Source: Pseudomonadota bacterium (GTDB taxonomy: Bacteria; Pseudomonadota; Alphaproteobacteria; Rhizobiales; Hyphomicrobiaceae). Taken from it: a stretch of 64,000 nucleotides of DNA. Below the pieces are notes generated by a model. The model was not told the origin of the DNA. It made no database searches and saw only the letters and a list, made by a program, of their open reading frames with translations. This document shows, piece by piece, positions 1 to 64,000 of the stretch. Where the stretch lies: NCBI GenBank assembly GCA_018242295.1, contig JAFECE010000001.1:124001-188000 (forward strand), read 5' to 3'. A program made the position numbers and the translations under genes. Each line of letters begins with the position of its first letter. The first letter of the stretch is position 1.

Positions 1-1840
1 GGATGTGGAAGTCGTTCGGGATCGTGGTGATGCGATGCCCGATATCTTTCAGGGTATCGATCGGGATGCCCGTATTGCCGCGCCAATCATCACTGTCGGC
101 GCGGGTGATGCCCGACCAGCGTCCATCGAGCCAGTCCGCCTTGTTCGGCTTGTAGCCGTCAGAAAAACTGAATTCCTTGTCGAGGTTGGCGCGCACCGTC
201 GCCTTCATCTCGGAGAACTCGGCGGGCGTCATCACGCCGTCCTCCAGGAGTTCCTTCGAATAGATGTCGACGACCGTCGGATGCGATTTGATGCGCTTGT
301 ACATCGCCGGCTGCGTGAACATCGGCTCGTCCGTCTCGTTGTGACCGTGACGGCGGTAGCAGAACATGTCGATCACGACAGGCTTCTGGAAGCGCTGGCG
401 GAACTCGGTCGCAATCTTGGCGACGTGGACGACGGCTTCGGGGCTGTCGCCGTTGACGTGGAAGATCGGCGCTTCGATCATCAGGGCGACGTCGGAGCAA
501 TAGGGCGATGACCGCGAGTGATGCGGCGCGGTCGTGAAGCCGATCTGATTGTTGATGATGAAATGAATGGAGCCGCCGGTGCGATGTCCGCGAAGGCCCG
601 AGAGGCCGAAGCATTCGGCAACGACACCTTGGCCCGCGAATGCCGCATCGCCGTGGATCAGCAGCGGCATGACGGGCGTCCGGTCGCCGCTAGCACAGCC
701 CGCTTGATCCTGCTTTGCGCGCACCTTTCCGAGCACGACCGGATCAACAATTTCGAGATGCGAGGGGTTGGCGGTCAGCGACAAGTGAACGGTGTTGCCA
801 TCAAACATGCGATCGGACGACGCGCCAAGGTGATACTTCACATCACCTGAGCCTTCGACGTCGTCGGGCTTGAACGAGCCGCCTTTGAATTCCTTGAAGA
901 TGGCGCGCAGCGGCTTCGACATCACGTTGGCGAGAACATTCAGACGGCCACGGTGGGCCATGCCCATCGCGATTTCACGGACACCCAAATGTCCGCCGCG
1001 CTTGATGATCTGCTCGAGCGCGGGAATGATCGATTCCGCGCCGTCGAGGCCAAAGCGCTTGGTGCCGGTGTATTTGAGATCGCAAAACTTCTCGAAAGTC
1101 TCGGTCTCGATCAGTTTGCGCAGGATGGCCTTCTGCCCTTCAGGCGTGAACCGAATGTCCTTCTCGGCACCTTCGATGCGCTCCTGGATCCAGCCTTTTT
1201 GGGTCGGATCGGTGATGTGGGTGAACTGCACACCGATTTTCCGGCAGTACGTCCGGCGCAGGATCGTAACGATCTGGCGCATGGTTGCCGTTTCGAGACC
1301 CATGACGCGATCAATGAAGATCGGACGGTCGAGATCGGCTTCGGTAAATCCGTAGGTTTCCGGCATCAGCTCGCGATGGACGCGGCGGTCCGCGAGGCCG
1401 AGCGGATCGAGATCGGCGGCCAAATGGCCGATGACGCGATAGGCGCGGATCAGCATCAGCGCACGAATGGAATCCTGCGTGGCGCGGAGGGAAGCCGCCG
1501 GTGTCAGCTCGAAGCCGCCGATCTGCGCGCGACGTTCGATCTTATCGCGAATGGTGCGTTCGCCTTCGCCGTAATCGCCGGTCAAAGCGCCGACGAGATC
1601 GCGGTCCGTGCCGCTTTCGTTCAAGAGTGCCGAGAGCGGCGGAGCCCAAGCCGGGCCTCCGGAATATGCGGGAACGGAAGCGGGCGCTTCCTTTATGCTT
1701 TCGAAAAACCGTCGCCACTCGTCGCTGACAGCGCCGGGATTGCGTTCGTATTCGGCCTGCATATCCTCGATGTAGGGCGCGTTAGCGGCGCTCAAAAACG
1801 AGGTGCGTAGAAACGCTTCGTTCTGGCCATTTCGTGCCAT
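1..1840 (-). CDS. sucA: 2-oxoglutarate dehydrogenase E1 component (partial)
   Basis: Thiamine-diphosphate-dependent E1 subunit of the 2-oxoglutarate dehydrogenase complex, which decarboxylates 2-oxoglutarate in the TCA cycle. Only the N-terminal ~613 residues are in the window; the gene runs off the left edge (the family is usually ~950-1000 residues). Seen: the N-terminal helix typical of SucA that binds the complex core (LRTSFLSAANAPYIEDM), GMAHRGRLNVLANV, a thiamine-site region with NNQIGFTT and HVNGDSPEAV, and YRRHGHNETDEP. The ATG at 1840 has an AAGGA ribosome site 8 bases upstream. It lies 108 bp after sucD on the same strand, so probably one operon sucC-sucD-sucA with sucB expected beyond the edge. 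Confidence 0.96.
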   Translation of the reverse strand, partial: MARNGQNEAFLRTSFLSAANAPYIEDMQAEYERNPGAVSDEWRRFFESIKEAPASVPAYSGGPAWAPPLSALLNESGTDRDLVGALTGDYGEGERTIRDKIERRAQIGGFELTPAASLRATQDSIRALMLIRAYRVIGHLAADLDPLGLADRRVHRELMPETYGFTEADLDRPIFIDRVMGLETATMRQIVTILRRTYCRKIGVQFTHITDPTQKGWIQERIEGAEKDIRFTPEGQKAILRKLIETETFEKFCDLKYTGTKRFGLDGAESIIPALEQIIKRGGHLGVREIAMGMAHRGRLNVLANVMSKPLRAIFKEFKGGSFKPDDVEGSGDVKYHLGASSDRMFDGNTVHLSLTANPSHLEIVDPVVLGKVRAKQDQAGCASGDRTPVMPLLIHGDAAFAGQGVVAECFGLSGLRGHRTGGSIHFIINNQIGFTTAPHHSRSSPYCSDVALMIEAPIFHVNGDSPEAVVHVAKIATEFRQRFQKPVVIDMFCYRRHGHNETDEPMFTQPAMYKRIKSHPTVVDIYSKELLEDGVMTPAEFSEMKATVRANLDKEFSFSDGYKPNKADWLDGRWSGITRADSDDWRGNTGIPIDTLKDIGHRITTIPNDFHI

Positions 1841-1948
1841 CAAATTCGTCCTTTTCATACTCCGGAAGCATCGCCGTGATGCTCCCGGTTACGCGGACAT
1901 GACCGGTAGAAGTGCCGCCGGCCGTTCGGCTATTCCTGTCTCGCGAGG

Positions 1949-2848
1949 CTACGCCCGCAAAACTTCAACAAGAGTTCGCCCAAGCGCGGCTGGGCTCGGC
2001 GCAATGGCGATGCCCGCGGATTTCATCGCAGCAAGCTTGTCTTCCGCCTTGCCCTTGCCGCCGGAGATGATCGCGCCTGCATGGCCCATACGTCGCCCGG
2101 GAGGCGCCGTTACACCCGCAATGAAGCCTGCCATCGGCTTTTTGCGTCCCTTTTGCGCCTCGCGCACCAGGAACTCCGCGGCGTCTTCCTCAGCGGAGCC
2201 GCCGATTTCGCCGATCATAATGATCGACTTGGTTTCATCGTCGGAGAGGAACATGTCGAGGACATCGATGAATTCGGTGCCCTTCACAGGATCGCCGCCG
2301 ATGCCGACGGCTGTCGTTTGACCCAGTCCCACGTCAGTTGTCTGTTTCACCGCCTCATATGTGAGGGTTCCGGAGCGCGATACAATGCCGACGGAGCCCT
2401 TCTGAAAGATGTTGCCCGGCATGATGCCGATCTTGCATTGGCCAGGCGTCAGAAGACCGGGGCAATTCGGGCCGACGAGACGCGATTTCGAGCCATCGAG
2501 CGCTCTCTTGACGCGGACCATGTCCATCACCGGAATGCCCTCAGTGATGCAGACGATGAGCGGCAATTCGGCGTCGATGGCTTCGAGGATGGCGTCGGCC
2601 GCGAAGGGCGGCGGAACGTAGATCGAAGTTGCCGTGGCACCCGTCTTGGCGACGGCTTCGCCAACGCTATCGAAAAGCGGGACATCAGCGAGTTCGGCGT
2701 CAGGATGCTTGGAGCCGCCTTTGCCCGGAGTTACGCCGCCGACGATCTTGGTGCCGTAGGCGCGGGCCTGCTTCGTATGGAAGGTGCCTTGGCTACCCGT
2801 AATTCCCTGGCAAATGACTTTCGTGTGCTGCCCGACAAGAATAGACAT
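1949..2848 (-). CDS. sucD: Succinyl-CoA ligase, alpha subunit
   Basis: Alpha subunit of succinyl-CoA synthetase, which interconverts succinyl-CoA and succinate with formation of ATP or GTP. The 299-residue product has the usual length. Seen: a CoA-binding Rossmann start ([19 protein letters not shown]), [12 protein letters not shown], the [12 protein letters not shown] segment, and near the C-terminus [10 protein letters not shown], which holds the histidine that is phosphorylated during catalysis. It follows sucC by 117 bp and precedes sucA by 108 bp on the same strand, the normal alphaproteobacterial order. Long open frames on the opposite strand are composition shadows. Confidence 0.97.
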
Positions 2849-2965
2849 TCCAACCCCGCGTGATGGCGCGTCTCAGCGCCTACATGTTGCGCATTTTTTG
2901 CAGTGCAGCAAGTAGAACAAGCTGCCTACCTCGTAAGCTTCCCACGTTTCAAGGGCGCGACACCG

Positions 2966-4165
2966 TCAAGCCGCGCTCTTCAGCTGATCGGTGATCTTTT
3001 TCGCAGCGTCGGCGAGATCATCGGCCGGAATGATTTTCAGGCCGGATTCATTCAGGATTTTCTTGCCGAGATCGACGTTCGTGCCCTCGAGCCGGACGAC
3101 GAGCGGAACTTTGATATCCATCTCGCGCGCGGCGGCGACGACGCCTTCGGCGATGATATCACAGCGCATGATGCCCCCGAAAATGTTGACCAGGATCCCC
3201 TTTACAGACTCGTCTGCCAGAATGATCTTGAACGCCGCCTGAACCTTTTCCTTCGACGCACCACCGCCGACATCGAGGAAGTTCGCGGGCTCGGCACCGT
3301 AAAGCTTAATGATGTCCATCGTCGCCATCGCGAGACCGGCGCCGTTGACGAGGCAGCCGATGTTGCCGTCAAGCTTGACGAAGGCGAGATCGTATTTCGA
3401 GGCTTCAATTTCGGTCGGGTCTTCTTCGCCGAGGTCGCGCAGCGCGACGATCTCCGGGTGGCGATAAAGAGCATTTGAATCGAAGTCCATCTTGCCGTCG
3501 AGGCAGATGAGCTTGCCGTCCTTGGTGACGACCAGAGGGTTGATCTCAAGGAGGCTCATGTCCTTCTCGACGACCATCCGATAAAGGTTTTCGACAAGGT
3601 TTCCACAGGCTTTCAACTGGTCGCCTTTGAGGCCCAGGGCGAAGCCAACCTTGCGGCCATGGAAGGGCTGATAGCCGGTTGCCGGATCGATGGTGAGGGT
3701 GTGGATTTTCTCTGGCGTGTCGTGCGCGACATCCTCGATGTTCATGCCGCCGGCCTCGCTGACGATGAAGGCGACGCGCGAGGTTTCACGGTCGACGAGC
3801 GCGGACAGATAAAGCTCGCGCTCAATCGCTGAGCCGTCTTCAACGTAGAGCCTGTTAACGACGCGGCCGGCCGGGCCGGTCTGCACAGTCACGAGCGTCT
3901 TGCCGAGCATTTCCTTGGCAAACGTCTCGACTTCTTCCAAAGATTTGGCGAGGCGAACGCCGCCTTTATCTCCGGCCGAGGGCTCCTTGAACTTGCCTTT
4001 GCCGCGGCCGCCCGCGTGAATCTGGGCTTTGACGACCCAAACGGGTCCGGGCAGTTTTCGCGCGGCCGCAACTGCCTCTTCGACAGAAAATGCGGCAAAT
4101 CCGTTTGGCGTCGGGACGCCGTACTGACGGTACAGTTCTTTGGCCTGATATTCGTGGATGTTCAT
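2966..4165 (-). CDS. sucC: Succinyl-CoA ligase, beta subunit
   Basis: Beta subunit of succinyl-CoA synthetase, with an ATP-grasp fold that binds the nucleotide. The 399-residue product begins [17 protein letters not shown], the family's standard start; a longer frame opens upstream to 4231 but adds only a non-conserved leader. A GGGGTCAGGA stretch precedes the ATG at 4165. Seen: [44 protein letters not shown], and [14 protein letters not shown], which are beta-subunit signatures. First gene of the sucCDA run; its promoter should lie in the 185-bp gap shared with the divergent oxygenase gene at 4351. Confidence 0.97.
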
Positions 4166-4350
4166 AATCCTGACCCCGCTGAACAATTCTTCGTCATTGC
4201 GCGCACCGCCGTTTTTTGCCCAAATTCCCAATCGTAAGGTCGCCAGTCACCGGCTTTTGTCGGGGTGCGCCGAGACCGCCTCTTGAGTCGATACCGGGAG
4301 CACCGTAAATCCAGTTTCCATACTCGCTTAGTCAATAACGGGGGACGCCC

Positions 4351-4989
4351 ATGACCTTTGCATGCATTAACATCGACGGACTGAAGGCGGCACGGACCGG
4401 CCGTGACCCATTCAATTTTCTTGTCGGCGAAAATTTCATTCAGCCGCCAGTCGTCGAACCCTTGAAAAAGGATTTTCCCGATCTCAAAGAGCCGGGCTTT
4501 CTCACCGAGACGGACATCGGAGCTGGCATACACGGCGCATTCGAGAAACTGCTCGCCGATCTCAAGAGCCCCGAGGTTTCCAAGATCGTGTCGGAAAAAC
4601 TCGACATCGATCTCGTCGGCAAGCCAAAAATGATCACCATTCGCAAGCTCTCGGCCGCGAAGGACGGACGCATTCATACCGATGGCGAAGCCAAGATCGC
4701 GACGATGCTCACCTATCTCAACGACAAGTGGGACGGCACCGGCGCCGGCTGCCTTCGCGTCCTGCGCAACGATCATGACTTCGAGGACTACGTCGAGCAG
4801 ATCAGCCCACTGACCGGCACGGTCTTTGCCTTCCGGCGTTCCGACTTTTCGTGGCACGGCCACACGCCGTTCGTCGGCGAGCGCCGCGTCGTCCAGATGA
4901 CGTGGCTCAGAAGCGAAGCCGATGTCGCGCGCAAGGAGAAGCGCGGCGCCCTTTCGCACAATCTCAAGAAAATGTTCAAGTTCGGCTGA
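4351..4989 (+). CDS. 2-oxoglutarate/Fe(II)-dependent oxygenase (prolyl-hydroxylase-like)
   Basis: A 212-residue protein with the double-stranded beta-helix pattern of 2OG-Fe(II) oxygenases: iron ligands H109 and D111 (IHTDG), a distal histidine in WHGH (169 or 171) and an arginine at 178-179 positioned to hold 2-oxoglutarate. These enzymes couple 2-oxoglutarate decarboxylation to hydroxylation of a substrate; the substrate here cannot be told from sequence. The ATG has a GGGGGACG ribosome site. It is divergent from sucC and convergent with mdh, so it splits a TCA block whose product and substrate include its own co-substrate. The family is clear, the role unknown. Confidence 0.8.
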   Translation: MTFACINIDGLKAARTGRDPFNFLVGENFIQPPVVEPLKKDFPDLKEPGFLTETDIGAGIHGAFEKLLADLKSPEVSKIVSEKLDIDLVGKPKMITIRKLSAAKDGRIHTDGEAKIATMLTYLNDKWDGTGAGCLRVLRNDHDFEDYVEQISPLTGTVFAFRRSDFSWHGHTPFVGERRVVQMTWLRSEADVARKEKRGALSHNLKKMFKFG

Positions 4990-5048
4990 GGCCGAAGCCC
5001 TTAAACGATCTTCTTGAGAGTGGCGTTCCGGCACGGTGCGCCACTCTT

Positions 5049-6104
<1,056 letters not shown>

Positions 6105-6199
6105 TCAAGCGCAAGACATAACTTTCTTCGCAAAGTCTCGGCGTGTGCCGTAATTTCGTGCGATCGGAACGACAGGAAATAGTCCTACCATTTGCGGCG

Positions 6200-7303
6200 T
6201 CAGTGGCGGGTACGGCCGCCCGAATGGCCCGCCAAATAGGCTTCTGACCGCATTTCGGTCAGGCGGGACGCGGTCCGTTGGAAGAGATCGGACCCGTCAC
6301 CCTTCGGATAAAGCGCCGCTGGCTCGGCGGCGGCAGAGGCGATGAGACAGATGCGGGCATCATAGAGCGCGTCGACAAGGTTGATGAAGCGGCGGGCAAC
6401 GTCCCGCCGATCCGGCGTCAGGATCGGGATGCTGTCAATAATGACGGTATGAAAGGCGTGGCCGATGTGGATGTAGTCATTTGCCCCGAGCGGCAGGTCG
6501 CACAGGTCTGCGAACGCGAAGCGCGCGACGCCCATCGAGGCCATCGGCACCAGCACCTTCCGGCCTTTGACCTCCAGCGTCTGCGATTTTCCGGGATGGT
6601 TGCCGGTCAGGCGCTTCCAGTGGGCGTCGAGCGCGACCTTCGCCGCGCAATCGATGGGGTGGAAGTAAAGCTGGGCACCGGACAACTTGTCGAGGCGAAA
6701 ATCTTTCTTTGCGCCGAGTTCGATCACTTCAACTGCATTTTCGAGCGCCGATATGAAGGGCAGGAATAGCTGGCGATTGAGCCCATTCTTGTAGAGCTCT
6801 GACGGCCGGGCGTTGGAGGTTGCGACCACAACGGTGCCAGCTGCGAAGAGTGCCTCGAACAGGCGGCCGAGGATCATGGCGTCGGCAATGTCCGTCACGT
6901 GCATCTCATCGAAGCACAGAAGGCGCGCTTCCTTGGCTATGCCTTCCGCGACGTGCGGAATTGGATCGCCATCGACCGTCTTTCGGGCTTCACCGATACG
7001 GTCGTGCACGTCGGCCATGAATTCATGAAAATGGGCGCGGCGCTTCGGCTGGAAGGCCGTCGCCTCGAAAAAGAGATCCATCAGCATCGTCTTGCCGCGG
7101 CCAACGGAGCCCCAGATATAAAGCCCCTTCGGCGCCCCTGGCGCCTTACCGAAGACTTTAGCAAGCATGCCGTTTTTCGGACGGTAGGCAGCCAGTGCCG
7201 TCTCGAGTTCGTCGAGGCGCAGTGCCAATGCTGATTGCGCGGCGTCGGGCTCGATCTCTCCCTCGGCGAGCCGCCGATTATATCCGTCGATGATCGTCGC
7301 CAT
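6200..7303 (-). CDS. zapE: AFG1/ZapE-family cell-division ATPase
   Basis: AAA-like P-loop ATPase related to E. coli ZapE, which modulates the FtsZ ring, and to mitochondrial AFG1. With the start at the ATG at 7303 the product is 367 residues, matching the family; the frame opens further upstream to 7498 but that leader has no family character. Seen: Walker A in WGSVGRGKTMLMD, Walker B in LLCFDEMHVTDIADA, the sensor segment VVATSNARPSELYKNGL, and a C-terminal FINLVDALYD stretch conserved in the family. It lies upstream of mdh on the same strand with a 179-bp gap. Divergent from the GNAT gene at 7592. Confidence 0.92.
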   Translation of the reverse strand: MATIIDGYNRRLAEGEIEPDAAQSALALRLDELETALAAYRPKNGMLAKVFGKAPGAPKGLYIWGSVGRGKTMLMDLFFEATAFQPKRRAHFHEFMADVHDRIGEARKTVDGDPIPHVAEGIAKEARLLCFDEMHVTDIADAMILGRLFEALFAAGTVVVATSNARPSELYKNGLNRQLFLPFISALENAVEVIELGAKKDFRLDKLSGAQLYFHPIDCAAKVALDAHWKRLTGNHPGKSQTLEVKGRKVLVPMASMGVARFAFADLCDLPLGANDYIHIGHAFHTVIIDSIPILTPDRRDVARRFINLVDALYDARICLIASAAAEPAALYPKGDGSDLFQRTASRLTEMRSEAYLAGHSGGRTRH

Positions 7304-7591
7304 CCGGCCCCCATGCGTCACCCACTCTCGGTAGTCGGGCCGATGCAAGAGATGCAACAGAGATCGCCGCGGCGAATTGGTGATGGGCCGAATGCCGCTC
7401 CGGGGATCGGCGGGCAATGGCCACGGTGCGCTTGCGGTCAAGAAGCACGGGAATTTTGGCAATCCGTCGCCCGAAAATGCAATGCTGCTTTGCAGCATTT
7501 CCTCTCGCCTCGCAGCAATTGGTCCCCAATTCTGAGGAAGTTACAAGCGCTTAGCGCGCGGCGGCGCGGCGCAAGACGAGGAGCGGGAAGA

Positions 7592-8188
7592 ATGTTGAGA
7601 GAGGCCCATGGTTCAAGCGAAGAGCAACTTGGCTTCGTGCGGCGACTGCTGACGAGCGAGAGCTACTTGCTGTCCGAACATCTGCATCGCCTCGACCCGG
7701 AAGCACGCCATCGGCGTTTCGGTCACGACGTTTCAGACGAATTCATCGCGCGCTACGCGTCGCATGCCGGCGATTTCGGCAATGTGACGTTTGGATATTT
7801 CGTCGAAGGCGAATTACGCGCCGTTGCGGAATTGCGTCCCGACAATCTCATGCACGGCTCGGCAGCCGAGGTGGCATTTTCCGTCGAGAAGCCGTTCGCC
7901 AATCGCGGTATCGCCACTCAGCTGATGGGCCGCGTCATTCGTACTGCGCGTAATCGCGGACTGCGGCATCTCATTCTCGTCTGCATGCCCGATAACGCCA
8001 AGATGCAAGCGATTGCTCGTCATTATGGCGCTGAACTCAAGATCGAGGACGGCTCGGTCATCGCCGACATCATTCCAAAAGATCCGGATTACCAGTCGTG
8101 GGTCGGCGAACTATTGGATGAGCGGATGACGTACTTGCACTCCGCACTCGATTTGCAAAAGCGGGTCCGAGGATCAGTGGAATTGTAA
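7592..8188 (+). CDS. GNAT-family N-acetyltransferase
   Basis: 198-residue acetyl-CoA-dependent acyltransferase. The start is the ATG at 7592, preceded by GAGGAGCGGGAAG; the open frame extends back to 7235 but overlaps zapE and looks non-coding. Seen: an N-terminal RLLTSESYLLSEHLHRLDP region as in proteins that modify a broad range of acceptors, then the acetyl-CoA-binding motif A with FANRGIATQLMGRVIRTARNRG, and an NAKMQAIARHYG helix typical of motif B. The substrate is not predictable. It is a single gene, divergent from zapE and followed by a 273-bp gap before the histone-like gene. Confidence 0.85.
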   Translation: MLREAHGSSEEQLGFVRRLLTSESYLLSEHLHRLDPEARHRRFGHDVSDEFIARYASHAGDFGNVTFGYFVEGELRAVAELRPDNLMHGSAAEVAFSVEKPFANRGIATQLMGRVIRTARNRGLRHLILVCMPDNAKMQAIARHYGAELKIEDGSVIADIIPKDPDYQSWVGELLDERMTYLHSALDLQKRVRGSVEL

Positions 8189-8461
8189 TTGGGAATTCGG
8201 CGCGGTGGCGAATCGCGTCATTCGAATTCATTCAATTGCGATGCAAACGAAGCGATTGCGGTGCCGTAATTCGGGTCTTCGAGTCGTCTGAAAGACCAAT
8301 AGGCGTCGAAAAATAAGAAAAATTGAGTCATTCCCGCAACAGTTTGCGTTAATAAACTCCTTTTTGTCCGCAATTTCAAACTTCTCCGTCTACAAACCTC
8401 TCGAATTTGCTCATGTTTGCAAAGTTCGAGCTGATTCGAACAATAGAGGGAGACCAAAACT

Positions 8462-8587
8462 ATGGCTAAGGCAGCTAAGGCAGCTAAGACCGTCGCAAAG
8501 CGCAAGAAACCCGTCGCCAAGAAGGCAGTCGCCAAGAAGACTGTCAAGAAGGCAGTCAAGAAGACGGCAAAGAAGAAAGCCGCCTAA
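8462..8587 (+). CDS. Small lysine-rich histone-H1-like protein
   Basis: A 41-residue frame composed almost wholly of Lys, Ala, Val and Thr, starting MAKAAKAAKTVAKRKK and ending KKTAKKKAA, with repeated AKK and VKK units. It resembles the C-terminal tail of histone H1 and the small H1-like nucleoid proteins annotated in many alphaproteobacteria. It likely binds DNA or another polyanion by charge. A GAGGGAG ribosome site stands 8 bases before the ATG and hairpins follow the stop, so it looks like a complete monocistronic gene despite its size. No fold or enzyme motif is visible; the nucleoid role is inference from composition. Confidence 0.75.
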   Translation: MAKAAKAAKTVAKRKKPVAKKAVAKKTVKKAVKKTAKKKAA

Positions 8588-8600
8588 TTTCATTTCGCGT

Positions 8601-8627
8601 CCTGAAGCCCTGGACTGGGCATTCAGG
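8601..8627 (+). terminator. Hairpin after the H1-like gene
   Basis: Inverted repeat CCTGAAGCCC / GGGC(A)TTCAGG, ten pairs with one bulged A and a six-base loop, 13 bases after the stop. It has no T-run directly behind it, so it may be an mRNA-stabilising 3' hairpin rather than a terminator alone. Confidence 0.45.
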
Positions 8628-8656
8628 CTTCGGACGCCGAATGCATATGGCGAATG

Positions 8657-8680
8657 GGCGCGCCCCTTGCGCGCCTTTCT
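8657..8680 (+). terminator. Candidate intrinsic terminator
   Basis: Stem GGCGCG / CGCGCC with a seven-base loop followed by TTTCT; the second hairpin after the H1-like gene and the better terminator match of the two. Confidence 0.5.
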
Positions 8681-8820
8681 ATCCAAATGGCCGGGCGACA
8701 GCGATAAGCGTCACCGGCCATATTTTTTTCCGTGATGAATTCCGGAACTGGACATATCGGCCGTCCGTATTCGTCGAGACCGAACGCTGTTTCCGGCTTT
8801 CAATCCGCCTCTGTGAAAAT

Positions 8821-8846
8821 GGGCAGGCCAATTTCTCGACCTGCCC
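8821..8846 (-). terminator. Terminator of the NlpC/P60-like gene
   Basis: Perfect seven-pair stem GGGCAGG / CCTGCCC with a 12-base loop, 10 bases beyond the stop of the minus-strand gene ending at 8857. On the minus strand it is followed by ATTTTC, on the plus strand by TTATTTCC, so it may act in both directions. Confidence 0.65.
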
Positions 8847-8856
8847 TTATTTCCGA

Positions 8857-9444
8857 TTAGCCTACACGGAACACGGCACCGGCGACCGACCTCGCCCGCT
8901 CGCGCACGGCGTTTCCGTCGTTGCCGGATTTCACGATCCACTGGCCGTTGGACGCGCGACCGGTGATCATGCCGACGTGATGCGGCCAGACGACAACGGC
9001 GCCGATCTGCGGTCCGCTCGCGCGTCCATAGTGCCGCCAGTTGGCTGCGAGATTGTACTCCGGACCGCCGCCCAACTGCGTGCGCATCCACCAACCGCAC
9101 CAGGCGCGCGGACGGCCCCCGACGTTGCCGGCCGACGCAAATTTGCGGCCGCTATAGGACCGGCGCTGTGCGTAGTGACGTCCGCCACTGCCGCTGTTGG
9201 CATAGTGACGGCGTGCCCCCGAACGGTACGCGTAGGCAGATCCAGTCTTGCGGTTTGAGTACTGATGGTGGACAGAGCGGCTACGCGATGCGTAGCGGGC
9301 CGAGTACTGCCGCTTGCTAGCGGAATGCTTGTAGGAACGCTCGTAACGATCACCCTTGTGACCGTGATAGGTGCGCGCCTCTGCCGATGTCATTCCGGCC
9401 AACCAGGCCAAGCACATCGCCACTGCGATTAAACTCAATCGCAT
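8857..9444 (-). CDS. Secreted NlpC/P60- or CHAP-like cysteine peptidase
   Basis: 195-residue exported protein. Residues 1-23 form a signal peptide with a cleavable Ala-rich end. Residues ~24-105 are a low-complexity linker rich in Arg, Tyr, Ser and His. The C-terminal ~85 residues look like a small papain-fold hydrolase: Cys116 in RAWCGWWMR, His155/156 in WPHHVGMITGR, and Asn175 in KSGNDGNAV as a possible third residue. This pattern fits proteins carrying the TIGR02594-type domain, which likely cut peptidoglycan peptides. An AAGGAGAG ribosome site precedes the ATG. The cell-wall role is inferred; the basic linker could bind wall polymers or DNA. Confidence 0.7.
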   Translation of the reverse strand: MRLSLIAVAMCLAWLAGMTSAEARTYHGHKGDRYERSYKHSASKRQYSARYASRSRSVHHQYSNRKTGSAYAYRSGARRHYANSGSGGRHYAQRRSYSGRKFASAGNVGGRPRAWCGWWMRTQLGGGPEYNLAANWRHYGRASGPQIGAVVVWPHHVGMITGRASNGQWIVKSGNDGNAVRERARSVAGAVFRVG

Positions 9445-9783
9445 ACTAACTCTCCTTCACTTGTCTTCACAAACGGGGCGCACGAAGCGTCGTAATTGGG
9501 CGAAAACAAGGGAGGATTCGACGCGCGGCATATCGTCTTATTTCGGCACAACTGCCGCGCGTGAGGAATTTGCGTTTATTTATTAAAAAGTTAAGGCAAA
9601 TAAACCAATCGCCGAAAAGGTCCGCGCGCTACTTTTGGGCGAGTGAATTGTGAAGTTTGCGTACGGAACACCTCGATATGTGATCAATTTCACACGTCAT
9701 TATCGAGGTCTTCTGCATCGTTTGGTGCGGCAACGCTCCGCATACAGAGGCCTTATTGGCGCTGAATTGGACAGGGGAACGCG
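9445..9783. other. Intergenic region with CRP-type palindrome
   Basis: 339 bp between divergent genes. It holds the ribosome site of the minus-strand gene at its left edge, an AT-rich patch around 9580-9610, and the nested palindrome at 9671-9708. No further gene is visible. Confidence 0.6.
9671..9708. promoter_or_regulatory. CRP/FNR-type operator nested in an inverted repeat
   Basis: Bases 9679-9694 read TGTGA-N6-TCACA, a perfect match to the half-sites of the enterobacterial CRP consensus. The flanks 9671-9678 (CCTCGATA) and 9701-9708 (TATCGAGG) form an 8-bp perfect inverted repeat around it. It lies 76 bp before the aldo/keto reductase start, a sensible place for a regulator. Which CRP/FNR-family protein would bind is unknown. 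Confidence 0.55.
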
Positions 9784-10809
9784 ATGGAACATCGACGTCT
9801 CGGCGCATCGGGATTAACGGTTCCGCTCTTGAGTTTCGGGGCCGCGACCTTCGGCGGTTCGGGCGAATTTTTCAGCGCCTGGGGCTCGACCGATGTCAAA
9901 GAAGCCCGGCGCATGGTCGATCTCTGCCTCGATGCCGGCGTCACGCTTTTTGATACAGCCGACATCTACTCGAACGGGAATTCCGAGACGGTGCTCGGCG
10001 AAGCGTTAAAGGGCCGCCGCGACAAGGTTCTCATTTCGACGAAAGCGACGTTCCGCTTCGACGATGCGCCGAACGACGTCGGATCATCGCGCTTCCATCT
10101 ACTGAAGACAGTGGAGCAAGCGCTGAAACGTCTGCAGACGGATCACATCGATATCTTTCAGCTACACGGCTTCGATGCATTGACGCCGCCGGAAGAGGTG
10201 CTCGCAACGCTCGATCAACTCGTTCGCGAAGGGAAGATTCGCTACACGGGCGTATCGAACTTTTCGGGCTGGCATTTGATGAAGTCGCTCGCGGTTGCGG
10301 ATCGTTACGGCTACCCGCGCTATGTCGCGAACCAAACCTACTATTCGCTTGTTGGCCGCGACTACGAGTGGGAACTCATGCCGCTCGGGCTCGATCAGGG
10401 GATCGGCGCGCTCGTTTGGAGTCCGCTCGGGTGGGGACGCCTCACCGGCAAATTGAGACGTGGACAGCCTTTGCCCGAGACGAGCCGTCTTCATAAGACA
10501 GCAGAGCAAGGCCCGCCCGTTCCGAACGAACGCGTGTTCAAAGTTATTGATGCCCTGGATGAGATTGCGAAAGAAACGGGAAAGAGCGTGCCGCAGATCG
10601 CGCTCAACTGGCTCTTCCATCGCCCAACGGTTTCCAGCGTCATCATCGGCGCGCGAAACGAGCAGCAATTGAAGGACAATCTCGGTTCGATCGGCTGGAG
10701 CCTGACGCCCGAGCAAATCAAGAAGCTCGATGCCGCCAGCGAGACGGCGAAAGCTTATCCCTATTGGCACCAGATGGGCTTCACCGAACGCAATCCATTG
10801 GCCGTCTAG
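9784..10809 (+). CDS. Aldo/keto reductase
   Basis: 341-residue NAD(P)H-dependent oxidoreductase of the AKR superfamily, reducing carbonyl substrates. The catalytic tetrad is complete: Asp57 and Tyr62 in FDTADIYS, Lys87 in ISTKA, His128 in FQLHGFD. The C-terminal cofactor loop IIGARNEQQLKDNLGSIGW is also typical. It begins MEHRRLGASGLTVPLLSFG, a standard start. Sequence is closest in feel to the YajO/Tas-like branch; the substrate is unknown. Single gene behind the CRP-type palindrome; ppk2 follows 123 bp later. Confidence 0.9.
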   Translation: MEHRRLGASGLTVPLLSFGAATFGGSGEFFSAWGSTDVKEARRMVDLCLDAGVTLFDTADIYSNGNSETVLGEALKGRRDKVLISTKATFRFDDAPNDVGSSRFHLLKTVEQALKRLQTDHIDIFQLHGFDALTPPEEVLATLDQLVREGKIRYTGVSNFSGWHLMKSLAVADRYGYPRYVANQTYYSLVGRDYEWELMPLGLDQGIGALVWSPLGWGRLTGKLRRGQPLPETSRLHKTAEQGPPVPNERVFKVIDALDEIAKETGKSVPQIALNWLFHRPTVSSVIIGARNEQQLKDNLGSIGWSLTPEQIKKLDAASETAKAYPYWHQMGFTERNPLAV

Positions 10810-10932
10810 GAGAGCGCAAGAGACTTTGAACGCTCGGGAATTTTGCCCTGGCGAGATTTGTCACGAGGCTGTCATGTGGCTCGCGAAAAGATCGCGCGCA
10901 ATTCCGAGGCGGATAATGCGGATAATAGAGCA

Positions 10933-11859
10933 ATGATCGACGAGCACGAAAAAAGTGAGCGAGCGAATCCGGCGCGTATCGAGGCGGAGATCGCGGACAG
11001 CTTCGATGAAGAATTCGAAATGGAAATGGACGACGCGCGACTGGCGCGCTTGCTCGACGGCCATGACCGTGATGGTGAGGCGGGCCTGCTCGATCGCCAA
11101 GTCTATTTCAAGGAACTCTTCCGGTTACAGCGTGAGCTGATCAAGCTTCAGGACTGGGTCGTCAACACCAAGACCAAGGTCGTCGTCATTTTCGAAGGCC
11201 GGGACGCCGCCGGCAAAGGCGGCGTGATCAAGCGGATCACGCAGCGTCTCAACCCGCGCGTCGTACGGGTCGTCGCGTTGCCGGCGCCAAGCGAGCGAGA
11301 ACGTTCGCAGTGGTATTTCCAGCGTTATGTGCCGCATCTTCCGGCCGCCGGTGAAGTCGTGCTTTTCGATCGCTCCTGGTACAATCGCGCCGGCGTCGAA
11401 CGCGTCATGGGCTTCTGCACGGAGAACGATCTCGAAGAATTCTTCCGCACGGTTCCGGAATTCGAGAAGATGCTCGTGCGCTCGGGCATTACGCTGATCA
11501 AATACTGGTTCTCGATTTCCGACGACGAGCAGCATCTGCGATTCCAAATGCGGATCCACGATCCGATCAAGCAGTGGAAGCTCTCGCCGATGGATCTCGA
11601 GTCGCGGCGGCGTTGGGAGGATTACACCAAGGCCAAGGAAGCGATGCTTGAGCACACGCATATTCCAGAGGCGCGTTGGTGGGTCGTGCATGCCGATGAC
11701 AAGAAGCGGGCGAGGCTCAACTGCATTCAGCACCTGCTGAGCCAAATTCCCTATCAGGATGTGCCGCGCGCACCTGTCGTGCTGCCGGAACGCGTGCATC
11801 ATCCCGACTATAGCCGCGCACCCGTTCCGGACGACCTTTACGTGCCAGCGATCTACTGA
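10933..11859 (+). CDS. ppk2: Polyphosphate kinase 2
   Basis: 308-residue PPK2-family kinase that transfers phosphate between polyphosphate and nucleoside diphosphates. Seen: Walker A FEGRDAAGKGGVIKRI (about residues 88-101), VVLFDRSWYNRAGVERVMGF with the Walker B aspartate and lid arginines, and KYWFSISDDEQHLRFQMR. A single kinase domain of this length fits class I enzymes, which favour ADP. The acidic N-terminus (DEEFEMEMDD) is variable in the family. I take the ATG at 10933; an upstream frame to 10843 lacks conservation. A strong hairpin follows the stop. Confidence 0.92.
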   Translation: MIDEHEKSERANPARIEAEIADSFDEEFEMEMDDARLARLLDGHDRDGEAGLLDRQVYFKELFRLQRELIKLQDWVVNTKTKVVVIFEGRDAAGKGGVIKRITQRLNPRVVRVVALPAPSERERSQWYFQRYVPHLPAAGEVVLFDRSWYNRAGVERVMGFCTENDLEEFFRTVPEFEKMLVRSGITLIKYWFSISDDEQHLRFQMRIHDPIKQWKLSPMDLESRRRWEDYTKAKEAMLEHTHIPEARWWVVHADDKKRARLNCIQHLLSQIPYQDVPRAPVVLPERVHHPDYSRAPVPDDLYVPAIY

Positions 11860-11884
11860 TCGGCCGCGTATAGAGACCTAAGAT

Positions 11885-11915
11885 CCTGATCCGGCTCCAG
11901 GGGGAGCCGATCAGG
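11885..11915. terminator. Bidirectional hairpin between convergent genes
   Basis: Thirteen-pair stem (CCTGATC-CGGCTCC / GGAGCCGATCAGG, one bulged C) with a four-base AGGG loop, between ppk2 and the convergent gene ending at 11959. There is no clear T-run, so termination strength is uncertain. Confidence 0.45.
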
Positions 11916-11958
11916 GGCGTGACGAGAAGCACGCACGCCACAGCATCCGCTTGTCCGT

Positions 11959-12891
11959 TTAACGGATACGGCGCGGGTTCATATAGAGATCGGCTTCCTG
12001 GCGCTGGATGTCCAGTTTTATGCGGCCATCGCGGATGTCGTGAGCGAGGCTCTTAACGTGGCGGCGGGCCTGACGGTTGAAAGAGACCATGCCGGTGAAG
12101 AGCTTCATCACTTGCAGCAAGCGCGCCTCGGCGTGATCGCCGCGCACTTTGCACTTCCACCTGCCGCCGATCGTCAGAATAGCGCCGTCGATATGACCGA
12201 CATGCTCACCGTGCTGATCGATCAGCGTGTAGTCGCCGCCGAGATTTATGAAGTCGCGACGGAACCGATAAAAGCGTGGCATGCCTTCGTCCATCAGGAA
12301 GAACGAAAAGTTTTCGGGCAGCAGCGGCCATTTGTGTGCGGAGCGCTCGAGATAGACGAGATAGTCGTCTTCGCTCGTGTTGATCGAGAAGGTCGTAACG
12401 GGAAGGCCGTTGGCCGCGAGCGTCTGCTGGATCGAGCGGCCGAGCATCATGTCCATGCTGGCCTTCCAGTTCAGGTTCTCCGAGAAGAGCTTCATGACGA
12501 GGCGCTTCTCCATGCCGCTCGCGGCTTTCCAAAGCTCTTTGCGATAGCCAAGGACGCCCGTGCGCTGGCCATTCTCGATGATCTCGGCGAAGATATCCAT
12601 GTCGCTCGTGAACTGGCGCGACTTGCCACGATTGCGCTCACGCTTCCACGGGCCGAACTCGATCGAGTTGAAGGGCGTCAGCCAAACATCGACGTTGAAA
12701 TCGTGCCAGGTCTTCTTCGCGTCTTTCGTCGCGCTCTTGCTTACTTTTTCGAGCTTCGAGACGTTCGCTTTCGACGTGTCTACCGGTTTCGGCTGCTCAC
12801 GAACTTCGTCGCGCGCGACGGTCGCGGCTTCGGCAGCGGCGGCCTTGGCTTCGGACTCAACGCTCTCTTTCTTCCAGGCATTTGCAGTCAT
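11959..12891 (-). CDS. Conserved-looking hypothetical protein
   Basis: 310 residues from the ATG at 12891, which has GAGGAA 8 bases upstream; a frame 10 codons longer is less likely. I do not recognise the family. The first ~75 residues are an Ala/Glu/Lys-rich, probably disordered or helical stretch. The rest (~75-310) is a mixed alpha/beta region with VWLTPFNSIEFGPWKRERNRGKSR, YRFRRDF, and a glycine-punctuated strand run DYTLIDQHGEHVGHIDG. That last part faintly recalls the beta-barrel LURP-one/scramblase fold, a guess only. No signal peptide or membrane segment. Convergent with ppk2. Confidence 0.75.
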   Translation of the reverse strand: MTANAWKKESVESEAKAAAAEAATVARDEVREQPKPVDTSKANVSKLEKVSKSATKDAKKTWHDFNVDVWLTPFNSIEFGPWKRERNRGKSRQFTSDMDIFAEIIENGQRTGVLGYRKELWKAASGMEKRLVMKLFSENLNWKASMDMMLGRSIQQTLAANGLPVTTFSINTSEDDYLVYLERSAHKWPLLPENFSFFLMDEGMPRFYRFRRDFINLGGDYTLIDQHGEHVGHIDGAILTIGGRWKCKVRGDHAEARLLQVMKLFTGMVSFNRQARRHVKSLAHDIRDGRIKLDIQRQEADLYMNPRRIR

Positions 12892-13002
12892 CGGACATTC
12901 CTCGCGCGCGGCGCTGAACACGTCTCAGCGAATCATTCGAGGACGGTAGCATCGCGAGCGTTCTCGACTGTGGTGACGAGAAAATTTGCGGTGGGAAACG
13001 GA

Positions 13003-13683
13003 TTACCGAGTCCCGAAGATGGCCGAACCGACACGGACGTGCGTCGCACCGAAGGCAATTGCGGTTTCGAAGTCGCTGCTCATGCCCATGCTTAGGCCAG
13101 ACAGCCTAAGCTCGCGGGCAAGTTTGGCGAGAAACGCGAAATGGACAGCGGGTTCTTCATCGACCGGCGGGATACACATGAGACCGGCGAGGGGCAGCTT
13201 GAGCTGGTCACGGCAGAACGCGACGAAGGCAACAGCCTCGCGCGGCATGACGCCGGCCTTCTGCGGTTCTTCTCCGGTGTTGACTTGTATGAACAGCTCA
13301 AGCGAGCGGCCCTGCTTCGCCATTTCATCGGCGACGGCACGGGCGATCTTTTCGCGATCGATGGTATGGATCGCGTCGAAAAATGCGACAGCTTCCTTCG
13401 CCTTGTTGGATTGCAGCGGACCGATGAGGTGCAACTTCACGTCGGGGAATTCGGCGCGCAGCGGCGGCCATTTGCGCTCGGCCTCCTGGACGCGATTTTC
13501 ACCGAATATGCGCTGGCCGGCTTCGATGACAGGTCGAATGGCCTCGGCGTCGAAGGTCTTGGAGACGGCGACGAGTTCTATGTCATCGGCAACACGTCCC
13601 GCGGCTTTGGCAGCGGCAACGATTTCATCGTTTACGTGTTTTAACCTGTCGACCGGGGTTTCCTGGTAATTGTCGTCTGGCAC
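13003..13683 (-). CDS. YggS-family pyridoxal-phosphate-binding protein
   Basis: 226-residue PLP homeostasis protein (YggS/PROSC family), a TIM-barrel that binds pyridoxal 5'-phosphate without known catalysis and buffers vitamin B6 and amino-acid pools. The cofactor lysine is Lys42 in VAVSKTF. Also seen: RIFGENRVQEAE, LHLIGPLQSNK, VNTGEEPQKAG, and the C-terminal phosphate-cup region SMGMSSDFETAIAFGATHVRVGSAIFG spread over the last ~30 residues. I choose the GTG at 13683 because GAGGAACGC lies just upstream and the length then matches the family; the frame stays open to 13749. Confidence 0.92.
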   Translation of the reverse strand: MPDDNYQETPVDRLKHVNDEIVAAAKAAGRVADDIELVAVSKTFDAEAIRPVIEAGQRIFGENRVQEAERKWPPLRAEFPDVKLHLIGPLQSNKAKEAVAFFDAIHTIDREKIARAVADEMAKQGRSLELFIQVNTGEEPQKAGVMPREAVAFVAFCRDQLKLPLAGLMCIPPVDEEPAVHFAFLAKLARELRLSGLSMGMSSDFETAIAFGATHVRVGSAIFGTR

Positions 13684-13858
13684 GCGCGTTCCTCGGTGGT
13701 CTCGAACCCTTCCATAAACAATCCGGCACACTAGGAACAAGTGTCGCAATTTCGCACGGGTTTTCCATTTCCATATAGGAGACCCGTGGAAGGTCCTACC
13801 TAAGCCGCCCGCCTATTTTACCCTCTTAATTCAGACCGAAACTTGAGGAGCATCCCTA

Positions 13859-14263
13859 ATGCTGAAACTCGCCGATGCACGCCGCATCATCGACGCTGCC
13901 GAAAAGAAGGCCAAGGAAATCGGTCAACCCATGAACATCGCCGTGGTGGACGAAGGCGCGAACTTGCTTTCGCACATTCGCATGGATGGCGCGTGGCTCG
14001 GATCGATCAACATTGCGATCAACAAGGCGTTCACGTCACGCGCCTTCAATATTTCGACGAAGGAACTGGCCGAGAATAGTCAACCGGGCGATCAGTTCTT
14101 CGGCATCCATGTTTCGAACCACGACCGTGTGATGATCTTCGCCGGCGGCATACCGCTGAAGGATTCGAAGGGGAACGTCATCGGCGCCATCGGCGTATCG
14201 GGCGGCAGCGGCGTGCAGGATCAGACCGTTGCGGAAGCCGGCGCCAGCGCGCATACGTGCTAA
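13859..14263 (+). CDS. GlcG/HbpS-like haem-degrading family protein
   Basis: 134-residue protein of the GlcG/HbpS family (formerly DUF336). Seen: KLADARRIIDAAEKKAKEIG, NIAVVDEGANLLSHIRMDGA, INIAINKAFTSRAF and the closing GAIGVSGGSGVQDQTVAEAG, all family signatures. Members bind haem or corrinoid-like ligands or accompany small-molecule catabolic enzymes; the function here is not fixed. No signal peptide, so cytosolic, unlike secreted HbpS. GAGGAG stands 10 bases before the ATG. A single gene closed by the palindrome at 14279. Confidence 0.85.
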   Translation: MLKLADARRIIDAAEKKAKEIGQPMNIAVVDEGANLLSHIRMDGAWLGSINIAINKAFTSRAFNISTKELAENSQPGDQFFGIHVSNHDRVMIFAGGIPLKDSKGNVIGAIGVSGGSGVQDQTVAEAGASAHTC

Positions 14264-14278
14264 TAGAGTGAACTACTC

Positions 14279-14317
14279 GCCGGATCACGTGCTCAATATT
14301 CGAGTGCGTGATCCGGC
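14279..14317 (+). terminator. Large hairpin after the GlcG-like gene
   Basis: Perfect 11-bp inverted repeat GCCGGATCACG / CGTGATCCGGC with a 17-base spacer that itself contains CTC/GAG. It sits 16 bases past the stop. It lacks a T-run, so it may be a rho-dependent end or mRNA-protecting structure. Confidence 0.5.
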
Positions 14318-14642
14318 GTATAGCGTCGCGCCGCGCTACTCCGGTGCTTTCCAACACTGTCTTCCGTTTTTTAGGCGAATTGGCATCAGTCGAGCTACCA
14401 GCCACGCCTCAACCCTCCTCGACAATTCCATTCCGTGCCGCTCCGGCGATAGCATTCTCCCGCCCGGCATTTTGTTGTGACTGCAACCTTGACGTGGCCG
14501 CCGGCTCATGTAGGCGATTGCGCGGGCTCAACATGATCCTGCGGCCCAAGACCCGCCGATTGTTTTGCCAACGACTTGACCGGCTTTACCATTCGGGCTC
14601 TTTACGGCTTTCCACGAATTCTTGAACGAGATCCAAGGCCCC
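14318..14642. other. Gene-free leader before leuS
   Basis: About 325 bp with no convincing frame or repeat. It should hold the leuS promoter; I see no clear T-box or attenuator-like leader, and a TTG at 14622 in the leuS frame is passed over for the ATG at 14643. Confidence 0.4.
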
Positions 14643-17267
14643 ATGGCCACTGAACGCTACAACGCGGCCGAGCGCGAAAAACACTGGCAATCCGTCTGGG
14701 AGAAGGGCGAGATCTTTCGCGCCTCCGAGGATCCCAGCCGTCCCAAGTCCTATGTCCTCGAGATGTTCCCGTATCCGTCGGGCCGCATCCACATGGGCCA
14801 TGTCCGCAACTATGCGATGGGCGACGTCGTCGCGCGCTACAAGCGTGCCCGTGGCTTCAACGTGCTGCATCCGATGGGCTGGGACGCCTTCGGCATGCCG
14901 GCCGAGAATGCTGCGATGGAACGCAAAGTCCATCCCGGCACGTGGACTTATGCCAACATCGATACAATGCGTGGGCAGCTCAAATCGATGGGGCTGTCGC
15001 TCGACTGGTCACGCGAGATCGCGACGTGCTCGCCGAGCTACTACAAGCATCAGCAGAAGCTGTTTCTCGATTTCCTGAAAAAGGGGATCGCCTACCGGAA
15101 GTCCTCGAAGGTCAATTGGGACCCGGTTGACCACACGGTTCTCGCCAACGAGCAGGTGATCGACGGACGCGGCTGGCGATCTGGCGCGCTCGTCGAGCAA
15201 CGCGAGCTGACGCAGTGGTTCTTCAAAATCACCGACTATGCCGACGAGCTCTTGAGCGACCTCGATACGCTCGTCAACTGGCCCGAGAAGGTGCGCCTGA
15301 TGCAGGCGAACTGGATCGGCCGCTCGGAAGGCATGCTTGTCCGCTGGGCTCTCGATAAGAAGACGTCGCCCAAAGATTTCAGCGAGCTCGAAGTCTATAC
15401 GACGCGGCCCGACACGCTGTTCGGCGCGTCGTTTCTTGCCGTCGCGGCGGACCATCCGCTGGCGAAAGCGGCCGCTGAAAAAGATCAGAAGCTTGCGGAG
15501 TTCTGCGAAGAATGCCGCCGCATGGGCACATCCGTCGCCGATATCGAATCCGCTGAAAAGCGCGGCTACGACACGGGGATTCGCGCCGTGCATCCGTTCG
15601 ACGCCAGCTGGCAGCTGCCGGTCTACGTCGCCAATTTCGTGCTGATGGAGTATGGCACGGGCGCCATCTTCGGCTGTCCGTCCGGCGACCAGCGCGACAT
15701 GGATTTCGCCCGCCGCTATGATCTTCCCGTGGTGCCCGTGATCCTGCCGCCGGGCGAGAAAGCGGCGACATTCGAGCTGACCAACAAGGCCTATGCCGAC
15801 GATGGCACGCTGATCAATTCGCGGTTTCTCGACGGACTTTCGACGTCTGCCGCTTTCGACGAAGCGGCGAAGCGTCTTGAAAAGCAGACGCTCGGATCAG
15901 GGCCTCAGGGCACGCGGAAAGTCAATTACAGGCTCAGAGATTGGGGCATCTCACGGCAGCGCTATTGGGGCTGCCCGATCCCGATCATCCACTGCAAGAC
16001 GCATGGCGTTGTTCCGGTGCCGGAAAAAGATCTGCCGATCGAACTTCCGGAAGATGCGACGTTCGATAAGCCGGGCAATCCGCTCGACCGGCATCCGACG
16101 TGGAAGCACGTCAACTGTCCGATTTGCGGCGAGCCGGCGGTGCGCGAAACGGACACGATGGACACGTTCGTCGATTCGTCCTGGTACTTCGTGCGCTTCA
16201 CGGCGCCGGAAGCGCAGACGCCCGTCGACAGAAGCGCGGCGCAATATTGGCTGCCGGTCGACCAGTATATCGGCGGCATCGAGCACGCGATTTTGCATCT
16301 TCTTTACTCGCGGTTCTTCGTGCGCGCGATGTGCGATACAGGGCACTTGTCGTTCGCGACGAATACGCGCGAACCCTTCGCGGCGCTCTTCACACAGGGC
16401 ATGGTCACGCACGAGACCTACAAGTCCGAGGATGGGGTGTGGCTTTTGCCCAGCGATGTCCGGCTCGAAGGCGAAGGCGCCAATCGCCGAGCCGTCGAAA
16501 TATCGAGCGGCCGTCCTGCCGCGATCGGCAGCATCGAAAAGATGTCGAAGTCCAAGAAAAACCTGGTGGACCCGGACGACATCATCTCCCATTACGGCGC
16601 CGATTGCGCGCGCTGGTTTATGCTCTCCGACAGTCCTCCGGAGCGCGACGTAATCTGGACCGAGGCCGGCGTCGCGGGCGCGGGACGCTTCATCCAGCGC
16701 GTCTGGCGGATCGTCGATGAGATTGCCGAGGCCTATCCTGGGGAAAAGGGTTCGAAGCCAGCTTCATTTGGCCCGGAGGCGCTTGAGGTTCGAAAGGGCG
16801 CGCACCGGGCGCTGGATGCGGTCGGCCGTTCCATCGAATCGTTGCGTTTCAACGTGGCGGTCGCGAACATCCACGAATTGTCCAATGTTCTCCAGTCGGG
16901 TTTATCCAAGCGCGGGCCGGACGTCGCCTGGGCCATTCGGGAGGCCGGGGAACTTCTGGTTTTGATGATCGGCCCGATGATGCCGCATTTGGCTGAAGAA
17001 TGCTGGGCGCGGCTCGGATACAACACGCTGGTCGCGAATGAACCTTGGCCAGCGCCAGAACCCGAGCTGCTCGTTGACGATCAAGTCACCATTGCCGTAC
17101 AGGTTAATGGTAAGCGACGGGACGAACTCGTGATTTCGCGCAGTGCGAAAGCCGAGGAAGTTGAAGCGGCGGCGTTGCAGCTTGGATCGGTGGTGCGTGC
17201 GTTAGACGGGCGGCCGCCGAAAAAAGTTATCGTCGTTCCGCAGAGGATCGTGAATGTCGTTGGTTGA
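14643..17267 (+). CDS. leuS: Leucyl-tRNA synthetase
   Basis: 874-residue class I aminoacyl-tRNA synthetase charging tRNA-Leu. Seen: the HIGH-type motif as [11 protein letters not shown] (about residues 44-54), the CP1 editing domain with [14 protein letters not shown] and the acidic YGTGAIFG region, the zinc-like [19 protein letters not shown] stretch split around residue ~500, [16 protein letters not shown], and KMSKS at residues 633-637. The C-terminal tRNA-binding domain is complete. Length is normal. First of a plus-strand run leuS-lptE-holA, an order common in alphaproteobacteria. Confidence 0.97.
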
Positions 17268-17289
17268 GGGGCGGATTGGGGGACGAGGC

Positions 17290-17826
17290 ATGTGCAGCCT
17301 GACGGTTGCGCGCGGCCTCTTCGCGGCTTCAGCTTTCATTGCACTTTCAGCGTTGTCGGGTTGCGGCGACGGTGGTTTCCGTCCGCTCTATGGCTCGTCG
17401 CTGATTGGTGGGGCGGCTGTTACCGAACGATTGGCGACTGTCGACATCGCACCCATTCCGGGCCGGGTTGGCCAGCGCATCCGCAACGAGCTGATCTATC
17501 AAACGACCGGCGGTGGCTCGCCTAAGCCCCCGCAGTACCGTCTCGACATCGCCATTCGTGAGTCGGTCACCTCGATGCTCGTTGCTGTGGACGGAAACGC
17601 CGGCAACCAGATCTACAGCGTCGACGCGACGTTCAGCCTCATCCGATTGTCCGACAAGAAAGTGGTCGCGCAGGGCACGAGCTACGGCCGCGCCTCGTTC
17701 GACCGCGTGTCATCGATCTTCGCCAACGTCTCGGCTCGGCAGGACGCGGAAAACCGGGCAGCGGAAACCGTTGGCCAAGAGATCCAGACGCGGCTGCTCG
17801 CAGTCTTATCGACCGGGAACGTCTAG
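17290..17826 (+). CDS. lptE: LPS-assembly lipoprotein LptE
   Basis: 178-residue outer-membrane lipoprotein that plugs the LptD barrel and helps insert lipopolysaccharide. Seen: a signal peptide MCSLTVARGLFAASAFIA ending in a lipobox LSGC (acylated Cys), then GDGGFRPLYGSS, the family's start after the cysteine. The ATG at 17290 follows GGGGGACGAGG; an alternative ATG at 17254 would overlap leuS by 14 bases and spoil the signal peptide. Location between leuS and holA is the standard lptE position. The stop codon sits inside a 15-bp tandem duplication. Confidence 0.88.
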   Translation: MCSLTVARGLFAASAFIALSALSGCGDGGFRPLYGSSLIGGAAVTERLATVDIAPIPGRVGQRIRNELIYQTTGGGSPKPPQYRLDIAIRESVTSMLVAVDGNAGNQIYSVDATFSLIRLSDKKVVAQGTSYGRASFDRVSSIFANVSARQDAENRAAETVGQEIQTRLLAVLSTGNV

Positions 17827-17852
17827 CTCTGATATCTCTAGCTCTGATATCT
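17823..17852. repeat. 15-bp tandem duplication across the lptE stop
   Basis: CTAGCTCTGATATCT occurs twice head to tail (17823-17837, 17838-17852). The first copy supplies the TAG of lptE; the second is non-coding spacer before holA. Confidence 0.9.
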
Positions 17853-17880
17853 GGGGCGACAGCCCTGGAAGAGCACCCCG

Positions 17881-18915
17881 ATGGCCGCCGTCAAACCACA
17901 GCAAGCCTCAGCTTTCTTGAAATCGCCGCCCGCCGACCTGGCGGCCGTGCTGTTTCATGGCTCCGACCCGGGTCTCGTGAGCGAACGGGCAGCGGCGCTC
18001 GCGAAAAGCCTGGCTGCGAGAGAGAATCCTCCCGGCGAAGTCCTCAAAATTGACGAAACGGAACTAGACGAGGATCCGGGGCGCCTCGAGACGGAGCTAC
18101 AGACGCGGCCCATGTTTTCGGGCCGCCGGATCGTTCGCACGATTGCGAGCCGGCGCGTTTCGACGGCGCTCTTGAAGCCGCTCCTCACGTCGGGTCCGCT
18201 CGAGGGCCTGCTGATCGTCGAAGCGGGTAACCTCAAAGCAGATGACAGTCTTCGATCTCTATTCGAATCCCAGGCGAAGTGCTTTGCCGTTGCCTGCTAT
18301 CCCGATACCGCAGCCGATATCGACGCGCTGATTTCCGAAGTTCTTTCGTCGTTTTCGCTGACGATCGAAGGTGACGCGCGCGCGTTGCTGCAGAGCCGGC
18401 TCGGCGCCGATCGCGCGCTTTCGCGCGCCGAAATCGAGAAGCTCGCTCTTTTCTGCCTGGGGCGGCCTTCCATCACGCACGAGGATGTCGACGGCCTCGT
18501 TGGAGATGCGGCGGGGCTCGCGCTCGAACGCATTGCCGAAGCCGTCGCGGAAGGACGCACGAAGGATGCGATCAGCGACTTCGGCCGGGCTCTCGGCTCG
18601 GGCGAAAACGCGCAGGTGATCATCTTGATCGTGCAGCGCTACTTCCTGAAACTGCATCGGGTCAGAAGCGACGTCGATGCAGGTCTTCGTCTCGACGATG
18701 CACTCAAGTCCGTCCGTCCACCGTTGTTCTTCAAACAGAAAGACAGCTTCGCGCGGCAGGTGCGCAGCTGGTCGCGCGGACAGCTCGATCAGGCGCTCCG
18801 GCGCATTGCCGAAACTGCAAAGACGGCGCGCCTGACATCGAATTTGGAGGACGTCGTCGCCGAGCGCATGATTTTGGCGCTCGCATCGATGGCGGCTGCG
18901 GCGGGCGGCCGCTAG
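17881..18915 (+). CDS. holA: DNA polymerase III subunit delta
   Basis: 344-residue clamp-loader subunit that opens the beta sliding clamp. Seen: LAAVLFHGSDPGLVSERAAAL (N-terminal AAA-like start lacking a catalytic P-loop, as in HolA), FSGRRIVRTIASRR, LSRAEIEKLALFCLG, and the C-terminal collar helices with DDALKSVRPPLFFKQK and QALRRIAETAKTARL. Length fits. It follows lptE by 54 bp and is probably co-transcribed with leuS-lptE. In many relatives parB would come next, convergently; here four genes intervene. Confidence 0.9.
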   Translation: MAAVKPQQASAFLKSPPADLAAVLFHGSDPGLVSERAAALAKSLAARENPPGEVLKIDETELDEDPGRLETELQTRPMFSGRRIVRTIASRRVSTALLKPLLTSGPLEGLLIVEAGNLKADDSLRSLFESQAKCFAVACYPDTAADIDALISEVLSSFSLTIEGDARALLQSRLGADRALSRAEIEKLALFCLGRPSITHEDVDGLVGDAAGLALERIAEAVAEGRTKDAISDFGRALGSGENAQVIILIVQRYFLKLHRVRSDVDAGLRLDDALKSVRPPLFFKQKDSFARQVRSWSRGQLDQALRRIAETAKTARLTSNLEDVVAERMILALASMAAAAGGR

Positions 18916-18978
18916 CGCGCGGCTTGCGACCGCCTCTCGTGTCCCTATAGTGCCTGCGCAAATGGCAAGGGGGACGAC

Positions 18979-19977
18979 ATGACGGACACGCGTTACGACG
19001 TAATCGGGATCGGTAACGCGATCGTCGATATCATTGGGCGATGTGATGATGCCTTTCTCGCTACCGTCGGCGTCACGAAAGGCAGCATGCGCCTGGTCGA
19101 TGCCGGCGAAGTCAAAAAGATCTATTCCTCGATGGGACCCGCCATCGAGATTTCAGGCGGATCGGCAGCCAATACTATCGCAGGCGTCGCCTCGTTCGGC
19201 GGACGCGCGGCTTTCATCGGAACCGTCGCCGACGATGATTTCGGCAAAATCTTTTCCCACGACATTCGCTCCGTCGGCGTAGCGTTCAATGCGCCAGCCG
19301 TTGCCAACGGCGCACCGACATCGCGCTCGCTTATTCTCGTGACGCCTGACGGGGAACGCACGATGAATACGTTCCTCGGTATTTCGACGAGCTTCACCGA
19401 AGCGCAGCTCGACCTGGAAATGATCAGCGCGGCGTCCATTCTTTATCTCGAGGGATATTTGTTCGATGAGCCGCAAGCGAAAGCCGCTTTTCGGGCGGCG
19501 TTAAATGCTGCGAAAAAAGCCGAACGCAAAACCGCGCTCACGCTTTCGGACGGCTTTTGCGTCGATCGCCATCGCGGCGAATTCCTCGAACTCATTCGCT
19601 CCGGCATCGATATTCTTTTCGCCAATGAATCGGAGATCAAATCTCTCTATCAAACGGACTCGTTCGAGATTGCTGCGGAAAATGCGCGAAAAGACGCGAA
19701 ACTCGCAGTTCTCACCCGCAGCGGAAAAGGCTCCGAGATTCATTCCGGAGAGCAGTCTATTTCGATATCGCCATTTCCAGTCGAAAAGGTCGTCGATACG
19801 ACCGGCGCCGGCGATTTATATGCGGCTGGATTCCTTTTCGGATATGCGCGGGGATTCGATCTCGAAATCGCCGGGAAGCTCGCAAGCCTCGCAGCCTCCG
19901 AAATCATCAGCCACATTGGCGCCAGACCCTCAGTTTCGCTCGCCGAATTCGTGAAGCAACACGGCGTCATTTCGTAG
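18979..19977 (+). CDS. PfkB-family kinase, adenosine-kinase-like
   Basis: 332-residue ribokinase-fold kinase. Seen: YDVIGIGNAIVDIIGRCDD, the substrate-closing di-glycine region EISGGSAANTIAGVASFGG, GKIFSHDIRSVGV, and the C-terminal PfkB signature DTTGAGDLYAAGFLFG with the catalytic aspartate. The N-terminal AIVDI pattern and the GGSAANT motif match bacterial adenosine kinases more than fructokinases. Likely phosphorylates adenosine or a related sugar/nucleoside with ATP in the cytosol. 63 bp after holA; may be read from the same transcript. Confidence 0.85.
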   Translation: MTDTRYDVIGIGNAIVDIIGRCDDAFLATVGVTKGSMRLVDAGEVKKIYSSMGPAIEISGGSAANTIAGVASFGGRAAFIGTVADDDFGKIFSHDIRSVGVAFNAPAVANGAPTSRSLILVTPDGERTMNTFLGISTSFTEAQLDLEMISAASILYLEGYLFDEPQAKAAFRAALNAAKKAERKTALTLSDGFCVDRHRGEFLELIRSGIDILFANESEIKSLYQTDSFEIAAENARKDAKLAVLTRSGKGSEIHSGEQSISISPFPVEKVVDTTGAGDLYAAGFLFGYARGFDLEIAGKLASLAASEIISHIGARPSVSLAEFVKQHGVIS

Positions 19978-20170
19978 CTTCAAAGCTCTTACAACCGCCT
20001 ATTTCGAGAATTCCTGAAATACCAATTCTGACTGAATGTCGTTCAGAACGAGAATATTTAGGGGGTGAAACGAGTCCAATTTGCACTCGAATTTATTCTC
20101 CCTGGAATTGACGAATATATTCCCGCAATCTCGAAACCATCGAATCGCTTCGTTTCGAGGTTCGCTCAAA

Positions 20171-20464
20171 ATGCTTCACTCTCCCATTCGCCGCGGCCGT
20201 CCGAAAGGTACCGGCATCGATGATAGCGACCGTATTGCACGGCTGGACGAGTTGCTGAGGGTACATCCGGAATTGAGACCGACCACCGCTATACGGTTGA
20301 TGGGATATTCGAACCCATCGGCGATTCGCCGCCTGCGCGATAAATACAAAGTCTTTACGTTGAAGACGCGCATCGAGCTCGCAAAAGACCTTCGTGGGAC
20401 CACGCCGGCCGCGGCGGGGCTTACCTCCGAGGCAACGCCTCAGGCGATGCTGCACAGTCGCTGA
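20171..20464 (+). CDS. Small DNA-binding-like protein with AT-hook motif
   Basis: 97 residues from the ATG at 20171 (the frame stays open to a TTG at 20081). Near the N-terminus is RRGRPKGTG, an AT-hook-like GRP core, followed by IARLDELLRVHPELRPTTA and MGYSNPSAIRRLRDKY, which looks like a helix-turn-helix. It may be a small transcription factor or nucleoid protein. No strong ribosome site is visible (GAGG 13 bases upstream). Not a family I can name; it lies alone, convergent with coaA. Real gene likely but not certain. Confidence 0.55.
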   Translation: MLHSPIRRGRPKGTGIDDSDRIARLDELLRVHPELRPTTAIRLMGYSNPSAIRRLRDKYKVFTLKTRIELAKDLRGTTPAAAGLTSEATPQAMLHSR

Positions 20465-20583
20465 GCCCTTTGCGCAAAGACGGCCCATTCCGACAATTCG
20501 ATTTCTGAGCCTATCCTGTGATCACTCCACGGGCCGCTTCCCCAAGCGGTCCATTTTTTGCCTTTTCGCGCGCAAAATCGGGT

Positions 20584-21603
20584 TCAGAGCTTGCGCAGCG
20601 ATGCCACCTCGACGCGATGACTTTCGCCCTTCTGCAAAATCAGCTGAGCGCGGCGGCGCGTCGGCAGGATGTTTTCTTCGAGGTTCTTGAGGTTGATCTC
20701 GCGCCATAGCTTCAGCGCGATGCGGCGCACCTCGTCCGGGGCGAGTGTCGCGTATTTGTGAAAATAAGCGCCGGGGTCGCGAAACGCGGTGCTTCTGAGA
20801 CGCATGAAACGCGTCAAATACCATTTCTCGATAACGGTGGGATCGGCATCGATATAGATCGAGAAATCGATGAAATCCGAGACGAATGGAATGGTGCCGC
20901 CGTCTTTCGGCATGTCGGCCGGCTGGAGAATATTCAGGCCTTCGATAATGAGGATATCGGGCTGCTCCACAAACACTTCCTGACCGGCAAGAATATCGTA
21001 TTGGAAGTGCGAATAGACTGGAGCGGCGACGCGCGATACGCCGGATTTGACGTCGCCCAGAAAGCGCAAGAGCCGTTCCGTGTCGAAGCTGTCGGGAAAG
21101 CCCTTCCGCTCCATCAGGCCGCGGCGCTGCAGCTCGGCATTGGGATAGAGAAAGCCGTCGGTCGTCATCAGATCGACGCGCGGATGGTCGGGCCAACGCG
21201 CTAGAAGCGCCCGCAGCACACGCGCTGTCGTACTCTTGCCGACGGCAACGGACCCCGCGACGCCGATGATGAAGGGGACCTTTGTATCTTTGCGCCCGAG
21301 AAATTCCGAGCTGACCGAATGCAGTTTTTGCGCGGCGGCGACATAGAGATTGAGAAGGCGCGACAAGGGCAGATAGATTTGCTCGACCTCGTCGACCGAA
21401 AGCTCCTCGATGATACCGGAGAGCTGCTCGAGCTCATTCGGCTTCAACGTCATCGGCGTATCGGCACGAAGTCTCGCCCACTCCTCACGCGTAAAGACGC
21501 GGTAGGGGGAGAAGGGGACACCCTCCGGACGGCGCACCTCGCCATGCGCCTCCGCCGGCGGCTGCGTCTTTGCCTTCTTGCGAGCCGCGGTGCGCGTTTT
21601 CAC
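20584..21603 (-). CDS. coaA: Type I pantothenate kinase
   Basis: 339-residue enzyme phosphorylating pantothenate, the first and regulated step of CoA synthesis. Seen: P-loop [55 protein letters not shown] and the FIYID-like DFSIYIDAD stretch, all of the prokaryotic type I kinase. The start is a GTG at 21603 that overlaps the hisE stop as GTGA, implying translational coupling. A Lys/Ala-rich N-terminal ~20 residues precedes the domain. hisE-coaA adjacency is common in Hyphomicrobiales. Confidence 0.96.
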
Positions 21604-21932
21604 GATTCGCCTCGGGTCCGGGAGGCCTTCTCTTCAAGTCCCGACGTGCCCATGCGCCCCTCGAGAACCTTCAGAACCTCCTCCAGAGTGACGTTGCGGG
21701 ATTCGAGCAGGACAAGAAGGTGATACAGCACGTCCGCCGCTTCTGCCTTGAGGGCGGCCGTATCGGTTCCCAACGCGGCGATAACAGCCTCCACCGCTTC
21801 TTCACCGAATTTCTTGGCGCAGCGCTCGGTGCCGGCGGTCAACAGCTGAGATGTATATGATTTTCCACTCGTGTCGGAACGCCGCGAGCGGACGAGCGCG
21901 GCAAGACGCTCCAACGTATTCACATCACTCAT
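21600..21932 (-). CDS. hisE: Phosphoribosyl-ATP diphosphatase
   Basis: 110-residue enzyme of histidine synthesis that hydrolyses phosphoribosyl-ATP to phosphoribosyl-AMP. Seen: [36 protein letters not shown] and [16 protein letters not shown], the metal-binding EExxE/ExxD pattern of the all-alpha MazG-like fold. Start ATG at 21932 ([10 protein letters not shown]); the longer frame to 22010 is not family-like. Its stop overlaps the coaA GTG. The remaining his genes are not in the window, so this pair seems detached from the usual hisBHAFE run. Confidence 0.93.
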
Positions 21933-21990
21933 GTTCGTATCTCGTGCAATTAGGCCCGAGCGCACGAGCCCTATGGCACGCACAGCATCA

Positions 21991-22019
21991 AGCCGCCGCG
22001 AGAGCGTCAAGCGGCGGCT
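21991..22019 (-). terminator. GC-rich hairpin between parB and hisE
   Basis: Perfect nine-pair stem AGCCGCCGC / GCGGCGGCT with an 11-base loop, 28 bases past the parB stop. No T-run on the minus strand, so it is a candidate end of the par transcript or a stability element only. Confidence 0.4.
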
Positions 22020-22047
22020 CTAAAATTGCGATAGAAAGCTTAAAAAC

Positions 22048-22926
22048 TCAACCTCCGCCAAGGCGTTGGCGGATGTAGTCGAGCTGGTCGAAGTTGCCGT
22101 ACCGGATCGTGAGGGTGCCGGTTTCGCCCGAACCGCGCCGGACTTCGACCTTCAGGCCCAAAAGATCGGTCAGCTCTTTCTCGAAGGCCTTCGTGTCGGC
22201 ATCCTTGTCGCGCGCACGCCGGTTGCCGCCGGTCGGGCCCTCCTGGCCGAAGGTCTGCTGAACGAGAGCTTCGACGTCGCGGACGTTCAAGCTGTCGTCG
22301 ATAATCTTTTTCGCCAGCGATTCAGCGTCGGCGCGGCCGATCAGAGCGCGGGCGTGACCGGCCGTCAGCTGGCCCTGCTGGACGAGCGACTGGACGGGCG
22401 CGGGGAGCTTCAAAAGCCGGAGCGTATTGGCCACGTGGCTGCGGCTCTTGCCGATGATTTCGGAGAGCTGTTCCTGGCTATAATCGAAGCGCTCGACGAG
22501 CTCGCGATAGCCCGACGCTTCTTCGATGGCGTTCAAGTCCTGGCGCTGGACGTTCTCGATGATCGCGAGCTCGAGGACTTCGCGGTCGGTGAGTTCGCGG
22601 ATAATCACGGGGATGGTGTGCATCCCGGCCTTCTGCGCCGCGCGCCACCGGCGTTCGCCGGCGACGATCTCGTAGCCGCCCGACATTCCGTTCGGCCTGA
22701 CGACGATCGGCTGGACGAGACCCTTGGTGCGGATAGACTCCGCCAGCTCCGCGAGTTCATCGTCGCGGAAATCCTTGCGCGGATTGAGCGGGCTTGATTT
22801 GACCTCGGCGATCGAGACCATGCGCTGCTCGCCCTCGGGCGGAAGGCGATGTCCGAGAGGTGCCGGTTCTCCGATGAGAGAGGCAAGGCCACGGCCCAGG
22901 CGGCTCTTCGGCACCATCGAGTTCAT
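22048..22926 (-). CDS. parB: Chromosome-partitioning protein ParB
   Basis: 292-residue CTP-dependent DNA clamp that loads at parS and spreads over the origin region. Seen: an N-terminal LGRGLASLIGEP ParA-activating segment, the CTP-binding domain with NPRKDF, GLVQPIVVRP and YEIVAGERRWRAAQKAG, the helix-turn-helix with YSQEQLSEIIGKSRSHVANTLRLL that reads parS, TAGHARALIG, and the C-terminal dimerisation segment. Encoded 59 bp after parA. Its expected targets, TGTTTCACGTGAAACA-like sites, occur at six places between 25.2 and 31.1 kb of this window. Confidence 0.96.
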   Translation of the reverse strand: MNSMVPKSRLGRGLASLIGEPAPLGHRLPPEGEQRMVSIAEVKSSPLNPRKDFRDDELAELAESIRTKGLVQPIVVRPNGMSGGYEIVAGERRWRAAQKAGMHTIPVIIRELTDREVLELAIIENVQRQDLNAIEEASGYRELVERFDYSQEQLSEIIGKSRSHVANTLRLLKLPAPVQSLVQQGQLTAGHARALIGRADAESLAKKIIDDSLNVRDVEALVQQTFGQEGPTGGNRRARDKDADTKAFEKELTDLLGLKVEVRRGSGETGTLTIRYGNFDQLDYIRQRLGGG

Positions 22927-22985
22927 CTGCTTATCAGTCCCCTGCTTGTCGGTTTGTCGTTTTGATCGGGCGGAGTTCTAGCTGT

Positions 22986-23831
22986 TTAGGCGGCCTTGTA
23001 TCGCCGTTCGCGCTCCATGATTTCGGTCGCAAGCCGGATATAGGCTTGGCTGCCTGGGCAGTCGTAATCGTAGAGAAGAATGGGCTTGCCGTGCGACGGC
23101 GCCTCGGCGATGCGCGTGTTGCGCGGAATAACGGTGTCGTAGACCTTATTCCCGAAGAAGGCGCGAACGTTGTCGGCGACTTCCCGCGACAGAGACGTGC
23201 GCGCGTCATGCATCGTGAGCACGACGCCTTGAATTTCGAGACGCGGATTGAGCGTCGCACGGATCTGCTCGATGGAATCCTTCAACTGCGAAATACCTTC
23301 GAGCGCGAAGAACTCGCACTGAACCGGCACCAGAACCGCATGCGCCGCAGACATCGCGTTGAGCGTCAGCAGATTGAGAGACGGCGGGCAGTCGATCAGC
23401 ACATACGTAAATTGCTGGTCCGCATCGCGGGCGCGCAGATGTCCGATCATTGCCGTGATCGCGTCGCGGAGCTTGAACGCCTTGTTTTGATCAGCCGCAA
23501 GCGCCGCGTCGATGCCGACGAGATCGCTGTTCGCCGGCACGATGAAGAGATTCGGAACCGCCGTTTTGAGGACGGTTTCAAGGATTGCAGCGTTTCCCGT
23601 CAAAACGTCGAACGTCGTCTTGAAGCGCTGCTCGATGTCGACGCCGAGTCCGGTCGAAGCGTTGCCCTGCGAATCGAGGTCGAGAATGAGAACCCGTTCA
23701 CCGACGGCCGCCAGCGCGGTGCCGAGATTGATCGCGGTCGTCGTCTTGCCGACGCCGCCTTTCTGATTGGAGACAGCAACGACACGCGGTCCCGCGTTCG
23801 CACCGCCCGTGCCTGAAACGTAGCCGGCCAC
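22986..23831 (-). CDS. parA: Chromosome-partitioning ATPase ParA
   Basis: 281-residue Walker-type ATPase that forms the DNA-bound gradient pulling ParB-parS complexes. Seen: deviant Walker A VSNQKGGVGKTTTAINLG (signature lysine at 24, catalytic at 30), DLDSQGNASTGLG, the Walker B YVLIDCPPSL and VVLTMHDARTSLS. It starts with GTG at 23831 behind GGAGGG, only 4 bases after the rsmG stop, so it is translated with rsmG and mnmG. The rsmG-parA-parB order is the usual one near bacterial origins. Confidence 0.97.
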   Translation of the reverse strand: MAGYVSGTGGANAGPRVVAVSNQKGGVGKTTTAINLGTALAAVGERVLILDLDSQGNASTGLGVDIEQRFKTTFDVLTGNAAILETVLKTAVPNLFIVPANSDLVGIDAALAADQNKAFKLRDAITAMIGHLRARDADQQFTYVLIDCPPSLNLLTLNAMSAAHAVLVPVQCEFFALEGISQLKDSIEQIRATLNPRLEIQGVVLTMHDARTSLSREVADNVRAFFGNKVYDTVIPRNTRIAEAPSHGKPILLYDYDCPGSQAYIRLATEIMERERRYKAA

Positions 23832-23835
23832 GGGT

Positions 23836-24492
23836 TTATCCCTCCGTCCTTGGGTTCAACGCTTTGAGCAACACAACGCGGCCGGCCTCTTCCGTAACGC
23901 TTGGAATCAGCTCAAAGGCAAACTGCCAATCGCGAGCTGCGTTCTCGAGTTCGGCCGAAACGTCACGACCCTTCAAGAACATGCCAAGCGTAGAAGACGC
24001 AAAATAAGGTGCCGCGATCTCGACCAGTCGCGAGAGTGGTGCAAGAGCGCGCGCAGTAACGCAGTCGGCCTTGCCTACCTTAGCCTGAGTCTCGGGATTT
24101 TCGATCCTCATGCCCAGAATGTCCACAGCAACGCGGGTTTCGCGGGCGACTTCGCGCATGAATGCGGCCTTTCGGCTGTCGCTCTCGACCAGTATGTGGC
24201 GCGTGCCGCCGGTTTCGGAAGCCATGATCGCCAGGACGAGACCGGGGAAGCCGGCACCGGAGCCAAGATCGAGCCAGGTTGGGGCGTTTTCCGGGCGGTA
24301 GCGCCAGAGCTGGGCGCTATCGGCAAAGTGGCGGTGCCAGATTTCGTCGAGGGTGCTCGGAGCGACGAGGTTGATGGTTTTCTGCCAGCGCTTCAGGAGC
24401 GCGGCGTATGTCTCCAGCTTTTCGCGAACTTCATTGGAAACGTCGAACCGGCGCTGAAACTCTTCCGGCGTGTCGATGCCTGACAACGCCAT
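23836..24492 (-). CDS. rsmG: 16S rRNA m7G527 methyltransferase
   Basis: 218-residue SAM-dependent enzyme methylating N7 of G527 in 16S rRNA. Seen: LLKRWQKTINLVAPSTLDEIWHRH split across the N-terminal helices, motif I as WLDLGSGAGFPGLVLA, LVESDSRKAAFM, and DCVTARALAPL, characteristic of RsmG (GidB). Its ATG overlaps the mnmG stop by one base (TAATG), and parA follows after 4 bases. Confidence 0.95.
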   Translation of the reverse strand: MALSGIDTPEEFQRRFDVSNEVREKLETYAALLKRWQKTINLVAPSTLDEIWHRHFADSAQLWRYRPENAPTWLDLGSGAGFPGLVLAIMASETGGTRHILVESDSRKAAFMREVARETRVAVDILGMRIENPETQAKVGKADCVTARALAPLSRLVEIAAPYFASSTLGMFLKGRDVSAELENAARDWQFAFELIPSVTEEAGRVVLLKALNPRTEG

Positions 24493-26447
24493 TAGGCGCT
24501 CTTGCGGTCGCGCTTGCCGCTCTTGGCCGCCTTGAGGCGGGCCAGCAGGGTCAGAAGCGCGGCGGGCGTCATGCCTTCGATGCGGCCGGCCTGAGCAATC
24601 GTCGAGGGGCGGTGGCGCGCCAGTTTCTGCCGGATCTCGGCCGAAAGGCTCGGAATGGCGGCGTAATCGAAGTCATTGGGGATGCGGACGGCCTCGTCCC
24701 GCTTCAGCTGATCGACATCTTCGTCCTGACGGCGGAGATAGGCGGCGTAGCGGGCGTCGACCTCCAGCTGGTCGGCGATCCGCGGCGCGATGTTGCCGAT
24801 TTCGGGCCAGACGGATTTCAGGCGGTCGAGCGAGATTTCGGGAAAAGCCAGCAGATCGAAGGCCGTACGGCGTCGGCCGTCACGATTGACGGTTAGGCCG
24901 TGGCGGGCTGCCTCGGTCGGCGTCAGCGAGAGCTGGTTCAGGAGATCCAGGCCCTCGGCGAGGGCTTTGGCCTTGGTCTCGAACTTCCGGCGGCGCGCGG
25001 GGCCGACGCAGCCGAGGGTGATGCCCTCGGGCGTCAGACGCTGGTCGGCGTTGTCGGCGCGGAGCTTCAGCCGGAATTCCGCCCGCGACGTGAACATCCG
25101 GTAGGGCTCCGAGACCCCCCGAGTAATGAGGTCATCGACCATCACGCCCAGATAGCCCGCCGTCCGCGAAATAGCGTACGTTTCACGTGAATCCTCGAAA
25201 ACTGCGGCTCCTGTTTCACGTGAATCCGTTTCACGTGAATCACTGGAGGTTGAATCGAGCGTCGTTTTGCTGGCGGTCAGAGCGGCGTTGATGCCAGCGA
25301 GAAGGCCTTGGGCACCGGCTTCCTCGTAGCCGGTGGTGCCGTTGATCTGGCCAGCCAGGAAGAGGCCGGGCAGGCGCTTGACTTCCAGGCCCGGGGTCAG
25401 TTCGCGCGGATCGACGTAGTCGTATTCGATGGCGTAGCCAGGCCGCTTGATCACGACATTGGCCAGCCCCGGCATGGTTTTCAGGAAGGCTTCCTGGACT
25501 TCGATCGGCAGGGATGTCGAGACGCCGTTCGGATAGATCGTGTCGTCGTCCAAGCCTTCAGGTTCGAGGAAAATCTGATGCGCCGCGCGGTCAGCGAATC
25601 GCACGACCTTGTCCTCGATCGACGGGCAATAGCGCGGGCCGACGCTTTCGATTTGGCCGGAATACATAGGAGAACGCGCAAGATTGGCGCGGATGATCTC
25701 GTGCGTCGCTTCGTTTGTGTAGGTGATCCCGCAGGCGATTTGCGGGGTCGTGACGGCTTCGGTCAGAAACGAGAATGGCACCGGATCGTCGTCGGCCTTC
25801 TGCATTTCGAGGCCCGACCAATCGATCGATTTGCCGTCGAGGCGCGCTGGCGTGCCCGTCTTCAGGCGGCCGAGTTTCAGACCGAGGCCGTAAAGGCGCT
25901 CGGACAGCCGGAGGGCGGGCGCTTCCCCGGCCCGGCCGGCAGGAATCTTCTGCTCGCCCATATGGATCAGGCCATTCAGGAACGTGCCGGTCGTCAGTAC
26001 GACGGCGCCGGCGCGCAGCTCGCGGCCATTGGCGGTGATGGCGCCCTGGACCCGGCCACCGATGACAATCAGGTCTTCGACCCCGCCTTCGATGACGTCG
26101 AGGTTTGGAATCGAAGCGATTTCGGCCTGCATTGCCTGGCGGTAGAGCTTGCGGTCGGCCTGGGTGCGGGGGCCGTGGACGGCGGGGCCTTTCGAGCGGT
26201 TCAGAAGCCGGAATTGGATGCCTGCTACGTCCGCGACGCGGCCCATTAGACCGTCCAGGGCATCGATTTCGCGGACCAGATGACCCTTTCCGAGGCCGCC
26301 AATGGCCGGATTGCACGACATTTCGCCGATCGTCGCGAAGGCATGGGTGACAAGTGCCGTCCGCGCACCCATGCGCGCCGCAGCCGCGGCTGCTTCGGTT
26401 CCGGCGTGGCCGCCGCCCACAACGATGACGTCATACGTACTGTTCAT
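24492..26447 (-). CDS. mnmG: tRNA uridine-34 5-carboxymethylaminomethyl enzyme MnmG, with coding parS insert
   Basis: 651-residue FAD-dependent partner of MnmE that modifies U34 of certain tRNAs. Seen: FAD motif [34 protein letters not shown] (split over residues ~43-65), [40 protein letters not shown]-type [11 protein letters not shown], and a complete C-terminal helical domain. It is longer than E. coli MnmG. The extra length falls at residues ~393-424, between [10 protein letters not shown] and [13 protein letters not shown], where DSRET occurs at 403-407, 408-412 and 419-423. Each DSRET is a parS-like DNA site read in frame. The insert is expected to be a surface loop; catalytic residues are untouched. 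Confidence 0.96.
25179..25194. other. parS-like site A (inside mnmG)
   Basis: CGTTTCACGTGAATCC matches the general parS sequence TGTTTCACGTGAAACA at 13 of 16 bases with an intact TTTCACGTGAA core. Encodes D419-T423 of MnmG on the minus strand. Confidence 0.75.
25212..25227. other. parS-like site B (inside mnmG)
   Basis: TGTTTCACGTGAATCC, 14 of 16 matches to parS; encodes D408-T412 of MnmG. Its centre is 33 bp from site A. Confidence 0.8.
25227..25242. other. parS-like site C (inside mnmG)
   Basis: CGTTTCACGTGAATCA, 14 of 16 matches to parS; encodes D403-T407. It shares base 25227 with site B, so the two centres are 15 bp apart. Confidence 0.8.
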
Positions 26448-26545
26448 GGCCAGGACCTAGCGCATCCGGGGGACGCGCAAAAGGCGGTATGTCGCCGGAC
26501 GTTGCCCACAGGAGTCTAAAAATGGGGGCTTGCGAATCCGGGAAT

Positions 26546-26561
26546 CATTTCACGTGAAACC
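26546..26561. other. parS-like site D (mnmE-mnmG gap)
   Basis: CATTTCACGTGAAACC, 13 of 16 matches with a full 12-bp palindromic core TTTCACGTGAAA, in the 122-bp gap between the mnmE stop and the mnmG start. Confidence 0.8.
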
Positions 26562-26569
26562 TTTTGGAC

Positions 26570-27883
26570 TCACTTGCCGATGCAGAATCGACTGAAAATT
26601 TGGTCAAGGACGTCCTCGACATCGATCCGGCCGGTGATCCGGCCCAGCGCATGAGCGGCGCGGCGCACGTCCTCTGCGCGAAGTTCGATCGGGTCCGGGG
26701 GGCCGTTAAGGAAGGCGCCGGTATCGTTAAGGGCATTTTCCAGGGCTTCCCGATGGCGGGCTCGGGTCAGCGCCGGTTCGGTCGCCAAGCCGACGGCTTC
26801 GCTGGCGCGCTTGGCGATCTCCGCGATGAGCTGATCGATGCCGGCGCCGGTCTTGGCAGAGACTGCGAGCCCGTCGAAGTGGGAATCAAGTGCAAGATCC
26901 TGTTTGGAACGGATTGCAAGACTTGTTTCACGTGAAAAATTAAGTGGCGGAATCGATTCAGGATTTTCGGCTAACCACAGCACCAGGTCGGCGTCGCGGG
27001 CGGCAGCGAGGCTGCGCCGGATGCCTTCGCGTTCGACGTCGCTCGATGCTTCGCGAATGCCTGCTGTGTCGGAGACGATGACGGCGAGTCCGGCAAGGTC
27101 AAGGCGAACCTCGATGACGTCGCGTGTGGTTCCGGCTTCGGCAGAAACGATTGCTGCGTCACGGCGGGCGAGAGCATTCAGCAGGCTGGACTTCCCGGCA
27201 TTCGGAGGCCCTAGAAGCGCGACCCGGAATCCTTCACGAAGAATTTCGCCGCGATGGCCGTCATCCAGATGCGAGGCGATTTCCTTTTGCAATATTTCCA
27301 CGCGCTTTCGCGCTTCGTTGAAGGCCGACACCGATACGTCGCCTTCGTCGGAAAAGTCGATTGCGGCTTCGACCAGCGCGGCGATCTCGATCAGACGGGT
27401 TCGCCAGCCGTCATAGAGCTTCGAGAGAGAGCCGGCCGTCTGGGCGAGAGCCTGGCGGCGCTGGGCTTCGGTTTCGGCTTCGATGAGGTCGGCGAGGCCC
27501 TCTATTTCGGCCAGGTCGAGCTTGCCGTTCTCGAATGCACGACGGGCGAATTCGCCGGGCTGCGCTAAGCGGCATCCAGCGATCTCTCCCAGCGCCGAGA
27601 GCAAGGCGGCGATGACGGCGCGGCTGCCGTGAACCTGGAACTCGACGATATCTTCGCCTGTTTCGGTTTTTGGCGCCGCGAACCAGATAACTACGGCCCT
27701 GTCGAGCACGTCGCCGGTCCTTGGATGCTTAATGGTGCGGAAGGCTGCGAAGCGTGGTTCCGGCAGTGGTCCCGTCATCATTTCGAGCGTCGCCCGGGCG
27801 GCGGGACCCGAAACGCGAATAACCGCGACACCCGCACGTCCCGGAGCGCTCGAAAGCGCGAAGATCGTTGAAGCCTCTTTCAT
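26570..27883 (-). CDS. mnmE: tRNA modification GTPase MnmE
   Basis: 437-residue GTPase working with MnmG on U34 of tRNA. Seen: the N-terminal formyl-THF-binding domain starting [40 protein letters not shown]1 loop [12 protein letters not shown] (225-235), GTTRDVIE (G2), DTAG at 272-275 (G3), and the C-terminal FCIGK with the essential cysteine. The G4 motif, normally NKxD, reads Ser326-Lys-Gln-Asp, a mild oddity. Just before it, FSRET (316-320) is encoded by a near-perfect parS site. Followed by mnmG after 122 bp. Confidence 0.96.
26924..26939. other. parS-like site E (inside mnmE)
   Basis: TGTTTCACGTGAAAAA matches TGTTTCACGTGAAACA at 15 of 16 bases, the best match in the window. It encodes F316-T320 of MnmE. 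Confidence 0.85.
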
Positions 27884-27957
27884 CCGCTTCGCGTACTCGT
27901 AGACGGCGACGACCGCAACTCGATCACGACATCCCTCCTAACACCGACAGGTGCGAA

Positions 27958-29987
<2,030 letters not shown>

Positions 29988-29988
<1 letters not shown>

Positions 29989-31052
29989 TGACTCTTTACC
30001 GCGTTGAAACGTCCCAGAGTTCAAACGCTTGGCTGAAACAGCCTCTGAACGATATAGAGGTCGGGTTAGAAAGGCCGCGCCGCATGAGATATCTCCGGGA
30101 AGTCGTCCGATACGGCTACGCCCCCTTTATGATGTTCGGGTTGACCTTCGCCGCCTACTGGGTCGTGAGCGAACTGGTCGTCGCCCAAGGAAACCACTGG
30201 GCTTATCTCTGGCTGCTGCCGTTGCTGGCTACCGCCTATGCAACTTCGTTCGCCGCCGAGAAGATTGCGCCGTTTTTTGACGACTGGAACGACCATCAGA
30301 GTCATGGCGACATGGGCGCGAACACCGCGCACATAGCGGCCTACGAAATATCGGCGATGAATGGCGTCTTCCTGATTCCGGTCATCTGCTGGCTGTTTCC
30401 GTTCCAGGGCATTTGGCCGACGCACTGGCCGATGTGGACGCAGGTGCTGATCGCGTTCGTCGCTGCCGACTTCGCTTTCATGATGATGCATTACCTCAGT
30501 CACCGATATGCGCCGCTCTGGAGGCTGCATGCGGTCCATCACGGTGTCGGCCGGCTCTATGGCTACAACGGCGTCATTCGACACCCCATCCATCAGATCA
30601 TCGATATGATCGTCGGCAACATGCCGCTCGTGATCATCGGCATGCCTGTGCCGGTTGCTGTCGTGCTCGGTTTCCTGATCTCGGTGACGCTGATCGTGCA
30701 GCACTCGAATGTCGATGCGCGGCTTGGACCGCTGCAGAAACACCTGTCGATCGGCCGGCTGCATCACATGCACCACGTCAACTGGGGCACGGAAGGAGAC
30801 TGCAATTTCGGTCTGCTGCTGACGATCTGGGACAAGATGCTCGGCACGTTCAGCGACAAGCCGAAACGTGAGATCACGTCCAAGGATATGGGCGTCGACG
30901 AGCTGCCGAATTTCCCGAAGGGCTATGTCGAGCAGCTGCTGCTGCCATTCTACTATGAGCCCGGCAAGGGCGAGCCCGATCGCTATAAGAAACTCGCCGC
31001 CAAGACGCCGGCGCAGGAAGCGCGCGAGCAGATCATTCACGCGGCTGAGTAG
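29988..31052 (+). CDS. Sterol desaturase / fatty-acid hydroxylase family protein
   Basis: 354-residue integral membrane di-iron oxygenase. Several membrane segments are visible (about residues 45-65, 70-90, 125-145, 150-170, 205-235). The histidine boxes that hold two irons are present: HYLSHR, HAVHHG and HHMHHVNWG. Members hydroxylate or desaturate sterols, hopanoids, carotenoids or fatty acids; the substrate cannot be assigned. The ATG at 29988 overlaps the preceding stop by one base; a second ATG at 30084 is possible and would remove a 32-residue soluble leader. Ends just before a strong terminator. Confidence 0.85.
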
Positions 31053-31080
31053 GTCTCACCGTTCTTTCGACAACAAAAAA

Positions 31081-31106
31081 GGCCGCTCGATTGGGCGGCC
31101 TTTTTC
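31081..31106. terminator. Bidirectional intrinsic terminator
   Basis: Stem GGCCGC / GCGGCC preceded by AAAAAA and followed by TTTTTC, between the convergent desaturase-family gene and rho. The plus-strand T-run is also the left half of parS-like site F. Confidence 0.85.
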
Positions 31107-31116
31107 ACGTGAATCA
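31101..31116. other. parS-like site F
   Basis: TTTTTCACGTGAATCA, 14 of 16 matches to parS, overlapping the terminator T-run and lying 13 bp beyond the rho stop. It is the parS-like site nearest the candidate origin (~3.1 kb). Confidence 0.75.
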
Positions 31117-31128
31117 CTTGTAGATACT

Positions 31129-32394
31129 TTACGTGTTCATCGACTGGAAGAACTCGCCGTTGGTCTTGGTCGAGCGCAGCTTGTCGATGAGGAACTCGAT
31201 GCCGTCCATGGTGCCCATCGGATTGAGGATGCGGCGTAGGACATAGACCTTCTTGAGCTGATCCTTCGGAACCAGCAGATCTTCCTTACGCGTGCCCGAG
31301 CGCGAGACGTCGATCGCCGGGAAGACGCGCTTGTCGGAGACCTTGCGGTCGAGAATGATTTCCGAGTTGCCTGTGCCCTTGAACTCTTCGAAGATCACTT
31401 CGTCCATGCGCGAGCCGGTATCGATGAGGGCCGTCGCGATGATCGTCAGCGAGCCGCCCTCTTCGATGTTGCGGGCCGCACCGAAGAAGCGCTTCGGGCG
31501 CTGCAGGGCGTTCGAGTCGACGCCGCCGGTCAGAACCTTGCCGGAAGACGGAACAACAGTGTTGTAGGCACGACCTAGACGCGTGATCGAGTCGAGCAGG
31601 ATGACAACGTCCCGCTTATGCTCAACAAGGCGCTTAGCCTTCTCGATGACCATCTCCGACACTTGAACATGCCGCGACGGCGGCTCGTCGAATGTCGAGG
31701 AGATGACCTCGCCTTTGACGTTCCTCTGCATGTCGGTAACTTCTTCCGGCCGCTCGTCGATCAGCAACACGATCAGATAGCATTCGGGATGATTGGCTGT
31801 GATCGAGTGGGCAATGTTCTGGAGAAGAACCGTCTTGCCGGTGCGCGGCGGGGCGACGATCAGGGCGCGCTGGCCTTTGCCGAGCGGCGAGACGATGTCG
31901 ATCACGCGGGACGACAGGTCCTTGATGGTCGGGTCTTCTATTTCGAGTTTCAGCCATTGCGTCGGATAAAGCGGCGTCAGGTTGTCGAAGTGGCTCTTGT
32001 GCTTAGCCTTCTCGGGGTCTTCGAAGTTGATGTTCGAGACTTTGAGAAGGGCGAAGTAGCGTTCGCCGTCTTTAGGCGAGCGGATCTGGCCTTCAACGGT
32101 ATCGCCGGTGCGGAGGGCAAAGCGGCGAATCTGCGAGGGCGAGACATAGATGTCATCGGGGCCGGGCAGATAGTTGGCGTCTGGCGACCTTAAAAAGCCG
32201 AAGCCGTCCTGCAGGACTTCAACGACACCGGTCGCGGTAATTTCGGTTTCTTGGGTCGCGAGCTGCTTCAGCGTTGCGAACATCAATTCCTGCTTACGCA
32301 GGGTCGAGGCGTTCTCGACACCGGCCTCTTCGGCAAAGGTGACGAGCTCGGCGGGGGATTTCCGCTTCAAATCCTCGAGCTTCATTTGCTTCAT
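31129..32394 (-). CDS. rho: Transcription termination factor Rho
   Basis: 421-residue hexameric RNA helicase that ends transcription at C-rich unstructured RNA. Seen: the N-terminal helix bundle [15 protein letters not shown], cold-shock-like RNA-binding domain with [22 protein letters not shown], Walker [13 protein letters not shown], Walker [17 protein letters not shown], the R-loop GTGNSEI and the Q-loop. Start taken at the ATG at 32394, giving the usual length; a frame to 32466 has an unconserved leader. rho-hemJ-hemE beside the origin is conserved in alphaproteobacteria. Confidence 0.97.
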
Positions 32395-32596
32395 TGAAAA
32401 AGAACTCCACGGAGCGCCGCATCTGAGCGGCATCGGGTGGTGAGGTGGGATGAATGAGCCTGGCATGACGGCGACAAGGCGGGCGCCTCGTCATGAACCG
32501 GCGGGCGTTGACGCATCAAAACGTCGAAACGTGCCGTCTGCCAAAATCCTATGAGGACTGTTTTTCCATAGCAGATCGGCGTGGATCTGGAAAGTC

Positions 32597-33136
32597 TCAA
32601 AATGGCTTTACAATCACAAGGATGACAATGCCGATCATCAGCACTGCCGGGACCTCATTGATAATCCGCCAGTGCCGTGCGGGTTTCGTGTTGCGGTCTT
32701 CACGAAAGGCCCGGGCCGATGCTGAAAGGTAGCCATGCAACCCGGAAAGGAGCAGGACAAGCGTAATTTTGGCGTGAAACCAAGGCGCGGTCCAAAAGTG
32801 GCTGGTGGTCGCGAGCCATAGGCCGAGCACCCAGGCGATGATCATCGAGGGCGTAGCGATGATGTTCAAAAGCCGGGCTTCCATCAGCTTGAAGGTTTCG
32901 GACTGGGCCGAGCCGACCGGCGCTTCGGCGTGATAGACGAAAAGTCGCGGGAGATAGAGCATGGTGGCCATCCACGCGATGACCGCGATGACGTGGAAAG
33001 CTTTGAGCCAGAGATAGGCGTCGCCAGGGACGATCAAGACGAACGCCGCGGCCAGGATAGCTGTTACCGCCAGCGCGAAGGCGGCGCGGCGTCCGGGGGA
33101 GGCGGCAAGAGACGAGGCAGAAGGCGCGTCTGACAT
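32597..33136 (-). CDS. hemJ: Protoporphyrinogen IX oxidase HemJ
   Basis: 179-residue membrane protein that oxidises protoporphyrinogen IX to protoporphyrin IX in haem synthesis. Four hydrophobic segments are evident (about 20-37, 45-62, 92-110, 120-140, with a last one at 163-178). Seen: LKAFHVIAVIAWMATMLYLPRLFVYH, split here by its conserved histidine and arginine, and KPARHWRIINEVPA near the end. It begins 3 bases after the hemE stop, so hemE and hemJ are surely co-translated; this supports a haem role. Confidence 0.93.
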   Translation of the reverse strand: MSDAPSASSLAASPGRRAAFALAVTAILAAAFVLIVPGDAYLWLKAFHVIAVIAWMATMLYLPRLFVYHAEAPVGSAQSETFKLMEARLLNIIATPSMIIAWVLGLWLATTSHFWTAPWFHAKITLVLLLSGLHGYLSASARAFREDRNTKPARHWRIINEVPAVLMIGIVILVIVKPF

Positions 33137-33139
33137 TCT

Positions 33140-34213
33140 CTAGTTTCCCGTTTTGCGGATCCTATGGACAAGCCGGGCAACGTTCTCGGGCGGCGTTTCG
33201 GGAACGATGCCATGACCGAGGTTGAATACGAACGGCAAGCCCGCCATTGCCTGGCAGATGGCGTCGGCCCGGGCGTCGAGCGCCTCGCCGCCGGTGACGA
33301 GGAGAAGCGGGTCGAGATTGCCCTGCACGACTTTGCCGGTTTTGGCGATCGCCTGCATGACGCTCAACGGGCAGGATGTATCGCAGCTCACGCCATCGAC
33401 GTTTGTGCCATCGATGTATTTCTGCAGAAGAGCGGCGGCGCCGCGCGGAAAGCCTATGATGGGAACTTGCGGATGGCGTCGCCGGATTTCGGCGACGATG
33501 CGCGCCGTTGGTGCGATGACCCAGCGCTCGAATTCGTCTTCGGCGAGACTACCCGCCCAGCTGTCGAAAATCTGCAGCGCGTTGGCGCCAGCGTCCACCT
33601 GGCCCGAAAGGTAGACGATGGAGGCCTCGGTCAGCAGGCCGATGAGTTCGGAAAAACCTTGACGATCGCGATAAGCCCAGCTGCGCGCTGCGGCCTGATC
33701 GCTCGATCCCCGGCCTTCGGCCATGTACGTCGCAACGGTCCAAGGTGCCCCACAAAATCCAATCAAAGCCGTTTCGCGCGGCAGCTCTTTGCTCAGCAGC
33801 GCGACCGTTTCGCAAACTTTCGCGAACTTGTAGTGGGTGTTCGATAGGTCGAGTCGGTGAAGGTCGGCAACCGTTTTTACGGGATCGAGACGGGGGCCTT
33901 CACCTTCGGCAAAACGGACGTTTTGGCCGAGCGCATCGGGAACGACGAGGATGTCGGAAAACAGGATCGCGGCGTCGAAGCCGTAGCGCCTGATCGGCTG
34001 CAGCGTCACTTCGGCAGCGAGCTTCGGCGCGTAGCAGAGGTCGAGGAAGCTTCCGGCGTCGGCCCGGGTTTTGCGATATTCCGGCAGATAGCGGCCGGCC
34101 TGGCGCATCAGCCATACGGGCGGGGGCTGAACCGTATTGTCCGAAAACGGTGCCAGGAAGTGCTTTGTGGGCGATTTGGCGTTCAGGTCACGCAACGGAG
34201 TTCTTTCCTTCAC
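33140..34213 (-). CDS. hemE: Uroporphyrinogen decarboxylase
   Basis: 357-residue enzyme converting uroporphyrinogen III to coproporphyrinogen III. Seen: [17 protein letters not shown] with the substrate-binding arginines, [14 protein letters not shown] with the catalytic aspartate, [21 protein letters not shown] and [16 protein letters not shown]. It appears to start with GTG at 34213, without a strong ribosome site, right beside an AT-rich stretch. hemE next to the chromosomal origin is known from Caulobacter and Rickettsia. Confidence 0.95.
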
Positions 34214-34646
34214 TTCAAATCAGATAAATTTTCTTGAAGCTTATTTTTTTGACTCTTAGGGCAGCGAGGAGTGGGGATCTCTGGATCGTCCACAGCTCGT
34301 CCACAAGGTTTTAGTTATTCCGGCCATGTAGCACGAGCGATAGTGTCTGTTGAGCCTTGCGTGCAATAGGGATCTAAGTCCTCCATTAATCAATGGCTTG
34401 CAAACGATCTGCGCCAACAACCCGGAGGGACGCTTTGTTGAAAACCGCCGGACAGTGGCTGGAGGGGACGGTTGTTCCTTGGGACGGCCGTGTGTCGAAC
34501 AACATCTTTCCCTTTTGCCCGGATGTGGGTATCGCCGTGGGTGAGCCGATAGTTGTTCTCTCAACCCGAAAGGGGTCCACCGGGTTCGGGGATAAGGCTG
34601 GGGTTTTGAACAGGCTGCCGCCCGTCAGTCGCAAGAGATCGATGTC
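34214..34646. other. Candidate chromosomal replication origin (oriC)
   Basis: 433-bp gene-free gap between divergent hemE and the DUF299 PPDK regulator, the same position as the Caulobacter origin. It starts with an AT-rich run (34214-34260) containing a T7 tract and a GANTC site, then a pair of DnaA-like boxes (34286-34305). Two further 7-of-9 matches to TTATCCACA lie on the minus strand at 34524-34532 and 34587-34595. Small inverted repeats occur at 34383-34396 (CCATT/AATGG) and 34563-34586 (AACCCG/CGGGTT). The location argument is strong; the box matches are weak one by one. Confidence 0.65.
34286..34305 (+). promoter_or_regulatory. Paired DnaA-like boxes
   Basis: TCGTCCACA occurs twice, at 34286-34294 and 34297-34305, 11 bp apart, on one face of the helix. 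Each matches TTATCCACA at 7 of 9 bases. Confidence 0.5.
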
Positions 34647-35498
34647 ATGACGCTGCCAAGCCTGTTCCACATGCACCTCGTCTCGGATTCAACCGGTGAG
34701 ACGTTGGTGGCGATCGCGAAAGCGGCGACGGTGCAATATCAGAATGTCCGCGCGATTGAGCACATGCATCCGCTTGTGCGCACGCAGCGTCAGCTGAAGC
34801 GTGTGATGGCCGACATCGAGGCGGAGCCGGGCATCGTGCTTTATACCGTCGTCAACAAGGCGCTTGCGGACGAGCTCGAACAACATTGCCAGCGGCTCAA
34901 GATTCCATGTCTCGCGGTGTTGCGTCCCATCATGCAGGTGTTCGAGAGCTATCTTGGCGCGCCGCAGACACCGACGGTCGCCGGCCAGCACGTGCTCGAC
35001 GCCGATTACTTCCGGCGCATCGACGCAATGAATTTCACGATGGCGCACGACGACGGCCGGTTGCCGGACAATCTCAGCGACGCTGATATCGTGCTGCTCG
35101 GAATCTCGCGCACTTCGAAAACCCCGACGTCGCTCTATCTCGCGCAGCGCGGGTACAAGACGACCAATTTGCCGCTCGTGCCGCAGGTGCCGCTGCCGGA
35201 ACAATTGTTTCGGCAGCACTCCGCATTTGTCGTGTGTTTGATTGCAAATGTCGATCGAATCGCGGATGTGCGGCGCAATCGCGCGATCCTGATGGCCGAT
35301 CGGGATCTCGAAACCTACGTTGATCGTGATACGATATCGGCCGAAATTGCTTACACGCGGAAGATCGCCGCACAAAACGGGTGGCCGATCATCGACGTGA
35401 CGCGGCGATCCATCGAAGAATCTGCCACGATGATCTTGAAGCTGCTGCAGGACCGAAAGGCGGGGTCAAAACCGGAGACGGACCCAGCCAATGTCTGA
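34647..35498 (+). CDS. Pyruvate phosphate dikinase / PEP synthase regulatory protein (DUF299)
   Basis: 283-residue bifunctional serine/threonine kinase and phosphotransferase that switches pyruvate phosphate dikinase or PEP synthase off and on (E. coli homologue PpsR). Seen: FHMHLVSDSTGETL, the P-loop-like GISRTSKTPTSLYLA, FEVVDTY-equivalent DADYFRRIDAMNFTMAHDDG, and VDVTRRSIEESA-like IIDVTRRSIEE. The ATG is at 34647. First gene to the right of the candidate origin, overlapping maf by 8 bases. Its partner dikinase is not in this window. Confidence 0.93.
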   Translation: MTLPSLFHMHLVSDSTGETLVAIAKAATVQYQNVRAIEHMHPLVRTQRQLKRVMADIEAEPGIVLYTVVNKALADELEQHCQRLKIPCLAVLRPIMQVFESYLGAPQTPTVAGQHVLDADYFRRIDAMNFTMAHDDGRLPDNLSDADIVLLGISRTSKTPTSLYLAQRGYKTTNLPLVPQVPLPEQLFRQHSAFVVCLIANVDRIADVRRNRAILMADRDLETYVDRDTISAEIAYTRKIAAQNGWPIIDVTRRSIEESATMILKLLQDRKAGSKPETDPANV

Positions 35499-36102
35499 AG
35501 CAAGCCGGTTGATACTCGCCTCGGGCAGTGCGGCGCGCCGCGAGTTGCTCAACGCCGCGGGCCTCGTATTCGACGTCGTTCCCGCAGATATCGACGAAAT
35601 CGCCATACGCGATGCCATTCTCGAAAAGACATCTGGCGCGGAAGCCGGGGATGTTGCGAGTGTGCTGGCTTCAGAAAAAGCGCGCGTCGTTTCCGTCGCG
35701 CATCCCGATGCTCTGGTCATCGGCGCCGATCAGGTTCTGGCGCTCGGCGGCAAGATCTTTGCAAAAGCGGCGAGTCTCGCTGAAGCCCACGAACACCTCG
35801 CCATGCTGCGCGGGCGGACTCACGATCTCGTTTCGGCCGTGGCGCTGGCGCAGGGCGGAAACGTCCGCTGGCAAACGACAGCGACGGCGGGAATGACGAT
35901 GCGCGATTATTCCGACGAATTCATCGGCGCCTATCTCGAGCGGACAGGGGACCGCATTCTCGGAAGCGTCGGATGCTATGAACTCGAATCTCTCGGGGTG
36001 CAGCTCTTCGAGCGGATCGAGGGCGACTATTTCACGATCCTCGGCATTCCGTTGCTGCCGCTTCTCGCGCGGCTCCGCGTAGAACAGATGATCACAGCAT
36101 GA
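35491..36102 (+). CDS. maf: Maf-family nucleotide pyrophosphatase
   Basis: 203-residue house-cleaning pyrophosphatase hydrolysing non-canonical or modified nucleoside triphosphates. Seen: LILASGSAARRELL, the SxxR-type start of Maf proteins, VASVLASEKARVV, VIGADQVLALGG, and GSVGCYELESLGVQLFERIEGDYFTILGIPLLPL over the C-terminal part. Its ATG lies 8 bases inside the preceding gene and its stop overlaps aroE by 4, so the chain is tightly coupled. Confidence 0.93.
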   Translation: MSEASRLILASGSAARRELLNAAGLVFDVVPADIDEIAIRDAILEKTSGAEAGDVASVLASEKARVVSVAHPDALVIGADQVLALGGKIFAKAASLAEAHEHLAMLRGRTHDLVSAVALAQGGNVRWQTTATAGMTMRDYSDEFIGAYLERTGDRILGSVGCYELESLGVQLFERIEGDYFTILGIPLLPLLARLRVEQMITA

Positions 36103-36929
36103 AACGTGCCTGCGTCATCGGCTGGCCGATCGCCCATTCGCGCTCGCCACTCATCCATGGCTACTGGCTGCGCAAATATGGGATCGAGGGATCTTATACG
36201 AAAGAGGCGGTTCGACCTGAGGATTTAAAAACGTTCATCGGATCGCTGGAGGAGCGCGGCTTCTCGGGCTGCAATGTTACCGTGCCTCATAAGGAAGCGG
36301 TGTTTTCACTCGCGGAGATCAAGTCGTCTTCCGCGGTCGCGGTCGGGGCTGCGAACACGCTCTGGCTCGAAGGCGATGTGCTGGCCTGCACCAACACCGA
36401 TTCCTATGGCTTCATGGCCAATCTCGATCAGTCGGCGCCGCATTGGCGGACGTCGCGGGGACCGATCATGATTCTCGGCGCCGGCGGATCGGCCCGGGCA
36501 GTGATCCATGGATTTCTGGAAGCCGGCCGCGACGACATCCGCGTCTTCAACCGGTCCTTCGAGCGGGCCCAGGAGACTGCGCGTCACTTCGGCGGGCGTG
36601 TCACCGGCCGGGCGTGGGATATCCGTAATGATCACATTGCGGACGTTTCTGTGGTCGTCAATACAACGACGCTCGGGATGAATGGGGTGGGGGATCCGGA
36701 AATTGATTTCTCAAGGGCGTCCAAAGACATAGTTGTCGCAGACATCGTTTACGTCCCGTTGGAAACTCCATTGTTAAGTTCCGCTCGCCGACATGGGCTC
36801 ACGGGCGTGGACGGTCTCGGAATGCTGCTGCATCAGGCGGTGCCTGGTTTCGAGAAGTGGTTTGGGGTTCGGCCCGAGGTCACGCGCGAACTCTACGATG
36901 TGATTGCAGAGAATATTCGAGAGGCATGA
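36099..36929 (+). CDS. aroE: Shikimate dehydrogenase
   Basis: 276-residue NADPH-dependent enzyme reducing 3-dehydroshikimate to shikimate in aromatic amino-acid synthesis. Seen: VIGWPIAHSRSPLIHGYWL (substrate serines), NVTVPHKEAVF with the catalytic lysine, GAANTLW, NTDSYGFMANL with the catalytic aspartate, and the nucleotide fold ILGAGGSARAVIHGFL. Starts with ATGA overlapping maf and ends in an ATGATG overlap with coaE. Confidence 0.95.
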   Translation: MKRACVIGWPIAHSRSPLIHGYWLRKYGIEGSYTKEAVRPEDLKTFIGSLEERGFSGCNVTVPHKEAVFSLAEIKSSSAVAVGAANTLWLEGDVLACTNTDSYGFMANLDQSAPHWRTSRGPIMILGAGGSARAVIHGFLEAGRDDIRVFNRSFERAQETARHFGGRVTGRAWDIRNDHIADVSVVVNTTTLGMNGVGDPEIDFSRASKDIVVADIVYVPLETPLLSSARRHGLTGVDGLGMLLHQAVPGFEKWFGVRPEVTRELYDVIAENIREA

Positions 36930-37543
36930 TGCTTGTCGTTGGATTGACGGGATCGATTGGCATGGGCAAATCGACCGCGGCGGCACGGTTCCGTGCGCGC
37001 GGTATCTCCGTCTTCGATGCGGACGCGGAGGTTCACCGGCTTTATACAGGACCGCTGAACGACGAGATCGAACGGGCGTTTCCGGGATCGATCACGGGTC
37101 AAGCGGTCGATCGCAGCAAGCTCGCAGAGCAGCTCATTGCCGATCCGAAGCGCTTCAAGGATCTCGAAGCTATCGTGCATCCTCGCGTGCATGAGGCTGA
37201 GCGCCGCTTCCTGCAAGACGAGAAGACACACGGCGCCGGGATGGCGGTTCTTGAAATTCCGCTCTTCTTCGAGGGCGGTCGCGACGAGCATGTCGATGCC
37301 ATCGTCGTCGTTACGGCGTCGCCAGAGCTGCAGCGCGAGCGGGTGCTGGCGCGCGCGGGAATGACGGACGCCAGGTTCGAGGCCGTGGTTGCGCGGCAGC
37401 TTCCAGAGGACGAAAAGCAGGCGCGCGCCGATTTCGTTGTGGACACCAACGGATCGGTCGAAAACTGTAACAGCCAAATCGACCGCATCATCACTAAGCT
37501 CCTGCCACTCAGCGCCACGGCTTACGATAAGTTCTGGCGTTAA
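36926..37543 (+). CDS. coaE: Dephospho-CoA kinase
   Basis: 205-residue kinase for the last step of CoA synthesis. Seen: VVGLTGSIGMGKSTAAARF (P-loop), FDADAEVHRLY, HPRVHEAERRFL, LEIPLFFEGG. Two adjacent ATGs (36926, 36929) are possible starts; the frame stays open further upstream within aroE but is not conserved. Overlaps the aroE stop. The second CoA-pathway gene of the window (coaA at 20.6 kb is separate). Confidence 0.94.
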   Translation: MMLVVGLTGSIGMGKSTAAARFRARGISVFDADAEVHRLYTGPLNDEIERAFPGSITGQAVDRSKLAEQLIADPKRFKDLEAIVHPRVHEAERRFLQDEKTHGAGMAVLEIPLFFEGGRDEHVDAIVVVTASPELQRERVLARAGMTDARFEAVVARQLPEDEKQARADFVVDTNGSVENCNSQIDRIITKLLPLSATAYDKFWR

Positions 37544-37568
37544 GCCTTTCTGTGGGGGACCGATCTCA

Positions 37569-38285
37569 ATGCGTGAAATCGTACTCGATACCGAAACGAC
37601 GGGTCTCGATCCGAAGAAGGGTCATCGCCTGATCGAAATCGGCGGCATCGAAATGATCAACCGCATTCCGACTGGCAAAGAGTTTCACCGTTTCATCAAT
37701 CCGCAACGCGACGTTCCCCGCGAAGCGCAAGAAATTCACGGGATCTCGACAGAGTTCCTTTTCGACAAGCCGCTGTTTCGCGATGTGGTGCGGGAATTTC
37801 TGACGTTCGTCGGCGAAGATGTCCTGGTTATTCACAATGCCCAGTTCGACATCATGTTTTTGAATTACGAGCTGGGTCTCGTCGGCGAGAAGGCTCTCAG
37901 CTTCGATCGCGTGGTCGATACGCTCGCGATCGCGCGGCGCCGGCATCCGGCCGGTCCCAACACGCTCGATGCGCTTTGCAAGCGCTATTCGATCGACAAT
38001 TCCCAGCGCACGAAGCACGGCGCGCTCGTTGACAGTCTGCTTCTCGCGGAAGTTTACGTCGAGCTGCTCGGCGAGCGGCAAGCGACGTTCGGTTTGCAGT
38101 CGTCGAGCGTCAATGCGTCGGCGGGGCAGCGTGGTAGCGCGCGGCGCGGCGCTGCGATGGTTCGGCCGGCGGCGCTTCCGGCGCGGATCGGTGAAGCGGA
38201 CATCGCTACTCACCGCTCGTTCGTCGAGAAAATGAAGACGACGGCGTTGTGGCTGAATTTTTGGGGCAATACGCCGGCGGGCTGA
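37569..38285 (+). CDS. dnaQ: DNA polymerase III epsilon subunit
   Basis: 238-residue 3'-5' proofreading exonuclease of the replicase. Seen: ExoI REIVLDTETTGLDPKKGHR with the metal-binding Asp and Glu, IEIGGIEM, ExoII VIHNAQFDIMFLNYEL, and the ExoIII-epsilon HGALVDSLLLAEVYVEL with catalytic His and Asp. A basic linker with repeated RGSARRGAAM follows, then a short C-terminal segment that should bind the polymerase. GGGGGA ribosome site 7 bases upstream. Ends the chain on the right side of the origin. Confidence 0.95.
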   Translation: MREIVLDTETTGLDPKKGHRLIEIGGIEMINRIPTGKEFHRFINPQRDVPREAQEIHGISTEFLFDKPLFRDVVREFLTFVGEDVLVIHNAQFDIMFLNYELGLVGEKALSFDRVVDTLAIARRRHPAGPNTLDALCKRYSIDNSQRTKHGALVDSLLLAEVYVELLGERQATFGLQSSSVNASAGQRGSARRGAAMVRPAALPARIGEADIATHRSFVEKMKTTALWLNFWGNTPAG

Positions 38286-38328
38286 AAAGCGCCGGCGTTA
38301 CGACTTTGGCTGAGATAACGTCTCAGGC

Positions 38329-38835
38329 TTAAGCGTGGGCTTTGCCCGCGGTCTGGCTTTGCTGCTGCTGGCGGCGAACGTAAAGCGCACCGAAATCGAT
38401 CGGATCGAGGAAGAGCGGCGGGAATCCACCTTCGCGCGTGATGTCGGCGACGAGGCGGCGGAGGAAGGGGAAGATCATTGCTGGGCCGGAAATCAGCAGG
38501 AACGGCTCGAGCGCGCCTTCCGGCATTTTTTCAACCTTCAACAGGCCGGCGTAGACCGTTTCGAGCACGTAGATCGTGCCGATGTTGTTCGTGGCGGTTG
38601 CCTTGAACTCGATCGCAGATTCGTAAAGGTCGTCGGCGAGTTTCTGAGCGCCAACGTTGACCTCGACCTTGAGCGTCGGCTGATCGCCAGCACCCGTGAT
38701 CAGCTTATGGACGTTCGGATTTTCGAACGACAGGTCCTTGATGTACTGGTTGACGATCTTGGCCTGAATGGGGTTCTCGCCGAGCTGCGTTTCCGCTGCA
38801 GCAGCGCCGTTTCCATTCTTTCCCTGGTCGGCCAT
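38329..38835 (-). CDS. secB: Protein-export chaperone SecB
   Basis: 168-residue homotetrameric chaperone that keeps preproteins unfolded for SecA. Seen: QYIKDLSFENPNVHKL, KVEVNVGAQKLADDLYESAIEFKATA in segments, PFLRRLVADITREGGFPPLFLDPIDFGALYVRR in segments at the C-terminal half, and a Gln-rich tail. Convergent with dnaQ; a small CTGAGA/TCTCAG hairpin lies at 38310-38326 in between. Confidence 0.96.
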   Translation of the reverse strand: MADQGKNGNGAAAAETQLGENPIQAKIVNQYIKDLSFENPNVHKLITGAGDQPTLKVEVNVGAQKLADDLYESAIEFKATATNNIGTIYVLETVYAGLLKVEKMPEGALEPFLLISGPAMIFPFLRRLVADITREGGFPPLFLDPIDFGALYVRRQQQQSQTAGKAHA

Positions 38836-38945
38836 CGTGCCCTCTTTAAGCTGTGCATTTGGTTGAGAAATCCGAGCGGGTCGCTAGCACGGCGAACTCG
38901 CACGCGCAATGGAGGAGACGCGGCTCACTGGCGTTCAACTTAACG

Positions 38946-39476
38946 TCAGGAGCGATGACGTCTCGGCTGCACCGCTTTGGCCTGATGCAAGGGCTTTTCG
39001 CTGACGCGTTCGTATTCGCCTTCGATCACTATACCCTCGCCGTCGGTCGGGGTTTCCGCGGAGGTCGTGCGGAAGGCCTCGCGGCTCACCTCGGCCTGAT
39101 AGTGGAACAGCGTAACGAGTTTCAGAAGTCCGGTTCGAATGACGAGGTGGCGGATTTGAGGAACCAGCAGGCACAGGCCGAGCAGATCAGAGATCACACC
39201 GGGAAAAATGAGCAGCAGGCCGGCGAGAACCTGCAAAAATCCATCGAACAGCGGCGGGAAGCCTTCGCGTTCCGATCCCAGGCGCGATAGCGCGCGCTCG
39301 AAAACGGAGAGGCCGACCCGGCGAATGACGTAGGTTCCGAGGATGGCGGTGCCGATGACGATCGCGGCGAGCCACCAGATGCCGATTACCTGCCCAAGGC
39401 GGATCAGCAGCCCGATTTCCAGCAGCGGCAGGGCCGCGAACGCCAGGATCACGGCGATTTTGAAGGGTTGAGACAT
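38946..39476 (-). CDS. fxsA: FxsA-family membrane protein
   Basis: 176-residue inner-membrane protein of the FxsA family, named for suppression of phage T7 exclusion by F; its normal role is unclear. Seen: three hydrophobic stretches (about 5-22, 27-50 and 75-105), LLEIGLLIRLGQVIGIWW, ERALSRLGSEREGFPP and LLIFPGVISDLLGLCLLVPQ. I take the ATG at 39476 over the upstream TTG at 39488. The C-terminal ~60 residues are polar and variable. Confidence 0.88.
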   Translation of the reverse strand: MSQPFKIAVILAFAALPLLEIGLLIRLGQVIGIWWLAAIVIGTAILGTYVIRRVGLSVFERALSRLGSEREGFPPLFDGFLQVLAGLLLIFPGVISDLLGLCLLVPQIRHLVIRTGLLKLVTLFHYQAEVSREAFRTTSAETPTDGEGIVIEGEYERVSEKPLHQAKAVQPRRHRS

Positions 39477-39760
39477 AAGGGCTCGCAAAACTATTGCGGC
39501 ACCTTAGCGCGGATGGTCGCTCGCGGCCAACGACCATCGGGAAGCAGCCTCAGCCGATCAACGATATTCACATTGCCCGCCCCAAAAATTTGCCAATTTT
39601 GGGCAGCGGCGACAGGCGGCAGACGCCGAAGGCTTTAGGTGTTATAGAGGTTTCATCTTCAAATAGCCCGTCCGCGCCCTTAGATAGGTGCTACGGTGGC
39701 GGGCAATCACGCACAAGCCTTACAGGCATACTGTTCCACCCGGAGGCGCTGACCTTAAGA

Positions 39761-40516
39761 ATGAACGGTCAATTCGATCTTATTACCTTGATTGCCATCA
39801 TCGTGGCGGTTGCGGCGATCATCAAGCTCCGGAGCGTACTAGGTCATCGTACCGACGACGACGAACAACGTGTCGAGCGTCTGAAAACGCGTGAGCGGGA
39901 TGCGGGACAGCGCCCTGCCGCGGAAACGGCTTCGGCCGACGTCATTACGATGCCGCGGCGTGACCGGGAACAGTTGGCGCCCGCGCCTGCACCCGAAACA
40001 GCGCCCGCGAACGTCGAGGCGCGCATCCGGGCCTATCCCGTTTCAGATCCTTCGGTCACCACGGGTTTTCTCGACATCGCGATGGTCGATCCGAGTTTCG
40101 ATCCCGACGCCTTCCTGGCCGGCGCCGGCAGGGCTTACGAGATGATCGTCTCCGCGTTCGCGGACGGCAACCGCAAGGCGTTGAAGGATCTCTTGAGCAG
40201 AGAGGTCTACGACGGATTCACAGCCGCCATTGCGGAGCGCGAAGCTCGCGGAGAGACGATTGAACAGCAGTTCGTCGGTATCCGGAAAGCCGATATCGTC
40301 GAAGCGGAGCTTAAGAATGGCGTCGCGTCGGTGACGGTGCGCTTCCTCAGCGAGCTCATCTCGGCAACCCGGGACAAGGCGGGCGAGGTTATCGCTGGCG
40401 ACGCGCAGAAGATAAAAGACGTGACGGATATCTGGACGTTCAGCCGCGATATCTCGAGCGCCAAGGCGCGCAGCAACATGAACTGGCGATTGGTTGCAAC
40501 TCAGGCACCAAATTAG
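39761..40516 (+). CDS. Tim44-like domain protein (TimA-type adaptor)
   Basis: 251-residue protein with one N-terminal membrane anchor (FDLITLIAIIVAVAAIIKL) followed by a charged linker and a C-terminal Tim44-like domain (PSFDPDAFLAGAGRAYEMIVSAFADG and RFLSELISATRDKAG, read in segments). Alphaproteobacterial relatives of mitochondrial Tim44 are inner-membrane proteins thought to help assemble or recruit other membrane proteins. The ATG at 39761 sits after GGAGGCGC; an upstream extension to 39494 is not conserved. Divergent from fxsA, followed by mltA. Confidence 0.85.
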   Translation: MNGQFDLITLIAIIVAVAAIIKLRSVLGHRTDDDEQRVERLKTRERDAGQRPAAETASADVITMPRRDREQLAPAPAPETAPANVEARIRAYPVSDPSVTTGFLDIAMVDPSFDPDAFLAGAGRAYEMIVSAFADGNRKALKDLLSREVYDGFTAAIAEREARGETIEQQFVGIRKADIVEAELKNGVASVTVRFLSELISATRDKAGEVIAGDAQKIKDVTDIWTFSRDISSAKARSNMNWRLVATQAPN

Positions 40517-40571
40517 CAAAAGATTAAAAGTGGCGATGTGACCGTGGAGTTGCGAATGTCGCAACACACGG

Positions 40572-41879
40572 ATGAACGCAATGCGTGGGCCAAGTGTCTT
40601 ACGGGCTCTTGGCCCAACTTCTGTGAAAACGGGCCCATTCGAAGCGCTGGTATTCTGTCTCGCAGCGATGCAGATTAGCGGCGCTCCTGCATTCGCCGTT
40701 ACGTCGTCCAACAGTTCTCAGAGCAAAGCTTCGCCTGCGATGACCCCGAGCTCGATCTCCTTCGAGCCAATTTCGTTCGACGATCTTCCCGGCTGGCGAG
40801 ATGACAATCATCTTGCGGCCTGGAATGCATTTCTTGTTTCGTGCGGACCGGTGTTGAAGGTAGGGCCGAAGGACGCGAAGCCCGGCAGCGCAGGTTCGCC
40901 GCAAGAGCTTCTCGATATTTGCACGCGGGCGATGGCGATTGCAAAGTCGAAGGTGCCCCAAACGCTCGAGGGTGCGCGGACGTTTTTCGAGGCGCATTTT
41001 CGGCCCAACCGTGTGACCGGAAGCGATCAACCGGGGTTGCTCACCGGATACTATGAGCCGGTGGTCAAGGGATCGCGAACGCCAGACGAGATCTTCAAGG
41101 TGCCGATCTACCGGCGGCCGCCAGATCTCGTGAATATGGTTCTGGAAAGCGAGCGCGGCGCTAAGTCAGCCGCCCTAACGCATAAGCGCAAAACCAGCCG
41201 GGGTCTCGAGCCCTATTTCACGCGCTCCGAGATCGAGGAGGGCGGACTTTCTGGCCTCGGCCTCGAGCTTCTTTATCTCAGGGATGCGGTCGATGCCTTC
41301 TTCATGCAAGTGCAGGGATCGGGCCGCATCGAACTCCCGAACGGCGACAAAGTCCGGATTACGTATGACGGAAAAAACGGCTATCCCTATACGTCAATCG
41401 GGCGTGTTCTGATCGATGACGGCCATCTGACGGCGGACGAAATGTCGTTGAAGACTTTGAAAAAATGGCTGAAGGCCGACAAAGCCCGGGCGATACCGGT
41501 GATGCGGAAAAATCATTCCTATGTTTTCTTCAAAGAACTGACGGGCGAAGACGCCAAGGCGCCGATCGGCGTCAACAACATACCGCTGCAGCCTCTCAGG
41601 AGCCTCGCTGTCGATACGTGCTACTATGCGATCGGCACGCCGATCTATGTCGATGCACCGCAACTGAAGCATGCGACCGCCTCGGGGGAATTTCACCGGC
41701 TGATGATCGCGCACGACGTCGGCTCTGCGATCAAGGGATCGGAGCGCGGTGACATATTCTTTGGCTCCGGTGACAAGGCGGGGCGGCTTGCCGGAATTAC
41801 GAAGCAACCGGGCCATCTTTACGCGCTGCTGCCCATCGATCGTTCTCACGCGCATAAAACCGTGAGCGGGGGACCGTGA
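40572..41879 (+). CDS. mltA: Membrane-bound lytic murein transglycosylase A
   Basis: 435-residue peptidoglycan lytic transglycosylase. Residues ~24-45 are a hydrophobic export segment ending ISGAPAFA, so a cleavable signal peptide; no lipobox cysteine is seen. MltA domain: GLLTGYYEPVVKGSR, VPIYRRPPDLV; then DAVDAFFMQVQGSGRIELPNG and the 3D domain with LMIAHDVGSAIKGSERGDIFFGSG, which carries the catalytic aspartate region. The stop overlaps the smr GTG (GTGA). Confidence 0.93.
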   Translation: MNAMRGPSVLRALGPTSVKTGPFEALVFCLAAMQISGAPAFAVTSSNSSQSKASPAMTPSSISFEPISFDDLPGWRDDNHLAAWNAFLVSCGPVLKVGPKDAKPGSAGSPQELLDICTRAMAIAKSKVPQTLEGARTFFEAHFRPNRVTGSDQPGLLTGYYEPVVKGSRTPDEIFKVPIYRRPPDLVNMVLESERGAKSAALTHKRKTSRGLEPYFTRSEIEEGGLSGLGLELLYLRDAVDAFFMQVQGSGRIELPNGDKVRITYDGKNGYPYTSIGRVLIDDGHLTADEMSLKTLKKWLKADKARAIPVMRKNHSYVFFKELTGEDAKAPIGVNNIPLQPLRSLAVDTCYYAIGTPIYVDAPQLKHATASGEFHRLMIAHDVGSAIKGSERGDIFFGSGDKAGRLAGITKQPGHLYALLPIDRSHAHKTVSGGP

Positions 41880-42520
41880 AGAAGCAACACGGCCATGGTG
41901 GCGGCAAGGGGCGCCGCCCGATCGAAGACAGTGATGCCGATCAAGACATCTGGCGGCATACCGCGGCGACCATCGAACCTTTGAAACGCGGCAAGCCTCG
42001 CTTCCATCCGGCAAGCGATGCGGTCAAGGCGGGTGTTCCGAGGCCGAAGCCTGGTGCTGAACCTGAGAGGCCGCCGGTTAAGTCTCGCGGCACGCCTGTG
42101 CAGCGGCCCGATGTTTCGCCAGCGAAGCCTCAGGCCGCGAAAACACCAGAGCTTCAGCTTTTCGATCGCAACAGCGTCCGGAAATTGCGCGGCGGCCGCG
42201 CGGAAATCGAGGCCCGCGTCGACCTGCATGGCATGCGCCAGGATGAGGCCCACGCGGAGCTTCGCCGTTTTCTGTTCAGCTGCCAAAGACGGGGGTTGCG
42301 GTTCGTCCTCGTCATCACCGGCAAGGGCAAGACGAACGGCGGATCAGATTCGGAAGAGATTTACAGCGAGCGGCAGCGCGGCGTTCTCAAGCGCAACGTT
42401 CCGCGCTGGCTCGACGAACCCGAATTGCGGGCCATCGTCGTCAGCTTCACGGCCGCCGCCATTCAGCACGGCGGCGAAGGCGCCATCTACGTGCATCTTC
42501 GCTCGAAGAATCGGCTCTAG
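41876..42520 (+). CDS. Smr-domain protein
   Basis: 214-residue protein with a Pro/Arg-rich, probably disordered N-terminal half and a C-terminal Smr (small MutS-related) domain from about residue 115: ARVDLHGMRQDEAHAELRRF, FVLVITGKGK, VPRWLDEPELRAIV and GGEGAIYVHLR. The DLHG and TGKG motifs are those of nuclease-type Smr domains that nick DNA or cut RNA. It begins with a GTG overlapping the mltA stop, so co-translated with it. Confidence 0.9.
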   Translation: MKKQHGHGGGKGRRPIEDSDADQDIWRHTAATIEPLKRGKPRFHPASDAVKAGVPRPKPGAEPERPPVKSRGTPVQRPDVSPAKPQAAKTPELQLFDRNSVRKLRGGRAEIEARVDLHGMRQDEAHAELRRFLFSCQRRGLRFVLVITGKGKTNGGSDSEEIYSERQRGVLKRNVPRWLDEPELRAIVVSFTAAAIQHGGEGAIYVHLRSKNRL

Positions 42521-42524
42521 CTCG

Positions 42525-43046
42525 TCAAAAGCAGGTTTCCTGCAGCTTCTGCAGCGCCTGTCCGATGCCGTTCAGCGAATAGGTGTCGACGACGTTGACG
42601 CCGCGATCGGAGGCAATCGCGATGGTCAGCGAATTGCCTTTCCGCATGGCTTCGACGAGCTTCAGCTCCTGCGTTGAATCGGTGACGAACGCGCGGTCGC
42701 TCGCGCCGAAAAGCTTGAAGCCGGATGGGCTCACCGTGGCGGTGCCCTGCGTATTCTTTTTGATGCGGAAGCCCATGAGAAAGCTGACTTCGGCGCGAAT
42801 GCCATCCTTGGGCCACGCGGAAATATAGGCGTGCGGTGCTTCGCGGGGCGCGTCCGACGGCTCGCTCGTTTTCGGCTGGCTCGTTACGAAGCAGAAGAGG
42901 TGCGGGTCGTTGGTATCGGTCAAAAGCGACCAGTCGCCGTAGGTATTCACGTGCGTCATCGGCTCGGCGCCGAGCGCTGGGCCCCACCCGGCGAGGACAA
43001 GTAAAAAAGCCCCAAACAAAATGTTCCGCACATTCTGCTTCCCCAT
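42525..43046 (-). CDS. IalB-family periplasmic protein
   Basis: 173-residue protein of the invasion-associated locus B family. Signal peptide MGKQNVRNILFGAFLLVL ending ALGAE; mature start HVNTYGDWSLLTDTND matches the family, which is widespread in non-pathogenic Hyphomicrobiales, so the name should not be read as virulence. Two cysteines (HLFCFVTS and the terminal ETCF) may form a disulfide. The ATG at 43046 overlaps the stop of the methylase gene (TGATG). Confidence 0.85.
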   Translation of the reverse strand: MGKQNVRNILFGAFLLVLAGWGPALGAEPMTHVNTYGDWSLLTDTNDPHLFCFVTSQPKTSEPSDAPREAPHAYISAWPKDGIRAEVSFLMGFRIKKNTQGTATVSPSGFKLFGASDRAFVTDSTQELKLVEAMRKGNSLTIAIASDRGVNVVDTYSLNGIGQALQKLQETCF

Positions 43047-43552
43047 CAAGGTCCCCCCTCGCCGATCGGGCGATCGGCGAACCGTGCCAGGCTCTTGATG
43101 CGATCGTACATCACGATCGCGCCGGCCATCGCAACATTGACGCAAAAGGACGTCGGGATCTTGACGACGTAGTCACAGCGCTCGATCAGCGGCTCGGAGA
43201 GAGAGCCAAGCTCGGGTCCGAGTACATAGGCGGCGCGCAACGGATGGCGAAAGCTCGGCAGGTCGATCGCGTCGTCGAGCAGCTCGATGCCGACGAGCTT
43301 GCAGCCGCCGGGCAGCGCCATATCATCAAGGGTGGCCCAATTGTAGTGGGGCAAGTGCAACTGACTTTTCGAGGTATCGGCATGGGCCTCCATGGCCTTA
43401 TAGGTGGCGCCCACGGTGAACGTGAAGCTGGCACCGAAGGCGTGCGCCGAACGCATCAGGTTCCCGAGGTTGAGCGACTTGGACATCCGCTCTGCGCCGA
43501 TAGCGAAATAGCCCTTCGGGTGCGGCGGCCATGTGGTCGCTTTTCTTGACAT
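43046..43552 (-). CDS. SpoU/TrmH-family RNA methyltransferase
   Basis: 168-residue SPOUT-fold enzyme that likely 2'-O-methylates a ribose in tRNA or rRNA. Seen: NLGNLMRSAHAFGASFTFTV (motif 1), AAYVLGPELGSLSEPLIERC (motif 2, SAM knot) and VVKIPTSFCVNVAMAGAIVMYD read in parts (motif 3). It lacks an N-terminal RNA-binding extension, as in small TrmH-like enzymes. Target base not predictable. Overlaps ialB-like by one base. Confidence 0.9.
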   Translation of the reverse strand: MSRKATTWPPHPKGYFAIGAERMSKSLNLGNLMRSAHAFGASFTFTVGATYKAMEAHADTSKSQLHLPHYNWATLDDMALPGGCKLVGIELLDDAIDLPSFRHPLRAAYVLGPELGSLSEPLIERCDYVVKIPTSFCVNVAMAGAIVMYDRIKSLARFADRPIGEGGP

Positions 43553-43604
43553 TGGGTTCGGCTCGTGTGTGTCAGAGGGTTATGCAGCGAGTGGGACGTC
43601 ACAC

Positions 43605-44585
43605 ATGAAGGCAGCTCTTTGCAAGAGCCTTGACGGAGCAAAAAGTCTCGTCGTCGAAACGGTACCGGAGCCGTCGGCCGGTCCTGGGCAGGCGCTGGTC
43701 CGGGTGGCGGCCATTGGGCTCAATTTTGCCGATACGCTGATCACGCGCGGCAAATACCAGTTCAAGCCGGACTTGCCCTTTTCGCCGGGCGCGGAGATTG
43801 CGGGCGTCATCGAAAGCGTGGGCGCGGGCGTGGTCGATATCACGCTGGGCGACGCCGTCATGGCGTATGTGAATTGGGGCGGCGCGGCCGAGAAGATGGC
43901 TATCGATGCCGAGAAGCTGATTCCCATTCCCAGCAATGTGCCGATGACGATCGCGGCGGGGCTCTCGGTAACCTACGGCACGGCCATGCACGGGCTCGCC
44001 GATCGCGGACGCCTAAAGGCCGGTGAGACGGTCGTCGTCACGGGAGCCGCGGGGGGCGCTGGGCAAGCCGCGGTTGAGATCGCAAAACTGATGGGCGCTC
44101 GGGTCATCGCGGTCGTGTCTTCGGAAGAGAAGGGCGCGATCGCCAAAGCGGCAGGCGCCGATGAGTTGATTCAGTTCCCCGGTTCCGATCTCAAGGCCGA
44201 GGTTCGGGCATTGACCAACGGTGATGGCGCCGACGTCGTTTACGACTGCATCGGCGGAGAGGCGGCGGAGCCACTGGTGCGGGCGCTGAATTGGCAGGGG
44301 CGCTTTTTGGTGGTCGGATTTGCGGCGGGAGAAATTCCGAAAATTCCTCTCAATCTATTTTTACTCAGGGGCGCCGAGATAACGGGCGTTTTCTGGGGCG
44401 AAGCCGTGAGGCGCGATCCTGCCGCGCATCGCCGCAATATGCTCCAAGTCGTGAACTGGGTTCGCGAAGGACGTCTCAAGCCTCGCACCCACGCGATCTA
44501 TCCGCTCGAGCGCATCCGCGAAGCTCTGGAGGTGCTGGAGCGGCGTGAGGCGACCGGTAAGGTCGTATTGACGATAGGTTCATAA
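43605..44585 (+). CDS. NADPH:quinone oxidoreductase family protein
   Basis: 326-residue zinc-free medium-chain dehydrogenase/reductase of the quinone oxidoreductase group. Seen: AIGLNFADTLITRGKYQ, PFSPGAEIAGVIESVG, GLSVTYGTAMHGLADR, the NADPH motif VVVTGAAGGAGQAAVEIAKL and VVGFAAGEIPKIPLNLFLL. It lacks the structural-zinc cysteines. Substrate could be quinones or enoyl groups. ATG at 43605; the frame stays open to 43533 but overlaps the divergent methylase. Confidence 0.9.
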   Translation: MKAALCKSLDGAKSLVVETVPEPSAGPGQALVRVAAIGLNFADTLITRGKYQFKPDLPFSPGAEIAGVIESVGAGVVDITLGDAVMAYVNWGGAAEKMAIDAEKLIPIPSNVPMTIAAGLSVTYGTAMHGLADRGRLKAGETVVVTGAAGGAGQAAVEIAKLMGARVIAVVSSEEKGAIAKAAGADELIQFPGSDLKAEVRALTNGDGADVVYDCIGGEAAEPLVRALNWQGRFLVVGFAAGEIPKIPLNLFLLRGAEITGVFWGEAVRRDPAAHRRNMLQVVNWVREGRLKPRTHAIYPLERIREALEVLERREATGKVVLTIGS

Positions 44586-44705
44586 GCCGCGCCTGTGCCG
44601 GCCGTTCAGTTCCGCAATCGCGAAGATTTTTTCCGCTGGTGCGGGCATGGTGCGGCGATATTCGCCCACGGGGGTGTGGCGGGCCATGCTTATTGAGTGC
44701 TCGCG

Positions 44706-45296
44706 ATGCTTATTTTCCCGTTCGTGCGGCGGGGCATTTCGATCATCGCCGTTCTCTGCGTCGTCGATTGCAGCACGTCGGCGCAAACAGTTGCTCATCG
44801 TCCGGTGGTGGACCGGTTCCGCGGTCAAACCACGGTGCCAGTCGATGCATCGGAATTGAACAAAGCCGCGCCCTACACGACGATGTGCGTTCGAAGCTGC
44901 GATGGCTTCTACTTTCCGCTGCACCAGAACGAACGTCCGCTGAACTTTCTCCGGGACGCGCGCGTGTGTGCATCTGCGTGTGGGTCGGAGGCCCGGCTAT
45001 TCTATTTCCCGACCTTTGCGGGCAATTCCGGGACGATGATCGATCTCGCCGGGCACAAGTATGCTGACGAGCCGCATGCCTTCGAATTCAAGCGCGCGAT
45101 GGTGCAAGGATGCGTTTGCAAACCGGCCCCTTGGTCGCGTGAGGCGGCGGCGCGGCACCAGAAATATTCAGCCGAGGCAGCTCAGCGATCGCGTCTCGAA
45201 GCCGCGAGGGCGGGGAAAGCACGCGGTGCGATTTCGGCCGCCAGGTTAAGGAACTATTTTGCATCCGAAGCGCGATCGCAGAAGGCCGTTCGCTAG
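44706..45296 (+). CDS. DUF2865-type cysteine-containing exported protein
   Basis: 196 residues (an alternative GTG at 44697 adds 3). A hydrophobic leader (LIFPFVRRGISIIAVLCVV) suggests export. The core YTTMCVRSCDGFYFPL, then ARVCASACGSEARLFYFP and VQGCVCKP, gives paired cysteines typical of the DUF2865 family found in Hyphomicrobiales. The tail is Ala/Arg-rich. Function unknown. Convergent with thpR, 7 bases between stops. Confidence 0.75.
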   Translation: MLIFPFVRRGISIIAVLCVVDCSTSAQTVAHRPVVDRFRGQTTVPVDASELNKAAPYTTMCVRSCDGFYFPLHQNERPLNFLRDARVCASACGSEARLFYFPTFAGNSGTMIDLAGHKYADEPHAFEFKRAMVQGCVCKPAPWSREAAARHQKYSAEAAQRSRLEAARAGKARGAISAARLRNYFASEARSQKAVR

Positions 45297-45303
45297 GACG
45301 TCG

Positions 45304-45876
45304 TCACCAACTCGCTTCGTTATCGTCGGCGAGAAATCCGAGCCCGCGCATCGGAAAGCGATCTTCGATCCCATAGGGACCGCCGCCGACGCTGGGGCGC
45401 GATGACATCAACAGCGTGCGCGTGACGAAAAACGGTTCGGACCGATAGCCACTGTACCGCGAAAGGAAGTCCGCGACGATTCCGGCATTCGAGTGCTTCA
45501 ACCTCGCGAGCGTGACATGTGGCTTGAATGCGCGCGTATCGGGCGGCAGACCTGCATTTCGCGCGGCTTTCTCGTGAGCGCGCGCCAATTCCTCGAGTTT
45601 CGGAGACGGCACGACAGCGGCGTAGATGGAGCGGGGATCATCGCCGCCGAAAGCGCCGAGCCCCGAAAGGCGCAGCTCAAATCCATCCGGTTCGATGCGG
45701 GCGAGGTTGGCGACAAGCTCGCGCGCTTCGGCGTTGCCGATGTCGCCCATGAACCTCAGCGTGATGTGATAGCTCTCAGGTAACAGCCAGCGCGTACCGG
45801 GCAGAGGAATGCGGAGCCGGTAAAGCTCCTCGCGAATTTCGTCGGGCAGCTCGATGGCGGTGAACAGGCGGGGCAT
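45304..45876 (-). CDS. thpR: RNA 2',3'-cyclic phosphodiesterase
   Basis: 190-residue 2H phosphoesterase family enzyme that opens 2',3'-cyclic phosphates, originally described as 2'-5' RNA ligase. Both catalytic HxTx motifs are present: His37-Ile-Thr in SYHITLRFMGD and His120-Val-Thr in KPHVTLARLK. Start MPRLFTAIELPDEIR is standard. A palindromic repeat lies 48 bp upstream. Confidence 0.93.
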   Translation of the reverse strand: MPRLFTAIELPDEIREELYRLRIPLPGTRWLLPESYHITLRFMGDIGNAEARELVANLARIEPDGFELRLSGLGAFGGDDPRSIYAAVVPSPKLEELARAHEKAARNAGLPPDTRAFKPHVTLARLKHSNAGIVADFLSRYSGYRSEPFFVTRTLLMSSRPSVGGGPYGIEDRFPMRGLGFLADDNEASW

Positions 45877-45924
45877 CGGAGTGTCCTTGCACGCAGACGG
45901 AGGCCAGGGCCTCTTTGTTTCATC

Positions 45925-45968
45925 GCATTTTCTTCACGCGAACCGGTGTCCACTTCGCTTGAAAATGC
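45925..45968. repeat. 44-bp palindromic element, copy 1 (intergenic)
   Basis: Outer arms GCATTTTC / GAAAATGC (8 bp), inner arms GCGAA / TTCGC, and an 11-base centre CCGGTGTCCAC. It differs from copy 2 at 63179-63222 at 4 of 44 bases. One pair of differences (positions 3 and 42) is compensatory and keeps the outer stem. Confidence 0.85.
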
Positions 45969-45974
45969 TTTGGG

Positions 45975-46685
45975 TTACTTTTCCAACGCTTCCTTGTGCT
46001 CAACGTTTTGCACGAGCGTTTCGACGACGGGCAGAATACGTTTGACGATCTCAGCCACTCCGGCCGCCGTCGGATGCAGTCCATCGGGCTGAGTGAACGA
46101 CCGATCCAGCGCTACGCCGTCCAGGAAAAACGGGTAGAGGGGAACGCCGTATTTCGAGGCAAGATCCGGATAGATCGCATCGAAGTCTTTGGCATAGTCC
46201 GCCCCCCAATTGCTCGGCGCCTTCATGCCGGTGAGGAGCACGGGAAGGCCCTTGGCTTTCAACGTGGCCACCATGCTGTCGAGATTGGTGCGGGGCACTT
46301 TCGGGTCGATGCCGCGGAGCGCGTCGTTGGCCCCAAGCTCCATGATCACGGCGTCGGGCTTCGGGTCGAGCGCCCAATCGAGCCGCGCCACGCCATCGGA
46401 TGTTGTATCGCCAGAAACACCGGCATTGACGACGATGACCTTGTGTCCCTTCGCCTCAAGCGCCATCTGAAGCTGAGCGGGGAACGATTCATTGGTTTTG
46501 AGGCCATAACCGGCGGTAAGACTGTCCCCGAAAGCCACAATGGTTGTTGGTCGCGTTTGACCGGCAGCCGGGACTGCGATGCCGGGAGCAGCCATGCAGG
46601 AAAAAATTATTGTGAGGCAGAGTGCCGCTTTTGCAATCAGACTGGGCGCAGTCAGACCGGGAGTGAGGGAAAATTTCACATTCAT
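45975..46685 (-). CDS. Arylesterase / SGNH-type lysophospholipase (TesA-like)
   Basis: 236-residue exported GDSL hydrolase. Signal peptide with hydrophobic core ~18-35. Block I AFGDSLTAGYG holds the nucleophile Ser55; block III GANDALRG holds the oxyanion Asn; block V DGLHPTAAG holds the Asp and His. This matches the TesA/arylesterase group with broad thioesterase, esterase and lysophospholipase activity in the periplasm. It is divergent from an ABC exporter pair; the same esterase-YbbA-YbbP arrangement (tesA-ybbA-ybbP) is known in E. coli, which supports both assignments. Confidence 0.92.
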   Translation of the reverse strand: MNVKFSLTPGLTAPSLIAKAALCLTIIFSCMAAPGIAVPAAGQTRPTTIVAFGDSLTAGYGLKTNESFPAQLQMALEAKGHKVIVVNAGVSGDTTSDGVARLDWALDPKPDAVIMELGANDALRGIDPKVPRTNLDSMVATLKAKGLPVLLTGMKAPSNWGADYAKDFDAIYPDLASKYGVPLYPFFLDGVALDRSFTQPDGLHPTAAGVAEIVKRILPVVETLVQNVEHKEALEK

Positions 46686-46778
46686 TTTTCGGCCCCACAC
46701 ATCTCGCATTTCATAAGTTGACGTAGAGGCTTCGTGCGAACGGTACAAGGCCGCCACGACAATGCAAGGCATCTTAGC

Positions 46779-47489
46779 TTGAGCGAACCCATCATCAAAC
46801 TCGACAATGTGCATCTCTCGCTGACGAGCCGCGCGGGCTCAGTCCATATTCTGCGCGGGGTGACGCTGGCCATCCCGCGAGGGCAGTCGGCGGCAATTGT
46901 CGGACCGTCGGGATCCGGCAAGACGTCGCTGCTCATGACAATGGCGGGCCTTGAACGCGCGACGAGCGGCGAGATTATCGTCTCGGGGCGGAACATCGGG
47001 CCTCTGTCGGAGGATGAGCTGGCGATACTGCGCGGCGCAGAGATGGGTATCGTGTTCCAATCATTCCACCTTGTCCCGACGATGACAGCGCTGGAGAACG
47101 TCGCTTTGCCGATGGAGCTTGCTGGCGATAGCAAGGCATTCGACACGGCGCGCGGTCTTCTCGCTGAGGTCGGGCTCTCGGCGCGCGTCGATCACTTTCC
47201 CGCAGAACTCTCGGGCGGCGAGCAGCAGCGCGTCGCCATCGCGCGGGCGCTCAGCCGTTCGCCGGAAATCATTTTCGCCGATGAGCCGACCGGAAATCTC
47301 GATGGCCGCACGGGTCGTCAGATCATTGACCTCCTGTTCGGACTTCGCGAACGGCGCAAGGCGACGCTCGTGATCGTGACGCACGACAACAAGCTGGCGG
47401 CGATGGCCGATCGCGTCATCCGCATGGCGGATGGGTCCGTCGTTTCCGACGAGAGTACGAATACGGCGATGCATGCGGTGTCGTCGTGA
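46779..47489 (+). CDS. ABC transporter ATP-binding protein, YbbA-like
   Basis: 236-residue ATPase from a TTG at 46779 with AAGG upstream; a GTG at 46734 with AGAGG is an alternative. Seen: Walker [13 protein letters not shown]-loop [19 protein letters not shown], signature [15 protein letters not shown], Walker [13 protein letters not shown] and H-loop VTHD. The sequence belongs to the LolD/MacB/YbbA group that powers FtsX-type permeases rather than solute import. Its stop overlaps the permease GTG (GTGA). Confidence 0.92.
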
Positions 47490-50062
47490 CGGTCGCGGCA
47501 GTGGAAAGCGCCGTACCGCGGCGACGCGCAGGATTGCGGACGATACTGCGTCTCGGCATGCGCGAGCTGCGCAACGGTTTCGACGGCTTCCGGATATTCA
47601 TTGCCTGCCTGGCGCTAGGCGTCATGGTGATTGCGGCGGTCGGTGCGCTTGCGGATGCGCTGCGCGCGGGTCTCGTGACGCAGGGCGAGGTGATCCTCGG
47701 CGGCGACGTGATGTTTGCGCGTGCCCACGTTCGCGCAACTCCGGCCGAGCGCGAGGTTTTCGATCGTCTCGGCCGGGTGAGCGAAACTGCCACCATGCGG
47801 ACGATGGCGCGCCGTATCGACGGATCGGATCAGGCGTTGGCCGAGCTCAAAGGTGTCGACGACGGCTATCCGCTCGCGGGCGACGTCACGCTCAAGAGCA
47901 GCGGTTCATTCGCGCATGCGATTGCAGGCGATAGCGCCGTCGCCGACGCGATGCTCCTCGAGAGACTCGGTCTCAAGATCGGCGACAAGATGCGGATCGG
48001 CGAGGCCGAGGTGACGGTTGGCGGCATTCTGGATTCCGAACCCGATGCGGTCGCGGACCGAATGACGTATGGGCCGCGGATTTTCGTCTCTCTTGTAACG
48101 CTTGAGAAAACAGGTCTCGTCAAGCCAGGGACGCTGATCCGCTGGCGCTATGCGATCGAGCTTCCCGAGACGGCGGCAGCCGATAAGCAAGCGCTCGCCG
48201 ATCTGCGGACCAAGGTGTCGCAAAAGCTTGCCGACGGCGGCTTTTCGAGCGGCGACCGTTTCGATCCATCGCCGCAAGTTACCCGTGTTCTCGAAAGACT
48301 GCGGCAGTTCCTGATTCTGATCGGGCTCGCATCGCTTCTCGTCGGCGGCGTCGGAATCGCTAATGCGGTTTCGACATTTGTCGATAAGCGCATGAAGGTG
48401 ATCGCGACGCTGCGAAGCGTCGGCGCGTCCGGCGCGCAGATCATGGGGATTTTCCTCGTTCAGCTCGGGCTGATGACCGCAATCGGCATCGCCATCGGCC
48501 TGGCGCTCGGCGTTTTGGTTCCAATGCTCATCGATGCATTCTACGGTGATCTCTTGCCCGTCCGCATCGACATTCAGGTATCCCCGCGGAGCTTGGGGAT
48601 TGCCGCTCTCTACGGCACGCTGATTGCGTTGCTGTTTGCTCTTTGGCCGCTCGGGCGCGCCGAGAACGTCAAAGCAAGCGTGCTCTTCCGCGATTCCGTC
48701 AATTCGCCGGGCGGCAGGCCCCGCGCTGGGCTCATCGCGATCATCGGCGTGCTTGCCGCGCTTCTCGTCGGCGTTGCCGTCGCGACCTCCGATCCGCGTT
48801 CGATCGCGCTCTATGTGATCGCGGGCCTCGTCGTGATGCTCGCTGTCTTCGGGTGGCTCGGCGGTTATCTCTCGCGCCTCGCTGGAAAACTGCCGCGGTC
48901 CCGGCGGCCAGAACTCGCCCTCGCCTTGAGAAACATCGCGTCGCCCGATGGCCTGACGCGGTCGGTCCTTCTGTCGCTCGGCACGGGGCTATCGCTGTTG
49001 GTTGCCGTGGGGCTTTGCAATGCGGCACTGGTCGCCGATCTCCAGGAACGGCTGCCGGCGGAGGCACCGGATTATTTCCTGCTCGACATTGCCCCTGCGG
49101 ACTTCGAGGGGCTCAAGGACCGCATTTCGCGGCACATCCCCGGCACGACACTCGTCGAGGCACCGATGCTCAGGGGCCGGATTGTCGCGCTCAAGGGCAA
49201 GCCGGTTGAAGAGCTGACGTTCCCGGCGGATACGCAGTGGGTCTTGAACAGCGACCGGGGCCTCAGCTACTCGGAAACCGTTCCGGAAGGTTCGAGTATT
49301 TCGGGCGGGACCTGGTGGGACAAGGACTACAGTGGTCCGCCACTCGTCTCGTTCGAGGGTGAGATTGCGAAAAAGCTCGGGATCGGTCTGGGCGACAGCA
49401 TTACCGTCAACGTGCTCGGTCGCAACATCGAGGCGAAGGTTGCGAGCACCCGCGACGTCAAATGGGAAAGCATCGCACTGAACTTCATCATGGTGTTTTC
49501 ACCAAATACCCTCCGGGCGGCTCCGCATAACTTGCTGGCGACCGTGCGATTGCCGCAGGGTGGGGCGCCGGGCGCGGAATCCGACATGGTGCGCGATCTC
49601 GGCCGGGCCTATCCGGGGGTTAGTGCGATCCGGGTTCGCGACGCGATCGATCAGTTCAGCAAGATCTTTGCGAAGGTCATGGTCGCGGTGCAGGTGGCGG
49701 GGAGCGTCACGCTTACCGCTGGGGCGCTGGTGCTGGCCGGGGCTTTGGTGACGGCCCAGCGCCGCCGCGTTCTCGAAGCCGTCATCCTGAAGACCATCGG
49801 GGCACGGCGGCGGCAGATCCTCGAAGTGCACGCCTGGGAGTATGCGTTGCTCGCGCTGATTGCGGCGGTCGTCGCCATCCTGCTCGGGAGCGCGGTCGCC
49901 TGGGTGGCGGTCACCCGGGTCATGGAGGTCGAATATGTCTTCTCGCTGGGTTCCGTCGGGTTTAGCCTTGGAATCGCGGCGGCGATGATTGCCGTGTTCG
50001 GAGGCATTGGCACCTGGGCCATTCTGCGGGCTCCGCCGGCGCCTTATCTCCGATCGGAATAA
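47486..50062 (+). CDS. FtsX-like ABC transporter permease, YbbP-like
   Basis: 858-residue membrane protein with one N-terminal membrane segment, a large periplasmic domain, three segments around 280-390, a second set near 405-470, and four C-terminal segments, the duplicated FtsX/MacB-like layout of YbbP. Seen: GGDVMFARAHVRATPAEREV, LIGLASLLVGGVGIANAV, TLRSVGASGAQIMGIFLVQ and, in the last domain, ILKTIGARRRQILEVHAWEYA. With the ATPase it likely works on membrane lipids or outer-membrane-bound cargo. The exact substrate is unknown. Confidence 0.9.
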   Translation: MTVAAVESAVPRRRAGLRTILRLGMRELRNGFDGFRIFIACLALGVMVIAAVGALADALRAGLVTQGEVILGGDVMFARAHVRATPAEREVFDRLGRVSETATMRTMARRIDGSDQALAELKGVDDGYPLAGDVTLKSSGSFAHAIAGDSAVADAMLLERLGLKIGDKMRIGEAEVTVGGILDSEPDAVADRMTYGPRIFVSLVTLEKTGLVKPGTLIRWRYAIELPETAAADKQALADLRTKVSQKLADGGFSSGDRFDPSPQVTRVLERLRQFLILIGLASLLVGGVGIANAVSTFVDKRMKVIATLRSVGASGAQIMGIFLVQLGLMTAIGIAIGLALGVLVPMLIDAFYGDLLPVRIDIQVSPRSLGIAALYGTLIALLFALWPLGRAENVKASVLFRDSVNSPGGRPRAGLIAIIGVLAALLVGVAVATSDPRSIALYVIAGLVVMLAVFGWLGGYLSRLAGKLPRSRRPELALALRNIASPDGLTRSVLLSLGTGLSLLVAVGLCNAALVADLQERLPAEAPDYFLLDIAPADFEGLKDRISRHIPGTTLVEAPMLRGRIVALKGKPVEELTFPADTQWVLNSDRGLSYSETVPEGSSISGGTWWDKDYSGPPLVSFEGEIAKKLGIGLGDSITVNVLGRNIEAKVASTRDVKWESIALNFIMVFSPNTLRAAPHNLLATVRLPQGGAPGAESDMVRDLGRAYPGVSAIRVRDAIDQFSKIFAKVMVAVQVAGSVTLTAGALVLAGALVTAQRRRVLEAVILKTIGARRRQILEVHAWEYALLALIAAVVAILLGSAVAWVAVTRVMEVEYVFSLGSVGFSLGIAAAMIAVFGGIGTWAILRAPPAPYLRSE

Positions 50063-50165
50063 AAGAATAAGCCTTTTGTTTACGGGGTCTTGAAAGACTT
50101 ACACCCGAATAACATATTGTCTTACGGGACCGGCTCTTGCCGGACAACACGAGGAAACGACGACA

Positions 50166-50927
50166 ATGGCTGAAGTTTTTACGCGCCCTAATAGCCCGTA
50201 CGGCGGCGCACGGACATCTGGCGCGATCGACCAAGGATTGCGCTCGTTCATGCTCGGTACCTACAACTATATGGCGCTCGGCGTTGCCGGGACCGCGGTT
50301 GTAGTCATGCTTCTCATGGCAAATCCGCAGGTTATGGCGGCAATTGCTCTCGGCCCGATGAAGTGGGTCGTGTTTGCTGGCGTCCTTGGCCTTGGCTGGT
50401 TCGCACCCCGGCTTTTCTTCGGCGGCAGTGAAGTCATGGCGCAGGGCGCCTACTGGCTCTATTGCGCGCTCTGGGGCGCACTGATCGCTCCGATGGTTTC
50501 GCTTTACGTCGGCATGGGCATGGCTGGCCTCGTCGGCCAGGCCTTCTTCATCGCCGCCGCGACGTTCGGCGTGACGAGCCTCATCGGCTACACGACGAAA
50601 AAGGACATGACCGGCTGGAGCGGTTTTCTGTCGATGGCTTCGATCGGCCTGATCATCGTCATGGTGGGCAGCTATTTCTTCATCAACGATCCCGGCACCA
50701 GCAAGATGATGAGCATGGGCATCTCGGCCGTCGTCGTGCTGCTGTTCTCGGTCGTTACCGCCTTCGAAACGCAGGCGATCAAGTCGATGTACATTGAACA
50801 GGCGTCTTACGGCAATGAAGCCCAGCTGAAGCGTTCGTCGATTTTCGGCGCCTTCATGCTCTACGGTTCGTTCGTCACGCTGTTCATCCACATCCTGAAC
50901 CTCTTGGGAATGGCGAACCGTTCGTAA
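50166..50927 (+). CDS. Bax inhibitor-1 / YccA family membrane protein
   Basis: 253-residue inner-membrane protein with about seven hydrophobic segments (roughly 38-58, 65-85, 92-112, 118-140, 148-168, 180-200, 228-248). Seen: NYMALGVAGTAVVV, AFFIAAATFGVTSLIGYTTKKD, and FETQAIKSMY near the end, with the Asp/Glu residues that form the pH-sensing pair in the family. Members leak calcium or protons or regulate the FtsH protease; the role here is inferred only by family. Closed by a strong terminator. Confidence 0.9.
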   Translation: MAEVFTRPNSPYGGARTSGAIDQGLRSFMLGTYNYMALGVAGTAVVVMLLMANPQVMAAIALGPMKWVVFAGVLGLGWFAPRLFFGGSEVMAQGAYWLYCALWGALIAPMVSLYVGMGMAGLVGQAFFIAAATFGVTSLIGYTTKKDMTGWSGFLSMASIGLIIVMVGSYFFINDPGTSKMMSMGISAVVVLLFSVVTAFETQAIKSMYIEQASYGNEAQLKRSSIFGAFMLYGSFVTLFIHILNLLGMANRS

Positions 50928-50950
50928 TTCCTAAATAGAGAATCGAGAAA

Positions 50951-50976
50951 GGCCCCGGTTTCCGGGGCCTTTTTTG
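50951..50976 (+). terminator. Intrinsic terminator of the Bax-inhibitor-like gene
   Basis: Perfect eight-pair stem GGCCCCGG / CCGGGGCC with a TTT loop and a following T7 run, 23 bases past the stop. Confidence 0.92.
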
Positions 50977-50999
50977 TCGGGTTCGGCGGATGCCGTGAT

Positions 51000-51383
51000 T
51001 TAGATTCCAATGACGCCGGGGCGATCTTCGAGGACGCTCAGAACGCGCTTCAGATCCTGGCCACGCTTCATGATCAGGCCGCCCGCGGCGATGACGCTGT
51101 AAGCTCCTTGCTTGCGCGCCAGCCGCAAATCCTTCTCGATGCGGTAGAGCGGATATTCGCTGGATTTCCGATAAACGGAGAAGACGGCCTTGTCGCGCAG
51201 AAGGTCGATGGCGTAATCGCGCCAAGCGCCGGACGCGACCTTGCGGCCATAGAGATCCAGGATCGCAGTCAGCTCAAATCGATCAAAAGTGGTGTGCCGG
51301 CTTGGCTCCGTGCCGTTGTCGGAGGCTCCCGCCATGCCCGCCGGACGCGGGCGAAAAACTATCGGGTCGGTTGTTTCGCTCAA
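51000..51383 (-). CDS. DUF2794 family protein
   Basis: 127-residue protein typical of alphaproteobacteria. Seen: TFDRFELTAILDLYGRKVA, WRDYAIDLLRDKAVFSVYRKS (segments) and the ending SVLEDRPGVIGI. No membrane segment or enzyme motif; function unknown. The start appears to be a TTG at 51383; a later ATG at 51335 is possible. Read against the terminator at 50951, with a gene-free stretch upstream. Confidence 0.82.
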   Translation of the reverse strand: MSETTDPIVFRPRPAGMAGASDNGTEPSRHTTFDRFELTAILDLYGRKVASGAWRDYAIDLLRDKAVFSVYRKSSEYPLYRIEKDLRLARKQGAYSVIAAGGLIMKRGQDLKRVLSVLEDRPGVIGI

Positions 51384-51560
51384 ATGGTCCGTCCATCGCT
51401 AGTCGATGGAGGATCGCGCCAACGCTCGCGGAATGCAAGAGCGTATGGTTGATTATTCTTATGACTGAAGGTTCATCGAGGGAGCACGGAAAGACCGTGA
51501 GGCCGACAAAATCACGACTCCCGTGGGGCCTGAAACAGCCGTAATAAATGGCAATAAAGA

Positions 51561-51758
51561 TAGCCGTTGCCTTTGGGTCAAGTTTCAAAGGACCGGCTCT
51601 GGACTCATAGCCCCCCAGCCCCCCGGGGCCATAGTTTCGAAGCGCGATCCACAGGCAACGCTTTCCTTCCTGCAGCTTGGCTCCCCCGTCCAAGCTAACC
51701 CTTCGACTGTCAGAAAACTTCCGGAGAACCAGTCCGAAAGACTGGTTCCCGGCTTTTT
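51561..51758 (+). ncRNA. Candidate structured small RNA (strand uncertain)
   Basis: Nested inverted repeats form a rod: AGC(C)GTTGCCT at 51562-51572 with AGGCAACGCT at 51653-51662, enclosing ACT(C)ATAGCCCC at 51603-51614 with GGGGCCATAGT at 51625-51635. Then comes AGCTTGG/CCAAGCT at 51674-51696 with a C-rich loop, and a terminator-type hairpin at 51721-51752 with T5. The terminator favours a plus-strand transcript. One rod pair is G-U on the minus strand but A-C on the plus, which favours the minus. Not a tRNA, tmRNA, RNase P or SRP RNA that I can recognise; 6S-like shape is only a possibility. Confidence 0.3.
51721..51758 (+). terminator. Strong orphan intrinsic terminator
   Basis: Stem CCGG(A)GAACCAGTC / GACTGGTTCCCGG, 13 pairs with one bulged A, loop CGAAA, followed by CTTTTTGC. 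No plus-strand protein gene ends here: the nearest upstream plus-strand gene ended at 50927 with its own terminator. Confidence 0.75.
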
Positions 51759-51798
51759 GCATTGCAACTGTTTCATTAGCGGTCGGGCAGTTTTGTGC

Positions 51799-51818
51799 GT
51801 ATATAAAGTTACATATAC
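51799..51818. promoter_or_regulatory. AT-rich inverted repeat before the M3 peptidase
   Basis: GTATAT and ATATAC form a 6-bp inverted repeat around an 8-base centre, 27 bp before the ATG at 51846. It could be an operator or promoter element; no regulator is implied by the neighbours. Confidence 0.35.
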
Positions 51819-51845
51819 GGGGGCAATTCAGAGACCGATTTCAGT

Positions 51846-53924
51846 ATGAGAGCAAATCGCAAGGCGGCTCCAAAGCCGCGATCCAAACCCAGTGTCAACC
51901 CGCTTCTGGCAAAGTGGAACGGCGCGTTTGCGATGCCGCCGTTCGGGAAGATCGAAGCGCGCCACTTCAAGCCTGCGCTCGATGCCGCCTTTCGCGAGCA
52001 CAAGGCCGAGATCGAGCTGATCGCAAAAAATCCGGCGAAGCCGACGTTCGCGAACACGATCGTGGCTCTCGAGAAGAGCGGCTGGCAGCTTTCGCGCGTG
52101 GCGTCCGTGTTCTGGAATCTCGAGGGGTCCGATTCAACTCCGGAATTCCAGGAAATTGCGCGTGAGATGGCGCCGCGATTTGCGGCGCATGAAACCCTGA
52201 TCCTGCTCGACAAGCGACTCTTCAAACGCATCGATGATCTTTACGAGCGGCGCAATGCGCTGAAGCTCAGCGAAGAAGATCTGCGCGTTCTCGAGCGGCA
52301 TCATCTCGAATTCGTTCGCGCCGGTGCCAGGCTTTCGCCGGCAGATAAATCTCGCGTCAAAGAAATCAATGCGCGGCTGGCAACTCTTGTCACGCAGTTC
52401 ATGCAGAACGTGCTGAAGGACGAGCAGGCGTGGCGGCTTATTCTCGAAGGCGAGCATGATCTCGCGGGGCTGCCGGAAACGCTCAAGGAAAGCGCAGGAC
52501 GTGCTGCCGCCGATGCGGGGTTTCAGGGAAAAGCGATGATCACGCTCGCGCGTTCGAGCGTTGAAGGGTTTCTCACGTATTCGAGCCGGCGCGATTTGCG
52601 TGAGCAGGCTTTCCATGCATGGACGAGGCGCGGCGCGCACGAGGGCGAAACGGACAACCGGCAGATCGTCGCCGAGGCCGTCGCGCTTCGCGGAGAATAC
52701 GCACGCCTGATGGGCTTTCAGTCATTCGCGGAATTCAGCCTGCAAGACACGATGGCGAAAACGCCGGGATCGGTCGACGAACTCCTGCGCGCGGTCTGGG
52801 AAAAAGCAGTCGTGCGCGCAAGAGAGGAACGCGATGCGCTTGCGGCCGAGGCGCAGAATTCCGGCGATAACGCCGAGATCATGCCGTGGGACTGGCGATA
52901 TTATTCGGAGAAGGTGCGCAAGGCGAAATACGATTTCGATGAGTCGAAACTTCAGCCCTATCTCGAGCTCGATCACATGATCAAGGCGGCGTTCGACACG
53001 GCGTCGCGCTTGTTCGGATTGAAGTTCCAGGAGCGCAAGGATCTGCCGGGCTATCACCCCGAAGTTCGGGTCTGGGAGGTTCTCGACAAAAAGGGTGCGC
53101 ACGTCGGTATTTTCATGGGCGATTATTTCGCGCGGCCGACGAAGCGCTCGGGCGCCTGGATGTCGGCATTCCGCTCGCAGCACAAGCTCGGCAAGGGGCA
53201 AAGCCCGATCATTGTCAACGTGCTGAACTTCACGAAGGGCGCCGAGGGCGAGCCGGCGCTGTTGTCCTTCGACGATGCGCGGACACTGTTTCACGAGTTC
53301 GGCCACGGGCTGCACGGACTGCTTTCTAACGTGACCTACCCGTCGATTTCCGGGACGTCGGTCTCGCGCGACTTCGTGGAGCTGCCGTCGCAGCTTTACG
53401 AGCATTGGCTGTCGACGCCCGATGTCCTCGAAAAGCATGCGCTTCATTACAAGACCGGCAAGCCGATGCCGAAGGTTTTGCGGCAGCGGCTCGCCGCGGC
53501 GCGCAATTTCAATCAGGGATTTGCCACGGTCGAGTACACGTCGTCGGCGCTGGTCGATATGGCACTCTATTCCGCCAAGACGGGTTCGGTCGGCGATATC
53601 GAGGGTTTCGAGCGGGTGACGCTCGACGAGATCGACATGCCGAAAGAGATCGTCATGCGGCATCGCTTGCCCCACTTCATGCACATCATGTCGGGCTACG
53701 CCGCGGGGTATTACAGCTATCTCTGGTCGGAAGTGATGGATGCCGATGCATTCGCCGCCTTCGAGGAAACCGGCAACGTGTTTCATCCGGCCACGGCGAA
53801 GAAGCTTCACGAGTTCATCTATTCCGCCGGAAACCGGCGCGATCCGCACGCAGCGTATGTCGCGTTTCGCGGCAGGCCGCCGAAGATCGATGGACTGTTG
53901 AAGAAACGCGGTCTCGCCGCGTAA
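51846..53924 (+). CDS. M3-family oligopeptidase (oligopeptidase A / Dcp-like)
   Basis: 692-residue zinc metallopeptidase cutting short peptides in the cytosol. Active site HEFGH at residues 483-487 (TLFHEFGHGLHGLLS) with the third zinc ligand in DFVELPSQ downstream. Also seen: a basic, Pro-rich start, NPLLAKWNGAFAMPPFGKI, KMSGAWMSAF-like SGAWMSAFRSQH, and the C-terminal GYAAGYYSYLWSEVMDADAF read in parts. Size and motifs fit Dcp/PrlC peptidases; no signal peptide. Which of the two is not resolvable here. Confidence 0.93.
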   Translation: MRANRKAAPKPRSKPSVNPLLAKWNGAFAMPPFGKIEARHFKPALDAAFREHKAEIELIAKNPAKPTFANTIVALEKSGWQLSRVASVFWNLEGSDSTPEFQEIAREMAPRFAAHETLILLDKRLFKRIDDLYERRNALKLSEEDLRVLERHHLEFVRAGARLSPADKSRVKEINARLATLVTQFMQNVLKDEQAWRLILEGEHDLAGLPETLKESAGRAAADAGFQGKAMITLARSSVEGFLTYSSRRDLREQAFHAWTRRGAHEGETDNRQIVAEAVALRGEYARLMGFQSFAEFSLQDTMAKTPGSVDELLRAVWEKAVVRAREERDALAAEAQNSGDNAEIMPWDWRYYSEKVRKAKYDFDESKLQPYLELDHMIKAAFDTASRLFGLKFQERKDLPGYHPEVRVWEVLDKKGAHVGIFMGDYFARPTKRSGAWMSAFRSQHKLGKGQSPIIVNVLNFTKGAEGEPALLSFDDARTLFHEFGHGLHGLLSNVTYPSISGTSVSRDFVELPSQLYEHWLSTPDVLEKHALHYKTGKPMPKVLRQRLAAARNFNQGFATVEYTSSALVDMALYSAKTGSVGDIEGFERVTLDEIDMPKEIVMRHRLPHFMHIMSGYAAGYYSYLWSEVMDADAFAAFEETGNVFHPATAKKLHEFIYSAGNRRDPHAAYVAFRGRPPKIDGLLKKRGLAA

Positions 53925-53949
53925 TTCCGCTGGCGCGGCAGCTTCAAGT

Positions 53950-54047
53950 CCCTCACCTGCCCGGCTCGCCGGGCATCCTCTCCCGTTCCGGGAGAGGAAA
54001 GGTCTCCTTCTCCCTTGGGGAGAAGGTGGCCGAAGGCCGGATGAGGG
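53950..54047. repeat. REP-like multi-hairpin repeat
   Basis: About 98 bp bounded by CCCTCA and TGAGGG (6-bp arms). Inside are four hairpins in series: GCCCGGC/GCCGGGC (53959-53974), CCTCTCCC/GGGAGAGG (53977-53997), CCTTCTCCC/GGGAGAAGG (54006-54026) and GGCC/GGCC (54028-54038). Elements of this style recur between genes in Hyphomicrobiales; only one copy is in this window. It lies between the convergent M3 peptidase and DUF1223 genes. Confidence 0.75.
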
Positions 54048-54072
54048 GTCGTCGGAAGCCAAGAATTGAAGT

Positions 54073-54840
54073 CTACCAAAGGCCCGCCATCGTTGCGCCG
54101 ATGATCGGACCGCTTCGGCCTTCCTGAACGAGCACGACGATTTTCTGCACGTCGGCCTGCATCATCGCGGCTCGTGGCAACTGCACCTTGAGCGGCATGC
54201 CCTTCCAAATGCCGATCGGCGTCAGCTCGCGGACGATGTTGGTGTAGGTGAGTGTTTTGCCGGCATTCTCGCCGTCCTTGATCGGCACCGATCCGGACAT
54301 TTGGACGACGCCAAGCCAGATCGTCGCTTCGCGCGGGTTGTGCCCGGGCGGATCACCCGCCACTGCGAAATTCAAGGTATTGCGTTCTTGCCAAAAGCGG
54401 ACCGGAATCTGATTGGGTCCGCCGTTTTTCTTGGTCTCGTTGATTGCCTGTTCGATCGCCGATTTCGAGGCGCCGTTGACGTGCGCGATGCCATTGACGA
54501 TCGCCTGCGGCGTGAAAATCGCGCCGTCGCCGCGGTTGCGGGCGTAATTGCGCTGACGCTCGCTATTGCGGGGCGAGCCGAACGTGTCCTTCCAGCCGAG
54601 ATAGTTCCAGTAATCGACGGGCAGCGAGAGCGCGATGATCGATGGATCGTCGGCAAGAGTCTTGAGAAGGGCATCGGCCGGCGGGCACGACGCGCATCCC
54701 TGGCTGGTAAAGAGCTCAACGACACCTTTGAGCGGTGTCTCCGGTGGAGGTTCAATGGAAACTTCTTGCGCGGATGCCGGAAGCGACAAAGCTGCGGCAC
54801 AGGCCGTCAAAACCACCAATATGATGTCGCGGAGACGCAT
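54073..54840 (-). CDS. DUF1223 exported thioredoxin-like protein
   Basis: 255 residues from the ATG at 54840, with a signal peptide (LRDIILVVLTACAAALSLPASA). The mature part starts with a thioredoxin-like segment VVELFTSQGCASCPPADALL, where CASC mimics a CxxC redox site, then SLPVDYWNYLGWKDTFGSP and YTPQ-like FTPQAIVNG. These are DUF1223 hallmarks. Likely a periplasmic redox or copper-related protein; the family's function is not established. Confidence 0.88.
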   Translation of the reverse strand: MRLRDIILVVLTACAAALSLPASAQEVSIEPPPETPLKGVVELFTSQGCASCPPADALLKTLADDPSIIALSLPVDYWNYLGWKDTFGSPRNSERQRNYARNRGDGAIFTPQAIVNGIAHVNGASKSAIEQAINETKKNGGPNQIPVRFWQERNTLNFAVAGDPPGHNPREATIWLGVVQMSGSVPIKDGENAGKTLTYTNIVRELTPIGIWKGMPLKVQLPRAAMMQADVQKIVVLVQEGRSGPIIGATMAGLW

Positions 54841-55059
54841 AGCGAGGTCAGCCTTTGAGTCCCGAGTGGCAGCCGCCACACCGTTTCCAATCTAGCTTGC
54901 GGACCCGGGTTGAAAAAGTGAAAGGCGTGAAAGCCTTGTCACGAACGGGTGAGCATTTGCAGGTTCGCTGCCGGAGGGCTGATCGTTACCGGCGGGATTG
55001 GGGCTATACAACCCCGAGCCCGAGGATGTTCGTGCCCGACCCATGAGGCGGGGGGCAGC

Positions 55060-55089
55060 GGGGCCCGGCTTCGCGGTGCTTCAGCCGGG
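55060..55089 (-). terminator. GC-rich hairpin after acnA
   Basis: Perfect nine-pair stem GGCCCGGCT / AGCCGGGCC with a 12-base loop, 12 bases beyond the acnA stop. No T-run, so strength uncertain. The rest of the 54841-55101 gap shows nothing else. Confidence 0.45.
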
Positions 55090-55101
55090 CCGCGGAAGAT
55101 T

Positions 55102-57816
55102 CTATGCCGCGAGGTTTCTCAGCACGTAGTGCAGGATGCCGCCGTTTCTGAAGTACTCGAGCTCGTCGAGGGTATCGATCCGGCAGAGAACGGGCACGGG
55201 AACCGAGGTGCCGTTGGCGCGGGTGATCGTCAGCGTTACGACTTCGCGCGGCTTTACGGTCGCGAGGCCGGGAATCGTAACGCGCTCGTCGCCCTTGAGA
55301 TCGAGGGACTGCCATGAGGCCCCTTCGGTAAAGACGAACGGAGCGATACCCATGCCGACGAGGTTCGAGCGGTGAATGCGCTCGAACGACTGCGCGATCA
55401 CGGCGCGGACGCCGAGGAGGTTCGTGCCTTTCGCCGCCCAGTCGCGCGATGAGCCGTTGCCGTATTCGATGCCGGCAAAGACGACGAGCGGCACGCCTTC
55501 CGCTTCGTACTGCATGGCGGCGTCGTAGATCGGCATTTCCTTGCCCGACGGATAGTGGATCGTCAGACCGCCTTCCTTCACGTTGCCGTTCGCATCCTTC
55601 ACCATGTGGTTCTTGATGCGGATGTTGGCGAACGTGCCGCGCATCATCACCTCGTGATTGCCGCGCCGCGTGCCGTACTGGTTGAAGTCGGCCGGTTGAA
55701 CGCCGTGGTCGAGGAGATACTTGCCTGCGGGGCTCGCGGCCTTGATCGAGCCCGCGGGCGAGATGTGGTCGGTCGTGATCTTGTCGCCGAACAGGCCAAG
55801 TATGCGGGCATTGACGACATCACCGATCGGCTTCGCATCGCGTGAGATGGTTTGGAAGTAGGGCGGGTTCTGAACGTAGGTCGAAGCTCCGTTCCAGCCG
55901 TAGGTCAGACCGCCGCTCGTCGCGATGCCCTGCCAGTTGCCGTCGCCTTTGAACACGTCGGCATAGCGGGATTTGAACATCTCGCGCGTGACGTTCTCTA
56001 TGATGAACTTCTGGATTTCCTGCGTCGTCGGCCAGATCTCCTTCAGGAAGACGGGCTTGCCGTTGCTGTCGTCCCCAAGGGGCTCAGTGGTAAGATCCTT
56101 CTGCACGGAGCCTGCGAGCGCATAAGCGACGACAAGCGGGGGCGACGCCAGGTAGTTCGCCTGGACGTCCGGGCTGACGCGGCCCTCGAAGTTGCGGTTG
56201 CCGGAGAGCACCGCCGCAGCGACGATGCCGTTACCGTTGATTGCCTTTGAGATCTCAGGTGCAAGCGGTCCCGAGTTTCCGATGCAGGTGGTGCAGCCGA
56301 AGCCGACGAGATTGAAGCCGATTTCATCGAGATAGGGCTGAAGGCCCGATTTCTCGAGGTAGGCGGCGACGACTTGCGATCCCGGCGCCAGCGAGGTCTT
56401 CACCCACGGCTTGCTCTTCAGGCCGCGCTTCGCAGCATTGCGCGCGAGAAGGCCAGCGGCGATGAGGACACTCGGGTTCGATGTGTTGGTGCAGCTCGTG
56501 ATAGCGGCGATGACGACGTCGCCGTGGCCGATGTCGAACTTTTCGCCTTCGACCGGCACGCGCTTTCCGAGTTCGTCCGGCTTCTTGTATTCGCCGGCGA
56601 GAGCAGTTGCGAAACCGCTCTTGATGTTGGTCAGCGCAATGCGACCTTCGGGGCGTTTCGGGCCTGCCATCGACGGGACGACGTCACCTAATTCGAGTGA
56701 GAGCGTATCGGTGAAGACCGGATCGGCGGAGCCGGTGTCGCGATAGAGGCCCTGGGCCTTGCAGTAGGCTTCGACAAGCGCGATGCGGTGCGAGTCGCGT
56801 CCCGACATCGTCAGGTAGTTGATCGTTTCCTTGTCGACGGGGAAGAACCCACAAGTTGCGCCGTATTCGGGCGCCATGTTGGCGATCGTCGCGCGATCGG
56901 CGAGGGACATCGAGTCGAGGCCTGGCCCAAAGAATTCGACGAACTTGTTGACGACGCCCTTCTTGCGCAGCATCTGCGTGACGGTCAGCACGAGGTCGGT
57001 CGCGGTTACGCCTTCCTTGAGCTTGCCGGTCAGGCGGAAGCCGATGACCTCCGGAATGAGCATCGATTGCGGCTGGCCGAGCATCGCGGCCTCCGCTTCG
57101 ATGCCGCCGACGCCCCAACCGAGCACGGCGAGGCCGTTGACCATCGTCGTGTGGCTGTCGGTGCCGACGAGCGTATCGGGATAGGCGACGGTTTTGCCGT
57201 CGGCCATCTCGTTGGTCCACACTGTCTGCGCGAGATATTCCAGATTGACCTGGTGGCAGATGCCGGTGCCGGGTGGCACGACGCGGAAATTCTGGAAGGC
57301 GCCCTGGCCCCATTTCAGGAAGTTGTAGCGCTCGCCGTTGCGGGCATATTCGAGCGCGACGTTGTCGGTCAGGGCTTTCGGCGTGCCGAACTCATCGACG
57401 ATGACGGAATGGTCGATGACGAGATCGACGGGGACGAGCGGATTGATTTTCGTTGGGTCGCCACCGAGCTTCGTCATGCCGTCCCGCATGGCGGCGAGAT
57501 CGACGACGGCGGGAACGCCGGTGAAGTCCTGCATCAGGACCCGCGCCGGGCGAAAGCCGATTTCCTGCTCGGTCTTGCCCTTGTTTTCGAGCCATGCGGC
57601 CATGGCGACGATGTCGGCCTTATTGACCGAGCGGCCGTCCTCGTGGCGCAAAAGGTTCTCGAGCAGCACCTTCATCGAATAGGGAAGGCGGGAGATACCG
57701 GCCAGGCCGTTCGCCTCCGCATCGGGAAGCGAATAGTAAATGTAGTCCTTGCCCTCGACGGTGAGGGTTTTGCGGCATTTGAAGCTGTCGTCGGAAATGG
57801 GTGTATGGGCGCTCAA
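55102..57816 (-). CDS. acnA: Aconitate hydratase
   Basis: 904-residue [4Fe-4S] enzyme interconverting citrate and isocitrate; of the AcnA/IRP1 type. It begins at a TTG with GGAGG 8 bases before it ([18 protein letters not shown] when read as Met). Cluster cysteines are in [14 protein letters not shown] and [14 protein letters not shown]. Also seen: [22 protein letters not shown] in parts, and [17 protein letters not shown] near the C-terminus with catalytic residues. Divergent from the ccm genes, with a 236-bp gap that must hold both promoters. Confidence 0.97.
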
Positions 57817-58052
57817 GGTCAGGCCTCCGAAGGATTAAGACGAAGGGCTGCGCCGCCGGAGTGCCGGCGGATCGAGGATGTCCCGCGGCACGAGCTTATC
57901 GGTCCGCGCGACCCCTCGCTTTTGCGCTAGCGAAGGATACAACGTGCCTTCTATATAATCGTGAAAAAAAGAAATCACCAACTCTCAGACGGGCAAATTA
58001 GCGCGCAAATGCCACCGTCTTGCTCAATCCGACGTCACGGAATCTCATCGCT

Positions 58053-58676
58053 GTGCAGCTGATTGCCGAAGACTTAGCCATAGACCGGGGGGCGCGCCGG
58101 GTCATCGACGGGCTGTCGTTTGCCGTCAAGGCCGGGGAGGCCCTTCTGCTGACGGGCGCCAACGGCGCCGGGAAGACAACCCTGCTGCGCACGCTCGCCG
58201 GCTATATCCGTCCGTTTCGCGGCCGGGTTCGGCTCGAGGGCGGCGACGATGAGCTGACGGTCGCCGAGCAGGCGCACGTTGTCGGGCACACCAACGCGGT
58301 CAAGTTGAGCCTGTCGGTCGCCGAAAACGCCGCCTTTTGGAATGCGTATCTCGATTCCGGCGAGGATGCCGAACTGCGCGTTGGCACGGCACTTCGCCAT
58401 TTCGGGCTTGAAGATCTCAGCGAATTTCCGGCTGCCTATTTATCGGCCGGGCAAAAGCGGCGGCTCGGGCTCGCCCGGCTTCTCGTGGCGCGACGGCCGG
58501 TTTGGCTGCTCGACGAGCCGACCGCGTCGCTCGATACCGCATCGTCCGAGCGGCTCGTTGCAGCCGTCAATGATCACACGAACAGCGGCGGGCTTGCCGT
58601 TATTGCCACGCATCTGCCATTAGCGCTCGAACGCGCGCGGACGCTCAACCTCGCAGCGCAAAAGGTGCCGGCTTGA
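58053..58676 (+). CDS. ccmA: Haem exporter ATP-binding protein CcmA
   Basis: 207 residues from the GTG at 58053 (a TTG at 58020 would add 11). ATPase of the CcmABCD system that releases haem-loaded CcmE for cytochrome c maturation. Seen: Walker A LTGANGAGKTTLLRTLAGY, the signature LSAGQKRRLGLARLL, Walker B VWLLDEPTASLD and the H-loop IATHLPL. First of ccmA-B-C-D-G in one tight run. Confidence 0.94.
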   Translation: MQLIAEDLAIDRGARRVIDGLSFAVKAGEALLLTGANGAGKTTLLRTLAGYIRPFRGRVRLEGGDDELTVAEQAHVVGHTNAVKLSLSVAENAAFWNAYLDSGEDAELRVGTALRHFGLEDLSEFPAAYLSAGQKRRLGLARLLVARRPVWLLDEPTASLDTASSERLVAAVNDHTNSGGLAVIATHLPLALERARTLNLAAQKVPA

Positions 58677-59338
58677 AGAGCTTCTGGGCTCTCCTTCATC
58701 GGGACGTCACGCTTGCTATCCGCGAAGGCGGTGCGATCGGAACGGCGCTCGGATTTTTCCTCGTGGTCGTCTCGCTGATGCCTCTCGGGCTTGGCCCGGA
58801 TCTCAATCTGCTGTCGCGGATCGCGGCGGGGATCCTGTGGATCGCGCTGTTGCTCGCGGCGCTTCTGTCGCTCAACCGGATTTTCGAAGCAGACCATGAG
58901 GATGGAACGCTCGATGTGCTCGCCACGGGTCCATTGCCGCTGGAATTGGTTACCGCCGCGAAATCCCTGGCGCACTGGGTCACGACCGGCATACCGCTGG
59001 CGATCATGGCGCCGGTGCTCGGCATTCTCCTGAACCTCGATCTCGCGGCCTATCCGATCCTGGTTGCGACGACGCTGGTCGGTACGCCTGCCGTCAGTTT
59101 TCTCGGCGCCATCGGGGCGGCTTTGACGATGAAAACACGTCGCGGCGGCCTATTGCTGGCGCTCATCGTGCTGCCACTTTATGTGCCAACTCTGATCTTC
59201 GGCATATCGGCGGTGAGTGCGGGGGCCGGGCCGACGGGGCTCGCGGCGTCGTTTCTCATTCTGGCGGCGATCTCGCTTGTGACAATCGTGCTGGGACCGC
59301 TCGCCGCGGCAGCCGCGCTCAAGGTTCACCTTCAATAA
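58673..59338 (+). CDS. ccmB: Haem exporter permease CcmB
   Basis: 221-residue membrane subunit of the CcmAB complex with six hydrophobic segments. Seen: LLHRDVTLAIREGGAIG, LAALLSLNRIFEADHEDGTLD in parts, LATGPLPLELVTAAKSLAHW and LLALIVLPLYVPTLIFG. Starts with a TTG overlapping the ccmA stop (TTGA). Confidence 0.93.
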   Translation: MKSFWALLHRDVTLAIREGGAIGTALGFFLVVVSLMPLGLGPDLNLLSRIAAGILWIALLLAALLSLNRIFEADHEDGTLDVLATGPLPLELVTAAKSLAHWVTTGIPLAIMAPVLGILLNLDLAAYPILVATTLVGTPAVSFLGAIGAALTMKTRRGGLLLALIVLPLYVPTLIFGISAVSAGAGPTGLAASFLILAAISLVTIVLGPLAAAAALKVHLQ

Positions 59339-59391
59339 ATGTAATCTCGGCCTTCATTGCGCCTTTCCCCTTAAAGCCTTAGATCCCCGAC

Positions 59392-60144
59392 ATGCAGACG
59401 CTGACGCAACGCCTCGCCAACCCGACCCGCTTCATGGAGCTTTCCGCGCGCCTCTTGCCGTGGATTTCGGCAGGTGCTGTGGTCCTTCTGGCTTATGGGC
59501 TGTATCTCGCTTTCTTCGCGTCGCCCGCCGACTACCAGCAGGGCGAGACGGTGCGGATCATGTACATCCACGTGCCGTGCGCGTGGCTCTCGATGATGGT
59601 CTACGCGCTGATCGCGCTGTCGAGCTTCGGGCTCCTCGTTTTCCGGCACCCGTTGGCGGATGTGTCGGCCAAGGCTGCAGCACCACTCGGGGCGGCCTTC
59701 ACGTTCCTGGCGCTGCTGACGGGTTCGCTCTGGGGTAAACCGATGTGGGGCACCTATTGGGTCTGGGATGCGCGGCTGACGTCGGTGCTGATCCTGTTCT
59801 TCCTCTATCTCGGGCTGATTGCACTGCGTTCAGCGCTCGAAGACGAGAGCGCCGCCTCCAAGCTGACGGCTATCCTGGCGCTCGTCGGCGTTACCATTCT
59901 CCCAATCATCAAGTTTTCGGTCGACTGGTGGAATACGCTGCATCAGCCTTCGACCGATTTCACCTCGACCGTCGATCCGAGCATGCGGCTGCCGCTTCTC
60001 GTGATGGCGATTGCGTTTACGCTTCTGTTCTTCGCCATGCATCTCAAAGCGATGCGTAACGAAATTCTGCGGCGTCGGGTCAAGGCTCTCAGAACCCAGG
60101 CCGTCGCGGGGCGCGACAGGCTCGCGGCGCACGGTGCGGAGTAA
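59392..60144 (+). CDS. ccmC: Haem transporter CcmC
   Basis: 250-residue membrane protein that attaches haem to CcmE. Six membrane segments; the tryptophan-rich haem-handling motif is WGKPMWGTYWVWDARLTS, and conserved histidines lie in YIHVPCAWLSM and WWNTLHQPS. 53 bp after ccmB. Confidence 0.95.
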   Translation: MQTLTQRLANPTRFMELSARLLPWISAGAVVLLAYGLYLAFFASPADYQQGETVRIMYIHVPCAWLSMMVYALIALSSFGLLVFRHPLADVSAKAAAPLGAAFTFLALLTGSLWGKPMWGTYWVWDARLTSVLILFFLYLGLIALRSALEDESAASKLTAILALVGVTILPIIKFSVDWWNTLHQPSTDFTSTVDPSMRLPLLVMAIAFTLLFFAMHLKAMRNEILRRRVKALRTQAVAGRDRLAAHGAE

Positions 60145-60150
60145 TCAAGC

Positions 60151-60324
60151 ATGGATCTCGGACCGCACGCCGCCTTCATCTGGATTTCCTATGCCGCCGT
60201 GACGGTGACCGTCACCGGGCTCATTCTTTGGCTGATTGCTGACGGCCGGAAGCAGGCGGCGGATCTCGAAGCCCTCGAGCGGCAGGGCGTGAAGCGCCGT
60301 TCGTCATCTCCAGGAGTACGATAG
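60151..60324 (+). CDS. ccmD: Small haem exporter protein CcmD
   Basis: 57-residue single-pass membrane protein: a membrane segment with AAFIWISYAAVTVTVTGLI in parts, then the charged tail DGRKQAADLEALERQGVKRR. The pattern HAAFIWxSY and the position between ccmC and ccmG identify it. It holds CcmE on the CcmABC complex. Its ATG is 6 bases after ccmC and the next gene's GTG follows its stop by 1 base. Confidence 0.9.
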   Translation: MDLGPHAAFIWISYAAVTVTVTGLILWLIADGRKQAADLEALERQGVKRRSSSPGVR

Positions 60325-60325
60325 A

Positions 60326-60904
60326 GTGGCCGCAGGCAAGTTCCCTTTGCTCCGCTTAGTGCCGGTTGTCGTTTTCGCTGTCGTTGCCGGCTTTTTCGCG
60401 ATGGCCTTGCAGTCTGGCGACCCGTCGCGGCTGCCGTCGACGTTGGTCGGCAAGCCTGTTCCGGAAACCGTCTTTCCCGCGCTTGAGGGGCTTCAATTGG
60501 ACGGCAAACCCGAACCCGGGTTCAGCTCCGCCGATCTCGCCAAGGGTAAGGTCACGGTCGTCAACTATTGGGCGTCGTGGTGCCAGCCATGCGTCGAGGA
60601 ACATCCGCTTCTCGAGCAGCTCAAGGAGCAGGCGGCGGTCGATGTCTACGGCGTGAACTACAAGGATCAGACGGAGGCAGCGCGCCGTTACATCGGCCGG
60701 TACGGCAATCCGTATTCAGCCATCGGAACGGACACAACTGGGCGGGCAGCCATCGACTGGGGCGTCTACGGCACGCCCGAGACCTTCATCATCAATGGCA
60801 AGGGTGAAGTCGTCTACAAGCACGTCGGCCCGATCTCGGCAGAGGCCTTGAAGACGAAGCTTTTGCCGATCATCGAGAAGGCGAAAGCCGGCGCTGCGTC
60901 TTAG
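60326..60904 (+). CDS. ccmG: Thiol:disulfide interchange protein DsbE/CcmG
   Basis: 192-residue membrane-anchored thioredoxin that keeps apocytochrome c cysteines reduced. Anchor at residues ~8-28; active site Cys86-Gln-Pro-Cys89 in WASWCQPCVEEHP; the cis-proline loop is in GVYGTPETFIINGKG. Starts with GTG behind CAGGAG. CcmE, CcmF and CcmH are not in the window. Convergent with the carbonic anhydrase gene. Confidence 0.93.
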   Translation: MAAGKFPLLRLVPVVVFAVVAGFFAMALQSGDPSRLPSTLVGKPVPETVFPALEGLQLDGKPEPGFSSADLAKGKVTVVNYWASWCQPCVEEHPLLEQLKEQAAVDVYGVNYKDQTEAARRYIGRYGNPYSAIGTDTTGRAAIDWGVYGTPETFIINGKGEVVYKHVGPISAEALKTKLLPIIEKAKAGAAS

Positions 60905-60928
60905 CGGCCGCCGGCATCCCGTCAGAAC

Positions 60929-61567
60929 TTAGAGCGGATAGAACATGCCGCGCGAGTGATTGAGCACGGTCAACGTTCCCGTTCTGATGTCGAAGTGGGC
61001 GCCGTGGAGCGCAAGCCTGCCGCGTTCTTCCAGATCGCGAACGAACGGGAAGGTTCGCAGGTTTTTGATGGCCTGCTTGATGCCTTCCTTTTCGAGCGCT
61101 TCCTGCCGGACGGCCTGCGGGCTGTTTTGATGAGACGCCAAGACGGACAGGCGGGCGTCGTCGAGCATCGACATCCAGCGCGAGATGAATTGCGCTTCCG
61201 TCTGGATGGCCGCGCTCTGGTCGAGAGCCGCCTTGATGCCACCGCAGCCGGAGTGACCCATGATGATGAGATTTTTGATGCGCAGGTTCATCACCGCAAA
61301 TTCGACGGCCGTGCTGACGCCGTGGTATTTGCCGCCCGTTTCGTAGGGCGGAACGAGGTTCGCCACGTTGCGGACGATGAACAGTTCGCCCGGCATCGCG
61401 CTGAAGATCGTCTCGGGGTCGACGCGGCTATCCGAGCAGGAGATCACCATCGTCTCCGGGTTTTGCCCGTAGGTTGCCAGCTCTTCATAATGGTCGGCGT
61501 TTAGAACGAAGTGGCGGTGCCGGAAGCGACGGTATCTGTCGGTGAGGGACTCTGGGAAACTGCTCAT
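60929..61567 (-). CDS. Beta-carbonic anhydrase
   Basis: 212-residue zinc enzyme hydrating CO2. Zinc ligands Cys44 (SCSDSR), His105 and Cys108 (GHSGCGG); catalytic dyad Asp46-Arg48. Also FIVRNVANLVPPYE and ALHGAHFDIRTGTL. Its ATG overlaps the nhaA stop by one base (TAATG), so the two are co-translated. Confidence 0.94.
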   Translation of the reverse strand: MSSFPESLTDRYRRFRHRHFVLNADHYEELATYGQNPETMVISCSDSRVDPETIFSAMPGELFIVRNVANLVPPYETGGKYHGVSTAVEFAVMNLRIKNLIIMGHSGCGGIKAALDQSAAIQTEAQFISRWMSMLDDARLSVLASHQNSPQAVRQEALEKEGIKQAIKNLRTFPFVRDLEERGRLALHGAHFDIRTGTLTVLNHSRGMFYPL

Positions 61568-62754
61568 TAATGCTCTCTGTTTCTGAATTCTCGATCCGAC
61601 GCGCTTCTCATAAGAACGATGTAGCCGACAATCGCCGACATGAGGGAACCCGCCAGAACGCCCACACGGACTTCCGCGCTCGAGTCGGGATCGGGAAATG
61701 CCAGCATGCCGATGAATAGACTCATCGTAAAACCGATGCCGCCCAAAATGGCTGTGCCGAAAAGCTGCATCTGGGATGTTCCATGAGGCATTTTTCCGAG
61801 ACCCGTCGCGATTGCGGTTCTGACGGCGCCGTATATTCCGAGAGGCTTGCCGACGAAAAGACCCAACGCGATGCCGATGGGGATTTGCGACAGGATGTCA
61901 TTCGCGGAAAGATCCGTCACCTTCAGCCCGGCGTTGGCAAAGGCGAACATTGGCAGGATGAGGAAGCTGACCCAGGGGCTTAGCGCCTCTTCGAGGCCGA
62001 TCAGGGGGCCGTTCGAACCCTTTTTCACTCCTGAGAGTGGAACGGCGAGGGCCGTCGCGACGCCAGCCAATGTGGCGTGAACGCCGGATTTCACGACGCA
62101 AAGCCAGATGAAGGCGCCGACCAGTAAATATGGCCATGCACGCATCACGCCGGAGCGATTGAGAAGAATCAGACCGGCAATACCCACTGCTGCAAGGGCC
62201 AGCGCCAGGATTGAGAGTTCGGCGGTATAGAAGAAGGCGATGATCAGTATCGCGCCGAGGTCATCGATAATGGCGAGAGCCAGCAAAAAAACCTTGAGCG
62301 CTGGCGGCACACGGCCGCCGAGCAACGCCATGACGCCCACGGCGAAAGCGATATCGGTCGCGGTGGGGACGGCCCAGCCGCGGAGCGCGATGCTATTATC
62401 CCAGTTAATGCCGGCGTAGATCAGAGCGGGTACAACCATGCCGCCCAAGGCGCCGAAGATCGGGAGCATTGCCGCCCGGGCGTTTGAAAGTGCGCCGACG
62501 ATCGCTTCCCGTTTGATCTCCAACCCGACGAGGAAGAAGAAGATGGCCATCAGACCGTCGTTGATCCAGTGAACCACTTCCTTCGTCAGCGTGAAGGGCG
62601 CGATCCCGATCTGCACAGGCATTGAGAGCAGGTGCTCATACAATTCGCCAAGTGGCGAGTTGGCGACAATCAGCGCCAACACCGCGGCGGCAAGCAGCGT
62701 CAATCCCACGGTCGCTTCGCGCTTTATGCCGGTCGCGCTTGTCTCTGGCTTCAT
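61567..62754 (-). CDS. nhaA: Na+/H+ antiporter NhaA
   Basis: 395 residues from the ATG at 62754 (a GTG at 62775 would add 7). Inner-membrane antiporter exchanging Na+ for H+. About twelve membrane segments. The ion-binding aspartates are in FLLALAIIDDLGAILI and the TM4 motif VPTATDIAFAVGVMALLG; the pH-sensor helix region and GIGFTMSLFIG are also seen. Followed directly by carbonic anhydrase. Confidence 0.94.
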   Translation of the reverse strand: MKPETSATGIKREATVGLTLLAAAVLALIVANSPLGELYEHLLSMPVQIGIAPFTLTKEVVHWINDGLMAIFFFLVGLEIKREAIVGALSNARAAMLPIFGALGGMVVPALIYAGINWDNSIALRGWAVPTATDIAFAVGVMALLGGRVPPALKVFLLALAIIDDLGAILIIAFFYTAELSILALALAAVGIAGLILLNRSGVMRAWPYLLVGAFIWLCVVKSGVHATLAGVATALAVPLSGVKKGSNGPLIGLEEALSPWVSFLILPMFAFANAGLKVTDLSANDILSQIPIGIALGLFVGKPLGIYGAVRTAIATGLGKMPHGTSQMQLFGTAILGGIGFTMSLFIGMLAFPDPDSSAEVRVGVLAGSLMSAIVGYIVLMRSASDREFRNREH

Positions 62755-62820
62755 TGCGGCGGAACCCTTCGACACACGATTTCAGGCAGGTATGCAATTC
62801 GAAGACGGTTGCAGCAAGCG

Positions 62821-63735
62821 TTACGAGAAGCTTCGTGCGGACTTGCCGAGCGGAAGCGCCTCGATTGTGACGGGCGATATACCGTTTTTCCAGTCTACCA
62901 GGTGCGGCAGCAGATGATCATGGCCGCGACTGACTTCGAGGGCGCGCCGCACGCCTGCGATCGCGTATGCCAGCGCCTGTTCCGCCGAATCCCCGAGCAT
63001 CAGCTTGGCCGTCAGGCAGCCCGCGAAGACGTCGCCGGTGCCATGGGGAACGTCGTTCCATTTCTCGACGGTGCCCATGTAGGCCTGTTTGTTGGTGACG
63101 AGCACCGTTGCCAGCCGCGACGGTCCATCGGGTATCGAGGTACCGGCGACGACAGGTCGGCTAGGTTTTTTGTCTTTCGCGTTTTCTTCACACGAACCGG
63201 TATCCACTTCGCTTGAAAACGCCCTAAGCCGGCAAATGGCTTCGAGGGCGTCCGTCGGCGACCTGACATCGAGGCCCGAAAGCCAGGAGAGCTCGAACCG
63301 GTTCGGCGTCAGCACGTCGGCCAGCGGAACCAGGAGATCGCGGGTCGCGGCTGCCGCCTCTTCGTCGATGTAGTGGCCATTCGGATCATCGCCGAAAATT
63401 GGGTCGCAAACATAGGCGATCGATGGATTGAGCTCGCGCAGGCGCTTCACCGCGGCGGCGACGATTTCGACGTGCTGAGCGGACGGCAGGTAGCCTGAGA
63501 AAATGGCGTTGAACGATCCGAGCCAGCCGTTCTTATCGAGGGCGCCGATCATGCTTTCGAGAAGGGTCGGTTCGAGCCTCATGCCGGCCAAGTGCGGGCG
63601 GATCGGGTGGTTGGAGAGCACAACCGTCGGCAGGCCCACCACCTCGATGCCAGCCTGCTCGAGCGGCGGGATGGCCGCGGCGAGGCCCACCGGATCGCGG
63701 GCGACGTAGGAGGAAATCATCAGGATTTGCTGCAT
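62821..63735 (-). CDS. pdxY: Pyridoxal kinase, with in-frame palindromic insert
   Basis: 304-residue ATP-dependent kinase of vitamin B6 salvage. Seen: ISSYVARDPVGLAAA start, AYVCDPIFGDDPNGHYIDEE in parts, DVLTPNRFELSWLSG and the anion hole PHGTGDVFAGCL with the catalytic Asp235. Slightly longer than E. coli PdxY (287). Residues ~172-187 (AFSSEVDTGSCEENAK) are translated from a 44-bp palindromic repeat also found between genes at 45.9 kb. The insert sits just before the VLVT strand of the fold, probably in a surface loop. Confidence 0.9.
   Translation of the reverse strand: MQQILMISSYVARDPVGLAAAIPPLEQAGIEVVGLPTVVLSNHPIRPHLAGMRLEPTLLESMIGALDKNGWLGSFNAIFSGYLPSAQHVEIVAAAVKRLRELNPSIAYVCDPIFGDDPNGHYIDEEAAAATRDLLVPLADVLTPNRFELSWLSGLDVRSPTDALEAICRLRAFSSEVDTGSCEENAKDKKPSRPVVAGTSIPDGPSRLATVLVTNKQAYMGTVEKWNDVPHGTGDVFAGCLTAKLMLGDSAEQALAYAIAGVRRALEVSRGHDHLLPHLVDWKNGISPVTIEALPLGKSARSFS
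63179..63222. repeat. 44-bp palindromic element, copy 2 (inside pdxY)
   Basis: Outer arms GCGTTTTC / GAAAACGC, centre CCGGTATCCAC. 40 of 44 bases match copy 1. Lies wholly in the coding sequence, in frame. Confidence 0.88.
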
Positions 63736-63895
63736 GAGCCTGATTTAGCAGGAGTGATGAGAAACGCATAAGAGGGCGGCTAGAGGCTGTGGCGCGCGTC
63801 ACCAGTGACTTATTCGCACGTTTGGTCAGCGGCGATGTTGCAAAGACAGATGGTGCAATGCACAATCAACTAAACCAAATCTCGGAGTCAATGCG

Positions 63896-64000
63896 ATGGT
63901 CATGAGACCGAGACGCAGCGTCCTTTATCTTCCGGGCGACAACGAGCGTGCGCTGGAAAAAGCGCGGACGCTGCCGGCAGACGCCATCATCATTGATCTT
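63896..64000 (+). CDS. CitE / HpcH-HpaI aldolase family protein (N-terminus only)
   Basis: The first 35 residues (RPRRSVLYLPGDNERALEKA, then DAIIIDL) match the start of citrate-lyase beta-subunit-like and malyl-CoA lyase proteins. The ATG at 63896 follows GGAG by 8 bases. In methylotrophic Hyphomicrobiales the malyl-CoA lyase of the serine cycle is one option; too little is present to decide. Confidence 0.7.
   Translation, partial: MVMRPRRSVLYLPGDNERALEKARTLPADAIIIDL

Follow-up and report, generated by a model that had tools for sequence, protein, structure and literature searches.

An in-frame array of parS-like palindromes in mnmG, restricted to one clade of a Hyphomicrobiaceae genus

Background

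That parS sites can lie inside genes is already known, and parS sites were reportedly surveyed by Livny et al. in 2007. Repeats of another kind are known to enter genes as well: the Rickettsia palindromic elements are scattered palindromic repeats that are inserted in frame and accepted as extra peptide. Among centromere systems, the ParABS system of Caulobacter crescentus is like the locus described below in its origin-near sites, its one conserved GTGAAA arm and its essential or high-cost host genes (PMC5815017). Pseudomonas aeruginosa is alike in that nine of its ten parS are predicted within coding sequences, and in that binding is favoured when one arm and the CACGTG core are intact (PMC4368675). 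For the repABC replicons of Rhodobacterales, positive selection of parS in coding sequences has been proposed, which is again a point of likeness (PMC9040568).

Here we analyze a stretch of 64,000 nucleotides from a member of the Hyphomicrobiaceae (contig JAFECE010000001.1, positions 124,001 to 188,000; hereafter the window), in which mnmG contains three parS-like palindromes. Based on sequence comparisons, we consider it about 85% probable that these palindromes are chromosomal parS sites, carried by a clade-specific insertion in which they multiplied and were frozen by ParB loading, while an older site in rsmG decayed.

Results and Discussion

Three parS-like sites within mnmG

The host gene mnmG (gidA; 24492..26447, minus strand) encodes the tRNA uridine-5-carboxymethylaminomethyl(34) synthesis enzyme of 651 aa. 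Its identity is confirmed by the profile search (TIGR00136, 813 bits against a cutoff of 524.85), and the conserved blocks GGGHAG and GTTGYEEA are present despite the insertion. A scan of the window located three exact TTTCACGTGAA cores, at 25181-25191, 25214-25224 and 25229-25239. On the coding strand of mnmG they correspond to three copies of the parS-like 14-mer GATTCACGTGAAAC, all in frame, with the codons GAT TCA CGT GAA AC(G/A) giving Asp-Ser-Arg-Glu-Thr (DSRET) in each module. The full sites, which like all parS-like sites below are given without a strand, are site A (25179..25194, coding strand GGATTCACGTGAAACG; invariant in 10 genomes), site B (25212..25227, GGATTCACGTGAAACA) and site C (25227..25242, TGATTCACGTGAAACG), with the centres of B and C 15 bp apart. 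A preliminary description of this DNA had named three in-frame cores read as DSRET, the second and third of them abutting, and both the codons and the coordinates agree with it.

All three are 16-bp palindromes close to TGTTTCACGTGAAACA, with three mismatches in A and two each in B and C; the CACGTG core is intact and the GTGAAAC arm is perfect across its 7 bases. Six places in the window come within three mismatches of TGTTTCACGTGAAACA, against 0.16 expected from shuffles. The looser scan with the 11-mer at up to two mismatches is less striking (25 matches against 14.5 expected, a number reached by 2 of 100 shuffles). The genome as a whole (4.05 Mb) has 11 places with at most three mismatches, versus 6 for a reversed-pattern control; CACGTG is kept in 7 of the 11, of which 6 lie within 6 kb at the mnmG locus and one about 99 kb away. 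The sites are thus clustered near parAB and the origin, as judged by the neighbours rho and hemE, and rare elsewhere.

The cluster extends beyond mnmG, to places that the preliminary description does not list. One parS-like site (26546..26561) lies between mnmE and mnmG and overlaps a 19-nt invariant run (26542-26560), another (26924..26939; TGTTTCACGTGAAAAA) lies inside mnmE (26570..27883, minus strand; NF003661, 578 bits), where it is read FSRET and has one mismatch to the consensus, and a third (31101..31116) separates the 3' ends of ORF 29988-31052 and rho (31129..32466, minus strand; TIGR00767). The genes rho and hemE (33140..34213, minus strand; TIGR01464), the latter a marker of the alphaproteobacterial origin, are 6-9 kb away. 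We take the gap between them (32467-33139 in the window) to be the place where the replication origin is expected in alphaproteobacteria. In H. neptunium hemE lies about 7 kb from parAB and has been used as an origin marker (PMC6650430).

A weaker site, CTTTCCACGTGAATCA (28326..28341), has four mismatches and is read in frame as FPRES in ORF 27868-29988, presumably a thioredoxin-like DUF255 protein, whose profile match is weak and below the cutoff. Its codons CCA CGT GAA TCA, which follow the motif GGTYFP and give RES, are identical in all 10 genomes of the clade defined below. Among nine other genus members with GGTYFP, six have Lys at this place and three have PRE, one of the three (G008) with CCA CGT GAA. 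It is likely from this distribution that the site is a further coding parS, completed by substitution in a process that started before the clade arose.

The presumed binding partner

The centromere proteins are encoded on the minus strand by parB (22048..22926; TIGR00180, 199 bits against a cutoff of 58) and parA (22986..23831). The latter is named by its position and its ParA/MinD-type matches, none of the 25 listed exceeding its own cutoff. The closest solved chain to ParB is 6t1f (E 2e-67), whose source we take to be Caulobacter, and the GKSRSHVANT segment is identical in the two. According to a hand count on the 6t1f alignment, with a numbering offset of ten, the equivalents of R173, T179, A184 and G201 are R, T, K and G. 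Among parS-specific ParB variants R173 never changes and position 184 accepts any residue (PMC7383237), so that the residue mapping is that of a cognate ParB with parS-specific recognition residues.

The 2-3 mismatches of the window sites count against easy binding by ParB, because a two-base change in one arm (TGCCTCAC) abolished the binding of H. neptunium ParB in a gel shift (PMC6650430). In favour of binding, P. aeruginosa ParB prefers a site with one intact arm and two changes in the other to a site altered in both arms, with the CACGTG core also of importance (PMC4368675), and the T3A arm of the window sites is common as a natural variant. From the residues and the sites together we infer that the neighbouring ParB would bind the mnmG palindromes. 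The preliminary description had placed them in a centromere setting on the strength of parAB nearby; the ParB matches, the gene order and the other parS-like sites all fit a centromere.

A loop insertion restricted to one clade

The modules lie in a loop insertion of MnmG (25185..25262, minus strand; approximately residues 396-421, with coordinates counted by hand on alignment A1). This loop of about 25-26 extra residues comes after the helix that follows GTTGYEEA and before the next block of conservation. It is absent from all 27 other alphaproteobacterial MnmG proteins in alignment A1, which represent 27 of our 80 named loci, and the best solved MnmG chain has about 3 residues where the window protein has residues 392-420. 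The open frame is longer than usual, 654 in the window and 628 in G008 and G017. In a structure model computed from alignment A1 the mean pLDDT is 84 and residues 397-421 fall below 50, which is weak evidence of disorder, since the loop is present in the window row alone and low confidence is to be expected there.

The loop was found in 10 of 21 comparable genus genomes, the other 11 having neither the loop nor the mnmG sites (G015, with no MnmG match at the cutoff used, and G022, with no query gene matched on its fetched contig, were left out). This bears out the earlier claim that an unusually long MnmG carries the peptide between conserved blocks, and answers the alignment check proposed with it. 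When five proteins are concatenated and the loop is excluded, the resulting tree unites the 10 loop genomes in one clade with support 1.0. Their sister group comprises G004, G008 and G017, none of which has the loop (support of the joint clade 0.90). Six species of the clade have three modules and four have two. In 22 genus genomes the 14-mer GATTCACGTGAAAC occurs at 34 places, 26 in mnmG of the clade and 8 in mnmE or the mnmE-mnmG gap of members outside it, and at none beyond these; in G008, G017, G019 and G009 it sits between genes. Clade members have 5-6 parS-like sites per fetched stretch and other genomes 1-4, counts that come from stretches of unequal length, some without mnmE. Elsewhere in the family, G023 (L051 and other contigs) has unusually many parS: 47 matches of TTTCACGTGAA, or about 24 sites, are spread over many contigs, several of them paired 34 bp apart.

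Constraint acts on the DNA of the modules

The 14-mer is letter-identical in every intact DSRET module of the 10 loop genomes, and other codons drift. In the codon alignment of mnmG from the 10 species only two nucleotide-invariant runs of at least 11 exist, each of 14 nt, and both are modules. The D, S, R and E codons of the two shared modules are invariant (8 of 8), compared with 63 of 454 amino-acid-invariant columns outside the loop, where the codon-invariant fractions are 7/27 for D, 1/16 for S, 2/41 for R and 4/26 for E. The difference between modules and outside columns has a probability of 1.5e-7 with smoothing, an indicative value since the columns were picked beforehand. The third base of Thr, which is parS position 16 and lies beyond the 14-mer, varies across the clade. 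Under local codon use, calculated with the loop codons included, the chance of this DSRE spelling is 0.003. Which of B and C is the site shared with subclade B depends on the alignment: the shared upstream module pairs with B in the DNA alignment but with C in the codon alignment.

An alignment of the 10.5-kb locus contains 16 invariant runs of at least 12 nt, of which 5 have CACGTG and 11 are not parS-like, most of the latter falling in other coding stretches. The CACGTG sites of mnmE and of the mnmE-mnmG gap are likewise invariant in the clade. Synonymous positions are frozen in the modules and drift elsewhere, and therefore selection acts on the DNA and not on the peptide. DSRET kept without CACGTG would have spoken against the preliminary description; we found the opposite, with the 14-mer intact in all 10 loop genomes.

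Two of the runs that are not parS-like may be mentioned separately. Both are invariant in the 10 clade genomes, one at 23903-23922 (20 nt, 3' part of rsmG) and the other at 30613-30631 (19 nt, ORF 29988-31052).

parS in genes of relatives and the loss of the rsmG site

A parS-like site falls within the rsmG match in 25 of 29 non-clade relatives and in 54 of the 76 named loci with rsmG (the named loci are 80 of at least 589, from which records very close to the window may be missing). It is mostly close to the 5' end and read VSRET or ISRET. A parS in a gene is thus not in itself unusual, because most of the alphaproteobacteria examined have one in rsmG. In the window, rsmG (gidB; 23836..24492, minus strand) has FDVSNEV where relatives have their 5'-end parS. 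The full TTTCACGTGAAAC is found in none of the 10 clade genomes and CACGTG in 2 of them, while 10 of 11 other genus members have CACGTG. Judged from these alignments, the clade has lost the rsmG 5'-end parS, which is retained by most of the alphaproteobacteria examined. Given how common that site is, SRET in alphaproteobacterial RsmG may be the mark of a centromere and not a motif of the protein.

In-gene sites use the frame VSRET in 140 cases (37 + 67 + 36), FHVK in 9 and a stop-containing frame in one, which may be an indel artefact of the BLAST-bounded frame. The T3A arm, which the window sites have, ranks second among the single-mismatch variants, with 16 cases among 263 sites at 109 non-clade loci.

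Sites in mnmG occur elsewhere too, in frame and 399-456 nt from the 3' end of the match, at 8 of the 80 named loci (L079, L083, L087, L088, L097, L102, L109 and L123, several of them Caulobacterales). Their place differs from that in the window and two frames are used, VSRET and FHVK. Five of these eight proteins were included in alignment A1, and none of the five has a comparable insertion.

The 15-bp register and the growth of the array

In the four species of subclade B the loop is laid out at in-frame offsets 24/39/54/69 as a DSYTT-like unit, DSRET, a variable unit and DSRET. The unit before the first intact module (GATTCATATACAAC) has 3-4 mismatches out of 14 in all four species, against no background in-frame position among 6057 at up to 4 mismatches. 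The variable unit between the modules has 5-6 mismatches in two species and more than 6 in the other two; it is weak evidence, since 35 of 6057 background positions reach 6 mismatches or fewer. Subclade A has two adjoining intact units, preceded by one of which only GATTCA is left. These two codons are invariant in all 10 clade genomes. In G019 two modules lie 15 bp apart in an intergenic region.

In-frame tandem duplication may have enlarged the array, as the 15-bp (five-codon) register and the presence of one or more decayed copies in four species suggest, and we infer a 15-bp unit as the element that was copied. The loop could instead have arisen by one insertion followed by divergence, for which speak the weak variable unit of subclade B and the first unit of subclade A, reduced to GATTCA.

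A more ambitious version of the tandem reading, for which we see about even odds, is that the centromere expanded as a protein-coding minisatellite, with duplication of the 15-bp unit, a disordered peptide dictated by ParB, decay of the rsmG site and completion of the site in ORF 27868-29988. If it is true, the centromere changed place and became larger through the rewriting of several proteins.

Other readings of the palindromes

It is improbable that the palindromes serve another DNA-binding regulator, or act as RNA structure in the message of mnmG. In favour of such readings, the palindrome CACGTG is a generic one, the gene cluster that holds the sites is on one strand, and the predicted fold pairs B and C as a 10-bp hairpin. 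However, the sites cluster next to parAB, and their flanks match parS specifically: at 109 loci, zero mismatches flank CACGTG in 139 of 494 cases and the control GTGCAC in 0 of 211. As to RNA structure, which we rejected despite the B-C pairing, the 126-nt RNA has no excess stability over shuffles (z 0.23; in 110 of 200 shuffles the stability was equal or higher).

Slimmer still is the chance that the modules are a tandem repeat without function, evolving neutrally and homogenized by recent slippage or gene conversion. Such a repeat would account for the 15-bp register, the abutting copies and the copy number that differs between subclades, but the 14-mers are identical in 10 species whose choice of codon for a shared amino acid differs by 21-48% (six pairs computed), the decayed copy shows the drift that follows when selection is absent, and CACGTG in mnmE and in the mnmE-mnmG gap, outside the array, is equally invariant.

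Finally, DSRET is very unlikely to be a protein motif selected for MnmG function (e.g. contact with MnmE or tRNA) with an incidental palindrome: although every intact module encodes the same peptide and mnmE also has FSRET, the freezing of synonymous positions within the modules and not around them disfavours this reading, as do the very low model confidence of the loop, the intergenic 14-mers of G008, G017, G019 and G009, and the ISRET that persists in rsmG of G018 with a broken palindrome (CGC), next to ISREV in G020.

A possible history of the array

Under the parS reading, the sites from mnmG to rho would form an origin-proximal cluster bound by the neighbouring ParB. A parS unit would have appeared in a permissive surface loop of MnmG in the ancestor of the 10-species clade, and multiplied there, probably by tandem duplication of the 15-bp unit. 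The array could be tolerated as extra peptide, because a unit of 15 bp adds five codons and the palindrome can be read through in one frame (x-Ser-Arg-Glu-Thr). Selection for ParB loading would then have frozen the 14-mers, while drift went on in the rest of the loop. In rsmG the older parS close to the 5' end would have been released and decayed, its function presumably being taken over by the mnmG array. The proposal of the preliminary description that mnmG accepted a repeated centromere module as harmless peptide is backed in this respect by the clade-restricted loop and the DNA-level constraint.

The locus suggests that a centromere can extend into a conserved gene and leave it intact. The states before and after can both be seen: the sister species lack the array, the clade has units that are intact and units that have decayed, and its older site is lost. 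A further point is that the protein insertion is here best explained by a function at the DNA level, which advises caution against reading loops of MnmG, RsmG or MnmE as features of the protein only.

Comparison with known systems

Our literature search, which covered few subscription papers and saw sources in part, returned no parS array that brings its own peptide insertion; with the same thin subscription coverage it returned nothing on parS with rsmG and mnmG or on synonymous constraint. As far as the searched literature goes, it is this combination that is new. Compared with the Rickettsia palindromic elements, which are scattered, the 14-mer of the window occurs at one locus only in 22 genus genomes. 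A tandem array or peptide insertion is not described in the consulted portions of the P. aeruginosa report (PMC4368675). The Rhodobacterales repABC replicons differ in using a plasmid RepB, and a tandem in-frame insertion in a housekeeping gene is not described in the corresponding excerpts (PMC9040568). To the pattern seen in Caulobacter crescentus (PMC5815017), the clade of the window adds a clade-specific peptide insertion with 2-3 sites in approximately 45-80 bp.
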